NCBI GenBank assembly: GCA_018816945.1
Contig: JAHIVC010000096.1
Coordinates: 1-46,693, forward strand
Length of the DNA stretch: 46,693 nucleotides
From: Bacteroidota bacterium
GTDB lineage: Bacteria; Bacteroidota; Bacteroidia; Bacteroidales; GCA-2711565
Direction of reading: 5' to 3'
Part shown: positions 1 to 46,693 of the stretch, piece by piece
How the letters are laid out: each line of letters starts with the position of its first letter
How positions within the stretch are numbered: position 1 is the stretch's first letter
Notes under the pieces: generated by a model
What the model saw: the letters and a program-made list of their open reading frames with translations, nothing else
Database searches by the model: none
Told to the model about the DNA's origin: nothing
Translations under genes and position numbers: made by a program

Positions 1-49
1 CAGATAATACTTCTCGTACAACTCTTAATTTAAAACTTTCTTCATACAT
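1..49 (-). CDS. IS3-type transposase OrfA-like protein, N-terminal fragment cut by the window edge
   Basis: Reading leftward from an ATG (complement of 47-49) gives MYEESFKLRVVREVLS, running off the edge in frame. The KLRVVREVLSG-like start resembles the helix-turn-helix start of Bacteroidota IS3-type OrfA transposases. Only 16 residues are visible, so the family is a resemblance and the gene's integrity is unknown. The bases to its right would contain the end of the insertion sequence; I could not fix its terminal repeat. Confidence 0.5.
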   Translation of the reverse strand, partial: MYEESFKLRVVREVLS

Positions 50-100
50 TATAAATCCTGTCATAAGTTTACTTTTTGTGTAAACCTATTTTAGGACAAG

Positions 101-132
101 ACAGGGTGACACCCTGAAGGGTGTCACCCTGT
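101..132. terminator. Perfect 15-bp inverted repeat, hairpin
   Basis: Arms 101-115 and 118-132 are exact reverse complements (ACAGGGTGACACCCT and its partner) around a 2-base loop. No T-run follows, so it may be a factor-independent terminator lacking its tail, an IS-end structure or a palindromic repeat. It lies between the transposase fragment and the DEAD-box helicase gene. Confidence 0.5.
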
Positions 133-188
133 AATCACATCCATTTGACCATTATTAATTTATCCTCTCCCAAGTCATTAATTTTGTG

Positions 189-196
189 TACTTTTG
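189..196 (+). promoter_or_regulatory. Possible Bacteroidota -7 element (TACTTTTG)
   Basis: TACTTTTG fits the Bacteroidota primary-sigma -7 consensus TAnnTTTG and lies 25 bases before the helicase start codon. No TTTG -33 element is seen at 17-19 bases upstream, so the assignment rests on the -7 box alone. Confidence 0.35.
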
Positions 197-220
197 CAGC
201 TCAAAATTTAAAATAATAAT

Positions 221-2134
221 ATGCTGACATTTAACGAATTGGGATTGTCGCCCAATTTACTCAAGGGCATCGACGCCCTCGGATTTACGAATCCAACCCC
301 AATTCAGGAAAAAATAATACCTATCGTTTTCGAAACCGATAACGATATAGTAGGACTTGCTCAAACCGGCACGGGGAAAACTGCCGCATTCGGACTGCCT
401 ATCATCGAAGAGATTGACTTAAAAAACAAATCGGTGCAGTCCTTAATTTTAGCTCCTACACGCGAGCTTTGTATCCAAATTTCAAAAGATCTGGAAAATT
501 ATTCAAAATTCTTACCCGAAATAGAAATTGTACCTGTTTATGGCGGTGCAAGTATTGATCTGCAGGTTAGGGCACTTAAAAGAGGTGCTCAGATAGTTGT
601 TGCTACTCCGGGTCGTATGCTTGATTTAATTAATCGTAAAGCTGCTAATCTCACCAATATAAAAATTGTTGTGCTCGACGAAGCCGACGAAATGCTGAAC
701 ATGGGTTTTCGTGACGAATTAGATGGAATTCTGGAAAATACACCTAAAACAAAAAGAACCTTGCTGTTTTCGGCAACCATGCCCAATGAAGTTGCCCGTA
801 TCGCTAAAAACTACATGAACGAACCAATACAGATAACCGTTGGAAAACAAAATGCAGGCGCCGATAATGTACGTCACGTATATTACCAGGTACACGCGCG
901 TAATCGTTATCTGGCCCTAAAACGTATTGCAGATATCAATCCTGATATTTATGGATTGGTTTTTTGCCGAACCCGAATGGAAACCAAGGAAGTTGCCGAA
1001 AAATTGATTAAAGACGGTTATAATGCCGATGCGCTGCATGGTGATCTTTCTCAAGCTCAGCGCGATCAGGTCATGGGACGTTTCAGGGAACGAACCTTAC
1101 AAATGCTGGTTGCAACCGATGTTGCTGCCCGTGGAATAGATGTTAATGATATTACCCATGTATTGAATTATAATTTACCCGAAGAAAACGAAATATACAC
1201 TCACAGAAGTGGACGAACAGGACGTGCAGGTAAATCAGGAGTCTCAATTGCCATTGTCAATTACCGTGAAATACATAAAATTCCTCACATCGAAAAACTA
1301 ATTCAAAAGAAATTTGAAAGATTGCCGGTACCCAGCGGCCCTGAAATTTGCAACAAGCAACTCTTTAAATTAATTGACAAGATGGAAAATGTGGAAGTGG
1401 ACGAGGTACAAATTGCCCCATTCATGGAAACCATTAATAAAAAACTGGAATGGTTAAGTAAAGAGCAGATTGTTCAACGATTTGTTTCACTTGAATTTAC
1501 CCGTTTCCTCGAATACTATAAAAATGCACCCGATTTGAACGAGAAAGAAAATAGCAGAAGTGAGAGCCGAGGCAGCAGGGATGGTGGTGAGAGAAGATCA
1601 GGTGGAGAGCGAAGAGACAGGGGCGAACGTAGATCAGGCAGTGAAAGAAGAGAAGGAGGAGAAAGAAGATCAACCGGTGAGAGAAGAGAAGGTGGAGAAA
1701 GAAGGTCATTTCGTGAGCGGAAAGAAGGTACTGAAAGAAGATCAAGCATTGAAAGAAGAAAAGGTGCAGAAAGAAGAATTGGTAGTGATCGAAGAGACAG
1801 TCGAGATAAAAGGGATGAAGGTGGAAGTCGCGATCGATTCAAAAGCAAAAGCAAAGGTGGCTATTCCCGATTCTTCATTAATATCGGACGAAAAGATGGG
1901 ATAGATCCTAAAAATATCATCGGCTTAATTAATGAGAATACTAAGGATCGTGATATTAAAGTAGGTGCCATCGACATCAAAGATAGCTTTTCATTTTTTG
2001 AAGTAGAAGAAAAGGCAAAAACAAAAATATTAAATTCTTTTCAAAACAGCAGATATAATGGCCGTCCTGTAAATGTTGAAGAAGCTGAAGAACTCGATCC
2101 AAGCAAACGTAAAAGAAAACGCAGTGAAGAATAA
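221..2134 (+). CDS. DEAD-box ATP-dependent RNA helicase with GERR-repeat tail and DbpA-type RNA-binding domain
   Basis: Unwinds RNA duplexes using ATP; by family it likely acts in cold adaptation, ribosome assembly or mRNA turnover in the cytoplasm. Visible are the Q motif (PTPIQ, about 25-29), Walker A AQTGTGKT (47-54), PTREL (79-83), DEAD (153-156), SAT (184-186) and, in the second RecA domain, HRSGRTGRAG. Residues about 450-555 form a low-complexity tail of tandem GERR-like units, rich in Arg, Gly, Ser and Glu. A DbpA/CsdA-like RNA-binding domain follows (from about 557, YSRFFINIGRKDG) and the end is basic. Length 637 aa is normal for CsdA/DeaD-like proteins. The start is the first ATG after the -7 box. 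It stands alone, with a strong hairpin about 160 bases downstream. Confidence 0.95.
   Translation: MLTFNELGLSPNLLKGIDALGFTNPTPIQEKIIPIVFETDNDIVGLAQTGTGKTAAFGLPIIEEIDLKNKSVQSLILAPTRELCIQISKDLENYSKFLPEIEIVPVYGGASIDLQVRALKRGAQIVVATPGRMLDLINRKAANLTNIKIVVLDEADEMLNMGFRDELDGILENTPKTKRTLLFSATMPNEVARIAKNYMNEPIQITVGKQNAGADNVRHVYYQVHARNRYLALKRIADINPDIYGLVFCRTRMETKEVAEKLIKDGYNADALHGDLSQAQRDQVMGRFRERTLQMLVATDVAARGIDVNDITHVLNYNLPEENEIYTHRSGRTGRAGKSGVSIAIVNYREIHKIPHIEKLIQKKFERLPVPSGPEICNKQLFKLIDKMENVEVDEVQIAPFMETINKKLEWLSKEQIVQRFVSLEFTRFLEYYKNAPDLNEKENSRSESRGSRDGGERRSGGERRDRGERRSGSERREGGERRSTGERREGGERRSFRERKEGTERRSSIERRKGAERRIGSDRRDSRDKRDEGGSRDRFKSKSKGGYSRFFINIGRKDGIDPKNIIGLINENTKDRDIKVGAIDIKDSFSFFEVEEKAKTKILNSFQNSRYNGRPVNVEEAEELDPSKRKRKRSEE
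1565..1800 (+). repeat. In-gene tandem repeats encoding GERR-type heptads
   Basis: Imperfect 21- to 24-base units built around GGWGARMGAAGA encode repeated [S/G]-x-x-ERR heptads inside the helicase gene. The strong purine bias creates long shadow reading frames on both strands. Such arrays can change length by slippage. Confidence 0.75.
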
Positions 2135-2295
2135 ATGGTATTAACCCTCAGGGCAGAACCCTGAACCCTTGCTTTCGGAGTAGAACCCCGAGGAATTCAA
2201 CCAAACTTCTCTTCCGCCGTAGCGAACGCGAAGGAGGATTAAAATTCGAAAATAAAACGTCGAATCCGTTTTTTTTCGAAGAATGATAGGTTTTT

Positions 2296-2332
2296 AAAAT
2301 AGGCTAAACTTTAAAAAAGTTTAGCCTATTTT
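2296..2332 (+). terminator. Intrinsic terminator after the DEAD-box helicase gene
   Basis: A perfect 16-bp stem (2296-2311 and 2317-2332) with a five-base loop is followed by TTTG and a T-run. It is the most likely transcription end for the helicase gene. The approximately 160 bases between stop codon and hairpin contain GC-rich short repeats such as CAGGG/CCCTG but no gene that I can support. Confidence 0.7.
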
Positions 2333-2373
2333 TGTTTTTTACATTATATTTGGGTTATACATGAATATCAAAC

Positions 2374-2475
2374 ATGAAAACAAACATTTTCTTCAATTCT
2401 CAAAAAAATAAGATCACCGGAATTACCATGTCAATTATCCTATTCATTTTATTATTGCTAAAGATAATTTTTTAG
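2374..2475 (+). CDS. Small hydrophobic peptide, 33 aa (paralogue of the product at 3832)
   Basis: ATG to TAG encodes a 33-residue peptide that starts MKTNIFFNSQKNKITG and ends in one hydrophobic segment (about residues 17-33, Ile/Leu-rich). TATATTTG at 2345-2352 could be its -7 promoter box. The gene at 3832 encodes the same start, KTNIFFNxQKxKITG, with many differences in third codon positions. That pattern points to selection on protein sequence rather than to a recent DNA copy. Function is unknown; a single-span inner-membrane peptide is the simplest reading. Confidence 0.55.
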   Translation: MKTNIFFNSQKNKITGITMSIILFILLLLKIIF

Positions 2476-2547
2476 AGTTGCAATCAACTTTTGACAGATC
2501 CCTTTCTTTTTATGAATATTTATCTCTGATTTAGATCTTTTTTGCCC

Positions 2548-3147
2548 TTACAGGATTTTAAAAATAATTAAGGCATAAGCTATAAAACGAATAAATCTGA
2601 ATAATGCCCATCCCAAATAACTCTTAAAACTGTAGTTTATCAGACCACTTGCCATGCTCACCAATGAATGTGGAATAGGCGTAATTGCTCCGATTACAAT
2701 AAAAAAGCCACCCCATTTTCTAATTTTAATAATATGTTTCTCGATCTTCTGCTCGGTATAATTTTTAACCGAAGGAATTAGATATAGATATTTTCCTATA
2801 AAATAAGAGATGATTCCGGATAGATATGAAATAGTTGCCAAAATGAATATAAACAACCATGGTGTAGCCGACTTAGAACTCCAAGCAATAAAAATTTCAG
2901 GAGGCAACAATCCTAAAAGACTCTCAGAAAATAGAAAAACCGTAAAAATTATTTGAGGGGTATAGTTTGATACCAATGTATTTAGTAATACCTGAATATC
3001 GATAAAAAAATATTCAAGTGCTATGATAACCCCAACAAATATGAGAACAATCAAACCCGACTTATACGCAGTATCTTTTAAAAATTTATAAAATAGTGTT
3101 ATTCGGTAATATCGATGCAAGGCCATCGCTTTTTGATATTTAGTCAT
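2548..3147 (-). CDS. VTT-domain (DedA/SNARE-associated, YqaA-like) inner-membrane protein
   Basis: A 199-aa polytopic protein with roughly four to five hydrophobic segments. It carries the VTT-family pattern of a re-entrant loop with prolines (LLGLLPPEIF) and a second loop with Arg-Gly-Gly and IPHS (RKWGGFFIVIGAITPIPHS), followed by a Gly-containing amphipathic segment. DedA/VTT proteins are implicated in lipid flipping (undecaprenyl phosphate or phospholipid) and in membrane homeostasis; the exact substrate cannot be read here. Size fits the short YqaA-like branch. It sits with the small exported protein at 3266 on the - strand, between the two paralogous small peptide genes. Confidence 0.8.
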   Translation of the reverse strand: MTKYQKAMALHRYYRITLFYKFLKDTAYKSGLIVLIFVGVIIALEYFFIDIQVLLNTLVSNYTPQIIFTVFLFSESLLGLLPPEIFIAWSSKSATPWLFIFILATISYLSGIISYFIGKYLYLIPSVKNYTEQKIEKHIIKIRKWGGFFIVIGAITPIPHSLVSMASGLINYSFKSYLGWALFRFIRFIAYALIIFKIL

Positions 3148-3265
3148 TTTATAATAAGCTGTTAAAAATAATATTGATTAAATAGAATAATAGATAAGAA
3201 TTTAAACTTGTTAAGTAATGCATGGATTTAAATCTGTGCAGATAACACTAAAAAAGTACAGAATT

Positions 3266-3562
3266 TTAACTAAATTTTGGCGGTTGCCAAACTATGCCTG
3301 AAGAATGATGAATTATTATAAATCTCTTTGTGATATATGACTGATACATTAATTCTGTAAAAGGGCAAATTCCTGAATTATTATTTATTTGATCATCATT
3401 TTCATTATCGATATCGGATTTAAACCCTGGATCCGGATTATCCGTAGTCTCCATCACTTCTATAAATGACAATGCTGTGTGATGGCTGATAAATGCAGCA
3501 GTACTGAAATAAATCAGCATTAAAAAAACGATCTTAAACAATAATATTTTATGAATTTTCAT
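3266..3562 (-). CDS. Small exported or membrane-anchored protein of unknown function
   Basis: From MKIHKILLF the product is 98 residues. One hydrophobic N-terminal segment (signal peptide or anchor) is followed by an Asp/Asn-rich acidic stretch and a C-terminus ending IVWQPPKFS. An upstream ATG at 3586 would add eight residues; the later one gives a normal signal peptide and is preferred. The acidic loop and the terminal WQPPK motif recall small Bacteroidota exported proteins of the DUF2946 kind, but I do not assign it. It is upstream of the VTT-domain gene on the same strand, about 120 bases away. Confidence 0.5.
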   Translation of the reverse strand: MKIHKILLFKIVFLMLIYFSTAAFISHHTALSFIEVMETTDNPDPGFKSDIDNENDDQINNNSGICPFTELMYQSYITKRFIIIHHSSGIVWQPPKFS

Positions 3563-3831
3563 CTTGCCGTAAAAGTAATACAACATTTACGACTTAATGA
3601 AAATAAAATGTTAATTATTGTTATAAAAAAACTATTATTTTTGCCAACTTATACTCAGAAAATCATCACTAAATAGTTATAATGAATGGTGTTTACTGAA
3701 ATTGCTTAAATTTGACAGTGATAATTCAAACCCAATTTCAAGAGATGTAATACTGCTATAATAATTTCTTTACTTTTTAGGGCACCCTATTTATTGCATT
3801 ATAATTAGGTCACATGATTTAAATATCCAAT

Positions 3832-3963
3832 GTGAAAACCAACATCTTCTTTAATGCCCAAAAAACTAAAATTACTGGACTAGTTTTAGTTGTTATCTTG
3901 ATTCATATTTTGATCATTCGTTATATTCTTTTAAGAACCTTAGATATCCACCTATCGCTTTAA
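3832..3963 (+). CDS. Small hydrophobic peptide, 43 aa, GTG start (paralogue of the product at 2374)
   Basis: A GTG-started frame to TAA encodes 43 residues: KTNIFFNAQKTKITG, then a hydrophobic segment (about 17-33), then a short polar tail containing RTLDIHLSL. An in-frame TAA at 3820-3822 and the lack of an in-frame ATG make GTG the only reasonable start. The first 16 residues match the peptide at 2374 with conservative changes, and at least six matching codons differ at the third base. The upstream bases are also similar (ACATGA...ATATC...). Function is unknown. Confidence 0.55.
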   Translation: MKTNIFFNAQKTKITGLVLVVILIHILIIRYILLRTLDIHLSL

Positions 3964-4054
3964 GTCTTAAGAAAAGTGTTGAAATATCGTTGTCGGATAT
4001 TGAGCGATTGTATTTCAATTCCATAGAAACCGACTACCATCTATAAATTACGAT

Positions 4055-4070
4055 ATGTATTTTAATACAT
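4055..4070. promoter_or_regulatory. Palindrome ATGTATTTTAATACAT upstream of the ferredoxin/AOR operon
   Basis: A 7-bp inverted repeat with a two-base centre lies about 100 bases before the ferredoxin start codon. Its size and symmetry suit a dimeric regulator site, but no specific regulator can be named from it. Confidence 0.3.
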
Positions 4071-4169
4071 AACGTATTCATTATCAATTTATAATCATTA
4101 CAAATTAAGTTCCTTCTTCTTCTTTTTTGAATATAATCAGTTACCTTTATATAGCTAAATTTTATATTC

Positions 4170-4847
4170 ATGGAAGCTATTAATAGTAGAAGAGATTTTT
4201 TAAAAAATCTCGCCATTGGAGGTGGTGGAGTCGTCATTCTCGGACAGTATCATTTTCTCTTCGCCAACGAAGCTAAAAATGGTATCTTGAAAGCCATTAT
4301 CGTTGATTTTGACAAATGTGCAGGATGTCAAACATGTGAAACAGTTTGCTCCGCTTTTCATCATCCTGTCGAAATTGACGGAGAAATGATAAACGGACTG
4401 GGAAACCCAAAACTGGCAAATATTCAGGTGTATCATTACAATCCGGATATGGACATCCCAAGTGTTTGTGCTAATTGCCCTGATTCACCATGCGTTGAGA
4501 ATTGTCCATCAACCCCTAATATTAATGGAAATAAAGCCATATATCGGGATAAAATAACACAGGCAATTCGCACAAATCATGAAATATGCATAAGCTGTGG
4601 AACTTGTGCTGACACTTGTAAAAATCAGCGGACAGGAGTTATAAAGATGAATGCACTTACGAATCATCCTGAGCATATTTGCGATCACTGCGGGGGCGAT
4701 CCTCAATGTGCAAAATACTGCCCATACGGTGCACTATCATTTCAAGAAGTTGATATAGAAAAAACTTACTTCGGTATGTCACCAACCCAAATTGCCGAAG
4801 AATTATTTAAACGTTATTATACTGCTCAGGAGGTTATACATGGATAA
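4170..4847 (+). CDS. Tat-exported four-cluster [4Fe-4S] ferredoxin, electron partner of the AOR
   Basis: A 225-aa DMSO-reductase-B/HycB-like electron-transfer subunit. The N-terminus carries a twin-arginine signal (SRRDFLKNLAIGGGG, residues 6-20) and a hydrophobic stretch. Four Cys sets follow: CAGCQTCETVC (50-60), CANCPDSPCVENCP, CISCGTCADTC and CDHCGGDPQCAKYCP, enough for four [4Fe-4S] clusters. The stop codon overlaps the next gene's start by eight bases (ATG at 4840), so the two are translationally coupled. It probably carries electrons to or from the tungsten/molybdenum enzyme encoded next. The Tat signal implies that the pair works outside the cytoplasm, although the large subunit shows no signal of its own. 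Confidence 0.9.
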   Translation: MEAINSRRDFLKNLAIGGGGVVILGQYHFLFANEAKNGILKAIIVDFDKCAGCQTCETVCSAFHHPVEIDGEMINGLGNPKLANIQVYHYNPDMDIPSVCANCPDSPCVENCPSTPNINGNKAIYRDKITQAIRTNHEICISCGTCADTCKNQRTGVIKMNALTNHPEHICDHCGGDPQCAKYCPYGALSFQEVDIEKTYFGMSPTQIAEELFKRYYTAQEVIHG

Positions 4848-6654
4848 GATTTTTGGACAATACGGTGTAATTCTGGATATAAATCTAAGCACCAATAAAA
4901 TAGATAAAACCCAAATTAGTAAAAACGATCTGAAAAATTATTTGGGTGGACGTGGTTTAGGAATGAAAATTCTTTGGGATCGAATCAAAAAACCCGGACT
5001 TGATCCTTTATCACCTGAAAACATCATCATGTTTATGCCGGGGCCATTTAGTGGATTGCCTATCCCCTCTTCATCGCGTACAACCATTGTCACAAAATCG
5101 CCACGAACTTCGCCCATCAATAAAAAACACAAACATTCTTCTACGATTTCATATGCAAATATGGGAGGTTTCTTCGGCCCCGAAGTGAAGTTTGCAGGTT
5201 ACGACGGAATTGTAGTGACGGGAAAAGCAAATTCCCCTGTTTTTATCTTGATTGAAGATGATAAGGTTCAGATTAAAAGTGCTGAATCATATTGGGGTAT
5301 GGGGACTGATAGCCTGGATAAAACCCTGATTGAAGAGTATGGTAAAAATTACCAGTCATGTTATATCGGTCAGGGTGGAGAAAATCTGGTTCCATATGCC
5401 AGTGTGTTAAATACGGCAGCCCGTGCAGCAGGACGCGGAGGCGTCGGAGCCGTTATGGGTTCAAAAAACCTGAAAGCCATCCTTGTCAAAGGAACCCAAC
5501 AGCCAAATCTTGCCAAACATAAAATGTACCTCGATCTGCTTGAAAAAACCAGGACTGCTTTTCGTGAGGATGAAAATGGAGTAAACAGATGGCGTGCTGG
5601 TGGAACAGCAGATGCACTTGAAAGCTCTAGTAATAATGGCACCATGGCAGTAAAAAATTATCGCGAAGGTACCTTTAAAGAAATTGAAAAGATCAATACC
5701 AAGGCCGCCCGTACTCAAATATGGAAACGTGATTTTGCATGTTTCTCCTGTCAGTTGGCATGTAAAAAAAGTGGTTTTGCCAAAGGAGCTTATGGAGGTA
5801 TTGTGCATGATGGTCCGGAATATGAAACCGGAACCATGCTTGGTGCCAATTTATTGATTTCAGATTTAGAAGGACTTAATAAGATGATTTTTATCTGTGA
5901 TGATTATGGAATCGATATTATTACCGCAGGTTGCGTACTAGGATTTTTAATGGAATGCAGGGAAAAAGGCCTGATCGATCTTGACTTTTTAGATGGAGTG
6001 GATTTGACCTGGGGCAATGTGGATGCCTCCATTGAGATGATCCACAAAATAGTGAATAGAGATGGTGTTGGCAAATGGGCGGCTATGGGAGTAAAAGCAT
6101 TAGCCAAACGTATCGGACAAGGTTCCGAAGAATTTGCGATTCACGTAAAGGGTCATGAGTTGGCTGCATGGAACGTAAACACCAATGCCAGTAGCATGAT
6201 GATAACCTACGGAACTGCAAATCGTGGAGCGTGTCATTTAAATAGTTCTAGCCCGAGTCGACAAAATACGAATGCCTTGCGCGATTCATTAGGTGCATGC
6301 AGTTTTGCCGGAAGCTGGTATAAAGGCGATATCTCTTATCGCAAGTTTATAGAAGCCATAACCGGTGCCGAACAGAGTGATGATGAGTTTAATCTTATTG
6401 GGGAAAGGATATTTAACCTTGAAAAGATGTTTAATTTACGCGAAGGCTTTGATGATAAGGATGATCACTTACCCGAACGATTTTTCAAAGATGCGCATAC
6501 TTATGGTAAAGGTGAAGGCAAATTAGCTACCCACGAGGATTTTACCAAATGGATTGAAGCTTATTATGCCGAACGTGGATGGGATATTAAAACCAGCAAA
6601 CCAAAAACCGAAAAACTATCGCAGTTAGGATTGGAGTTTACACTTCAGAGCTAA
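4840..6654 (+). CDS. Aldehyde:ferredoxin oxidoreductase (tungsten-pterin AOR family)
   Basis: 604 aa, the usual AOR length. The ATG at 4840 is preferred over an in-frame ATG at 4792: it has a good ribosome-binding site (CAGGAGG, 4827-4833), and the family start (FGQYGVILDINLST) follows directly. Typical AOR features are GGRGLG near residue 35, RAAGRGGVGAVMGSKNLKA in the second domain, the Fe-S cluster motif CFSCQLAC (C-x2-C-x3-C) and a fourth Cys in the DSLGAC motif. The family oxidises aldehydes, or reduces acids, using a tungsto-bispterin and one [4Fe-4S] cluster. Substrate cannot be told. It overlaps the Tat-type ferredoxin gene, so the pair probably forms one complex. Confidence 0.92.
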   Translation: MDKIFGQYGVILDINLSTNKIDKTQISKNDLKNYLGGRGLGMKILWDRIKKPGLDPLSPENIIMFMPGPFSGLPIPSSSRTTIVTKSPRTSPINKKHKHSSTISYANMGGFFGPEVKFAGYDGIVVTGKANSPVFILIEDDKVQIKSAESYWGMGTDSLDKTLIEEYGKNYQSCYIGQGGENLVPYASVLNTAARAAGRGGVGAVMGSKNLKAILVKGTQQPNLAKHKMYLDLLEKTRTAFREDENGVNRWRAGGTADALESSSNNGTMAVKNYREGTFKEIEKINTKAARTQIWKRDFACFSCQLACKKSGFAKGAYGGIVHDGPEYETGTMLGANLLISDLEGLNKMIFICDDYGIDIITAGCVLGFLMECREKGLIDLDFLDGVDLTWGNVDASIEMIHKIVNRDGVGKWAAMGVKALAKRIGQGSEEFAIHVKGHELAAWNVNTNASSMMITYGTANRGACHLNSSSPSRQNTNALRDSLGACSFAGSWYKGDISYRKFIEAITGAEQSDDEFNLIGERIFNLEKMFNLREGFDDKDDHLPERFFKDAHTYGKGEGKLATHEDFTKWIEAYYAERGWDIKTSKPKTEKLSQLGLEFTLQS

Positions 6655-6905
6655 ATAAAAGTTCCTGAAATAAATTTAACCTGACAAATAACTTATCTCC
6701 TTTATTAGCAGGAATAATTAACTTTTTTTTAAAAGAGTAATCAAGACATAAAGTTATTTGACAACTTATCGGATAAAAAGCATAGAACATATATCCGATA
6801 TAGAGTTAAGTCTAAACTAAGGTCTAATAAATATTCTATTCTTAAAAAAGTCATATCTTTATATCTCTATATTTTATATTAATCTATTATTCCGGAGGAA
6901 TCATT

Positions 6906-8561
6906 ATGTCTAAAAAAAATTATGCGTTCATTTTAATGATCATTTTTGTTATTGCAGGCTGTAGTAGTGAAAAAAAGGGAATCGAAAATTCTCTTGCAAG
7001 TATCACCATAGATGACATGAAGAATCATATTGCCACTCTCGCTTCTGACGACTTTATGGGTAGGGCACCTGCAAGCATTGGAGAAGAAAAAACCATTAAT
7101 TATATGGCTGAAGAATTTAAAAAAATTGGATTAAAACCAGCCAATGGCAACAGTTATTTCCAGGAAGTTCCGCTAATAAAAATCACTGCTAATTCGCCCA
7201 TGACCCTTGATATAAGTGGAGGAAAGCAAAATATGAACCTGACATTTTCAGATGATTTTATCGGTGGAACTCCTCAAATAAGTGAATTTGTTCAACTCGA
7301 CAATTCTGAAATCATTTTTGTTGGTTATGGGATCAATGCACCTGAAAACAACTGGAACGATTATGAAGGACTTGATGTAAAAGGAAAAACAGTGCTGATG
7401 CTTGTTAATGATCCAGGATATGCAACTGAAGATAACAATCTGTTTGATGGCAAATCAATGACAATCTATGGTCGCTGGACCTATAAATTTGATGAAGCTG
7501 CCCGTCAGGGAGCAAGTGCTGCCATCATTATTCACGAAACGGGGGCAGCTGCCTATCCTTGGGCCGTAGTGCAAAATAGTTGGTCGGGGTCCCAATTATA
7601 TCTTGAAGGCAACGATCTTTCCAAATCTGATCTTCAATTACAAAGCTGGATAACCACAGAAAATGCACAAAAACTATTCGAATCTGCAGGCATGGATTAT
7701 AATCAAATGATTGCCTCTGCTGCAAAGCCCGGATTCAGACCAATCAAAATGAATTTGAATGCATCAGTTAGTTTCAAAAATAAGGTAGAATATACAAAAT
7801 CAAACAATGTGGCTGCAATCTGGCCCGGAAATAAGCAAAGCGATGAATATATTATTTACACCGCTCATTGGGATCATTTTGGGGTAAACCCCGATTTTGA
7901 AGGTGATTCTATATTAAATGGTGCTGTTGATAACGCAACAGGAACGGCTTCTTTACTAAGCATTGCTGAAGCCTTTACAAAACTTTCTGATGTCCAGAAC
8001 CGATCCATTCTTTTTCTGGCAGTTACCTGCGAGGAACAAGGACTGCTAGGCAGTAAATTTTATGCTGAAAATCCACTCTATCCCTTAAATAAAACAGCAG
8101 CCATAATCAATATAGATGCGCTCAATATTTTAGGAAGAACCAAAGATATGACCATTGTGGGTATGGGTAACTCAAAACTTGATGATTATGCAGTCGCAGT
8201 TTTAGAAAAAAATCAACGCTATGCTACTCCTGACCCCAAACCCGAACAAGGAAGTTATTTCCGTTCCGATCACTTCAGTTTTGCGAAAGTGGGCGTACCT
8301 TCTTTATACCTTTCAAAAGGAGTTGATGATGTTGAACATGGAAAAGAATGGGGACTCGAGGAATCAAGAAAATGGCTGATGGCCAATTATCATAAACCAT
8401 CCGATAACTATGAACCGGAAATATGGAATTTTAATGGCATGATCGAAGATGTTAAAGTATATTTTGAAGTTGGTTATAACTTGAGTATGACCAATGAATT
8501 TCCTGAATGGAATGCTGCTTCTCCTTTTAAATCCCTTCGGGATAAAATGATGAAAAAATAA
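6906..8561 (+). CDS. M28-family metallopeptidase, secreted lipoprotein
   Basis: A 551-aa zinc aminopeptidase-type hydrolase, probably on the outer or periplasmic membrane surface. The N-terminus is a lipoprotein signal with lipobox IAGC (Cys19). Residues about 95-290 hold an inserted PA-like domain. The M28 catalytic domain (about 295-510) keeps the metal and catalytic residues: H321 in AHWDH, D342 in VDNATG, E376-E377 in CEEQG, D404 in NIDALN and H456 in RSDHFS. The start is set by a clear GGAGG at 6894-6898, unusually strong for this genome. It likely takes part in peptide scavenging. It is monocistronic, with a 9-bp inverted repeat just after the stop. Confidence 0.93.
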   Translation: MSKKNYAFILMIIFVIAGCSSEKKGIENSLASITIDDMKNHIATLASDDFMGRAPASIGEEKTINYMAEEFKKIGLKPANGNSYFQEVPLIKITANSPMTLDISGGKQNMNLTFSDDFIGGTPQISEFVQLDNSEIIFVGYGINAPENNWNDYEGLDVKGKTVLMLVNDPGYATEDNNLFDGKSMTIYGRWTYKFDEAARQGASAAIIIHETGAAAYPWAVVQNSWSGSQLYLEGNDLSKSDLQLQSWITTENAQKLFESAGMDYNQMIASAAKPGFRPIKMNLNASVSFKNKVEYTKSNNVAAIWPGNKQSDEYIIYTAHWDHFGVNPDFEGDSILNGAVDNATGTASLLSIAEAFTKLSDVQNRSILFLAVTCEEQGLLGSKFYAENPLYPLNKTAAIINIDALNILGRTKDMTIVGMGNSKLDDYAVAVLEKNQRYATPDPKPEQGSYFRSDHFSFAKVGVPSLYLSKGVDDVEHGKEWGLEESRKWLMANYHKPSDNYEPEIWNFNGMIEDVKVYFEVGYNLSMTNEFPEWNAASPFKSLRDKMMKK

Positions 8562-8564
8562 TTT

Positions 8565-8611
8565 TAAATATCTGATTTAGAACTGTTAAAATCAGTGCTG
8601 AAAGATATTTA
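8565..8611. terminator. Nested inverted repeat after the M28 peptidase gene
   Basis: Outer arms TAAATATCT (8565-8573) and AGATATTTA (8603-8611) are exact complements; an inner TGATTT/AAATCA pair lies between them. It begins three bases past the peptidase stop codon and could act as a terminator or mRNA-stabilising hairpin. A T-run is lacking. Confidence 0.4.
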
Positions 8612-8622
8612 ATTTAAAGTGT

Positions 8623-8814
8623 ATGATAATCGAATTACTCAGAAATAATTTACATCCTAAAGATGAATTTTTCGATGCACGGAAGTGCAAAAAGTAATGT
8701 GTCAAACTAGCGAAACAGCTGCTCGGTGTCGACCAACGAATCTGTGGCATTTGTGTTTCTGTTTGCCCGATTGGGAAAAAAGAATCAAAGAATAATGATT
8801 ATGCTTTCCGATAA
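8623..8814 (+). pseudogene. Remnant of a C-terminal [4Fe-4S] protein segment with internal stop
   Basis: One frame from the ATG at 8623 reads 24 codons to a TAA (8695-8697), then continues in the same frame through KLAKQLLGVDQRICG and ICVSVCPIGKKE to a stop at 8812-8814. RICGICVSVCPIG is a textbook [4Fe-4S] cluster ligand motif. Upstream, ARKCKK followed by the stop and then CVK looks like the partner Cys set. This resembles the C-terminus of epoxyqueuosine-reductase-like or similar double-cluster ferredoxins whose N-terminal part is gone. Its end overlaps the start of the MFS gene (8795), suggesting that the two were once translationally coupled. Confidence 0.6.
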
Positions 8815-10123
8815 ACTAAATGGGATTAAAACTACATTTCGTTCACTCCGATACCGAAATTACCGGCTATTTTTTTATGGGCAAAGCATCTCGCTTATCG
8901 GAACTTGGATACAACGGATCACTACTCCCTGGCTGGTTTATGAATTGACAGGATCGGCATTTATGCTTGGTCTGGTTGGATTTGCCGGACAAATTCCTAC
9001 TTTTTTAATTGCACCATTCGCAGGGGTTCTGACGGATCGGTGGAACCGCTATCATATTCTGATCATCACTCAAATTGCGGCCATGATTCAGGCGTTAATT
9101 TTGGCTATTCTTTACATTTCAGGAAGCATCGAGGTTTGGCACATTGTTGTTCTCAGTATATTTCTTGGAATTATCAATGCATTCGATATTCCATCCAGGC
9201 AGTCGTTTGTTATTGAGATGATCGAAAAAAAAGAAGACCTGGGAAATGCAATTGCCCTCAATTCATCGATGTTTAATGGTGCACGTTTATTGGGTCCGTC
9301 TATAGCAGGTATTTTAATCGCCTTTGCCGGCGAAGGTATTTGCTTTTTCCTGAACGCTTTCAGTTATATTTTTGTGATTGCATCACTGCTGATGATGAAG
9401 GTAGCTCCCAGAAAAGTAGAGTATGAGAATAAACGGGTCCTTAAACAATTTAAGGAAGGATTTGCCTACACTTTTGGGTTTGCCCCCATTAAATATATTA
9501 TACTGCTGATTGCACTGGTTGGATTGATGGGAATGCCTTATACAGTGCTCATGCCTGTTTTTGCTAAAACCATACTTAATGGTGGATCACACACTTTTGG
9601 ATTTTTAATGGGAGCTTCAGGCTTAGGTGCATTAACAGGAGCACTTTATCTGGCTTCCCGTAAAAATGTATTGGGACTTGACAAAATCATACCTATCGCT
9701 GCTGCAATTTTCGGTTTGGGACTCATTTTATTTGCTTTATCGACCTATTTCCTTCTATCCGCAGTTTTGATGGTGGTCATTGGATTGGGCATGATGCTTC
9801 AAATGGCCTCAAGCAATACCATTTTACAAACGATTGTTGACGATGATAAACGAGGCAGGGTACTCAGTTTTTATGCGATGGCATTTATGGGAACTGCTCC
9901 CTTCGGTAGCTTTTTAGCCGGTAGCTTAGCAGACAGTATCGGTGCTCCGGCTACTTTGGTAATCGGAGGTATTTCTTGTATTATCGGAGCTTATATTTTT
10001 GCCCGCAAACTCCCTGAACTTAAAGCGGTTGTGAGTCCGATTTATATCAATCTTGGTATTATCCCTGAAGGGTCATTGGGAGTTCAATCGGTGGTTGGAT
10101 CAAATATTCCGGAAGAAAAATAA
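8795..10123 (+). CDS. MFS transporter, EntS/MFS_3-type exporter
   Basis: From MIMLSDKLNG the product is 442 aa with about 12 hydrophobic segments. RYRNYRLFFYGQSISLIGTW at the start, the D-R-W-N-R cytoplasmic loop (FAGVLTDRWNR) and FDIPSRQSFVIEM are typical of the MFS_3/enterobactin-exporter-like group. Substrates of close relatives include siderophores and drugs, so the cargo is open. A frame extending upstream to 8726 is not used here, because those codons lie on top of the decayed Fe-S remnant and read as junk. ATG 8801 is an alternative start. Confidence 0.85.
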   Translation: MIMLSDKLNGIKTTFRSLRYRNYRLFFYGQSISLIGTWIQRITTPWLVYELTGSAFMLGLVGFAGQIPTFLIAPFAGVLTDRWNRYHILIITQIAAMIQALILAILYISGSIEVWHIVVLSIFLGIINAFDIPSRQSFVIEMIEKKEDLGNAIALNSSMFNGARLLGPSIAGILIAFAGEGICFFLNAFSYIFVIASLLMMKVAPRKVEYENKRVLKQFKEGFAYTFGFAPIKYIILLIALVGLMGMPYTVLMPVFAKTILNGGSHTFGFLMGASGLGALTGALYLASRKNVLGLDKIIPIAAAIFGLGLILFALSTYFLLSAVLMVVIGLGMMLQMASSNTILQTIVDDDKRGRVLSFYAMAFMGTAPFGSFLAGSLADSIGAPATLVIGGISCIIGAYIFARKLPELKAVVSPIYINLGIIPEGSLGVQSVVGSNIPEEK

Positions 10124-10303
10124 GATGAACTATTTTACCTTGCATCGAATAAATCAATCTTTCATAAAACAATCTCTAAGATTTAAGTTATGATTTAATA
10201 TCCCAATTTAAAACAATTCCTAACTTTGGGTAAAAAACTCTTGCAGTCACACAGGTATAATAACTTTATAATAAATTAGAAGCCATTATTAAATTTAGTT
10301 ATC

Positions 10304-11299
10304 ATGAAAACTTCATACTTAAAAATTTTAGTTATTCATTCAGCCATACTCCTTCCACATCTAGGAGTTGCTCAAAATGTTTATAAAGAAAAATTCGCCC
10401 ATACTTTTTCGATAGTGGCACGTGATAAAACAACCGGTGAGATGGCTGTTGGGGTCCAGAGTCATTGGTTTTCGGTTGGCACTTTGGTATCCTGGGGCAA
10501 ATCAGGGGTGGGTGTTGTAGCAACTCAATCATTCGTCAACCCGGCTTTTGGACCTGAAGGCTTAAAATTGATGGAAGAAGGAAAAAATGCGAAAGATGCC
10601 CTGGTTACATTGATTGCAGGGGACGTAGGAAGAGAATTCCGGCAAGTGGCCTTACTTGATGCAAAAGGGGTTGTAAATGCTTTTACCGGAAAAAAATGTG
10701 TCGAATCTGCACATCATATCGTTGGAACCAATTTTTCAGTTCAAGCCAACATGATGCTGAACGATAAGATCGTACCGGCAATGGCTAAAGCTTTCGAAAA
10801 AAATAATGATTTGCCACTTGCCGAAAGGGTATTGAAAGTGCTACAGGCTGCGCAAGATGCGGGAGGCGATATCAGGGGAAAACAATCGGCAGTGATCTTG
10901 GTAGTAAATGGAGAAAAAACCGATAAACCCTGGCTTGATAAAAAAATTGATCTACGTGTGGACGACCACGAAACTCCATTGATCGAACTTGAGCGCCTTT
11001 TAAGGGTACACAGGGCTTATGAACACATGAACCGAGGCGATTTGGCGATAGAATTAAACGACATGAAAACGGCGCTTACAGAATATGAGGCTGCCGAAAA
11101 AATGTTCCCTGAAAACCTTGAAATGAAATACTGGAAAGCCATTGCCATGGCCAATAACAATCAACTCGATAAGGCACTTCCAATTTTCAAAGAAATATTC
11201 GCTAAAGATAAAAACTGGAGGGAAATGACCAAAAGACTGCCGAAAGCAGGTTTATTGAATTTATCTGAAAGTGACTTAAAAAAAATCATAGATTTATAG
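10304..11299 (+). CDS. DUF1028 family protein (Ntn-hydrolase-like) with C-terminal TPR-like region, exported
   Basis: 331 aa with an N-terminal signal peptide ending at about VAQN. Residues about 25-225 match the DUF1028 pattern: THTFSIVARD-like start, MAVGVQSHWFSVG, GVVATQSFVNPAFGP, GLKLMEEGKNAKDAL, GDIRGKQSAV. DUF1028 proteins share a fold with N-terminal-nucleophile hydrolases but have no settled reaction. The C-terminal 100 residues are helical with TPR-like spacing (alternating A/Y/L, AEKMFPENLEMKYWKAIA). It is first in a same-strand run (gaps 46, 9, 42 and 19 bases) with GH109, VOC, C69 dipeptidase and DUF6265-like genes, so it probably works on exported peptide or glycopeptide material. 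Confidence 0.85.
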   Translation: MKTSYLKILVIHSAILLPHLGVAQNVYKEKFAHTFSIVARDKTTGEMAVGVQSHWFSVGTLVSWGKSGVGVVATQSFVNPAFGPEGLKLMEEGKNAKDALVTLIAGDVGREFRQVALLDAKGVVNAFTGKKCVESAHHIVGTNFSVQANMMLNDKIVPAMAKAFEKNNDLPLAERVLKVLQAAQDAGGDIRGKQSAVILVVNGEKTDKPWLDKKIDLRVDDHETPLIELERLLRVHRAYEHMNRGDLAIELNDMKTALTEYEAAEKMFPENLEMKYWKAIAMANNNQLDKALPIFKEIFAKDKNWREMTKRLPKAGLLNLSESDLKKIIDL

Positions 11300-11345
11300 T
11301 AAATTTTAAAAAAGACAACCTGATTATCAAACAAACCATTAAATA

Positions 11346-12734
11346 ATGAAAACGACATTAATCACATTAATTACCATTATCACCTTCTTATCAGTTTCCT
11401 GTAATTATCAAACCGATAAAAAAAGTAATGACTTATTTGAAGCCAGAGAATTGTTCCCTGAGCCAGCCAGACCAGCCGGGCAAACAGATGTTATTGAACT
11501 TAAATGCGATCCGATTGATACGGTTCGTATCGCGTTTATCGGATTAGGAATGAGGGGTTCAGGATCTGTAAAACGATTTACCTATCTCGATCATGTAAAA
11601 ATAGTGGCTCTGTGTGATGTTGTACCTGAAAATGTTGAAAGAAGCCAACAAACTTTAAGGGATAAAGGTTGGCCGGAAGCTGATGGATATACCGGAGCTG
11701 AAGATTGGAAAAAGATTTGTGAAAGGGACGATATTGATTTGATTTATGTTTGTACGCATTGGGATTTACATACTCCCATTGCCGTTTATGCCATGGAACA
11801 CGGCAAGCATGTGGCAACTGAAGTTCCGGCGGCACTTACCATCGAAGATTGCTGGAAACTGGTTGAAACTGCTGAAAGAACCCGTAAACACTGCATGCAG
11901 CTTGAAAATTGCAATTACGACTTTTTCGAAATTGCTACCCTTAATATGGCGCAACAAGGTTTATTCGGCGAAGTGGTCCATAGCGAAGGGGCTTATATTC
12001 ACGACTTACGTTGGTTGAATTTTGACGACAGCACCGGTTACTGGGATATGTGGCGCTTGAAACATCTGGAAAAAACTGATGGCAACACTTACCCTACCCA
12101 TGGATTGGGTCCGATCAGTCATATCATGAATATTCACCGTGGAGATAAAATGAATCACATCGTTTCCATGTCGAGCAACCAATTTGGCATGAGTATTTAT
12201 GCTAAAGAAAAATTTGGCGAAGATTCGGATTATGCAAAAAGGACTTATAAAAAAGGTGATATCAACACTTCTCTTATCAAAACTGCCAAAGGAAAAACCA
12301 TTATGTTGCAACATGATGTAACCAGCCCGAGACCCTATAGTCGTTTACATACAGTTAGCGGAACCAAAGGTTTCGCTCAAAAATATCCGGTTAAAGGAAT
12401 AGCATTAGAACCCAATGCACATGCTTTCTTGCCTCCGGATAAACTGGATTCTCTTTTAAAAGTATATACACACCCGATTGTGGCTGATATTCAGGAAAAA
12501 GCAAAAGAAGTTGGTGGCCATGGAGGTATGGATTTTATTATGGATTATCGTTTAATTTATTGTTTAAAAAATGGACTTCCGCTTGATCAGGATGTTTACG
12601 ATGCAGCTGAATGGTCGTCTATTATTGAACTTTCAAAAGTATCGGTTGAAAATCAGAGCATGCCTATTAAAATTCCTGATTTTACAAGAGGGGCCTGGAA
12701 AAAAGTGAATACGGTGACCTATTATAAAAATTAA
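11346..12734 (+). CDS. GH109-like Gfo/Idh/MocA-family lipoprotein (NAD-dependent glycosidase type)
   Basis: 462 aa. It starts with a lipoprotein signal (lipobox at LSVSC, Cys19) and then a Rossmann domain with GLGMRGSG (about 66-73). The C-terminal part has the GH109 landmarks EVPAALTIEDCW, QLENCNYDFFE, YPTHGLGPI, GGHGGMDFIMDYRLIYCL and GLPLDQDVYDAAEWS. GH109 enzymes such as alpha-N-acetylgalactosaminidases cleave glycosides through NAD-bound oxidation-elimination. Many carry Tat signals so the cofactor is loaded before export; here the export signal looks like a Sec lipoprotein signal, which is odd for an NAD enzyme. Substrate is likely a GalNAc-type glycoside, but this is inferred from family only. 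Confidence 0.88.
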   Translation: MKTTLITLITIITFLSVSCNYQTDKKSNDLFEARELFPEPARPAGQTDVIELKCDPIDTVRIAFIGLGMRGSGSVKRFTYLDHVKIVALCDVVPENVERSQQTLRDKGWPEADGYTGAEDWKKICERDDIDLIYVCTHWDLHTPIAVYAMEHGKHVATEVPAALTIEDCWKLVETAERTRKHCMQLENCNYDFFEIATLNMAQQGLFGEVVHSEGAYIHDLRWLNFDDSTGYWDMWRLKHLEKTDGNTYPTHGLGPISHIMNIHRGDKMNHIVSMSSNQFGMSIYAKEKFGEDSDYAKRTYKKGDINTSLIKTAKGKTIMLQHDVTSPRPYSRLHTVSGTKGFAQKYPVKGIALEPNAHAFLPPDKLDSLLKVYTHPIVADIQEKAKEVGGHGGMDFIMDYRLIYCLKNGLPLDQDVYDAAEWSSIIELSKVSVENQSMPIKIPDFTRGAWKKVNTVTYYKN

Positions 12735-12743
12735 ATATTTAAT

Positions 12744-13115
12744 ATGCTGGGATTAAGAACCGTAATTTATAAAGTTGGCGACCTAAATAAGGCCAAACAA
12801 TGGTATTCAAAAGCTTTTGAAACTATGCCATACTTTGATGAGCCATTTTATGTCGGGTTTAATATTGGTGGCTATGAACTCGGACTTTTACCTGAAGAGA
12901 AACCAACGACCGAAAAGAACGATAGTGTTCTGGCCTATTGGGGAGTTGATGAAATAGAAAAGGAATTTAACCGATTGATGGAATTGGGAGCGGTATCTCA
13001 TGAAATACCGACCAATGTGGGTGGAGAATTGATGGTTGCTACATTAAAAGATCCTTGGGGAAATATTATTGGACTCATTTATAATCCTGAATTTAATTTA
13101 GGGAAGCAGATTTAA
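12744..13115 (+). CDS. VOC (glyoxalase/bleomycin-resistance/dioxygenase) superfamily protein
   Basis: 123-aa single-domain protein made of two beta-alpha-beta-beta-beta modules: LRTVIYKVGDLNKAKQWYSKAF at the start and ATLKDPWGNIIGLIYNPEF at the end, where the D-P-x-G-N turn is typical of VOC folds. No signal peptide, so it acts in the cytoplasm. Members bind metal and act as isomerases, lyases or binding proteins; the reaction cannot be told. It begins nine bases after the GH109-like gene and is probably co-translated. Confidence 0.85.
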   Translation: MLGLRTVIYKVGDLNKAKQWYSKAFETMPYFDEPFYVGFNIGGYELGLLPEEKPTTEKNDSVLAYWGVDEIEKEFNRLMELGAVSHEIPTNVGGELMVATLKDPWGNIIGLIYNPEFNLGKQI

Positions 13116-13157
13116 CGACCTGTTTAACCATTACAAATCATAATAAACAAATACTTT

Positions 13158-14750
13158 ATGACTACTCTATTTAAACTGAAACCCATCTTAAGATTAGCAA
13201 CTGCTTCTCTTTTAACGTTAACCTTCTTAAATTTCGGCTATGCCCAAACAATCGAACCCGAATTTGGGAAAGAGACCGATAATTGTACCTCAATTCTGGT
13301 TGGCAAACTTGCTTCAGCCGATGGATCGACCATCACTTCTCATACCTGCGACAGCAGAACTGACAGGACCTGGGTAAACATCGTCCCGAATATGAAACAT
13401 AAAAAAGGGGCCTTGACCAAGGTTTATGTTGACCCTAAACTTACAACAATGCCTGATCAATTGGATAGAAAAGTCAGCGTTGAAATTCCACAGGTTAACG
13501 AAACTTATGCATATTTTAATGCAGCTTACCCGATTATGAATGAACATCAGTTGGCAATTGGCGAATCTACCTTTGGAGGAAACAGAATGATGCAAAGCGA
13601 TTCCGGTAAAATTGATTGCCCCGAATTGTATCGTTTGGCACTTGAAAGGGCTAAAACTGCGCGTGAAGCCATTCTTATCATAGATGAACTCACCAAAAAG
13701 TATGGTTATAACGACGTTGGCGAATGTTTTACTTTTGCCGATCCAAACGAAGTTTGGTATTTTGAGATAATCGGCCCCGGTAAAGACAAAGTTGGGGCAG
13801 TTTGGGCCGCTGTTCGAATTCCTGACGATCACATCAGTGTAAATGCAAACGCAAGCCGAATCCGAACACTTAACCTCAACGATCCTGATAATTATATGGC
13901 AAGTGATAATGTTTTTTCCACAGCCGTGGAACTTGGATTATGGAATCCTGAAAACGGACAGCCATTCGAATTCTGCTATGCTTACGCAAATAGAAACAGT
14001 ATGGGATGTCGCCGCCGGGAATGGAGGGTACTCAGCCTTGTTGCTCCTTCACTCAAACTCGATGCAAATGCTGAAAACTATCCCCTTTCGGTTAAACCGG
14101 AAAAGAAATATTCAGCACAGGATGTGGTAAATATGTTTCGCGACTACTATCAGGATACCCCTTATGATATGAGCCGAACCATGCTAATGGTTGATAAAGA
14201 GGGAAAATCAGTAAAGAGCCCTATTGCAAACCCCTTTTTAACCACTGAACTTAAGCAACTCTTAAATATCCAAAACGAACGGACCATTGCCTGCATTCGT
14301 GCGACTTATGTTCAGGTCACCCAATCAAGAAGCTGGTTACCCAATGATATTGGGGGCGTTGTATGGTTCGGTTATGACAATCCTGCAGCCACCCCGCATA
14401 CTCCCTTTTATATCGGGAACACGACCATGCCAGAATCTTATATGATCGATGCCAGAACAAAGTTTAATAAGGAATCGGCATGGTGGGCTTATCGGGTCGT
14501 TGCTCAATTAGCTTTGTTCAGATGGCAGGATATGATCGTGGATATTAGCCAGGTTTGGAATGAAATAGAGGATAAAGCGTTTACAAATCAGGCAAATGTT
14601 GAAGCGGAAGCACTGGCCCTTTATAAGAAAAATCCGAAAGCAGCAAAAGACTTTTTAACCAGGTATTCAAACGATATGGCCAATGATGCTGTGGGCAAGT
14701 ATTGGCACCTTTACGAAGCACTCTGGACCAAATATACCCAGCGGTTTTAG
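13158..14750 (+). CDS. C69-family dipeptidase (PepD type), exported
   Basis: 530 aa with a signal peptide ending at YAQ (about 28-30). Cys43 in DNCTSILVGKLASADGST is the N-terminal nucleophile position of C69 peptidases, which normally mature by trimming to this Cys. The remaining pattern fits the family: SESTFGG-like GESTFGGNRMM, TAREAILIIDELTKKYGY, GECFTFADPNEVWYFEIIGPG and SVNANASRIR. It hydrolyses dipeptides or short peptides, here outside the cytoplasm. It follows the VOC gene by 42 bases in the same run. Confidence 0.92.
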   Translation: MTTLFKLKPILRLATASLLTLTFLNFGYAQTIEPEFGKETDNCTSILVGKLASADGSTITSHTCDSRTDRTWVNIVPNMKHKKGALTKVYVDPKLTTMPDQLDRKVSVEIPQVNETYAYFNAAYPIMNEHQLAIGESTFGGNRMMQSDSGKIDCPELYRLALERAKTAREAILIIDELTKKYGYNDVGECFTFADPNEVWYFEIIGPGKDKVGAVWAAVRIPDDHISVNANASRIRTLNLNDPDNYMASDNVFSTAVELGLWNPENGQPFEFCYAYANRNSMGCRRREWRVLSLVAPSLKLDANAENYPLSVKPEKKYSAQDVVNMFRDYYQDTPYDMSRTMLMVDKEGKSVKSPIANPFLTTELKQLLNIQNERTIACIRATYVQVTQSRSWLPNDIGGVVWFGYDNPAATPHTPFYIGNTTMPESYMIDARTKFNKESAWWAYRVVAQLALFRWQDMIVDISQVWNEIEDKAFTNQANVEAEALALYKKNPKAAKDFLTRYSNDMANDAVGKYWHLYEALWTKYTQRF

Positions 14751-14769
14751 TAAAAAAAATAATAGGTCG

Positions 14770-15270
14770 ATGGGTTTTCTTAAATTTCTTAAAAATAATA
14801 TTCTTCATTATGCATGCATGGTTGCGGTTGCAACCATGCTATCATGTATAAATAGTTCCACACAAACCAATAATGACGCCGAAAGCCTGAATAATTTTGA
14901 CTGGCTGATCGGGAACTGGATCCGAACCAACGAAATGGAACCGAAGATTACGCATGAAAGATGGACAAAGGCTTCAAATACAGAATACATTGGAATGGGA
15001 TTTACGCTTCAATCTTTGGATACCATTTTTAAAGAAGAAATCAGACTCGTAAAAATGGATAAGAAATGGATTTATGAAGTTTCGGGAGTGAATGATAGCC
15101 CTACCCTATTCGAACTAAGCACCATTTCTGAAAATAGCTTTGTTTGTGAAAACGATGAAAACGAATTCCCAAAGAAAATTAAATATACATTGCTAAGGGA
15201 AGAGTTAATTGCCATCATTTCTGATGAAAACACCGAAATTTCTTTTCATTTTAAGAGGTTATCACCTTAA
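14770..15270 (+). CDS. DUF6265-like small lipoprotein
   Basis: 166 aa from MGFLKFLKNN, 19 bases after the dipeptidase stop. A signal peptide with a Cys at LSCI (residue about 29) indicates a lipoprotein. The mature part begins with FDWLIGNWIRTNEMEPKITHERW, the pattern of the DUF6265/beta-barrel 'WLIGxWxR' family found next to peptidases and quinoprotein genes. A longer upstream reading from 14683 overlaps the dipeptidase gene and is rejected. Function is unknown. Confidence 0.75.
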   Translation: MGFLKFLKNNILHYACMVAVATMLSCINSSTQTNNDAESLNNFDWLIGNWIRTNEMEPKITHERWTKASNTEYIGMGFTLQSLDTIFKEEIRLVKMDKKWIYEVSGVNDSPTLFELSTISENSFVCENDENEFPKKIKYTLLREELIAIISDENTEISFHFKRLSP

Positions 15271-15309
15271 TCGATATTCGTGCTCAACCTGCTCGGGTAA
15301 TTATTTAAA

Positions 15310-15654
15310 TCAGTTATTCCCGGAAGTTTTCTTTTTCTTCTTTTTTGGTTTAGGCTCAGGAAGTTCTTTCACGGTAATCCTGACTAATTCGCTTAGCCAT
15401 TCACGATCCTCAATTTTATCTTCGATTAAGAAACTCAATTTTGCTCCGGTATACGGTGGTGCCTCAACAACATTCCCAATAAATGCGCTTCCGGCTTCAG
15501 TTGGTTTTATAAATAGTTGATTGTCGCAGATAAGTGCAAAAATCTTCCCATCAGAATAAACTCCATATTCTCCGAACATTTTTTTAGCAGTGACTTCACC
15601 TGCATTTTCTATCTGATCCAAAACAAAGTCTACAAAATTTTGATCTGATGCCAT
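15310..15654 (-). CDS. TfoX/Sxy N-terminal domain protein
   Basis: 114 aa. MASDQNFVDFVLDQIENAGEV, then KKMFGEYGVYSDGKIFALICD and LFIKPT, match the TfoX_N domain. It lacks the C-terminal TfoX domain of competence regulators and ends with a Lys/Pro tail (PKPKKKKKK). Stand-alone TfoX_N proteins are common in Bacteroidota and their role is unproven. Convergent with the DUF6265-like gene, 39 bases away. Confidence 0.9.
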   Translation of the reverse strand: MASDQNFVDFVLDQIENAGEVTAKKMFGEYGVYSDGKIFALICDNQLFIKPTEAGSAFIGNVVEAPPYTGAKLSFLIEDKIEDREWLSELVRITVKELPEPKPKKKKKKTSGNN

Positions 15655-15707
15655 ATCATTTATTTTAAATTTTTTATTGAAGATTTTTAAATAAAGAAAG
15701 TGTTACC

Positions 15708-16040
15708 TTAATTAAAAAAGGTATGAAACAAAACCATCAACAATCCAATCATAAAAATAGTGGTAAAAATTTCTTTATTATATCGCGCCAGCCAATTGGG
15801 AAGGTAAATATCAAAATTGGCCTTTTGGGAATCAGAATATTTCCGGGCAACTACCGTAAGCGGGCACGACATTTTAAAAATTAGAAGTACCAAAGCTTCC
15901 AGAAAAACCGAGATTATGGCAATCCATGTCAGAAGGTTTATTTCATTGAAAAAACCACTATAAAAAACATAAAATATAACCGTAACAAAAAAAATCCAGA
16001 TTAAGGTATGGATTGATTTAATGAGAACTAATTTATTCAT
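15708..16040 (-). CDS. Small polytopic membrane protein of unknown function
   Basis: 110 aa with three hydrophobic segments (about 10-30, 36-58, 88-108). A conserved-looking loop, KMSCPLTVVARKYSDSQKAN, separates segments two and three; the CPLT motif recalls DUF2784-like membrane proteins. No function is assigned. It lies between the GH106-like and TfoX-domain genes on the same strand. Confidence 0.65.
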   Translation of the reverse strand: MNKLVLIKSIHTLIWIFFVTVIFYVFYSGFFNEINLLTWIAIISVFLEALVLLIFKMSCPLTVVARKYSDSQKANFDIYLPNWLARYNKEIFTTIFMIGLLMVLFHTFFN

Positions 16041-16098
16041 CTGATTGGCACGTATTTTAGGATTATACTATTGCCTGAAAACAAGCAAAATTATTCAT

Positions 16099-18981
16099 TT
16101 ACGAATATAAAGTTACGGGGCCGATCAATCCCATTGGGTTGAGTGGCTGATTTTTTCGGGCAAGGTTGGTCCAATACTGTGCAATCGGATTATCGGTCAA
16201 AGATTTCATATAATTACCCATCTCTATAATTACTTTAATTTCAAAGTCGTTTATTCCCGTTTTTAAAAAACTTTTAATCGGATAAATACGGTTTCCATAC
16301 CATCGTATACCGCAACTTTGTCCATTCACCTTTAATTCTGTAACTCCATAAGCTACTCCAATATTTATATAGTCAGGAATGGTCTGATCAATCTCAATCT
16401 GTTTCCTGTACACTACAGTTCCTGAAAAATGGGCGTATTCCGGTATTTCCTTCAGATCTTTGAGTAATTCCAGTCTGGTAGGGTCAACGAATTCTCCACG
16501 ACAATGAATAAATTCAAGCTCCCAGGCACCTGTAACCTCTTTCTGGGTTTTGCCAGATACTGGCTTCTGACACCAATCATCTCCCCTGTTTTCCTTGTCA
16601 AATACGATGATGATCGATTCAGCAGGCCCAAGATTTAGTTCAAATTTTCCATCCTTACCGATTTTTATGCGATAACGCTCGCCACTTTCAGGGTCCCACA
16701 CCCATCCGTGCCGATGACCGGTAATTTCTTTTGAAAATATAATACTTGTATGCTGCGCATTTTGCACATGACTGTTTGCAAAGAAGAAGATTTCCTTGCC
16801 ATCATCACTCCGGTAACGATTCTGCATTAAAAACCGATCCGGTTTTTCAATTTTCAGATAATGCGGAATGGTATATTTGATCATTGCTTCACGATACCAT
16901 TCCAGGAACCTATTATCTTCAGGCTTCTTCAGCAGAATAAACCTGTCGGAGAAAGCTTTTAACTTTTCAACCCAATCCAAAACTTCCCTGTCACGTTTTC
17001 TATAATTGCTTAATCCCAGTGATTTTTCAGGAAATTTTCCGATACAAAAAATCCTGCCACCCTCTGCGACAAAGTCGTACAACTTAGCAAGCGTTTCGGG
17101 ATTCATACCTGAAATTTCTGCAAGAATAAGGGTTCCGAATTTTTTAGGGCCAAAGCAGAGCTTCCCATCTTCTAAAGTTGATTTATTAATGATGATCTCC
17201 GAGGTATAATCCGCAGCCCCACCGTTTTTATTTATAGATTCCCAAAGCAGCGAGGTATAAGGGATGTTGAGTCTTTCAGGAAATGGATCGGTTTGCACAC
17301 CTTTTTCACCCCATAAATCATAATTGGCAGGAAGAATGGCGATATCGGTGTACATATCCGTATTTTGCAAAAGTGCAGATATCCTTGCTTTATAACTGTT
17401 CAGATACTTAAAGTAAGGCCACCAGTTATTTTTTTCATTATAATAGGAACCGTATTGAATCCATCCGGGGTAAGGTGCTTCCGGTGGCGAATAGTTAAAT
17501 CCGTGCCAAAGGGAGTGGGTAATACCTGACATTATACTTTGATCGGAACCCGTTTTTAATCGCTCCAGTGAGGTATTGAACACCAGATATGTATTCGTCA
17601 TCTCTTCGCAGCTAACCACTCTGGTTCCTTTCAGGTGAGCGGCTGATGAAATATATTTATTAATCATCGTATAGGCCCTTCCCCGACGGTAATCATCGTC
17701 GGGCATTTCTTCGCCCACACGGTGCTTAAGCCAGTTTGTGGTCCAGGACTCCCCTTCGGGAATATCGTAATCAATGCTGGTTTCGAGAGGAAAAAAGCCC
17801 CGGCCATAAGCCTGAGCCCTTGATTTAACATTTTGTTCCCTGCACCATTCGAGGTAGGTTTGTGTAAATCGTTCATCAAGCAGTTCTGCTTTTGTCAGTT
17901 CAAAGTCAAAACGGACACGGTAAATTTTCCCGGTAAAATCTGATGTTTTAGCCGCACCATATTTCTCATCAATCACTGCGCCCAACCTGCCAACTTTAAA
18001 CATGATAAAAGGAAGCCAGTCCATAATATCATACCCACGGCGTTTTGCAAATTCAGCTGCGAAGTCGGAAGTCCAGTTGCACCCTTCCAGTTCCATTGAA
18101 TCGGTAAAAAATGCACGGAGGTGATTTGAAAGCGGACCTGTTTTTTCCTGAATGGTATCCGACATGTGGTCGAGGTACTTTCTCACTGCCGTCTTATCCA
18201 TGTGATTAAGTATCGGACCCGCAGCACCCGGCGCTCCATTGATGACACTTGCGAAGGAGCTGACTTTTACAAGCGCATAAAATACATGTTTGCCTGCCGG
18301 TACCTCAACACGGATGTGTTCATCATTTCGCTTGTGCGAAAGTTCAATTATCTGATCCAGAGCACTCATAGGATCAGGAACCATCTTGAGCGAAAGAATT
18401 TCAAAAGTACGCTCATGACAGGGCACGGTTACACCGGGATCAACCTTTTTGAAAATATCGGATCGTAAAATTTCGTAATGAGCAGGACCTTCAATATTTT
18501 CAGCATGAATGATCACAACTTCTGCACGCTCATCCAGACTGAGTGTTTCAGCTCCGAAAGGCCAGCCTGATCCAACAATCAGATCGCAGGTCATTCCCAA
18601 ATGTTTGGCCTCGTCAAAAGTTACCTGTAACATTTCAATCCATTCGTCGCTTAACCAGGTAAGGGAGGGAATCCCCAGATCGTCACCTTCTATGCGCGAT
18701 TGAAACGCTATCGGATTTATCTCAACACCGCCAATTCCGGCTTCTTTTAACAGGTGTAATTCCCTGATCAGCTCATTTTTTTCTATTTTATTTCCATTCC
18801 ACCACCATCGTACGAAAGGCTGGTATTGTGAACCCGGATTTTTGAAGAGTTCGTACAAATCAACCTGATCATCCTGGCTTTTTTCAATAAATGGTGTACT
18901 TGCAAAAACAGGCAATCTGTTAGCAACCAATGCTCCACCTATATATAAAGCACTCTGAACGATAAATTTTCTCCGCTTCAT
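16099..18981 (-). CDS. GH106-like glycoside hydrolase (alpha-L-rhamnosidase family), exported
   Basis: 960 aa. The N-terminus is a Tat-like or Sec signal (KRRKFIVQSALYIGGALVA). Next comes the GH106-type opening, with FVRWWWNGNKIEKNELIRELHLLKEAGIG split around the WWW-N-G motif, then GGVEINPI. Further TIM-barrel segments (SDEWIEMLQVTFDEAKHLG, FTDSMELEG, HGFNYSPPEAPYPGW) and a C-terminal beta-sandwich (FSGTVVYRKQIEID ... GVTELKVNGQ) follow. GH106 enzymes release alpha-L-rhamnose from pectic rhamnogalacturonan or other rhamnosides. It is encoded 26 bases after the GH28-like gene on the same strand, which supports a joint role on a pectin-like glycan. Confidence 0.85.
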   Translation of the reverse strand: MKRRKFIVQSALYIGGALVANRLPVFASTPFIEKSQDDQVDLYELFKNPGSQYQPFVRWWWNGNKIEKNELIRELHLLKEAGIGGVEINPIAFQSRIEGDDLGIPSLTWLSDEWIEMLQVTFDEAKHLGMTCDLIVGSGWPFGAETLSLDERAEVVIIHAENIEGPAHYEILRSDIFKKVDPGVTVPCHERTFEILSLKMVPDPMSALDQIIELSHKRNDEHIRVEVPAGKHVFYALVKVSSFASVINGAPGAAGPILNHMDKTAVRKYLDHMSDTIQEKTGPLSNHLRAFFTDSMELEGCNWTSDFAAEFAKRRGYDIMDWLPFIMFKVGRLGAVIDEKYGAAKTSDFTGKIYRVRFDFELTKAELLDERFTQTYLEWCREQNVKSRAQAYGRGFFPLETSIDYDIPEGESWTTNWLKHRVGEEMPDDDYRRGRAYTMINKYISSAAHLKGTRVVSCEEMTNTYLVFNTSLERLKTGSDQSIMSGITHSLWHGFNYSPPEAPYPGWIQYGSYYNEKNNWWPYFKYLNSYKARISALLQNTDMYTDIAILPANYDLWGEKGVQTDPFPERLNIPYTSLLWESINKNGGAADYTSEIIINKSTLEDGKLCFGPKKFGTLILAEISGMNPETLAKLYDFVAEGGRIFCIGKFPEKSLGLSNYRKRDREVLDWVEKLKAFSDRFILLKKPEDNRFLEWYREAMIKYTIPHYLKIEKPDRFLMQNRYRSDDGKEIFFFANSHVQNAQHTSIIFSKEITGHRHGWVWDPESGERYRIKIGKDGKFELNLGPAESIIIVFDKENRGDDWCQKPVSGKTQKEVTGAWELEFIHCRGEFVDPTRLELLKDLKEIPEYAHFSGTVVYRKQIEIDQTIPDYINIGVAYGVTELKVNGQSCGIRWYGNRIYPIKSFLKTGINDFEIKVIIEMGNYMKSLTDNPIAQYWTNLARKNQPLNPMGLIGPVTLYS

Positions 18982-19007
18982 GAATGGGAAGTTTAAGCCC
19001 GTTTTGA

Positions 19008-20495
19008 CTACTTGCTAATATTCACTTTTGTTGAATTATAGGAATAAACCGGATCTTTTTTCTTTCCGGGTTCCGTAACTTTAAGTGAGGTAAATGTAGC
19101 ATCCTGTACATCATCGAGTACAATGGCTGTTCTGTATTCAGCTTTATCCGCAACGAGCGTAACATGATCGAATATGATATGATCGGCATGCCTGATGTAG
19201 AATCCCCATGCAGGAAGCTCTTTAAACATCGAAAATTCAGGATAACTTGCAGCCATCTCGGGTACTTTATCCAATTCGTCCAGACCCAGTTTTGCATAAT
19301 TAGGATCACTTCCGCCAGGATAATGAATCTCAATGTTCCGTAAAGTGACATTTGTAATATTCACATCCTCAGCCCCTACGATGGAGGCAGGTGAAATATT
19401 TCTGGGAAGATCTTCAACCGGGCCTTCATAACTGTATCCTGCATCGGCTTTGGTTGCGGGAACAGTTGCATATACATTTGAGATGCTGATATTGTTCATT
19501 CTCCCTTTCTTTCCGGCAACCCGCTCCCCTATGCGAAGAAAAATGACATTACCGGTATTGATCGATCTTAAGCTGTCGACTACAATATCTTCAACAAAAC
19601 CCCCATCTACCGCCGCAAATGTAATCGCTGACCTATAAGTGTCATAAACTAAATTATTGATGATTTTAATATTTTTAAAACCACCTCTTGAGGCGGTGCC
19701 AAATTTGATCCCATTGGCACTGGTACGCACTACATTATTGTAGATATATACATTTTGACACACAAAATCGGCACTGTGCGATTTAAGGCAAATGCCGTCG
19801 TCGGCAGCATCAAAGTAACTGTTTCTGACGATGACACTATCGCAATCGACGATATCCACCCCATCATTGTTCCAGTATGATTTACTATCGACTGTAATTC
19901 CATCGATGAGCAGATTTTTACATTGGTCGTATTGTTGATTCCAGCAACCCGGATCTTTGAGAATGATTCCCTGAATCGTCACGTTTTTGCATCCTTTGAA
20001 GTAAATATTTTGTGGACGGATGCTTTCTCTGGGCCGATCGTAAATCAAATTCTGAGGATCTTTAATAATTCCTTTATGCACCATCGCAAGGATATTGTTT
20101 GCCACCTTGTATCCCTGTCCATCGATCACCCCTTTTCCTGTAATCGCAATATTTTCCTGATCATGAGCAAAGATAAGTGCCTGCCACGATCCTATTTTTT
20201 CATAATCGAACGGATTAGTCGAACCTACAAGGATTGCACCCTCTTCAAGATGAAGGGTTACATTCGATTTTAGATGAATGGTACCGGTAAGATATCTGCC
20301 GACATACAACATTAATCGCCCCCCTCCTTTATGATGGATATAGTCAATTGCGGCCTGAATTGAGTTTGTGTTCAGGGTGGTTCCGTTCGACTCGATCCCA
20401 AAAAGTGAAGCTTTATAGTCCTGTGCCTGCAGAAACACAGAAATGGATAGCAGCATCGCTATCAGGACGAATTTTGATGTTTTAAATTTTTCCAT
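19008..20495 (-). CDS. GH28-like polygalacturonase-fold protein with altered active-site motifs, exported
   Basis: 495 aa with a signal peptide (LLSISVFLQAQ). A right-handed beta-helix is clear from GNGVIDGQ-like ITGKGVIDGQGY, NIYFKGCKNVTIQGI, CWNQQYDQCKNLLIDGI and regular repeats. GH28 motifs I and II are partly kept (NNDGVDIVDC, AADDGICLKS, supplying the Asp residues). The GHG motif is replaced (SANGIKFG) and the RIK motif position reads SAITF. It may therefore cut a different uronic or rhamnose linkage, or bind rather than cleave. First gene of a two-gene unit with the GH106-like enzyme. Confidence 0.8.
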   Translation of the reverse strand: MEKFKTSKFVLIAMLLSISVFLQAQDYKASLFGIESNGTTLNTNSIQAAIDYIHHKGGGRLMLYVGRYLTGTIHLKSNVTLHLEEGAILVGSTNPFDYEKIGSWQALIFAHDQENIAITGKGVIDGQGYKVANNILAMVHKGIIKDPQNLIYDRPRESIRPQNIYFKGCKNVTIQGIILKDPGCWNQQYDQCKNLLIDGITVDSKSYWNNDGVDIVDCDSVIVRNSYFDAADDGICLKSHSADFVCQNVYIYNNVVRTSANGIKFGTASRGGFKNIKIINNLVYDTYRSAITFAAVDGGFVEDIVVDSLRSINTGNVIFLRIGERVAGKKGRMNNISISNVYATVPATKADAGYSYEGPVEDLPRNISPASIVGAEDVNITNVTLRNIEIHYPGGSDPNYAKLGLDELDKVPEMAASYPEFSMFKELPAWGFYIRHADHIIFDHVTLVADKAEYRTAIVLDDVQDATFTSLKVTEPGKKKDPVYSYNSTKVNISK

Positions 20496-20552
20496 AATTT
20501 TCGCTTGATTAAAAATTCAATAAGTTGGATGAAACGCCTTGTTTGGGGCAAC

Positions 20553-20583
20553 TAAATTTAGAAAATATTAATGGGTTTTCAAA
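20553..20583 (-). promoter_or_regulatory. Probable promoter of the GH28/GH106 unit
   Basis: On the - strand, TTTG (complement of 20580-20583) is followed after 19 bases by TAAATTTA (20553-20560), a 7-of-8 match to the Bacteroidota -7 box TAnnTTTG at acceptable spacing. It lies about 58 bases before the GH28-like start codon. Confidence 0.4.
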
Positions 20584-20589
20584 ACAAAC

Positions 20590-21068
20590 TTTTGTGGGTC
20601 GATGGTCCCGAATTTTCGTGGCCACCGAGTGGGGGAATAAGACTTCTCTATAGTGCTAAAAGGATTTCCCTGCAGGGGCTGGATTATTTTTTTTACTGTT
20701 CTTTTTCAATACTTCGACTAAATGCTCAGTATCAAAGCCAAACCAAAAACATGAAAAAACGATGCTCCCTACACACATACCCAACACTCGCCCGCCGTTT
20801 TTTCTGGCCTACGCTTTTTTTCTTTATATTTAAAACACGTGAAGCGGAATTTGTAATTCCGCTTCAACCATTTAAAATATCCACTCCTACCTATTACAAT
20901 ATTGAATTAAAAACTTGCCTGCTGCAGGCAGGTTCAATAATTAAGAAAGCGCCATTACAAATGACGCTTAGCTTACTCTTTTATATTCCGCCTAACTGGG
21001 CTGCGCCAATGAATAACCTGCTCGTCCCGCCATTTGCCAGATTGCGTATAATTGGTAACAGTATTTAT
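20590..21068. repeat. Non-coding region rich in palindromes (MITE-like remnants)
   Basis: No convincing gene lies here. Three hairpins can be read: 20841-20865 (10-bp arms GAAGCGGAAT/ATTCCGCTTC), 20918-20928 (CCTGC/GCAGG) and 20947-20969 (AAGCGCCATT/AATGACGCTT, imperfect). The first and third share the layout GCG-N-ATT-acaa-AAT-N-CGC, as if from one repeat family. A copy of a 26-base motif (CCGAGTGGGGGAATAAGACT and its continuation) lies at 20625-20650 and recurs at 21760. Confidence 0.5.
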
Positions 21069-21620
21069 TTAATAATCCATTTCCTGACCATTAATTTTCG
21101 CTTTATCAAGCTTCTTTATCTGATGCAAACATTCCCCACATTGTTCCTGAACAAATCCAACATTCGGCGCCAACCAAATACTATGTTCTTCATCAACCAA
21201 TCCCGGAACATCATAAAAAAATTGAAAACAGTTAATGAACTTTGTATCATTAACAATAATGGTATCAGTTTTACTAACTAATTTAACCTTATAGGAATTA
21301 TAATTCCAGGTATCGTTAATATTTGCAGATAAGTTAAATTTTACCGATTCATTATCTTCATATTCAATCACATAAACTTTATCATTCTCAATCCGATAAT
21401 AGGATGTGTCATCCTGGTATTGAATCGAATAATAAATTTTGTCCCCAATATTTTTTGTCCCAACGACTTCCTTTTTTGTTAAATAATCGAGTTGCCAGTA
21501 ATTACCAATCTCAAGAGGTAAATAAATATTTGTCAATGAAATAGCATCCTTATTTTTCTCACAGGATACTATAAAAATCAATGCAATTGCAAATAGCAAT
21601 ATCGTTTTTACTAATCTCAT
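21069..21620 (-). CDS. Lipoprotein of unknown function
   Basis: 183 aa. A lipoprotein signal ends at IVSCEKNKD (Cys about 20). The mature part starts NIYLPLEIGNYWQLDY and is a beta-rich region with many Y/D/N residues, like small Bacteroidota outer-membrane-anchored lipoproteins of the 'PLxxGNYWxY' kind. A Cys pair sits near the end (EQCGECLHQ). It is isolated between two repeat-rich regions, so horizontal acquisition is possible. No function is assigned. Confidence 0.75.
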   Translation of the reverse strand: MRLVKTILLFAIALIFIVSCEKNKDAISLTNIYLPLEIGNYWQLDYLTKKEVVGTKNIGDKIYYSIQYQDDTSYYRIENDKVYVIEYEDNESVKFNLSANINDTWNYNSYKVKLVSKTDTIIVNDTKFINCFQFFYDVPGLVDEEHSIWLAPNVGFVQEQCGECLHQIKKLDKAKINGQEMDY

Positions 21621-21759
21621 AATTTTAAGTGTTTATACATATCACTAATAGATGCTAAACCCTCATCATTGGTTGCTTGCAGGATTCATAATTTATCAAC
21701 TTTTAAACTATTAGGGTCTCTTGGGAATGCTAACACGACGGTTCTGAAGTTTAAATGCT

Positions 21760-21822
21760 GCCGAGCGGGGGAATGAGACTTCTCTAAATTATAAATGAGA
21801 GAAGTCAAAATCAGAAACGAGA
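21760..21822. repeat. Second copy of the 26-base CCGAGYGGGGG motif, plus GAGAGAAGT repeats
   Basis: CCGAGCGGGGGAATGAGACT and the next six bases match the copy near 20625 at 24 of 26 positions. Directly after it, GAGAGAAGT occurs twice (near 21798 and 21819). The two 26-base copies bracket the lipoprotein gene at 21069-21620 in direct orientation. Confidence 0.55.
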
Positions 21823-21951
21823 GAAGTGTAAAATAAATTAAGACTTGTGTTATTTTTATCTGGCGTGCATTTGCCTTTCTGCCCAAGCGACAGTGCGGCT
21901 CACCCATGCTGCAATTTGTTTCTGCACCAAGACTTATGTTTGGTGGACATA

Positions 21952-22086
21952 CGATGCCGGTTTGGCTATGAAACGTGGCGGATTTTCCGCGAGCTTCGCA
22001 GTCCGGCAGGACGAGAAGCTAGAAGGAAGATCCCACGTTTCAGCCGAGTAAAAACCCGCCATGTTTTATGAGCCGTTGTTATGGGC
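21952..22086 (-). repeat. attC-like inverted-repeat element 1, closes cassette 3
   Basis: Arms 21964-21979 (GGCTATGAAACGTGGC) and 22058-22074 pair with one extra base. The outer end on the gene side reads GCCCATAAC on the - strand (complement of 22078-22086). That is the exact reverse complement of the first nine bases of the same cassette, GTTATGGGC (complement of 23327-23335). The far end has lost the GTT core (it reads CCGGCATCG). The element shares the internal TACTCGGC and GAAACGTGGG segment with element 2. Confidence 0.7.
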
Positions 22087-22132
22087 TGGTTTTTAATATT
22101 TCAAGGATATTTTAATAAAATAAAGCATTTGA

Positions 22133-23179
22133 TTATTTTATGCGTTTAAATTCCTTCCCATAAATTCCTGCGGTTGATATGGTACTACCTTCAGTCCAAA
22201 TTTTTCCATTTTTATCAATTAATTTGTTGGGAGGTGTTCCAATAACTAAATGGTCATCTTCTTGGTAATAATTAATAGCAATACCCGAACCTCCACCTCC
22301 CAATTTAGAGGAAAATATATACATAAGGCTGAGAGATAAACCGTCACTTGAATTATTTAAACTTAAAGTTGCTTTATCTCCATCTCTTAATACACCAGGG
22401 AAGTAATCACCTTCAATTGTATATTCGCCATTATTTTGAGAAATTTTTAACGTTGAATTATCTGTGATTGATATCCAAGAACCAACTAATTTATTTAAAT
22501 CGAATGATTCAAAATTTTTAATTCTATTAGGTCTGAAAGGGATTAAATTTGTTTCAGTTAAACCTTTTGAGTCGGTTAATGATTGACCTTTTTTTTGATT
22601 AGATTGTTGTATATTCTCTGATATTGCTGCTTTCTTTGCATTAGTTGACATTTGTTCTAATCGCCAGCCATCGTTGTATTTGACAAATGTTGCTGTTACA
22701 TTATTGGTTTTTCCAATGCTTATATCATAATAAATTTCACCTGCGGGAGTTATTTCAATAATTTTTTCAGAATATTCAACTTCAGCAGTATTTAGCATGG
22801 GAATTTCTTTTATTCCTAATATTTTGTCAAAATCTACTTTTGCAATTGCCATTATGATAAATTGATTATTTATTTTTCCTATTTGGTATTGACTTCCAAA
22901 TTCGGTTAATTGTCCGTAGCACCCGTAACCTCTTGTTCCCGGAGGTATATAATTATATGTTGCTAATCCTCTTGCAGAAAGAAGTTTCAACTCATTTGGA
23001 ACAGACGGGCTTAGACTAAAATCATTTAGCTGGATAGTTGAAGTAGCATATCTTGTATATTCATTCTTAAGTAATTTTTTTGCCTTAGAATTTGAAAGCT
23101 TATCATTATTGCAACTACCCAAGAATAAAAATATTATAAGAGTAACCAATTGAATCAGATACATTTTTTGATTTTTCAT
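22133..23179 (-). CDS. Cassette 3: lipoprotein of unknown function
   Basis: 348 aa. A lipoprotein signal ends at LFLGSCNNDK (Cys about 23). The N-terminal half (to about 185) ends NDGWRLEQM, a pattern seen in small NTF2-like or cystatin-like folds. A Gln/Lys/Ser-rich linker follows (about 190-215), then a beta-rich C-terminal domain (LVGSWISITDNSTLKISQ and so on). It is the only gene between inverted-repeat elements 2 and 1, in the same orientation as the other cassette genes. No function is recognised. Confidence 0.75.
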   Translation of the reverse strand: MKNQKMYLIQLVTLIIFLFLGSCNNDKLSNSKAKKLLKNEYTRYATSTIQLNDFSLSPSVPNELKLLSARGLATYNYIPPGTRGYGCYGQLTEFGSQYQIGKINNQFIIMAIAKVDFDKILGIKEIPMLNTAEVEYSEKIIEITPAGEIYYDISIGKTNNVTATFVKYNDGWRLEQMSTNAKKAAISENIQQSNQKKGQSLTDSKGLTETNLIPFRPNRIKNFESFDLNKLVGSWISITDNSTLKISQNNGEYTIEGDYFPGVLRDGDKATLSLNNSSDGLSLSLMYIFSSKLGGGGSGIAINYYQEDDHLVIGTPPNKLIDKNGKIWTEGSTISTAGIYGKEFKRIK

Positions 23180-23326
23180 ATGATTTAAGTATTAATTCTT
23201 CCTACTCTTATGGCTTTTCGGTTTCGCCCCGTTTTGTAATTGGTCTCTGGACTCCAAATCATTAAAGAAATGTTTCTCATATTTTAGTGTGTCAACCTTT
23301 CTTAAAGGTTGAATTTTTTAAAACTT

Positions 23327-23463
23327 GCCCATAACGGTTTAGGCTATGAAACGTGGCAAAATTTCGGAGCGCTTTACTTTCCGCCGGAAAGTGAAGTGTG
23401 AACGAATTGCCCACGTTTCTGCCGAGTAAGAATTTGCCATGTTTTATAGCCGTTGTTAGGCAC
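23327..23463 (-). repeat. attC-like inverted-repeat element 2, closes cassette 2 and opens cassette 3
   Basis: 137 bp. Arms 23342-23357 (GGCTATGAAACGTGGC) and 23436-23451 (GCCATGTTTTATAGCC) pair at 14 of 16 positions. On the - strand it begins GTGCCTAAC, which contains RYYYAAC, and ends GTTATGGGC. GTGCCTAAC is the exact reverse complement of the start of cassette 2 (GTTAGGCAC at element 3), and 13 of 14 bases match when the flanks are included. Size fits the range of integron attC sites. Confidence 0.75.
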
Positions 23464-23468
23464 AGTTT

Positions 23469-23888
23469 TTATATTAATTCTGCAATCAATTTTTCACAAC
23501 CTCTAATTAAATCTTCAACTTCATCTTTAGTAGGTTCTCTTTCTTTAGCATGAACGCAAAGATTTCTGATATCTCCTAATCGCTGAATCAATCTCCAAGT
23601 TGTTAAGTCAATCGATTCTTGTTTCTTTAATTCTTCATTGAAATCAACAATTGTTGGGTTTGGTTTTCTGAATTTTAGATTGTGATTTTTGCAAACTTTT
23701 TTCAAATGACTTTCTAGAGTTACACCAGCAAGTGCACCTGCGACCCTAATATGTTTCTTTTTTAGTATATCTTTTGCTGTTTCCAATTCATTTTCGAATA
23801 GTTCAGATTGTAATATTCCTTCGATGTCTGCAAGTTTTGAGTCAATAATGTCCAAACATGAATTAAGTATTTCAATTTGCTGTTCCAT
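23469..23888 (-). CDS. Cassette 2, C-terminal half of a frame-broken HEPN-like protein
   Basis: 139 aa. The helical pattern and the motif R108-N-L-C-V-H113 in GDIRNLCVHAKEREPT match the R-x4-6-H motif of HEPN RNase-fold domains. LETAKDILKKKHIRVAGALAGVTLE and NPTIVDFNEEL agree with a family I know as one continuous protein of about 270-300 aa. The preceding half is encoded at 23923-24285. Losing one A from the seven-base A run (complement of 23927-23933) joins them as ...GWEKTEVVNPFNAFSSKMEQQ. Either this is a frameshifted gene, a sequencing error, or slippage makes the full product. HEPN proteins often act in toxin-antitoxin and phage defence. Confidence 0.7.
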   Translation of the reverse strand: MEQQIEILNSCLDIIDSKLADIEGILQSELFENELETAKDILKKKHIRVAGALAGVTLESHLKKVCKNHNLKFRKPNPTIVDFNEELKKQESIDLTTWRLIQRLGDIRNLCVHAKEREPTKDEVEDLIRGCEKLIAELI

Positions 23889-23922
23889 TTTTGAAGAGAA
23901 AGCATTAAATGGATTTACAACT

Positions 23923-24285
23923 TCAGTTTTTTTCCCAACCTTTCGTAATATTTAATCCTAAAAAATAATCAGATATTGTATAAGTCAAATATGAAATCTC
24001 TTTAATATTTCTCTTTTCAATGATATATAGTTTTTGAAATTCATCAACTCTATCTGGCAACAATTGTCTAAGTGTGGGTAATGATTTTGAATACCATTTA
24101 TGATAGGCTGTCTTTGTTGTTATAAGTTTTTTCTTAAATAAGATAAAATCTTCCAACTTTTTTAAATGTTCAACATCCTTACTTGATAGTTTTTTTTCTA
24201 TCAGTGCTTCATTGTAATACAAATATCTTCCAAATTGAATCAATTCAATTAGTTCATTTTTTATTGAGCTTTTTTTGTCATTCAT
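23923..24285 (-). CDS. Cassette 2, N-terminal half of a frame-broken HEPN-like protein
   Basis: 120 aa, starting MNDKKSSIKNELIELIQFG and ending ISDYFLGLNITKGWEKN. The segment LPTLRQLLPDRVDEFQKLY, then KRNIKEISYLTYTISDYFLGL, is the usual N-terminal region of the same HEPN-like family whose C-terminal half is encoded next (23469-23888). The stop TGA (complement of 23923-23925) follows a run of seven A; a one-base change there restores one frame of about 271 codons. It is the first gene of cassette 2, starting just after element 3. Confidence 0.65.
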   Translation of the reverse strand: MNDKKSSIKNELIELIQFGRYLYYNEALIEKKLSSKDVEHLKKLEDFILFKKKLITTKTAYHKWYSKSLPTLRQLLPDRVDEFQKLYIIEKRNIKEISYLTYTISDYFLGLNITKGWEKN

Positions 24286-24304
24286 TGGAACGTTTTTTTA
24301 AATT

Positions 24305-24439
24305 GTGCCTAACGGTTGACAATATGAAATGGTTGGGTTTTCGGAGCGCGTTCGTATCCACCGTTGGAAAAAGTTGATGCGAGAACCAAACGCTCGTAAA
24401 CCACTGAACTCCAACTGTTTTATATTGTGTGTTGTACGC
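24305..24439 (-). repeat. attC-like inverted-repeat element 3, closes the helicase cassette and opens cassette 2
   Basis: 135 bp. Arms 24319-24336 (ACAATATGAAATGGTTGG) and 24411-24428 pair at 14 of 18 positions. On the - strand it begins GCGTACAAC, the exact complement of the helicase cassette start GTTGTACGC (complement of 27998-28006). It ends GTTAGGCAC, which fits GTTRRRY. The arm pattern TATAAAAC-A / TATGAAA-Y is shared with elements 1 and 2, although the flanking stem bases differ. Confidence 0.72.
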
Positions 24440-24484
24440 TGGCCGTTATTGTTTTCTAATCTATTTGTCTCATTTTTAACGCAC

Positions 24485-24580
24485 TGTCTCTCAGTCTGTG
24501 CGCTGGAGAGGGACGGGCTTGAAGGCTCTTTTGGCATTTTTGGATTGAGGGCAAGCCTTGCGGGAATGCCAAATGTGCCT
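24485..24580. repeat. Hairpin with TGCCAAA arms, downstream of the helicase gene
   Basis: Arms 24523-24538 (AGGCTCTTTTGGCATT) and 24565-24580 pair at 13 of 16 positions. The adjoining GGGACGGGCTTGAAG resembles bases near 27889-27920 (GGGACGG...GGGCTGGAACACTCTT) upstream of the helicase gene. Both may be members of a second repeat family inside the helicase cassette. On the helicase side the hairpin may also end transcription. Confidence 0.45.
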
Positions 24581-24630
24581 GAAAGCGCAGGGAAGGTGCG
24601 GGCTGATATGTATAAATATCTATTTGTCAT

Positions 24631-27600
24631 CTAATTATTTAATGGAAAAATTTCTCTAAAATAAGTCTCGCTATTAATATCTATTATTTTATCCCTGCAT
24701 TTTACTAAATCTGTATTTGAAATATTTAAGATTTTATTATTTAATTCATCTATAAGTTGTGCATTTTTAGAAACTTTGTTTTTTCTAGAATCAATCTCGG
24801 ATAAAGTAATCTGCTCAATTTCATTCTCAAGATTTTCAACGATTTTTTGTGATGTTTCGATGCGTTTTAGACGTTGATTTATAAAATAGCTTTTAAATAT
24901 CGGTGTTTTGACCTTTAAAGGTTTTCCTTTAAGTTCAGGATATTTATTTTGTAATTGTTCAACTTTTCTTTTTTGAAGTACACCAATCAAGTTCTTATTT
25001 ATTTGAAGTTCTTCACCCTTCAGCTCAGGATAATTATTTAATATAGACTCAATTTCTTTATTTAAGTGTTCAATTTTGCCAAGTATCAGTTTTTCATCCT
25101 GTTTTGCTTGTGAAAGAAGATTATTTAATTGTATAGTGGAGGATTTTAAAAATTCTGGATTCCTAATAAGTTCTGTTAAAAAAGCAGAGTGCTTATCAGT
25201 AGTTGTTGTGATTAAAATGTTTTTTATAGCTCTTGTGACACCTACATAACAAACGCGTCTTTCTTCCTCTAACTGGTTCTCACTTTGTGGATTATCATAT
25301 TGAGACAAATTAAAATATACGACATTTGTAAATTCTTTGCCTTTTGTTGAGTGTATTGTTGTTAATTGTACTTCATTATTGTTTATTTCAGTAGTGACAT
25401 TTCGTTCATAGGGCTCGTTTATCGAGTTATAGATTTGTGAGTAAAAATCAGATATTGAATTAAATAGCTTTGAGACAGACACTATAACTTCAAGCAAAAT
25501 ATCATCACCTGCTTTTTCAATCTCATTAACAACGAGTGATTGGTCTTTGTAATATGCTTTGAAATTAAAAGTGTCGAAAATTGCTGTTACTAATTTCTCA
25601 GGTGTATCTAAAGAAATACCAACCTTTGATTTAATTGCAATAATTTGTTCAATAAAATTTCTGACATTATCCTTCCTCCATTGTTCATGAGGTATTTCAT
25701 GTAGATTTATAAACGTATCCCAATTTGTTGCATGTGATATTAATTCATTAGTAAAATATTTATTCGGTCTTTTTAGAATTCGCTCAAAATTTTCATTTGT
25801 AGCATCGTTTGGATGCAATAAAACAGTTAAATAAGCATATAAATCTTTCCCGGGATTTTTTGCAAATAGTCGATAGTTATTAATTGGAGTATGAGGTATG
25901 TTATAACTATCTAAAAGCATTGCTATCGGAAATTGAAATTCATGAAACCTATATAATACTGCAAATTCTTTCCAATTTATTTTTAACTTTTCTTTTTGTT
26001 CTCTAATCCAATCAACTGCTTTAACAGCCTGTTCATATAGATTGTCCGCTATTTCAATTTGAAATTCTCCAATTTCGGCATTAAGTTTTGGATTGATGTC
26101 TTTTGGAACTCTACTTTTATTATTTTGAATTAACCAACTTGAATGTTTTACTACCTTTTTGGTACAACGATAATTGGTAGATAATGTATAATCTTTCGAA
26201 TTCACATACCGCTGAGGAAAATTTAATATGTGTGAAATTTTTGCTCCACGCCAACCATAAATCATTTGGTCATCATCCCCAACAATGAAAAGATTATTAT
26301 TGGGTAAAGATAAAATCTCCATTAAAAGAAGCTGTGCTTCGTTCAAATCCTGAAATTCATCAACTAAAATATATTGAAATCTATTTTGAAGACTATTCCT
26401 TGCTATTCTGTTATCTAGCAGAATTCGCAAGGATAAATAAATCATGTCATCGAAATTGAAAAAATTATGATTCTTTTGAATTTCTAAATACTTGTAGAAG
26501 ATGTCATCGAAGGCAATTATATTATCATCAAGTTCCACACTAATATCATGCACTGGGATGAGTTCCATCTTTGCTTTTCTAAGTGCTTCAAGCATCTTAT
26601 CAATGGTGTCATTTACTTTATAGCCAGGCACATTAATAAACGGCGTATAAGCTTGTCTAATAAAATTTCTAGTATCTAAAATTTCTCTTTCACCATTGAA
26701 TTGCCATCTTAAATAATCTCTAATCAACTCAAATCCAAAAGAATGAAATGTCCTGATTGATACTCCGGCTTCACTTAGTTTCTTTGATATAATTATGCCT
26801 CTTTTATCCAACCTTTCAGACATTTCATCAGCAGCTTTTTTATTAAATGCCAAAGCAAGAATTTTATTTTCATCAATTCCTTCATTTATTAAATGAGAAA
26901 TACGATTTACTAATGTTTTTGTCTTTCCAGAGCCAGCAGGAGCCAAAACTCTGCTTGGCCCTGTGATATGAGTTAAGGCCATTTTTTGGCTATCGTCCAG
27001 ATTACTATCAATTGATTTTGCATTTCTTGTAATTGGAACATTTAAAGATTGCTCAATTTTTTCAAGACAATTAGAAGGAGAATTAAATATTTCAGAACCA
27101 GTTAGCCTTAAAATACGAATTCCGAATTTTTGTAATTCCTTATCTCTTTCGAAATCCTTATTAGGATTGTGGTATTCACGTCCATCACATTCAACAATTA
27201 ATTTTTTATCTCCCCTTTCAACTAGAAAATCAACATAATGTCGGCCTAATTTTACTTGTGCTTTATATGAAATATTATTTTCCTCTAACAATTTCTTAGT
27301 AATTAATTCAATTGGAGTATAATTAATGTCAACATCTAATGAGTTTGAAATTGAATTATAAGTAATATTGACCTGACTCAACAAGGAATAAATTTGCTCA
27401 ATAAACAATAGTCTAAGAATCTCTTTAGAATCTGTGTGTATTAAACTACTATTTATTTGAATGTTGGCATACTCATTTTTATCAATGGATGTAAAAAAAG
27501 CTATGGGGATATTTTTATAGTAAACTGGATATATTAATTTGTTAACGATTTCCTCAACAACTGTTTTGAATGTATCAATATCCAAATCCTGAAAAAAAAC

Positions 27601-27804
27601 AAAGAACTCAAAATTAATTACATTAATATCAGGAATTTGAGACCCTCTGCTTATGTCGGAAGATTTTATAAATAACTTAGTAATACCAACGCTATCAAGT
27701 GATTCGCTGAACTCTCCAACCTGATTTGAAACAGCATTATAAAATGAAATTCCCTTTTTACGGTTTAAAAAGTATTCTATCCTATTGAAATAATTAGCAA
27801 ACAT
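24631..27804 (-). CDS. Cassette 1: UvrD/Rep-type helicase with N-terminal PD-(D/E)xK (DUF559-like) nuclease domain
   Basis: 1057 aa. Residues 1-165 are unassigned. Residues about 165-255 look like a DUF559/Vsr-like nuclease: VDFLV (D192), KLIVECDGREYH (E205, D207) and RILRLTGSEIF. From about 268 a superfamily-1A helicase follows: Q motif (DDSQKMALTHI), Walker A APAGSGKT (288-295), TFHSFG, VDEFQDL (motif II), GDDDQMIYGWRGA (III), YRCTKKVV (IV), TTIHSTKGKEF (V) and RRVCYVGVTRAIKN (VI). Residues about 905-1057 are charged and coiled-coil-like, with a repeated NYPELKGE/KYPELKGK motif. Nuclease-helicase fusions of this kind are common in phage-defence loci. The gene sits alone in a cassette-like unit opened at 28006 and closed by element 3, far larger than typical integron cassettes. 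Confidence 0.88.
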   Translation of the reverse strand: MFANYFNRIEYFLNRKKGISFYNAVSNQVGEFSESLDSVGITKLFIKSSDISRGSQIPDINVINFEFFVFFQDLDIDTFKTVVEEIVNKLIYPVYYKNIPIAFFTSIDKNEYANIQINSSLIHTDSKEILRLLFIEQIYSLLSQVNITYNSISNSLDVDINYTPIELITKKLLEENNISYKAQVKLGRHYVDFLVERGDKKLIVECDGREYHNPNKDFERDKELQKFGIRILRLTGSEIFNSPSNCLEKIEQSLNVPITRNAKSIDSNLDDSQKMALTHITGPSRVLAPAGSGKTKTLVNRISHLINEGIDENKILALAFNKKAADEMSERLDKRGIIISKKLSEAGVSIRTFHSFGFELIRDYLRWQFNGEREILDTRNFIRQAYTPFINVPGYKVNDTIDKMLEALRKAKMELIPVHDISVELDDNIIAFDDIFYKYLEIQKNHNFFNFDDMIYLSLRILLDNRIARNSLQNRFQYILVDEFQDLNEAQLLLMEILSLPNNNLFIVGDDDQMIYGWRGAKISHILNFPQRYVNSKDYTLSTNYRCTKKVVKHSSWLIQNNKSRVPKDINPKLNAEIGEFQIEIADNLYEQAVKAVDWIREQKEKLKINWKEFAVLYRFHEFQFPIAMLLDSYNIPHTPINNYRLFAKNPGKDLYAYLTVLLHPNDATNENFERILKRPNKYFTNELISHATNWDTFINLHEIPHEQWRKDNVRNFIEQIIAIKSKVGISLDTPEKLVTAIFDTFNFKAYYKDQSLVVNEIEKAGDDILLEVIVSVSKLFNSISDFYSQIYNSINEPYERNVTTEINNNEVQLTTIHSTKGKEFTNVVYFNLSQYDNPQSENQLEEERRVCYVGVTRAIKNILITTTTDKHSAFLTELIRNPEFLKSSTIQLNNLLSQAKQDEKLILGKIEHLNKEIESILNNYPELKGEELQINKNLIGVLQKRKVEQLQNKYPELKGKPLKVKTPIFKSYFINQRLKRIETSQKIVENLENEIEQITLSEIDSRKNKVSKNAQLIDELNNKILNISNTDLVKCRDKIIDINSETYFREIFPLNN

Positions 27805-27860
27805 TATAAATCAGATTTTCTATAAAAGTAAATTAATCAAGTTAGAAATCAGCGTGCGTT

Positions 27861-27930
27861 GGCAGGAAAAACAAGTGTGTGGAAGCGAAGGGACGGTAGT
27901 GGGAAGGGCTGGAACACTCTTGTTTTTGTG
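27861..27930. repeat. Hairpin with AAAAACAAG arms, upstream of the helicase gene
   Basis: Arms 27867-27880 (AAAAACAAGTGTGT) and 27914-27927 (ACACTCTTGTTTTT) pair over at least 12 bases around a purine-rich loop containing GGGACGG. The layout resembles the structure at 24485-24580 on the other side of the helicase gene. It lies in the leader of cassette 1. Confidence 0.5.
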
Positions 27931-27997
27931 CATCGGCATATTCTTTTTTTTCTTTTAATCAGTCGTTAATCTGGTTGCAGTGTCGTTTTTTCGGCTT

Positions 27998-28006
27998 GCG
28001 TACAAC
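27998..28006 (-). other. Opening boundary of the helicase cassette (GTTGTACGC on the - strand)
   Basis: GTTGTACGCAAGCC on the - strand is the reverse complement of GGCCAGCGTACAAC at the closing element 3 in 12 of 14 bases, with the core nine exact. No attC-like stem is visible on its upstream side (28007-28110), so this could be an attI-like or decayed array edge. No integrase gene lies beside it. Confidence 0.55.
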
Positions 28007-28114
28007 TTTTATATAAAGTCCATAAACTGTTCTTTATCCACCCAAATAAGGATGTATCAGTCCGGTATTGTTGTTCTATATATTTTATCGATTCGTTAAA
28101 ACCGATCAAAATTT

Positions 28115-28319
28115 CAATATTTTGGGGAGTAAAAATTCCTGATCTCTCGCTTGTATCTTTAGCAGGCAGAATTTCTGAGATAAATGTAATAAAAAATTCG
28201 TTACGAATTTTTGCTTTTGGCTATTAGCTATTGGCTTTTAGTAAAAAAACATTAACCAACGGCTAACAGCCAACAGCTAACAGCCAACAGCTAACAGCCA
28301 ACAGCTAACAGCTAACTGT
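28115..28319. repeat. Long direct repeat, copy A, ending in CTAACAGC/CAACAGC tandem units
   Basis: Near-identical to 30752-30941, including a 36-base exact match starting GTATCTTTAGCAGGCAGAAT. The right part is GCTATTAGCTATTGGC, a spacer, then an array of 7-base CTAACAG/CCAACAG units that is an imperfect inverted repeat of the left part, giving a large possible hairpin. This copy has more 7-base units than copy B. It lies between the helicase cassette and the propeller gene. Confidence 0.7.
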
Positions 28320-28403
28320 AATAATTTCGCTTACACTTTCTATGTAAAATATCATCAGTTCATCCTCATTCTGGATTGCAGGTCAAATCTGAACCATATA
28401 GGT

Positions 28404-29702
28404 TTAATCCGGATATTCGTATTTAAACACCCCTCTGCCAAAAGTTAAGATCCAAATATTGCCTTTTGAATCTTCGAAAAAATCATTGGCCCATAATTTA
28501 GGCAAATCAGGTTTTTCCCAGGTATTACCGTCATAAACGGATACACCACCACTTTGCCAGGTAGAAGCTGCACCAATCCAAATATTTCCTTTGCTATCTT
28601 CAACAATGCTTCTTACAAAATTATGCGTCAGTCCGTTATTTTTGTCTATTGTACTCCATTTGCCATGATCGTTAAGTACCAATCCTCCTGATGTTCCGAT
28701 CCAAACACGTCCTTTACTGTCGGTTGTAATTATTGAAATATATTTTCCGGGTAACTGATCCTTATCGGTATAATTCTTCCAGGTACTTCCATCAAATACA
28801 TTCACTGCCTTATTAGTGGCCACCCAAATATTCCCATCCATATCTTCCATGAGGTGGTCGATGCTTTTTCCCAATACCCCGTCGTCTTCTTTAAAGGCGG
28901 TCCAACTAGTCCCGTCAAATTTCATTAAGCCTCCGGCTTTTCCTTCTATAGATGAACCAAACCATAAATTCCCATTTCTATCCTTCAATATCATTTTAAT
29001 GAATTTACAAATGGTTTTTGAAAACAGGCCATCTTTCTCGCCGTACGAAATCAAATTCGATCCATCAAAGTGGAATATAAAATCTTCCTTTGGGTCCCCT
29101 GATGAAAACCAGATATTATCTTTCCCTTCGACATAAAAATAACTGATTGGTGAGAAATTAACTCCACCCAATTGGGTAATGGGATTCCATGATTGCCCAT
29201 CATAGTCAATCAAAAAAAAGCCCATCTTACTTTTTCTGACAACCCCTCCAATCCAGATTTCACCCTCAACATTGGTTATTTGGCTCCAAAGGTATTCCGA
29301 CGAAATTTTATTCATAAACGAAACGATTTTATTCCCATCGTATCTACCCCAGCCATTTCCTCTCTTAGCTAAGGCTTCCAAAAGTTCGCCGGCCAGAACG
29401 GCAAAGGAATTAGGTGGTTCTGTTGTAAACCAGATAATTCCATTTTTATCTATAAAAAGTTTGGTTACGGTGTTTAATGGTAATCCTTCATCTTTAGTGA
29501 AGGTTTCAAATCTCACACCGTCAAATTTGTTGAGGCCTTTGTCAGTAGAAAACCAGATGTTTCCCTGTTGGTCTTCCAAACATTCCCTGACCCAGGTGGA
29601 AGCTAAACCATCCTCTTTACCAAAATTGATCCATTTTCCTTGTCCAAACGACAAGCTTGAACTGCAAATGAGCATGAATGAAATTAGTTTAAGTGCTTTC
29701 AT
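28404..29702 (-). CDS. Secreted beta-propeller of two-component-regulator (Reg_prop) type
   Basis: 432 aa with a signal peptide ending SLSFGQ. About eight repeats of the form D-x-x-GNIWFGT...G-LxKFDGxxW follow: QQGNIWFSTDKGLNKFDG, RNGNLWFGSS, MDGNIWVATN, SKGRVWIGTSGGL and SKGNIWIGAAS. These are Reg_prop blades, normally the sensor part of hybrid two-component glycan regulators. Here no histidine kinase or transmembrane region follows; the protein ends with the propeller (GRGVFKYEYPD). It is either a stand-alone periplasmic or surface binding protein or a truncated sensor. It lies within the block bounded by the two direct repeats. Confidence 0.85.
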   Translation of the reverse strand: MKALKLISFMLICSSSLSFGQGKWINFGKEDGLASTWVRECLEDQQGNIWFSTDKGLNKFDGVRFETFTKDEGLPLNTVTKLFIDKNGIIWFTTEPPNSFAVLAGELLEALAKRGNGWGRYDGNKIVSFMNKISSEYLWSQITNVEGEIWIGGVVRKSKMGFFLIDYDGQSWNPITQLGGVNFSPISYFYVEGKDNIWFSSGDPKEDFIFHFDGSNLISYGEKDGLFSKTICKFIKMILKDRNGNLWFGSSIEGKAGGLMKFDGTSWTAFKEDDGVLGKSIDHLMEDMDGNIWVATNKAVNVFDGSTWKNYTDKDQLPGKYISIITTDSKGRVWIGTSGGLVLNDHGKWSTIDKNNGLTHNFVRSIVEDSKGNIWIGAASTWQSGGVSVYDGNTWEKPDLPKLWANDFFEDSKGNIWILTFGRGVFKYEYPD

Positions 29703-29972
29703 AACAATAAATTTTAAGGGTTTAAAACTTTATTCATGAGCGAACGCTTTATTTTATATTTCAATGATCAGTTTGAATGAGGCTATGCTTTCGTTTAATG
29801 GTAGTTTATGTAAATTGAAAATGTAATTTTTTTCTCGGGCTCGAACCCGCCTAAGTTTTATAACTTTTGTTCCCCTGCGTATGTTGGTGAAACAATTTAA
29901 TAGATGATGCCAATCTCCAAATCCCTTCTCTGATTTGAGAGTAATACTAAATTTAATTGATAAATAAGTACA

Positions 29973-30596
29973 TTAGTTCTTGACGCAACGAACACTAAGC
30001 CCGACTTTATCAAAACTCATTTTGCCGATGTACTGTAGTAATTTTGTACTTTTTGAGGACAGATCCATATACCTCATGCCAGGCTCAAGGCCTCCATATT
30101 CCCATGTAGAAGTCCACCACTGCCCGTGCTTCCCAATGTAGTGAAATCCATTATTTTGGTTGCGCAAGCCACCGGGAAGAGCCGAAAAGCCGGTTTCATC
30201 GGTAGCTCCTTTATTCGGGCTTTCCCAATGTGCAGTACCCTCTTCTTTTAGTTTTCCTCCTGCAATTGATTTACCGCCCAAATATTCTCTTAATGTTAAC
30301 CACTCCTTTTCGCTTGGTAAATGCCAACCTGAAGGACAAGCTTTTGTGGCTGTTTCCCAATCATACAACCTGCCATAAATACTTGCATTAGATGGATCTT
30401 TTTTATAAACCCAACTGCCGGAATTTGTTTCGTAATTAAGGTTCTCCGCCATCCAAATCTGAGTTCCAATTTTAACGGTTTTATACTCTTTACCGTCCCG
30501 GGTATCGATCATCGTATCTGTTTGTGCAAAAGTACCTGCACAAATACTGAATGCCGCTATTAGCGTTGCAACAATAAACTTCATATGATTTTTCAT
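29973..30596 (-). CDS. FISUMP-domain (Fibrobacter succinogenes major paralogous) exported protein
   Basis: 207 aa with a signal peptide ending GTFAQ. The domain signature is strong: DTRDGKEYKTVKIGTQIWMAENL at the start (DGxxYxTVxIGxQxWMAENL), YGRLYDWETA, CPSGWHLPSEKEW, ETGFSALPGG and SVRCVKN at the end. It belongs to a family of extracellular proteins, often lipid- or surface-anchored, of unknown biochemical role. M at 30584 (MKFIVATL) is an alternative start. It lies with the propeller gene between the two direct repeats. Confidence 0.9.
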   Translation of the reverse strand: MKNHMKFIVATLIAAFSICAGTFAQTDTMIDTRDGKEYKTVKIGTQIWMAENLNYETNSGSWVYKKDPSNASIYGRLYDWETATKACPSGWHLPSEKEWLTLREYLGGKSIAGGKLKEEGTAHWESPNKGATDETGFSALPGGLRNQNNGFHYIGKHGQWWTSTWEYGGLEPGMRYMDLSSKSTKLLQYIGKMSFDKVGLSVRCVKN

Positions 30597-30751
30597 CTTC
30601 AGAAAATTTTAAGTGTTCGTGATATTTTTTTCATCAATCGGGTAATTAGCATTTAAGTTCATGTATTTACACAATACATGCTATATAGGGAACTATCGCT
30701 AAGGGTTTTATGTTTTATATCTTTTCTCAATTTCTTAAAATTGAGTTAAAT

Positions 30752-30941
30752 TCAATGCTTATTGGGGAAGCAAAAATCCTGAACCTTTCGCGTGTATCTT
30801 TAGCAGGCAGAATTTCTGAGATAAATGTAATTAAAAAATCGATACGAATTTTTGCTTTTAGCTATTAGCTATTGGCTTTTAGTAAAAAAAATTAACCAAC
30901 GGCTAAGAGCTAACAGCTAACAGCTAACAGCCAACAGCCAA
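30752..30941. repeat. Long direct repeat, copy B, abutting the stop codon of the kinase fusion gene
   Basis: The same unit as 28115-28319 in the same orientation, with a shorter terminal array (CTAAGAGC, then CTAACAGC units). It ends at the base before the stop codon of the nucleotidyltransferase-kinase gene (30942), so the insertion, if it was one, lies at that gene's 3' border. Copies A and B enclose the propeller and FISUMP genes. Confidence 0.7.
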
Positions 30942-32096
30942 TCACATTCCCAGTTCTTTGCGCCTGATTTTTATTTGCATGCATCCCGGTATGGGTTGTT
31001 CGGTTAAAAGTATGAGATAGCCGCCACCGCCTGCACCGGCCAATTTCCAGGCCAGGGCTTTGTCTTTATAATGATCAATAATCTCCTTTATTTTATCGTC
31101 CATCATGGCCGGAAACATGGTGGTTTGTGCCTTGAAAGAATTCAAAAAGGCTTCGGCAAATTTTTCTAAATTTTTGGTTTTAACAGCTTCCCATGCTTTT
31201 TCGGAGGCATCGGCCAATGCCTGAACATTTTCTTTGTTAATATAGGTTTCCTTAAGCAAATCGAGCCCCTGCTTTCGGGGCCAAAGCAGTACCATATTCA
31301 GGTGCTTTTCTAACCAAAACAAAATACTCTCGTCATGAATTTCCTCGAACTTTACGGGCCAGTAAGCATGATCGTAATAATGGCGAACCAAGCCGGGCAT
31401 GCAAATCCCGATCGCATCCTGAGCACCGGAAATCAATTCGGAACCCGGCGTATTTTCATATTTAAAAAGGATTTCGGCCAACTTTTCAGGCTTATCGATG
31501 GGCAGGTTATGCGGCCATAATTTTTTCGCTGCATTTCGGGTTGATGTGGCCATTCCGCAACGCTCGTTATATTCGACTATGGGCTCCAATGATAAGGTAA
31601 TGGCCCATCCCGGGTGGTATTTCGAAACATAGGGCTGGTCGATCCAGGTACCTGCAATGTCAATCCGGTAAGGCAAGTTGCAGTTATCCGACGAACGGAT
31701 AGCGGTGGTCGATCGGGCAGGCAATCCCGCATCGGGAATCCGCTCCAACACTTTTAATTCAATTCCAAGTTCTCTGCAAAATTTTGCTTTGAGCGGAGAA
31801 AATCCGTCTTCATTCACCACTATATAATCGGGCTTCAGGTTCCGCACATTTTCTTCGAAGTCCATCATTCCCGAACCCTTATTGATAAAGGCTTCTTTAA
31901 CATATTTTACAGCCCTGATCATGTACAGGCGCTCCTGCTCACTGTTAACGGTGTCGCGCCCCTTCAATTCGCGAATGGTTTGATCGGACCCGATCCCGAC
32001 ATACACTTCTCCGAATTTTGCTGCTTCCTTAAAAAAAGCGACATGCCCGCTATGGAGCATATCGTAACATCCGGAAACAAATACTTTCTTACTCAT
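30942..32096 (-). CDS. Bifunctional nucleotidyltransferase-GHMP kinase fusion, likely sugar (L-fucose) activation
   Basis: 384 aa. N-terminal cytidylyltransferase-like domain (1-135): GCYDMLHSGH with HSGH at 15-18, and RSTTAIRS at 128-135, the ISSTxIR-like motif. C-terminal GHMP kinase (about 138-384): motif 1 PYRIDIAGTWIDQP (142-155) and motif 3 KLAGAGGGGYL (351-361). The usual ATP loop PxxGLGSS is replaced by PGSELISGAQDA (217-228). The likely jobs are 1-phosphorylation of a sugar and transfer of a nucleotide to it. It is downstream of FucP and FucU genes, so L-fucose or a similar 6-deoxy-sugar is the best guess. It is unrelated in layout to the 949-aa Fkp of Bacteroides. No metal or substrate can be assigned. 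Confidence 0.85.
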   Translation of the reverse strand: MSKKVFVSGCYDMLHSGHVAFFKEAAKFGEVYVGIGSDQTIRELKGRDTVNSEQERLYMIRAVKYVKEAFINKGSGMMDFEENVRNLKPDYIVVNEDGFSPLKAKFCRELGIELKVLERIPDAGLPARSTTAIRSSDNCNLPYRIDIAGTWIDQPYVSKYHPGWAITLSLEPIVEYNERCGMATSTRNAAKKLWPHNLPIDKPEKLAEILFKYENTPGSELISGAQDAIGICMPGLVRHYYDHAYWPVKFEEIHDESILFWLEKHLNMVLLWPRKQGLDLLKETYINKENVQALADASEKAWEAVKTKNLEKFAEAFLNSFKAQTTMFPAMMDDKIKEIIDHYKDKALAWKLAGAGGGGYLILLTEQPIPGCMQIKIRRKELGM

Positions 32097-32214
32097 GATT
32101 CTTGTTCTATTTAAGCTTAATCAAATCAATGCAGACGTAACATTAAGCATGCTAAGTGGCAAATAAAAAAATTCTTAAAGTTGACTATCCCCGTGGCAGA
32201 GCCATGCGGTACTT

Positions 32215-32390
32215 GCCTGACCTGCCAGTCCGGCAGGCTGGCGACCAAGCAGGTTTCGTTAACTTTATTTCAGCTTATGGCTGAAATACGAATTTTTATT
32301 ATTTTACCCCTCTGTCAGTCTATCGACTGACATCTCCCCTGATATTCAGGGGAGATTATACTGAAATCCCGAAGCAGAGCTTCGGGGAAT
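32215..32390. repeat. Cluster of short hairpins between the kinase fusion and fucP
   Basis: Four inverted repeats follow one another: 32267-32287 (ATTTCAGC/GCTGAAAT), 32314-32331 (GTCAGTC/GACTGAC), 32334-32354 (CTCCCCTGA/TCAGGGGAG) and 32368-32386 (CCCGAAGC/GCTTCGGG). A GGCAGG/CCTGCC-rich part lies at about 32211-32253. The last one begins just after the fucP stop codon and may end or attenuate its transcript. The arrangement looks like a Bacteroidota intergenic repeat, and I see no gene in it. Confidence 0.6.
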
Positions 32391-32393
32391 TAT

Positions 32394-33686
32394 TTATATT
32401 AAGCGTTTTTTGTACGATCGGTATCCATAAACCGTAATAACACAGAAGCTGATCAATGGCAATACGAAGGAGGCATTCACTGCAGGTAAAAAGCCAACAC
32501 GCCCCAAATCGATAATTGCCCCTTGCAGTGGTGGCATCAATGCTCCGCCAACAATGGCCATGACCAATCCTGCTGAACCCATGGTGACGTCATTTCCAAC
32601 AGTTCCCAGAGCTATTCCATAAATGGTTGGGAACATTAAGGACATGAACGCAGAAGTTGCAATCAGAAAATACAATCCGATCATGCCTTCAATCAAAATG
32701 GTACACGAAATCGTGATCATTCCGGCAATGGCAAACCACATCAGCAGTTTTCGTGCATTGATGTATTTCATTAAAAAGGTGCTCACAAATCTTCCGATCA
32801 GAAAAGCAAACATGGCCGCGATATTGTAGTTTTGAGCTGTTGCTTTATCGATGCCCAGATTTTCGGCATATTGGATAATAAAGGTCCAACACATGATTTG
32901 AGCCGCCACATAAAATACCTGAGCAATCACACCTTCGCGATACAAACTGTTCGTCAAAAGCCTTTTTATGGAACCCTTTACATCCACTTTATTTACCTGA
33001 CCCGATTGGGGCATTTTGATCATGGCAATAACCACAAACATGATGATAACTACCAGTCCCAATGCCACATAGGGATTACGGATGATCATTAAGTCGTTGG
33101 TACGAATGGCAGCTTTGGTCGTTTCATCCAAAGTTGAGAAAATCAATTCGCCTGCGGCATTTCGTTGTTTATCAGATACCAATCCTGCAAGGATCAATTT
33201 TGAGGCGACAAACATTCCCAGTAATGAACCCATGGGATTGAATGCTTGTGCGAGGTTCAGCCGTTGGGTGGCTGTTTCTTTTGCACCCAGTGACAAAATA
33301 AATGGGTTTGCGGTTGTTTCCAGAAATGCCAATCCGAATGTAAGAATGTAGAGCGATCCTAAAAAGATCCCAAACATTTGAAATTGAGCGGCGGGCCAGA
33401 ACAATAATGCACCTATGGCATAAAGTGCCAATCCCAGCAGGATTCCTTTTTTATATGAATATTTTTGAATGAACAAGGCTGCAGGGATCGCCATGGTTGC
33501 ATAACCTCCATAAAAAGCGAGCTGAATGAGTGAAGCCTTGAAATTCGATATTTCCATGATCGTTCGAAATGCAGCAACCATCGGGTTGGTAATATCATTG
33601 GCGAAACCCCAGAGTGCAAATAAACTGGTGATCAATATAAACGGAAAAAGGTTTTTTTGGTCGACAATTTTAATTTTCGAATGCAT
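32394..33686 (-). CDS. fucP: L-fucose:H+ symporter-type sugar MFS permease
   Basis: 430 aa with 12 hydrophobic segments. The opening FPFILITSLFALWGFANDITNPMV (shown in part), then the family's LIQLAFYGGYATMAIPAALF and FLETTANPF, are FucP-type signatures, including the helix residues around N-P-M that line the fucose path. It takes up L-fucose, or related hexoses, with protons across the inner membrane. It lies 23 bases after the FucU-type mutarotase gene on the same strand. Confidence 0.88.
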   Translation of the reverse strand: MHSKIKIVDQKNLFPFILITSLFALWGFANDITNPMVAAFRTIMEISNFKASLIQLAFYGGYATMAIPAALFIQKYSYKKGILLGLALYAIGALLFWPAAQFQMFGIFLGSLYILTFGLAFLETTANPFILSLGAKETATQRLNLAQAFNPMGSLLGMFVASKLILAGLVSDKQRNAAGELIFSTLDETTKAAIRTNDLMIIRNPYVALGLVVIIMFVVIAMIKMPQSGQVNKVDVKGSIKRLLTNSLYREGVIAQVFYVAAQIMCWTFIIQYAENLGIDKATAQNYNIAAMFAFLIGRFVSTFLMKYINARKLLMWFAIAGMITISCTILIEGMIGLYFLIATSAFMSLMFPTIYGIALGTVGNDVTMGSAGLVMAIVGGALMPPLQGAIIDLGRVGFLPAVNASFVLPLISFCVITVYGYRSYKKRLI

Positions 33687-33709
33687 AAATTCTTTTTGAA
33701 AGTCAGCGC

Positions 33710-34138
33710 TTAGGTGATAACCCCTTTTTTAAGTATGATATTTCCATATTTTGCGGTTTCGCCTGTCATCACGATCGCAAAAGCACCCTTTGATCTTTCA
33801 TAGAATTTAAATCTTTCAAGTCGTTCAATTAAAGGTACCGTTTTACAAAAAGGAGCAATGCTTTTTAAATAGGATGCTTCAACCTTTAAATCGAGTTTAT
33901 CACCCTCACCCGGATTCATCATAATAAGCGGATAGTGAACATAATTGTCCAATTCGAATAAAGGCATGATCGCTTTCAGCAGGTCGGCTATTTTCAGGCC
34001 ATCCGCCCGGATAACATTTTTGTTCAGGCTTTTGCCCGGATAGTGTGCATCGGCTAATACGATTTCATCGCCATGCCCCATGCTGGCTAATGTTTTTAAT
34101 AATTTGGGGCTGATTAATGGAGATATTCCTTTGAGCAT
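33710..34138 (-). CDS. fucU: L-fucose mutarotase (FucU/RbsD family)
   Basis: 142 aa. [35 protein letters not shown] (shown in part), with catalytic His in MGHGD and DAHYP, then [14 protein letters not shown], is the FucU/RbsD signature. The C-terminus has [22 protein letters not shown] with the Tyr and Tyr/Asn residues of the pocket. It interconverts sugar anomers (alpha and beta L-fucose), which feeds a C1-acting kinase or isomerase. First gene of the FucU-FucP-kinase fusion run. The bifunctional fusion would need a particular anomer, which fits the pairing. Confidence 0.9.
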
Positions 34139-34194
34139 GGGTCTTTGGTTTTAAATGAATGTGTTTGTGAGGAATAAAGATAGGGAAAATTTCA

Positions 34195-34395
34195 ATGTGC
34201 TGATGTGATAATTTGATGATGTGCCGATGTAATGATGTGATGATGTGAATGTTTAGCTCTTTGTTTCATGTTTCATTGTTTCATTCTTTCACTGTTTCAT
34301 TGCTAAAGGTTCAGATGTTCAAAAGTTCAGAAGTTCAGATAAAATTCATACAAACTATAAATTGAAAATCGAAAATTGACAATTGACAATCGAAA
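34195..34395. repeat. Cluster of four different degenerate short-repeat tracts
   Basis: In order: GATGTGATGATGTG-type repeats (about 34200-34250), GTTTCATTGTTTCA repeats (about 34263-34303), GTTCAGATGTTCAAAAG repeats (about 34310-34340) and ATTGACAATTGACAATCGAAAA repeats (two motifs, 34360-34395). Each tract has its own 8-12-base unit. No gene can be read through. It lies between fucU and the tricorn gene's terminator. Confidence 0.6.
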
Positions 34396-34397
34396 AT

Positions 34398-34426
34398 CAA
34401 AAAAAGCGCCCCTTTCGGAAGCGCTT
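34398..34426 (-). terminator. Intrinsic terminator after the tricorn-type protease gene
   Basis: On the - strand AAGCGC-TTCCGAAAGG-GGCGCTT forms a GC-rich hairpin followed by a run of T. It lies about 60 bases past the stop codon of the tricorn-type gene and is oriented to end it. Confidence 0.75.
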
Positions 34427-34482
34427 CATTCATAATTCAATTATTCAACCTTAAACAATCAACAATTATCCTTTAAAAATCA

Positions 34483-37400
34483 TCATTTCTTAACCGTTTT
34501 CAGTAGGTCTTCAATGGCTGCTTCAAGCTGTTGGTCGCGGCCTTTGTCGATTACACCAGGCATATTTTTCACCATAATCTCAGGAACGGTTTGGTCATTT
34601 TCCATCCATCGGCCCTTGCTGTTTTTTGCACTCAAAGGGATTGAACCCCATCGAACGGTTCCGTTCTGGAGCATTTCCCAACCGGCAAAACTACAAGTTC
34701 CGGGAACAGGCATGCCCACCAGTTTTCCAATACCAAGTTCCTGATAAGCACATGCAAAACAGCTTCCGTCACTATAGTTCGATTCGTTTACCATGGCCAG
34801 TGAAGGTTTGGTCCATCTCCAACCCGGTTCATAACCAATGGAGCGACTTTCGATGGCATAATCGATAAATTTTTTGCCTGTAAAAAACATGGCCAGATCA
34901 GAAACGAGATCGCCACCACCATTGTTACGGGTATCAACGATCAGGGCATCACGGTCGTGATATTTACCCATCACTTTTTCGTAAGCATCGCGATAAGGTC
35001 CATCGCTCATGCCAGGAATGTGCACATAGGCCAGTTTTCCACCACTCATGCGATCCACTTCATCGGCATTCATTTTAATCCAACGCTCATAAAGCAAGGT
35101 ACTTTCCTGACGCACAGAGATCGGTTTTACAGTAATATTCTGACGGGTTTTAGTTAGAGGGTCGAAAACAGTAATAGAAGTGAATTCGCCGGCTTTACGG
35201 TTCAGTAATTTGGCAAAATCAATATTGGCATTGATGTTTTCACCGCCAATTTGTTCAATGATCATTCCTTTGCTCACCTTGATACTTTCTTTATCGAGTG
35301 GCCCTTTTTTAATAATCTCAGTTATTTTGATTCCATCGCCTTGATAGGTATAATCAATAAAAACGCCCAAAGCAGCTGTTTGATCACCATTCGGATCAGT
35401 AAAACCATATCTTGCGCCTGAATGTGAAACGTTCAACTCTCCCAACATTTCTGACAGGAGTTCCGCAAACTCAAAATCATTTCCAATTGAAGGTAGTTTT
35501 GATTCGTATGCTGTCCTTAGTTTATCCCAAGGTGCTCCATGATAATCGGAAATGTAGAACATGGTTTTGTTGCGTTTCCAAACATGATCGAACATGTGTT
35601 GACGTTCGGCGACCAGATCAACAGTCAGTTCACCATTAATCGTAACCGGAGTGGTTTTTTTCCCTTTCACATCAACTTTTGAAATCTTACCGTCGGCCAA
35701 TAAAAACAGGTTTTTCATCTCTTTATCCCAGGTTAACCTACCCGAACGTGCGCCTAATTTGATCAACATTTCGGTTTCCTTGGTGCGTAAATCTGTACTC
35801 CACAAATTAACACCTCTTTCGAAAGTTGCCAAATAATAAAGTGTTTCGCCATCTTCGGAGAGAACGGCATCGCTTAAGGCCGAAGAATGTATTGTCAAAC
35901 GGGCCTTACGGTCTGTTAAACCATCAAAGTCGATCTTTACAAGGGTCGAATCCTTTTTGGGTTCGGCAGCCTTCTTGTCATCCGCTTTTTTATCATTCAC
36001 TTTCTTAGCATCGGCTTCGGGTTTTGGTTTTTCAGGCTTTTTGCTCATTTCTTTCCAAAGGGCATATTCGTCTTTGGTCATATTGAATTTATCCCATGCA
36101 TCCTGGGTTAAAAACATGGTGTACACATCCTGTTGCCTTGAACCGCTGTTTGCCTGAGAGCGCAATCCATTGCGATCGCTGAACCACAGCAATTGTTTGC
36201 CGCCATTTACCCATTTTGGCGACTGATCGCCATAACCACTTTCGGTTAAATTGACCATCTTTTGTTTGCCATCTGCCGCCAATAATACCACTTCCTGATT
36301 CGCCAGAACCGGGGTATATTCTACAAATAACCATTTACTATCGGGGCTCCATTCAAAAAATTGCCCTCCATCCTGCATGTAATAAAGCTCATCCTTAGTA
36401 AGCAGTGTGCGGCTTTGTTTCGAAGCAAGGTTATAAACTTTTAAGAATACTTTATTCTCGATGAAAGCTATTTCTTTTCCATCCGGAGAATATTTTGGCT
36501 GATAATTTTCATTTTCATTGCAAATCAAAGCTTCTTCTTTCAACAGTGTTGCAGCATAGAAATAAGGTTCTTTATCATCAACTTTTTTTGTTTGATAAAT
36601 ACCCCAGTTTGCATCCCGTTCACTTGCATAAATCAAAGATTTTCCGTCAGACGAAAAACTTACAAAACGTTCCTGGGCAGGGGTTCTTGTGATTCGTTTG
36701 GTAAATTTTGCTTCTACGGATGATACAAAAACCTCACCACGAACGATGTAGGCTACTTCTTTGCCATTTGGCGAAACTGCCATTTCACTCACATTACCAC
36801 TGATCGGAATGATCAGTTCATTATTTATTTTAGCTTCGGTTCGAACATTGACAACTAATTTATTTGCCTCACCATCTTCGGTTTGAGTATACAGATCCCC
36901 ATGCTGGGTATAGCTCAAAAGCCCATTGTCGGAAATGCTCAAATAACGTACAGGGTGAAAATCAAAACGGGTGATTTGCTGTTTTTGCTGAGGGTTATCC
37001 AGATTTAACTTATGAACATTGAAGGTTCCACTCTCTTCGCTTAAATAATAGATGCTTTTTTCGTCCGGGCTATAAACCGGGTTTCTGTCTTCACCATTGA
37101 AAGAAGTGATCATGGTATGCTGATCCGTTGCTTTGTCGTACTTCCAAAGATCACGTGTTACCGATGAAGTATGATGTTTACGGAAAGTATTTTCCCCTCC
37201 AGGTTTATCATGATAGATCATCTGTTTTCCGTTTTTACTAATCTGAATATCTTCAGCCGGAATAGTCCAGAGTTGATCAACCCTTCCGCCGATAACTGCT
37301 ACCTGGTAAACTTCAGGCTGGGCTCCTGTCGGAAATTGGCGATGCTCAGCGATATCCATGCGTTGCCCACCGAATACGATATTCTTATCGTCCAAAGTAA

Positions 37401-37740
37401 AAGTATAGGGGAATTCATCATTTGAATGATAAGTGAGTCGTGTAGGTTCGCCCCCTTTCGCATCCATCATAAAAATATCAAAATTGCCGTAACGATTAGA
37501 GGCAAAGCTGATTTTGCTACCATCATTGCTCCAAACGGGCATAAAATCCTGTGCCCCGTGAAATGTTAAAGCTTTAGCATCGCCTCCGGCAACCGGAACG
37601 GTGTAAAGGTCACCTTTATAGGTAAATGCAATCTGCGTTCCGTCGGGAGAAATTGCGGAATAACGAATCCATTGCGCATTTTCCTGCGCAAATAAACCAC
37701 TAAAACAAAGTACAAAAATCAGGATGAAATAATTTCTCAT
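34483..37740 (-). CDS. Tricorn-type S41 serine protease with beta-propeller and PDZ domains
   Basis: 1085 aa, exported (signal ending GLFAQ). The N-terminal half is a TolB/DPP6-like six- or seven-blade propeller (ISPDGTQIAFTYKGDLY, WSNDGSKISFASNRYGNFDI and similar). A Lys/Glu/Asp-rich linker (about 565-605) and a second propeller part (ALSDAVLSEDGETLYYL) follow. Next are the tricorn core 'WKRNKTMFYISDYHGAPW' region (about 745), a PDZ domain (about 820-895, VSKGMIIEQIGGENI) and the S41 catalytic domain with IVDTRNNGGGD and ESNYSDGS, whose Ser is the probable nucleophile. Tricorn proteases degrade oligopeptides; exported relatives scavenge peptides in the periplasm. Length fits the family. Confidence 0.93.
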   Translation of the reverse strand: MRNYFILIFVLCFSGLFAQENAQWIRYSAISPDGTQIAFTYKGDLYTVPVAGGDAKALTFHGAQDFMPVWSNDGSKISFASNRYGNFDIFMMDAKGGEPTRLTYHSNDEFPYTFTLDDKNIVFGGQRMDIAEHRQFPTGAQPEVYQVAVIGGRVDQLWTIPAEDIQISKNGKQMIYHDKPGGENTFRKHHTSSVTRDLWKYDKATDQHTMITSFNGEDRNPVYSPDEKSIYYLSEESGTFNVHKLNLDNPQQKQQITRFDFHPVRYLSISDNGLLSYTQHGDLYTQTEDGEANKLVVNVRTEAKINNELIIPISGNVSEMAVSPNGKEVAYIVRGEVFVSSVEAKFTKRITRTPAQERFVSFSSDGKSLIYASERDANWGIYQTKKVDDKEPYFYAATLLKEEALICNENENYQPKYSPDGKEIAFIENKVFLKVYNLASKQSRTLLTKDELYYMQDGGQFFEWSPDSKWLFVEYTPVLANQEVVLLAADGKQKMVNLTESGYGDQSPKWVNGGKQLLWFSDRNGLRSQANSGSRQQDVYTMFLTQDAWDKFNMTKDEYALWKEMSKKPEKPKPEADAKKVNDKKADDKKAAEPKKDSTLVKIDFDGLTDRKARLTIHSSALSDAVLSEDGETLYYLATFERGVNLWSTDLRTKETEMLIKLGARSGRLTWDKEMKNLFLLADGKISKVDVKGKKTTPVTINGELTVDLVAERQHMFDHVWKRNKTMFYISDYHGAPWDKLRTAYESKLPSIGNDFEFAELLSEMLGELNVSHSGARYGFTDPNGDQTAALGVFIDYTYQGDGIKITEIIKKGPLDKESIKVSKGMIIEQIGGENINANIDFAKLLNRKAGEFTSITVFDPLTKTRQNITVKPISVRQESTLLYERWIKMNADEVDRMSGGKLAYVHIPGMSDGPYRDAYEKVMGKYHDRDALIVDTRNNGGGDLVSDLAMFFTGKKFIDYAIESRSIGYEPGWRWTKPSLAMVNESNYSDGSCFACAYQELGIGKLVGMPVPGTCSFAGWEMLQNGTVRWGSIPLSAKNSKGRWMENDQTVPEIMVKNMPGVIDKGRDQQLEAAIEDLLKTVKK

Positions 37741-37936
37741 ATTTTGGAAATATTAAAAGGTTACTAATTAAATCAGAGAATTACAGATCGACAAAATTCG
37801 ATCGGTTGTAAATTTAGCATTTTATTTTAATCACATTGGTTGAATCTCATTCAAGAAATGAGAGAAATGGATGAAGTAGGTTATTTCTCATTTCAAACAA
37901 CACTTTATATTTACAAAACAAAGAGTCACTCCTATT

Positions 37937-38818
37937 TTATATGCGTTTCCAATTCTGCAGATAACTGATAAACTCATCGGGATTCGAAATGAAAACAAAA
38001 TCAGGAGCTGCCATCTCAGGATGGAAGTTTGTTGAATTGCCTGAAACCAATAATGGAACGGAACTTTCATTGATGATTGAATAAAAAGAGTGAATCAGCT
38101 TATTCGCTCTTGGGGTAATAAGCATGGTCATTAATAAATCCGGATTTGCAATATGGATAGCATCCTTTATATTGTTGACAGGGACTTTCTGCCCCAGATA
38201 ATAAACCCTCCAACCCAAATCTTTGGCAATAAACGAAGATAGCAGCAATCCAATTTCATGGTCCTCGCCCTCGGGCAGGAAAAATAAAATTTTGGGTGCC
38301 TGTACCGCAGGAATTGGAATCATTTCAATAGCAGAAATGAGCTTTTGGCGAATTAAATTCGAAATAAAATGCTCCTGAGCCGGGATTGCCTTTTCGGCCC
38401 CCCATAAAATCCCGATGTGGTTTAAAAATGGATAGATCAAATCTTTCACTGCATTTAATAATCCACTTCGTGTGACACGTCTTGTAAAAATCTGATCAAA
38501 TTCACGCTCATCCATCTTAAGCATGCTCATGGTTAAAGCATTTATTTCATCTTTATTATCTGATGAAGCTTGCGACATGACCAGTATTACCTGATTGTTA
38601 ATCTCATCAACCGACATCGTATCGATCTGTGAAATCCGATAACCATTCCTTGAAAGTATATCTATATTTAATAGCAATCTTAATTGTGCATCTGAATAAT
38701 ACCGAATGTTGGAATCTGTTCGATCTGGTTTTAGGAAATGATATCGACGTTCCCAAATTCGCAAGGTGTGTGCTTTAATTCCGGTCAGATTTTCGACCTC
38801 GGTCATTGAATATTTCAT
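37937..38818 (-). CDS. CarH/LitR-like MerR regulator with cobalamin-binding domain (probable light sensor)
   Basis: 293 aa. MerR-type winged helix at 1-70 (YSMTEVENLTGIKAHTLRIWERRY). A helical-bundle domain follows (about 85-170) with W139-x9-E149-H150 (ILWGAEKAIPAQEH), the W-x9-EH motif that caps adenosylcobalamin in CarH. The Rossmann B12 domain (about 175-293) has E185-D-H187-E-I-G190, the DxHxxG lower-ligand motif with Glu for Asp and the His kept. Such proteins repress in the dark as B12-bound tetramers and release DNA in light. It diverges from the fasciclin-led run of stress genes, the usual layout of its targets. Confidence 0.85.
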   Translation of the reverse strand: MKYSMTEVENLTGIKAHTLRIWERRYHFLKPDRTDSNIRYYSDAQLRLLLNIDILSRNGYRISQIDTMSVDEINNQVILVMSQASSDNKDEINALTMSMLKMDEREFDQIFTRRVTRSGLLNAVKDLIYPFLNHIGILWGAEKAIPAQEHFISNLIRQKLISAIEMIPIPAVQAPKILFFLPEGEDHEIGLLLSSFIAKDLGWRVYYLGQKVPVNNIKDAIHIANPDLLMTMLITPRANKLIHSFYSIINESSVPLLVSGNSTNFHPEMAAPDFVFISNPDEFISYLQNWKRI

Positions 38819-38819
38819 T

Positions 38820-38920
38820 TTGTTTAGCTTTTAAGATAACAAATATAAACAATTATTAATTTCAAACAACAAGAATATCAGCTAAATAGTTCATATTTTC
38901 ATTTTATTGTTTAACTTTTA
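38820..38920. promoter_or_regulatory. Two TTGTTTARCTTTTA boxes, candidate MerR-regulator operators
   Basis: TTGTTTAGCTTTTA (38820-38833) and TTGTTTAACTTTTA (38907-38920) differ at one base of 14. One touches the regulator's own start codon and the other lies just upstream of the fasciclin promoter. Paired sites in a divergent intergenic region suit a regulator that controls itself and its target. Confidence 0.4.
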
Positions 38921-38931
38921 TTATTTTTTAC

Positions 38932-38963
38932 TTGGACATTACAAATATTTTTACTTATATTTG
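38932..38963 (+). promoter_or_regulatory. Probable promoter of the fasciclin-led stress run, long spacer
   Basis: TTGG at 38932-38935 and TATATTTG at 38956-38963 (a perfect TAnnTTTG -7 box) are 20 bases apart, longer than the typical 17. An inverted repeat ACAAAT...ATTTGT fills the spacer. Long spacers are a hallmark of MerR-controlled promoters. About 28 bases of leader precede the start codon. Confidence 0.45.
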
Positions 38964-38991
38964 TCGAACTTTAAACTTAAAATTATTAGAC

Positions 38992-39894
38992 ATGAAAAAA
39001 TTATTTGTATATTTAATGGTATTTAGTTTGTCAACCACATTAATGGCAAACAAGAATGAAGTAAATTCTGAAATGAACAAAACTTCAAAAACAATTGTAG
39101 AGCTCGCAGTAGAAAATGGATTCAACTCATTAGCAGTCGCATTAACAAAAGCAGACCTGATTGAACCACTTAACTCAAAAGGTTCATTTACAGTATTTGC
39201 TCCAACAGATGCAGCTTTTGCAAATCTTTTAGCAGCAGTAGGTCAAAAAAGTCTTGATGATGTTCCGGTATCTGTGCTAAAACAAATTTTACTTTACCAT
39301 GTAATCCAGGGTGAAGTCACTTCATCCCAGATTAAAGATGGTAACGCTAACACTTTAGAAGGAACAAGCATTAAATTAACAACTGCCGGTGGAATAAAAG
39401 TGAACGGGGTAAGTGTTGTTAGTCCTTTTGATGTGAAAGCTTCCAATGGCGTTATTCACACTGTTGATCAGGTATTAGTTCCTGCTTCGATCGCGCAATT
39501 TGTGAATACTGTTTTAGAACCTGCATTTTTCAACAAGAGTTTTTCAACTTTAGTTGGGGCAGTAGTAAAGGCCGATGTAGTTTCAGTACTGCTAAACACT
39601 CCGAATCTAACTATTTTTGCTCCTGATAATGCAGCATTTCTAGCTTCAGGAATTGATCCGGTGAATATTGATGCGAAAACTTTAGCCTCAGTACTCACCT
39701 ATCATGTGGTTGGAGCAAAAGTGCTAAGTTCAGGTATTCCGAAAGAAGCAGCAACTGTCAATGGTCAGAAATTATTCTTTTCCTCAAAATCTTCCGGTAG
39801 TTATATTAATGAAAAAACGAAAATAACTGCTGTTGATATTGAGTCTGGAAGTGGCGTAGTACACGTTATTGACCATGTTTTATTACCAAAATAA
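38992..39894 (+). CDS. Exported protein with two fasciclin (FAS1) domains
   Basis: 300 aa from MKKLFVYLMV; the upstream frame from 38932 runs through the promoter and is not used. Signal peptide to about residue 20 (TTLMANKN). FAS1 domain 1 (about 35-165): TIVELAVENGFNSLAVALTKADL, SFTVFAPTDAAFANL, YHVIQGEV and SNGVIHTVDQVLVP. Domain 2 (about 175-300) repeats the same parts (LTIFAPDNAAFLAS, SGVVHVIDHVLLP). FAS1 proteins mediate adhesion or bind ligands outside the cytoplasm. Its position first after the MerR regulator suggests light or stress control. Confidence 0.93.
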   Translation: MKKLFVYLMVFSLSTTLMANKNEVNSEMNKTSKTIVELAVENGFNSLAVALTKADLIEPLNSKGSFTVFAPTDAAFANLLAAVGQKSLDDVPVSVLKQILLYHVIQGEVTSSQIKDGNANTLEGTSIKLTTAGGIKVNGVSVVSPFDVKASNGVIHTVDQVLVPASIAQFVNTVLEPAFFNKSFSTLVGAVVKADVVSVLLNTPNLTIFAPDNAAFLASGIDPVNIDAKTLASVLTYHVVGAKVLSSGIPKEAATVNGQKLFFSSKSSGSYINEKTKITAVDIESGSGVVHVIDHVLLPK

Positions 39895-39929
39895 TACTTG
39901 AAAGCGATTGAATTAATGGATGTGTTTTT

Positions 39930-39957
39930 AATCGGTGGCACGAAGGTGTCACCGATT
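39930..39957 (+). terminator. Hairpin after the fasciclin gene
   Basis: AATCGGTGGCAC and GTGTCACCGATT pair with one mismatch around GAAG, and TTTCATAAT follows. It probably ends the fasciclin transcript in part, separating it from the downstream SDR gene. Confidence 0.6.
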
Positions 39958-40000
39958 TCATAATAAAAAAACACTTACCTTGTATAAAATATTTTAAACT

Positions 40001-41416
40001 ATGAAAATTCTTTTAACAGGAGCTACCGGTTATATAGGCAAGAGGTTACTACCTGAACTTTTAGGTAATAATCATGAAGTTGTTTGCTGTGTGCGGGACA
40101 AAAACCGTTTTAATCCACCGGCATCCATGTTAAATATGATTCATATCATAGAAGTTGACTTTCTGGATAAGGATACTTTAAAGAATATTCCGAAAGACAT
40201 CGATGCTGCCTATTATTTAATGCATTCTATGTCTATCTCAAAAAATTATGAGGTACTGGAAAGCAAATCTGCCATAAATTTCAGGGAAGCAATTAATAAA
40301 ACTGCCGCAAAACAGGTTATTTATCTAAGTGGCATCGTCAATGAGAAATCACTGTCCAAACATTTGTCCTCCCGAAAAGCAGTAGAGGAAGAATTATTCA
40401 AAGGGACTTATCATTTAACGACTTTGAGAGCAGGGATCATTATCGGATCAGGTAGTGCATCTTTCGAGATTATCCGCGATTTGGTTGAAAAGCTGCCGAT
40501 CATGATTACCCCTAAATGGCTTAACACAAAGTGTCAGCCGATTGGCGTTCAGGATGTAATTAGTTTTCTTTCAAAAACATTATTGAATGAAAATACCTTC
40601 GATCAAAGCTTTGACATAGGTGGCCCGGATGTGATTTCTTACAAAGAAATGTTGCTTGGATATGCCAAAGTAAGAGGCCTTAAAAGAAAGATATTCATTG
40701 TTCCGGTGATGACTCCAAAACTATCTTCCTACTGGCTTTATTTTGTTACCTCCACTTCCTATAAACTGGCGACAGCATTGGTGAGCAGTATGAAAATCGA
40801 AGTGATATGCAGAAATAATGATTTGAACAAAATTCTAAATATTACCCCAGTATCTTATTATGAAGCTCTGGAAAAAACCTTATTGGTTATTGATAGTCAT
40901 CAAACTATTTCGAGCTGGAAAGATTCATTGATCAGTGGTAGGTTTAATCTTAATTTGTCAGAATTTATTAAAGTTCCGACTCATGGTTGCCTAATCGATC
41001 AAAGAAGCCGGCCAATAACCGATTTCATAAAATGCACTGATAAGCTAATGCAAATAGGAGGCGAGAAAGGCTGGTATTATGCTGACTGGTTATGGAAAAT
41101 CAGGGGTTTCATTGATAAAATATTTGGAGGAGTTGGACTAAGAAGAGGCAGAACACATGATGATGAACTATTTGCAGGCGAAGCCGTTGATTTTTGGAGA
41201 GTATTGTATGCGAATAGAAATGAAGGACGATTATTACTTTTTGCTGAAATGAAAATTCCGGGTGAAGCATGGCTTGAATTTAAGATTACCAATGATGTTT
41301 TATGGCAAACGGCTACTTTCAGGCCTAAAGGAATCATGGGCCGGTTATATTGGTATTCATTATTACCAATTCATAACATGATATTTAAAGGGATGGTTAA
41401 ACGAATTGCTCAATAA
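40001..41416 (+). CDS. NAD(P)-binding SDR (NmrA/atypical) with C-terminal DUF2867 domain
   Basis: 471 aa. The Rossmann start is ILLTGATGYIGKRLLPELL with G-A-T-G-Y-I-G at 7-13. The epimerase-like middle has YLMHSM and YLSGIVNEKSLSKH. The DUF2867 domain runs from about 315 to the end (YADWLWKIRGFIDKIFGGVGLRRG, shown in part, and FWRVLYANRNEGRLLLFAEMKIPGEAWLEF, shown in part). The family is linked to redox or lipid metabolism but has no settled reaction. It is followed directly by the SRPBCC gene, a frequent neighbour pair. Confidence 0.9.
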   Translation: MKILLTGATGYIGKRLLPELLGNNHEVVCCVRDKNRFNPPASMLNMIHIIEVDFLDKDTLKNIPKDIDAAYYLMHSMSISKNYEVLESKSAINFREAINKTAAKQVIYLSGIVNEKSLSKHLSSRKAVEEELFKGTYHLTTLRAGIIIGSGSASFEIIRDLVEKLPIMITPKWLNTKCQPIGVQDVISFLSKTLLNENTFDQSFDIGGPDVISYKEMLLGYAKVRGLKRKIFIVPVMTPKLSSYWLYFVTSTSYKLATALVSSMKIEVICRNNDLNKILNITPVSYYEALEKTLLVIDSHQTISSWKDSLISGRFNLNLSEFIKVPTHGCLIDQRSRPITDFIKCTDKLMQIGGEKGWYYADWLWKIRGFIDKIFGGVGLRRGRTHDDELFAGEAVDFWRVLYANRNEGRLLLFAEMKIPGEAWLEFKITNDVLWQTATFRPKGIMGRLYWYSLLPIHNMIFKGMVKRIAQ

Positions 41417-41420
41417 CAAT

Positions 41421-41888
41421 ATGATGGCTATTTACCAATTTTATAAAGAACAAAAAATCCCGACGGGCATCGATCAGATTTGGGATTTTATATCCGCACC
41501 GGAAAATCTGAAGCGGATAACTCCTGATTACATGGGCTTTGATATCAATTCCAGCCAACTTAGTAATAAGATGTATGCCGGAATGATGATCAGTTATACA
41601 GTGAAACCGATTTTTGGTATAAAAATGAATTGGGTGACAGAAATTACGCAAGTACAGGAAAAAGCATTCTTTATTGATGAACAAAGAGTTGGCCCCTATA
41701 AAATCTGGCACCATGAGCATCGGATTTCTGAAATTGATGGAGGTGTTTTGATGACTGACCTCATTACCTATAAACCACCTTTTGGCTTTCTCGGTAAACT
41801 TGCTAATCGCCTGGTGATTAAGGAAAAGTTGAATGAGATTTTTGTTTATAGGGAAAATGCACTGATTGAAATATTCGGTACATATTAG
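41421..41888 (+). CDS. SRPBCC (START/cyclase-like) family protein
   Basis: 155 aa from MMAIYQFYKEQKIPTG. A TTG at 41406 would overlap the preceding stop; the ATG pair at 41421/41424 is preferred. The helix-grip fold is visible: DQIWDFISAPENLKRITPDYMG, then VTEITQVQEKAFFIDEQRVGPYKIWHHEH (each shown in part) and LIEIFGTY at the end. Family members bind hydrophobic ligands; the SDR-SRPBCC pairing is seen in Bacteroidota stress clusters. The start lies four bases after the SDR gene stop. Confidence 0.85.
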   Translation: MMAIYQFYKEQKIPTGIDQIWDFISAPENLKRITPDYMGFDINSSQLSNKMYAGMMISYTVKPIFGIKMNWVTEITQVQEKAFFIDEQRVGPYKIWHHEHRISEIDGGVLMTDLITYKPPFGFLGKLANRLVIKEKLNEIFVYRENALIEIFGTY

Positions 41889-41920
41889 TTAGTTGACGTA
41901 TTAAATGATTTTAAATTATC

Positions 41921-42670
41921 ATGATCATTAAAGAAAATATTTGGATAATTCTATTTATTATATGGGGACTTCCACTCACCATATACAGAAGCAAGTTTCG
42001 TAAAATCGTTTATGAAACAGACAGTTGGTTGATCAATATTAAACCAATATTTGGAAAAGAAATAAAAGCGTTATTTGGGACGATTTATCCAAACAATAAA
42101 GCGTATATGAAATTTAGAAATTTTTACCGGATTTACCTGATCATTTATTTAGTTCTTTTTGGAACATACCTTGGATTTGGTAAAAACAATTTACAATCAA
42201 ACAAACAGGAAATGAAAAAAATTGAAATAGGAAATCAGTTGCCACCTTTTACGCTGATGGATCAGGATGGAAAAATATTTAATATTGAAACCGTATTGGG
42301 CAAAAAGAATTTGGTAATTTATTTTTATCCCAAAGATGACAGCCCGGGCTGTACCAAAGAAGCCTGTTATTTTCAGGATCAGTTTGAAGTCTTTAAACAA
42401 GCGGATGCTGAAGTAATTGGAATTAGCGGTCAATCGGTAGAAAGCCATAAGAAATTCGCAGAAAAATACAATCTAACTTACACCTTGCTTAGCGATGAAG
42501 GTAACAAACTCAGAAAGCAGTTTGGAGTTCCTACTAATTTCCTGGGTTTATTGCCGGGTCGAGTGACCTATATCATCGACAAAACAGGAAAAGTAGTCTA
42601 TATTTTTAATTCACAAATTCAGGCTACGAAACATGTGGATGAAGCACTAAGAATTATTCAAAACTTATAA
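41921..42670 (+). CDS. Membrane-anchored thioredoxin-dependent peroxiredoxin (Bcp/PrxQ type)
   Basis: 249 aa. Residues about 1-90 are an N-terminal region with two hydrophobic segments (IIKENIWIILFIIWG and YRIYLIIYLVLFGTYLGFG, shown in part). From about 98 (KIEIGNQLPPFTLMDQDGKI) comes the PrxQ domain with the peroxidatic Cys in DDSPGCTKEACYF, five residues before a second Cys, then GISGQSVESHKKFAEKYNL. It reduces peroxides with thioredoxin. The membrane extension is unusual, since Bcp proteins are normally soluble and about 150 aa. An internal ATG at 42211 (MKKIEIGNQ) could give a short soluble form. Confidence 0.88.
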   Translation: MIIKENIWIILFIIWGLPLTIYRSKFRKIVYETDSWLINIKPIFGKEIKALFGTIYPNNKAYMKFRNFYRIYLIIYLVLFGTYLGFGKNNLQSNKQEMKKIEIGNQLPPFTLMDQDGKIFNIETVLGKKNLVIYFYPKDDSPGCTKEACYFQDQFEVFKQADAEVIGISGQSVESHKKFAEKYNLTYTLLSDEGNKLRKQFGVPTNFLGLLPGRVTYIIDKTGKVVYIFNSQIQATKHVDEALRIIQNL

Positions 42671-43215
42671 TGAAACAAATAATCATATTAGTTTTATTGA
42701 TGACAACAATGAATGAAACTGCATATAAAATAGATTTTGGAAAGAATTTAGACGGGAAGAATTGGGTTGTTGTTAATGATGGTGTAATGGGCGGGAAATC
42801 TGAATCAACTGTTCAGCTTTTATCAAATAGCATCCTGTTTAAAGGGAATATTTCACTCCGAAATAACGGTGGTTTTGCTTCGCTCCGAAATGAAGGCGAT
42901 AAGTTAGATATTACCCAATACAAAACGGTCACCATAAAATTTAAAACGAATACCAACAGAAAATTTTCATTCAGACTATCCAACTCCGACTGGTTTTACA
43001 AACCGTTCTTTAAACATGAATTTGGTTCTTCGACTCCCGACTGGGAAACGGCCACATTACCATTGACTGATTTTAAAGAATTTACCATTGAAGGTGAAAC
43101 GGGAAATAAACTCACCTCAGTTAATATGAAGAAAGAAATGAGAATTGGGATCATTTTATACGACAAACAAGAAGGCTCTTTTGAAATTGAAATCGACTAT
43201 ATAGCATTTAACTAA
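42670..43215 (+). CDS. CIA30-family protein (complex I intermediate-associated type)
   Basis: 181 aa. ATG overlaps the preceding stop (TAATG), so it is co-translated with the peroxiredoxin. Possible short signal (LVLLMTTMNETA). CIA30 pattern: WVVVNDGVMGGKSEST, FKGNISLRNNGGFASLRNEG, DSLRFRLSN-like KFSFRLSNSDWFYKPFF and IGIILYDKQEGSFEIEIDYI. The jelly-roll fold is shared with carbohydrate-binding modules; bacterial roles are unknown and often associated with stress-linked clusters. Confidence 0.88.
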   Translation: MKQIIILVLLMTTMNETAYKIDFGKNLDGKNWVVVNDGVMGGKSESTVQLLSNSILFKGNISLRNNGGFASLRNEGDKLDITQYKTVTIKFKTNTNRKFSFRLSNSDWFYKPFFKHEFGSSTPDWETATLPLTDFKEFTIEGETGNKLTSVNMKKEMRIGIILYDKQEGSFEIEIDYIAFN

Positions 43216-43227
43216 AAAATATATAAA

Positions 43228-44442
43228 ATGGACAATCTCCTTATTACATTCGTCATTGCCCTGGGAATTAACCTGATCATGTTTATTCCGGCTTATCTTT
43301 TTAACACAGACAAGCTGACTGATATTTCATACTCGGTAACTTTTGTGGTGGTGGCAATTTTTGGTTTGATCCAAAGCAGTTTGAATTTGCCTCATATTTT
43401 ATTGTTTTTGATGATTTTTATATGGGCGTTCAGATTAGGAACCTACCTTCTTTTGCGCATTCGAAAGATTGGTAAAGACAATCGCTTCGACAGCATGCGT
43501 AAAAGCATCATAAAATTTGGAAGTTTCTGGGTATTGCAAGGGATTACCGTATTTGTAGTCCTTATTCCAAGCATTTACTTTTTTAATACGAGTCTTGAAC
43601 AACTTAGTTTCCTATCCTATTCCGGATTACTGATCTGGTTAGTTGGTTTAATTATTGAAGCTACAGGTGATTATCAAAAAACGATTTTTATAAACAATCC
43701 AAACAATAAAGGTAAGTGGGTGAACACCGGTTTATGGAAATATTCGCGCCACCCGAATTATTTGGGAGAAATACTTGTTTGGATCGGGGTATATCTTTTT
43801 ATTTTACCTGCGCTAAATAATGGGCAAGCTTTGATTGGATTAATCAGTCCGGTTTTTATAACCACGCTGCTTTTATTTGTGAGCGGAATTCCTTTACTCG
43901 AAAAATCAGCCGATAAAAAGTGGGGCACTGATCATGATTATACATTGTATAAAAATAACACAGGTATATTGCTCCCAAAAAACACCTTCCCCCTCCTTCT
44001 CTCGGTAGGGCTTACCTTACTTATAGGGATGATTGGGGGATTAGTCACAGCAACAAGTGTTGGGAACTGGTTCGTTGAATTGAGCAAACCGAGTTGGAAC
44101 CCTCCTGGCTGGATCTTTGGACCTGTATGGACAAGTCTTTATATTTTAATGGGTATTGCCAGCTATTTAATTTGGAAACAAAGGTCAAAAAAACCGATAA
44201 AAATAGCCATGGGGTTTTATGGAGTGCAATTGTTACTGAATATGCTTTGGTCAATCCTCTTTTTTGGTTTACAAAATCCTCAACTGGCATTTTTTGAAAT
44301 TATTATACTGTTAATCATGATTATATTGACAACGTTACAGTTCCTTAAAGTTGACAAAAGGGCAGCAATACTAATGATTCCATACATCGCCTGGGTGAGT
44401 TTTGCAACCATATTAAATTTTTCGATATGGCAACTTAATTAA
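43228..44442 (+). CDS. DUF1295 membrane reductase-like domain fused to TspO/MBR
   Basis: 404 aa. Residues about 1-255 are a DUF1295/steroid-5-alpha-reductase-like polytopic domain (WAFRLGTYLLLRIRKIGKDNRF, shown in part; KGKWVNTGLWKYSRHPNYLGE, a SAM- or NADPH-associated motif, shown in part). Residues about 256-404 are a complete TspO/MBR five-helix domain: LVTATSVGNWFVELSKPSWNPPGW, then FGPVWTSLYILMGIASYLIW, and WSILFFGLQNP (each shown in part). TspO binds porphyrins and responds to light and oxygen in bacteria. As separate genes these two are often neighbours; the in-frame fusion is notable. Function in photo-oxidative stress is inferred from family and context. Confidence 0.92.
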   Translation: MDNLLITFVIALGINLIMFIPAYLFNTDKLTDISYSVTFVVVAIFGLIQSSLNLPHILLFLMIFIWAFRLGTYLLLRIRKIGKDNRFDSMRKSIIKFGSFWVLQGITVFVVLIPSIYFFNTSLEQLSFLSYSGLLIWLVGLIIEATGDYQKTIFINNPNNKGKWVNTGLWKYSRHPNYLGEILVWIGVYLFILPALNNGQALIGLISPVFITTLLLFVSGIPLLEKSADKKWGTDHDYTLYKNNTGILLPKNTFPLLLSVGLTLLIGMIGGLVTATSVGNWFVELSKPSWNPPGWIFGPVWTSLYILMGIASYLIWKQRSKKPIKIAMGFYGVQLLLNMLWSILFFGLQNPQLAFFEIIILLIMIILTTLQFLKVDKRAAILMIPYIAWVSFATILNFSIWQLN

Positions 44443-44452
44443 ATTAAAAAGT

Positions 44453-44788
44453 ATGAGAATTCGGGACATCGATCCAAAACAACTTTGCAGAAAGCATTTG
44501 TTTGGCGAACATAGGGAAATACATGGACTTTGGAGTATCCTCATTAAACATAAAGGTGTTGGAGGCTACGCAAGGCATCCTGAAACTTTGCGTTGGATTG
44601 GAAAACAAGGTACCTCAAATCACCGTCACGACTTGTTGGTGAATGAAATGATCAGTCGTGGCTATCAACATCAATCTCCGCTTATCGGAAAAATTGCAAA
44701 AGATGAAGGAAAACAATCTATTTTTATAAACAACATAAATGAACAAAAAGAATTACTCAATAATAAACCTTGCGAATGCCTATTATAA
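44453..44788 (+). CDS. Pyrimidine-dimer DNA glycosylase (T4 endonuclease V type, Pyr_excise)
   Basis: 111 aa, with LCRKHLFGEHREIHGLW, GVGGYARHPETLRWIGKQGT (shown in part), LLVNEMISRGY and SPLIG, the Pyr_excise pattern. It would excise UV-induced cyclobutane dimers in DNA. E22 in HREIH aligns with catalytic Glu23 of T4 endonuclease V. Residue 2 is Arg instead of the nucleophile Thr2, so the classic mechanism may differ or activity may be altered. It lies 10 bases after the DUF1295-TspO gene in the stress run and ends it. Confidence 0.85.
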   Translation: MRIRDIDPKQLCRKHLFGEHREIHGLWSILIKHKGVGGYARHPETLRWIGKQGTSNHRHDLLVNEMISRGYQHQSPLIGKIAKDEGKQSIFINNINEQKELLNNKPCECLL

Positions 44789-44824
44789 ACTAAACAATCT
44801 TCTTGAAATTCAATTTTTTACAAT

Positions 44825-46693
44825 ATGAAATCGAAATCATACTATATAGCTTTATTAATATTCTTACTGTCAAGCAACTTGTTTGCCCAAACAGGACTAA
44901 TCAAAGGACGCGTATTTAATAGCATCAATAACGAATCCATTCCGTTTGCAAATATTGTGATCGATAGCACCTTACGAGGAACAACTTCGGATATGGATGG
45001 TAATTATCGGATAGAAAACCTGAAACCGGGTTCCTATAATGTTTTGGTAAGCTATATTGGTTTCAAAAAAGCGATCTATTACGAAATAATGGTGAACTCC
45101 ACAAAACCGACCATACTTGACATTTCTTTGATTGAAGAATCATCTGAACTCAGCGAAATCGAAATTAAAGCGGCTCCATTTATCAAAAAGGAAGAAAGTC
45201 CGGTGAGTTTGCGTAGCATCAGTGCTACAGAAATTTATCGGAATCCCGGTGGGAACAGGGATATTTCAAAAGTAATACAGATTTTACCCGGCGTAGCTTC
45301 AACCGTTTCTTTTCGTAATGATATCATTATCCGTGGTGGTGCGCCCAACGAAAATCGTTTTTATTTGGATGGGATCGAAGTCCCGAACATCAACCACTTT
45401 GCCACACAGGGATCATCAGGAGGACCTGTTGGGATGATCAATGTAAATTTTATCAGGGAGGTTGATTTTTACTCAGGCGCATTTCCTGCAAATCGCGGCA
45501 ACGCCCTCAGTTCAGTGATTGAATTTAAGCAAATCAACGGTAACGACGAAAAGTTGACCGGTAATTTCATGCTGGGTTCGAGCGATTTTGGATTGACGCT
45601 GGACGGTCCTTTAGGGGAAAAATCGACTTTCATTTTTTCGGCAAGAAGATCGTACCTGCAATTTTTATTTAAGGCTTTGGGACTTCCTTTTCTGCCAACA
45701 TATAACGATTTTCAATATAAACAGGTTTATAAAATCAATAACAAAAATCAAATTACATTAATCGGTCTTGCTGCCATTGATGACTTCAAGCTGAATACCG
45801 AAGTAAATGATGGAATTACGGATATTGATATCCTGGATAGAAATAACTATATTTTGGGTGTTCTGCCTGTCAACTCGCAATGGAATTACGCTATCGGTGC
45901 CAACTGGACCCATTTTTCCGATCACAGCTTCCAAAACCTGATATTTAGTAGAAATCACTTAAATAATAAAACTATAAAATATCAGGATAATGTTGAGCAG
46001 CCCAATTTACTTTTGCTTGATTATAATTCGCAGGAAATAGAGAATAAAGTCAGGTTTGAGAGTACAAAAAGAAAAGCCGGTTGGAAATGGAACATTGGTG
46101 TCAGTTTTGAAGATGTGCGCTATACCAATTCAACATATAATAAAAAGGAACTTAACGGATCAATTGCGATTATTGATTTTGAATCAGAATTGCGAATCAA
46201 TAAATTCTCGGCATTTACTCAGATAAGTAAGGCTTTTGCAAAAGACAAGCTGAGTCTGTCATTAGGTATAAGAACCGATTTCAATAATTACTCCGATCAG
46301 ATGAACAATCCATTTGATCAACTTTCGCCCCGATTTTCAGCTTCTTATTCGATCAATAAAAAATTGAATGCGAATTTTAATATAGGACGTTATTATCAAC
46401 TTCCGGCCTACACCGTAATGGGTTATCGCGATCAATTGAATAATCTGGTGAATAAAGATAATGGCGTTACCTATATTAGGGCCGATCATGTTGTTGGTGG
46501 TTTTGACTATAATCCAACCCAGTATTCTAAAATCAGCATTGAAGGCTTTTACAAAAAATACAATAATTATCCCTTCCTTTTGGCTGATAGCATTTCACTC
46601 GCTAACTTAGGTGGAGAATATGGTGTAATTGGTAATGAGGCCGTGAGTTCAAGCTCTGATGGGAAAAGCTATGGTCTGGAAATATTGATGCAA
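44825..46693 (+). CDS. TonB-dependent outer-membrane receptor, N-terminal part (runs off the window)
   Basis: 623 codons are open to the window edge with no stop. Signal peptide ends SSNLFAQ. A carboxypeptidase-D-regulatory-like domain follows (about 24-110: GRVFNSINNESIPFANIVI, YRIENLKPGSYNVLVSYIGF, each shown in part). Then comes the plug (about 130-230: QILPGVASTVSFRNDIIIRGGAPNENRFYLDGIE, shown in part) and the start of the 22-strand barrel. Such receptors import large ligands such as siderophores or glycans by TonB energy. Its start lies 36 bases after the glycosylase gene stop, but a different role makes an operon doubtful. The partner SusD, if any, would be beyond the edge. Confidence 0.93.
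   Translation, partial: MKSKSYYIALLIFLLSSNLFAQTGLIKGRVFNSINNESIPFANIVIDSTLRGTTSDMDGNYRIENLKPGSYNVLVSYIGFKKAIYYEIMVNSTKPTILDISLIEESSELSEIEIKAAPFIKKEESPVSLRSISATEIYRNPGGNRDISKVIQILPGVASTVSFRNDIIIRGGAPNENRFYLDGIEVPNINHFATQGSSGGPVGMINVNFIREVDFYSGAFPANRGNALSSVIEFKQINGNDEKLTGNFMLGSSDFGLTLDGPLGEKSTFIFSARRSYLQFLFKALGLPFLPTYNDFQYKQVYKINNKNQITLIGLAAIDDFKLNTEVNDGITDIDILDRNNYILGVLPVNSQWNYAIGANWTHFSDHSFQNLIFSRNHLNNKTIKYQDNVEQPNLLLLDYNSQEIENKVRFESTKRKAGWKWNIGVSFEDVRYTNSTYNKKELNGSIAIIDFESELRINKFSAFTQISKAFAKDKLSLSLGIRTDFNNYSDQMNNPFDQLSPRFSASYSINKKLNANFNIGRYYQLPAYTVMGYRDQLNNLVNKDNGVTYIRADHVVGGFDYNPTQYSKISIEGFYKKYNNYPFLLADSISLANLGGEYGVIGNEAVSSSSDGKSYGLEILMQ

Follow-up and report, generated by a model that had tools for sequence, protein, structure and literature searches.

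What does a protein that joins a nucleotidyltransferase to a GHMP kinase do beside two L-fucose genes? The question arises from a 46,693-nucleotide stretch of DNA from a Bacteroidota bacterium (the window, i.e., the whole stretch that was analysed), in which FucU, FucP and a 384-aa fusion, placed together on one strand by an earlier note on this DNA, are indeed encoded by three minus-strand ORFs:

30942-32096, minus strand: compact fusion of a nucleotidyltransferase and a GHMP kinase, 384 aa, proposed to salvage L-fucose (ORF, Pfam/NCBIfam matches and relatives)
32150-32393, no strand assigned: repeat in the gap from fucP to the fusion gene, dispersed in the genome and strongly palindromic, outside the enzyme (genome matches and folding z-score)
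32394-33686, minus strand: FucP, L-fucose:H+ symporter (TIGR00885, 562.5 bits; cut-off 280.4)
33710-34138, minus strand: FucU, L-fucose mutarotase (NCBIfam NF011949, 196.3 bits; cut-off 141)

The gap between FucP and the fusion is 297 bp in the window and holds the 244-bp repeat, which has 33 matches in the source genome (itself counted) and a folding z-score of -10.0; in the 97% identical relative L001, 57 bp separate the end of the FucP match from the fusion match. The source genome contains gmd and FucP, and no FucI match was found in it at E <= 1e-60, which sets the trio apart from the usual isomerase pathway. We propose, with a probability of roughly 0.7, that the 384-aa protein salvages L-fucose as a compact enzyme with two activities, taking the place of Fkp but with a transferase half unrelated to the one found there. 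Fkp is the L-fucokinase/GDP-fucose pyrophosphorylase of Bacteroides fragilis (PDB 9IIT, 9IIP, and 5YYS; NF009948), and the overall reaction that we propose would be the same. The order and size of the fusion had been thought unlike both Fkp and the heptose enzyme HldE; the size does differ (384 residues vs. 949 in B. fragilis Fkp) and the HldE order is reversed, but the nucleotidyltransferase-then-GHMP order is that of Fkp. No description of the fusion was found in the literature searched (subscription papers and preprints lay outside it), and Fkp is the sole bifunctional fucose salvage enzyme met in PMC11982464 and PMC12732313.

The nucleotidyltransferase half

The N-terminal half contains two features:

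31695-32096, minus strand: HxGH cytidylyltransferase-like domain, residues 1-134 (PF01467 and VIA-align)
32043-32054, minus strand: HSGH motif, residues 15-18 (both His kept in 78 of 79 aligned rows)

CTP_transf_like (PF01467) matches residues 7-134 with 57.5 bits, above the cut-off of 21, and VIA-align gives Z 15.1-16.5 to 5x3d, 3glv, 2b7l, and 1coz. The HSGH motif recognised in the earlier note is confirmed, and the only row without both histidines, L047, is cut off at that site. The Fkp-type GDP-fucose pyrophosphorylase half is absent, and this HxGH domain stands in its place. The half is also related to HldE/HldC, resembling RfaE domain II (E 3e-13, 49.7 bits, below the cut-off of 181.5); in HldE, whose kinase is of the PfkB type, the kinase comes first and the HxGH part occupies positions 342-406 of 475, whereas the fusion has the opposite order with a GHMP-type kinase, and its 39.5 bits to the HldE equivalog do not reach the cut-off of 521. 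A glycerol-phosphate/choline-type cytidylyltransferase as the whole function was ruled out, since the kinase half and the sugar pocket are conserved; the glycerol-3-phosphate cytidylyltransferase model gives the fusion protein 27.9 bits (cut-off 165.4).

The choice of nucleotide is less clear-cut. We think it somewhat unlikely that the nucleotide is CTP or ATP, with CDP- or ADP-L-fucose as the product. The solved HxGH relatives listed are mostly cytidylyltransferases, and we take the nearest of the solved ones to be CTP or ATP enzymes; to our knowledge, no HxGH enzyme prefers GTP. A guanine-recognition signature, sought by eye in the sequence, could not be supported. Against CTP and ATP, genes for GDP-mannose, GDP-fucose, and GDP-mannose 3,5-epimerase are repeatedly linked to the fusion (see below). 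We know of no report of CDP- or ADP-L-fucose, and no paper on CDP-fucose was found in the literature, so CDP-fucose would be new. GDP-fucose is the donor of all known fucosyltransferases, according to PMC12732313. GTP is the nucleotide we favor, because gmd, fcl, and manC recur as neighbors.

The GHMP kinase half

The following features were placed in the C-terminal half:

30945-31691, minus strand: compact GHMP kinase domain, residues 136-384 (hhalign and VIA-align)
31638-31667, minus strand: sugar-pocket motif RIDIAGTWID, residues 144-153, corresponding to Fkp Arg592, Trp599, and Asp601 (R144, W151, and D153 in 79/79 rows)
31536-31562, minus strand: phosphate-loop equivalent RCGMATSTR, residues 179-187, corresponding to Fkp loop 712-720 (R179, G181, S185, and R187 in 79/79 rows)
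31455-31457, minus strand: Glu214, likely equivalent of Fkp Glu751, with its spacing to the Asp off by two (79/79 rows)
31416-31427, minus strand: GAQD, residues 224-227, with the equivalent of the catalytic Fkp Asp762 (G, Q, and D in 79/79 rows; aligns with Fkp GWQD)
31017-31040, minus strand: GHMP motif 3 AGAGGGGY, residues 353-360 (profile comparisons)

In Pfam the GHMP assignment is weak (GHMP_kinases_C at residues 334-366 with 16.3 bits, below the cut-off of 21; no GHMP_kinases_N match at E <= 0.1), but profile and fold comparisons uphold it, as do motifs that are kept across the alignment of 82 sequences. Among the NCBIfam GHMP matches Fkp is best (E 2e-9), followed by mevalonate kinase (1e-3) and heptose kinase (6e-3). 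The match to the Fkp model NF009948 (35.8 bits, residues 302-368 only) does not reach its cut-off of 721. The hhalign comparison with the Fkp kinase part has a probability of 99.2 when global; the local one (97.8) aligns from GAQD onward only, and the sugar motif and the loop were matched to those of Fkp by motif spacing, with a PDB profile alignment as further support for the sugar motif.

Comparison with the fucose-binding and catalytic residues of Fkp (roles from PMC11982464) revealed that seven out of eight are identical in 79/79 rows: R592, W599, D601, E751 (by motif alignment with a two-residue shift), G759, Q761, and D762, the last lying in GWQD and being the proposed catalytic base in that source. 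The equivalents of Arg592, Trp599, Asp601, Gln761, and Asp762 are thus kept in rows 40-97% identical to the window protein, and all fucose-pocket residues but one are shared with Fkp; the exception is the Thr602 position, which is Gln in all 79 rows. The segment PGSELISGAQDA, which had been read as a modified ATP loop, belongs to this catalytic-Asp region; alignment with Fkp and with a sister type (below) rules it out as the loop, which is RCGMATSTR instead.

This loop differs from the canonical Gly-rich one (PAGSGLGTSS in the Fkp L100): G181, T184, S185, and T186 are kept or conservative, but the first Gly is replaced by Arg179 (Arg in 79/79 rows), and Arg187 is extra. In addition, the spacing from the Trp to the loop is 30 residues in all 79 rows vs. 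116 in four Fkp sequences, i.e., from the sugar motif to the phosphate loop the kinase half has 86 residues fewer, so that the stretch modeled around the adenine in Fkp (644-669, in PMC11982464) has no counterpart. Together with the Gly-to-Arg change, this means that ATP-dependent kinase activity is not assured. The kinase half might be catalytically lost through erosion of its ATP site, leaving a fucose/GDP-fucose binding module, with fucose-1-phosphate coming from elsewhere and the transferase as the sole enzyme. The AlphaFold model (mean pLDDT 72.8), which is poorly resolved at residues 173-201, would be compatible with such erosion; it was made from an alignment of 34 rows 68-77% identical to the window protein (18 of the 52 rows of the window and L001-L051 are left out), and since pLDDT falls below 50 at residues 13-16, 120-142, 173-201, and 217-223, we do not interpret the ATP site from it. 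We regard a dead kinase as unlikely, however: the catalytic Asp, the Glu, the equivalent of the Mg-coordinating Ser, and the sugar pocket are invariant in 79/79 rows, and the three members of the sister type are also compact (spacing 40) yet have a canonical loop, PRGSGLSTST, which shows that a compact kinase need not be a dead one.

The same comparisons bear on a heptose enzyme, that is, a GHMP heptose kinase fused to an HldC/HldE-like adenylyltransferase and making ADP-heptose, which we consider very improbable. Besides the RfaE-like transferase half, the heptose kinases HddA and WcbL have the GHMP kinase fold in common with the fusion: in the whole-profile PDB search of the GHMP half, the heptose kinases 3k85 and 4usm (8e-19 and 6e-18) are slightly ahead of Fkp (3e-17), and among the 50 VIA-align matches listed, with predicted-model Z scores of 13.5-18.8 to GHMP enzymes, WcbL is the best fold match (18.8, vs. 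14.2-17.0 for three Fkp entries), a comparison of the model that does not separate Fkp from heptose kinases. The sugar motif, in contrast, gives 22.1 bits to Fkp and 6.4-7.3 to heptose kinases, which in the PDB profile alignment have Gly at the position of the fucose-stacking Trp, invariant as Trp151 in the fusion. The gene context is that of fucose, with fucose or GDP-fucose neighbors in half of the loci and co-occurrence with FucP.

Relatives, gene neighborhoods, and the distribution of Fkp

We found 51 relatives of the fusion at 67-97% identity (best segment) and more distant ones down to 40%. Two of them, L048 (with an in-frame stop in the matched stretch) and the shortened L047, were left out of the AlphaFold alignment and the tree, and are included in the motif and neighborhood counts. 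The sister type (L153-L155) consists of 450-aa HxGH-GHMP fusions with the same domain order and the Trp/Asp/Gln/Asp pocket residues kept in 3/3 members; they share only 28-30% identity with the window protein in the alignment, contain QSGH in place of HSGH, and have none of the listed fucose or GDP-fucose genes within 6 kb (3/3). In the tree, the long-branch join of this type with L084 and L152 is unsafe. No plasmid-borne relative was matched at E <= 1e-10 among 72,556 plasmid records.

A fucose-use gene (23 loci) or a GDP-mannose/GDP-fucose gene (24 loci) lies within 6 kb in 41 of 82 loci, on the same strand as the fusion in 36 of these 41, vs. none of the 32 control stretches taken from genomes that carry the family (40 were asked for, of which 8 did not exist; 4 of the remaining 32 are shorter than 15 kb). 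The marker queries were drawn from the loci themselves with score thresholds that we set, and labels were checked later on samples: Fcl of L133 (425 bits vs. 500) and ManC of L133 and L141 (288.5 and 256.8 vs. 372.95) are below their equivalog cut-offs, and Fcl of L086 is at it (500.2 bits). For example, L130 has the order aldolase-FucP-FucU-fusion-FucI-FucK-GH29, and L149 and L151 carry a RhaM mutarotase domain ahead of the fusion within one protein. The other 41 loci, among them the five from Carboxylicivirga, lack every listed gene within 6 kb; this holds for 21 of the 29 Flavobacteriaceae loci. The exact FucU-FucP-fusion trio, for which the earlier note proposed a survey, is rare: FucU and FucP occur together within 6 kb in only four of 82 loci (FucP in 15), and what recurs is a wider association with a mutarotase of either family, FucP, or gmd/fcl/manC.

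The true substrate may be another L-galacto-configured sugar (L-galactose or D-arabinose), with fucose a minor one, or the family may be split by substrate. The 40-41% identical subfamily (L084 and L152) adjoins a GDP-mannose 3,5-epimerase gene (L152: 2c59, E 1.9e-100; L084: by BLAST), with RhaM nearby and, in L084, also GH95; RhaM alone is no pointer to fucose, since it is named for L-rhamnose. Both this and the main subfamily are carried by three genomes (G176, G756, and G890). The window and its nearer relatives, on the other hand, sit with FucU, FucP, FucI, FucK, and gmd/fcl, all fucose genes, and make another substrate distinctly unlikely for the proposed fucose enzyme.

Across 198 genomes of the order, FucP was over its cut-off in 21 of 22 genomes with the main type and in 36 of 176 others (Fisher 3e-12, phylogeny ignored); it was also present in two of three sister-type genomes, and so is not specific to the main type. 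Fkp over its cut-off was found in 0 of 40 family-bearing genomes (G000, G035, G078, and G176, together with the genomes in which 36 of the 51 named loci lie), which, for Fkp-type fucokinases, also speaks against a dead kinase supplied with fucose-1-phosphate from elsewhere; none of the 48 matches listed for these genomes at E <= 0.001 touches the N-terminal pyrophosphorylase half of Fkp. In a larger sample of 339 genomes of the order, which includes genomes of the 198, the family or the sister type was found in 54, Fkp in 25, and both in none (4.0 expected, P 0.011, phylogeny ignored; P 0.019 for the main type alone). Within the 198 genomes alone this exclusion is not significant (one-sided P 0.19), with P 0.010 in the 57 genomes with FucP over the cut-off and P 0.045 in the 76 with FucP at E <= 1e-60. 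Fkp is rare in the class sample (5 of 295), and little can therefore be read into its absence from the Flavobacteriaceae members.

In the genome G078, a separate long ORF next to one that resembles a nucleotidyltransferase matches the kinase region of Fkp with 76.7 bits, below the cut-off; an 888-aa part of the long ORF matches no Pfam family at E <= 1e-6. By the cut-off this is not Fkp, and it might provide G078 with a further route.

A proposed route from L-fucose to NDP-fucose

The suggestion of a different route to NDP-fucose is supported by the pocket residues, the neighborhoods, the mutarotase fusion, the co-occurrence with FucP, and the non-overlap with Fkp. For the 384-aa protein we infer both catalytic activities, the phosphoryl donor, the order of the steps, the GTP substrate, and the product. 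In the proposed scheme, free L-fucose would be imported by FucP and its anomer set by a mutarotase (FucU in the window, a RhaM type elsewhere); the C-terminal GHMP kinase half would phosphorylate the anomeric hydroxyl to give beta-L-fucose-1-phosphate, from which the N-terminal HxGH half, with an NTP (most likely GTP), would make NDP-fucose (GDP-L-fucose) and pyrophosphate, the sugar nucleotide presumably being destined for surface glycans. The job of Fkp would thus be done with a pyrophosphorylase half of another superfamily and a shorter kinase half.

An intact sugar pocket without the adenine stretch raises the question of the phosphoryl donor of the kinase half. As a long shot, the protein could be an independently evolved Fkp with a GTP-using HxGH half, whose GHMP kinase has dispensed with the adenine pocket because it takes phosphate from a donor other than ATP: the invariant Arg179 and Arg187, one on either side of the loop, could hold pyrophosphate from the other half, closing a cycle in which L-fucose and GTP give net GDP-fucose and phosphate.

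If the proposed salvage function is right, the protein could offer a much smaller catalyst for making GDP-fucose, a compound called “prohibitively expensive” in PMC12732313, where a single fusion origin is favored for all known FKPs. An enzyme of 384 aa whose transferase half is unrelated to that of Fkp would then be a second origin of bifunctional fucose salvage, and would explain how many Bacteroidota that lack Fkp could recycle fucose.

The fusion gene, its cluster and its family

The earlier note described FucU, FucP and the fusion as a same-strand cluster, and we found exactly this arrangement, with three minus-strand genes at 34138-30942:

34138-33710, minus strand: FucU, first in transcription order, above its NCBIfam equivalog cut-off
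33686-32394, minus strand: FucP, second in transcription order, above its NCBIfam equivalog cut-off
32150-32393: dispersed, strongly palindromic repeat occupying 244 bp of the fucP-fusion gap (folding z-score -10.0; 33 genome matches including itself)
32096-30942, minus strand: 384-aa fusion, third in transcription order, CTP_transf_like above the Pfam cut-off

CTP_transf_like (residues 7-134) is the sole Pfam family above cut-off in the fusion; GHMP_kinases_C falls below its cut-off. FucU and FucP are 23 bp apart, and FucP and the fusion 297 bp; since only 57 bp separate the end of the FucP match from the fusion match in L001 (a 97% identical relative), the repeat seems to be an insertion at this site. 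Elsewhere in the window, 24631-27804 encodes a UvrD-type helicase of 1057 aa whose helicase part is preceded by a DUF559/MTES_1575-like nuclease domain (residues 172-254); RTasHel and many GajB helicase models are among its PADLOC matches, and it may be a defence gene, or the matches may reflect plain helicase similarity. Adjacent GH106 alpha-L-rhamnosidase and GH28 genes at 16099-20495 suggest pectin use by the host.

Judged by its sequence relatives, the fusion is a member of a real family. A related-locus search gave 51 loci (best-segment identity 67-97%), mainly in Flavobacteriaceae, Prolixibacteraceae and Marinilabiliaceae, and searches of whole genomes extended it to members as distant as 40% identity. 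Of 296 genomes sampled across the phylum, four had a near-full-length match; for the remaining 183 counted, no E-value was better than 1.6e-20 and, among the matches listed, coverage was of the transferase half, one extending to residue 176. The fusion is commoner in the window's own order, where 54 of 339 genomes carry the family or its sister type at E up to 1e-30; six of these have only 31-33% identity matches in frames of 449-470 aa, which are the 450-aa sister type (three of the six were read). This sister fusion (L153-L155) has a QSGH transferase motif and a canonical kinase loop. Occurrence is patchy within the window's genus (two of four genomes sampled).

Sugar and nucleotide sites

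Against the kinase part of four Fkp proteins (the large fucokinase/GDP-fucose pyrophosphorylase of Bacteroides), the kinase half gave a profile probability of 99.2 (global, summary line only) and of 97.8 in a local alignment covering only from GAQD onward. In the solved structure of B. fragilis Fkp (PMC11982464), fucose is stacked by Trp599, its hydroxyls are contacted by Asp601, Thr602, Gln761 and Asp762, Arg592 and Asp762 have catalytic roles, and E751A and D762A have no activity. The sugar site of the fusion is predicted to be intact: all 79 aligned window-family sequences share identical equivalents of Arg592, Trp599, Asp601, Glu751, Gly759, Gln761 and Asp762, and all have Gln in place of Thr602. 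The sugar motif alone scores 22.1 bits to Fkp versus 6.4-7.3 to heptose kinases; the whole GHMP profile (33 rows, three sister proteins among them) gives 8e-19 and 6e-18 to heptose kinases versus 3e-17 to Fkp. The AlphaFold model (mean pLDDT 72.8) matches the heptose kinase WcbL at Z 18.8 and three Fkp entries at Z 14.2-17.0; because both are matched, the substrate cannot be named from fold alone.

The same study (PMC11982464) has Fkp loop 712-720 holding the triphosphate and, as modelled, Asp644, Met645, Pro666, Ile669 and Leu722 surrounding the base. The window equivalent of the phosphate loop is RCGMATSTR. The Ser matching Mg-binding Ser719 is kept in 79/79 sequences, the first loop Gly is replaced by Arg in 79/79, and a second Arg follows in 79/79. 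The Trp-to-loop spacing is 30 residues in every sequence, versus 40 in three sister proteins and 116 in four Fkp; since Fkp 644-669 falls mid-interval, the fusion probably lacks a counterpart of it, and its nucleotide site would thus be rebuilt or eroded. Nearly as compact, the sister proteins retain a PRGSGLSTST loop, an argument that compactness need not abolish kinase function.

The N-terminal half is a standard HxGH domain; its fold matches (Z 15.1-16.5) are Fom1 CyTase, glycerol-3-phosphate cytidylyltransferases and a Thermoplasma LPS-core protein, from which the NTP is not readable.

Gene neighbourhoods and co-occurrence

Twelve marker proteins were sought within 6 kb of the fusion at 82 loci (the window, L001-L051, L084-L087 and L130-L155; three are sister type), which come from related species and are not 82 independent events. 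The link to fucU/fucP anticipated in the earlier note was borne out in part: FucP occurs at 15 loci and FucU at only 4, and the association is broader, with Gmd at 19, Fcl 16, RhaM 13, ManC 7, GH95, aldolase and GDP-mannose 3,5-epimerase 3 each, GH29 2, and FucI and FucK 1 each. Fucose-use genes (FucU, FucP, RhaM, FucI, FucK, GH29, GH95) occur at 23 of the 82 loci and GDP-mannose/GDP-fucose genes (Gmd, Fcl, ManC) at 24, with both kinds at 6; this makes 41 loci with one or more such genes, five of which have them on the opposite strand only. None of these genes lies within 6 kb at the other 41, including all five from Carboxylicivirga, 21 of the 29 from Flavobacteriaceae and all three of the sister type. 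Control stretches picked by contig number from family-bearing genomes had marker genes in 0 of 32 (490,046 bases).

L130 has the order aldolase-FucP-FucU-fusion-FucI-FucK-GH29, with FucP, FucU, FucI and FucK above their own cut-offs and the aldolase above that for rhamnulose-1-phosphate aldolase. At L149 and L151 the protein carries a RhaM mutarotase domain as an N-terminal fusion (PF05336, E 2.9e-21 and 1.5e-20); in G877, a third genome, there is an open frame of 600 aa, known by frame length. The RhaM fusion fits an enzyme needing one anomer of the free sugar, although the name RhaM refers to rhamnose. Three Mariniphaga loci encode a 250-aa guanylate-kinase-like protein downstream of the fusion gene, directly in L029 and L042 (Guanylate_kin, E 1.3e-9 in L042) and one gene further in L028.

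Among 198 genomes of the order, FucP is above cut-off in 21 of 22 main-type genomes versus 36 of the other 176 (Fisher 3e-12, phylogeny ignored), and in two of three sister-type genomes. Fkp occurs in 12 of the 198, in no case alongside the family, a non-significant result (P 0.19); of 339 genomes, 25 carry Fkp, 54 carry the family or its sister type and none carries the two together (expected 4.0, P 0.011; P 0.019 for the main type alone). Four taxonomic families (f119, f131, f133, f152) contain both, in different genomes. In 40 family-bearing genomes Fkp was never above cut-off, and of 48 matches with an E-value of 0.001 or better, none touched its pyrophosphorylase half. Gmd is present in 38 of the 40, a proportion within family-bearing genomes alone, and FucI in 23 at E up to 1e-60 (22 above cut-off). 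In G078, a large ORF (L090 985-3648) that matches the Fkp kinase region below cut-off adjoins a nucleotidyltransferase-like ORF; the part examined has no Pfam family at E up to 1e-6.

Relation to Fkp and the proposed route

The fusion probably works like Fkp in its proposed function, yet it is not an Fkp member, having neither an Fkp-type pyrophosphorylase half nor the curated Fkp score. An FKP phylogeny study (PMC12732313) searched UniRef50 with FUK, GFPP and FKP models and confined its FKP tree to 745-1745 residues; the words 'cytidylyltransferase' and 'nucleotidyltransferase' are both absent from its main text. Our literature search found no published account of this compact 384-aa HxGH-GHMP fusion.

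A subfamily 40-41% identical to the window protein comprises L084 and L152, with G890:C64 as a putative further member. GDP-mannose 3,5-epimerase adjoins both L152 (2c59, E 1.9e-100) and L084 (BLAST), RhaM also lies beside both, and GH95 is beside L084; the two subfamilies occur together in G176, G756 and G890. A natural guess is that this subfamily salvages L-galactose to GDP-L-galactose. GTP is probably the preferred NTP, mainly because the neighbours of both subfamilies make GDP-linked sugars.

In the most likely order of events, a mutarotase would set the anomer of L-fucose, the kinase half would phosphorylate it at C1, using Asp227 as the base while Trp151 stacks on the sugar, and the HxGH half would then transfer the nucleotidyl group; the two activities are inferred, as are the NTP and the donor of the phosphoryl group. 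The window's own genome has FucP and FucU and no FucI match at E up to 1e-60, giving uptake and mutarotation without the isomerase, so that salvage fits its gene set better than the usual breakdown.
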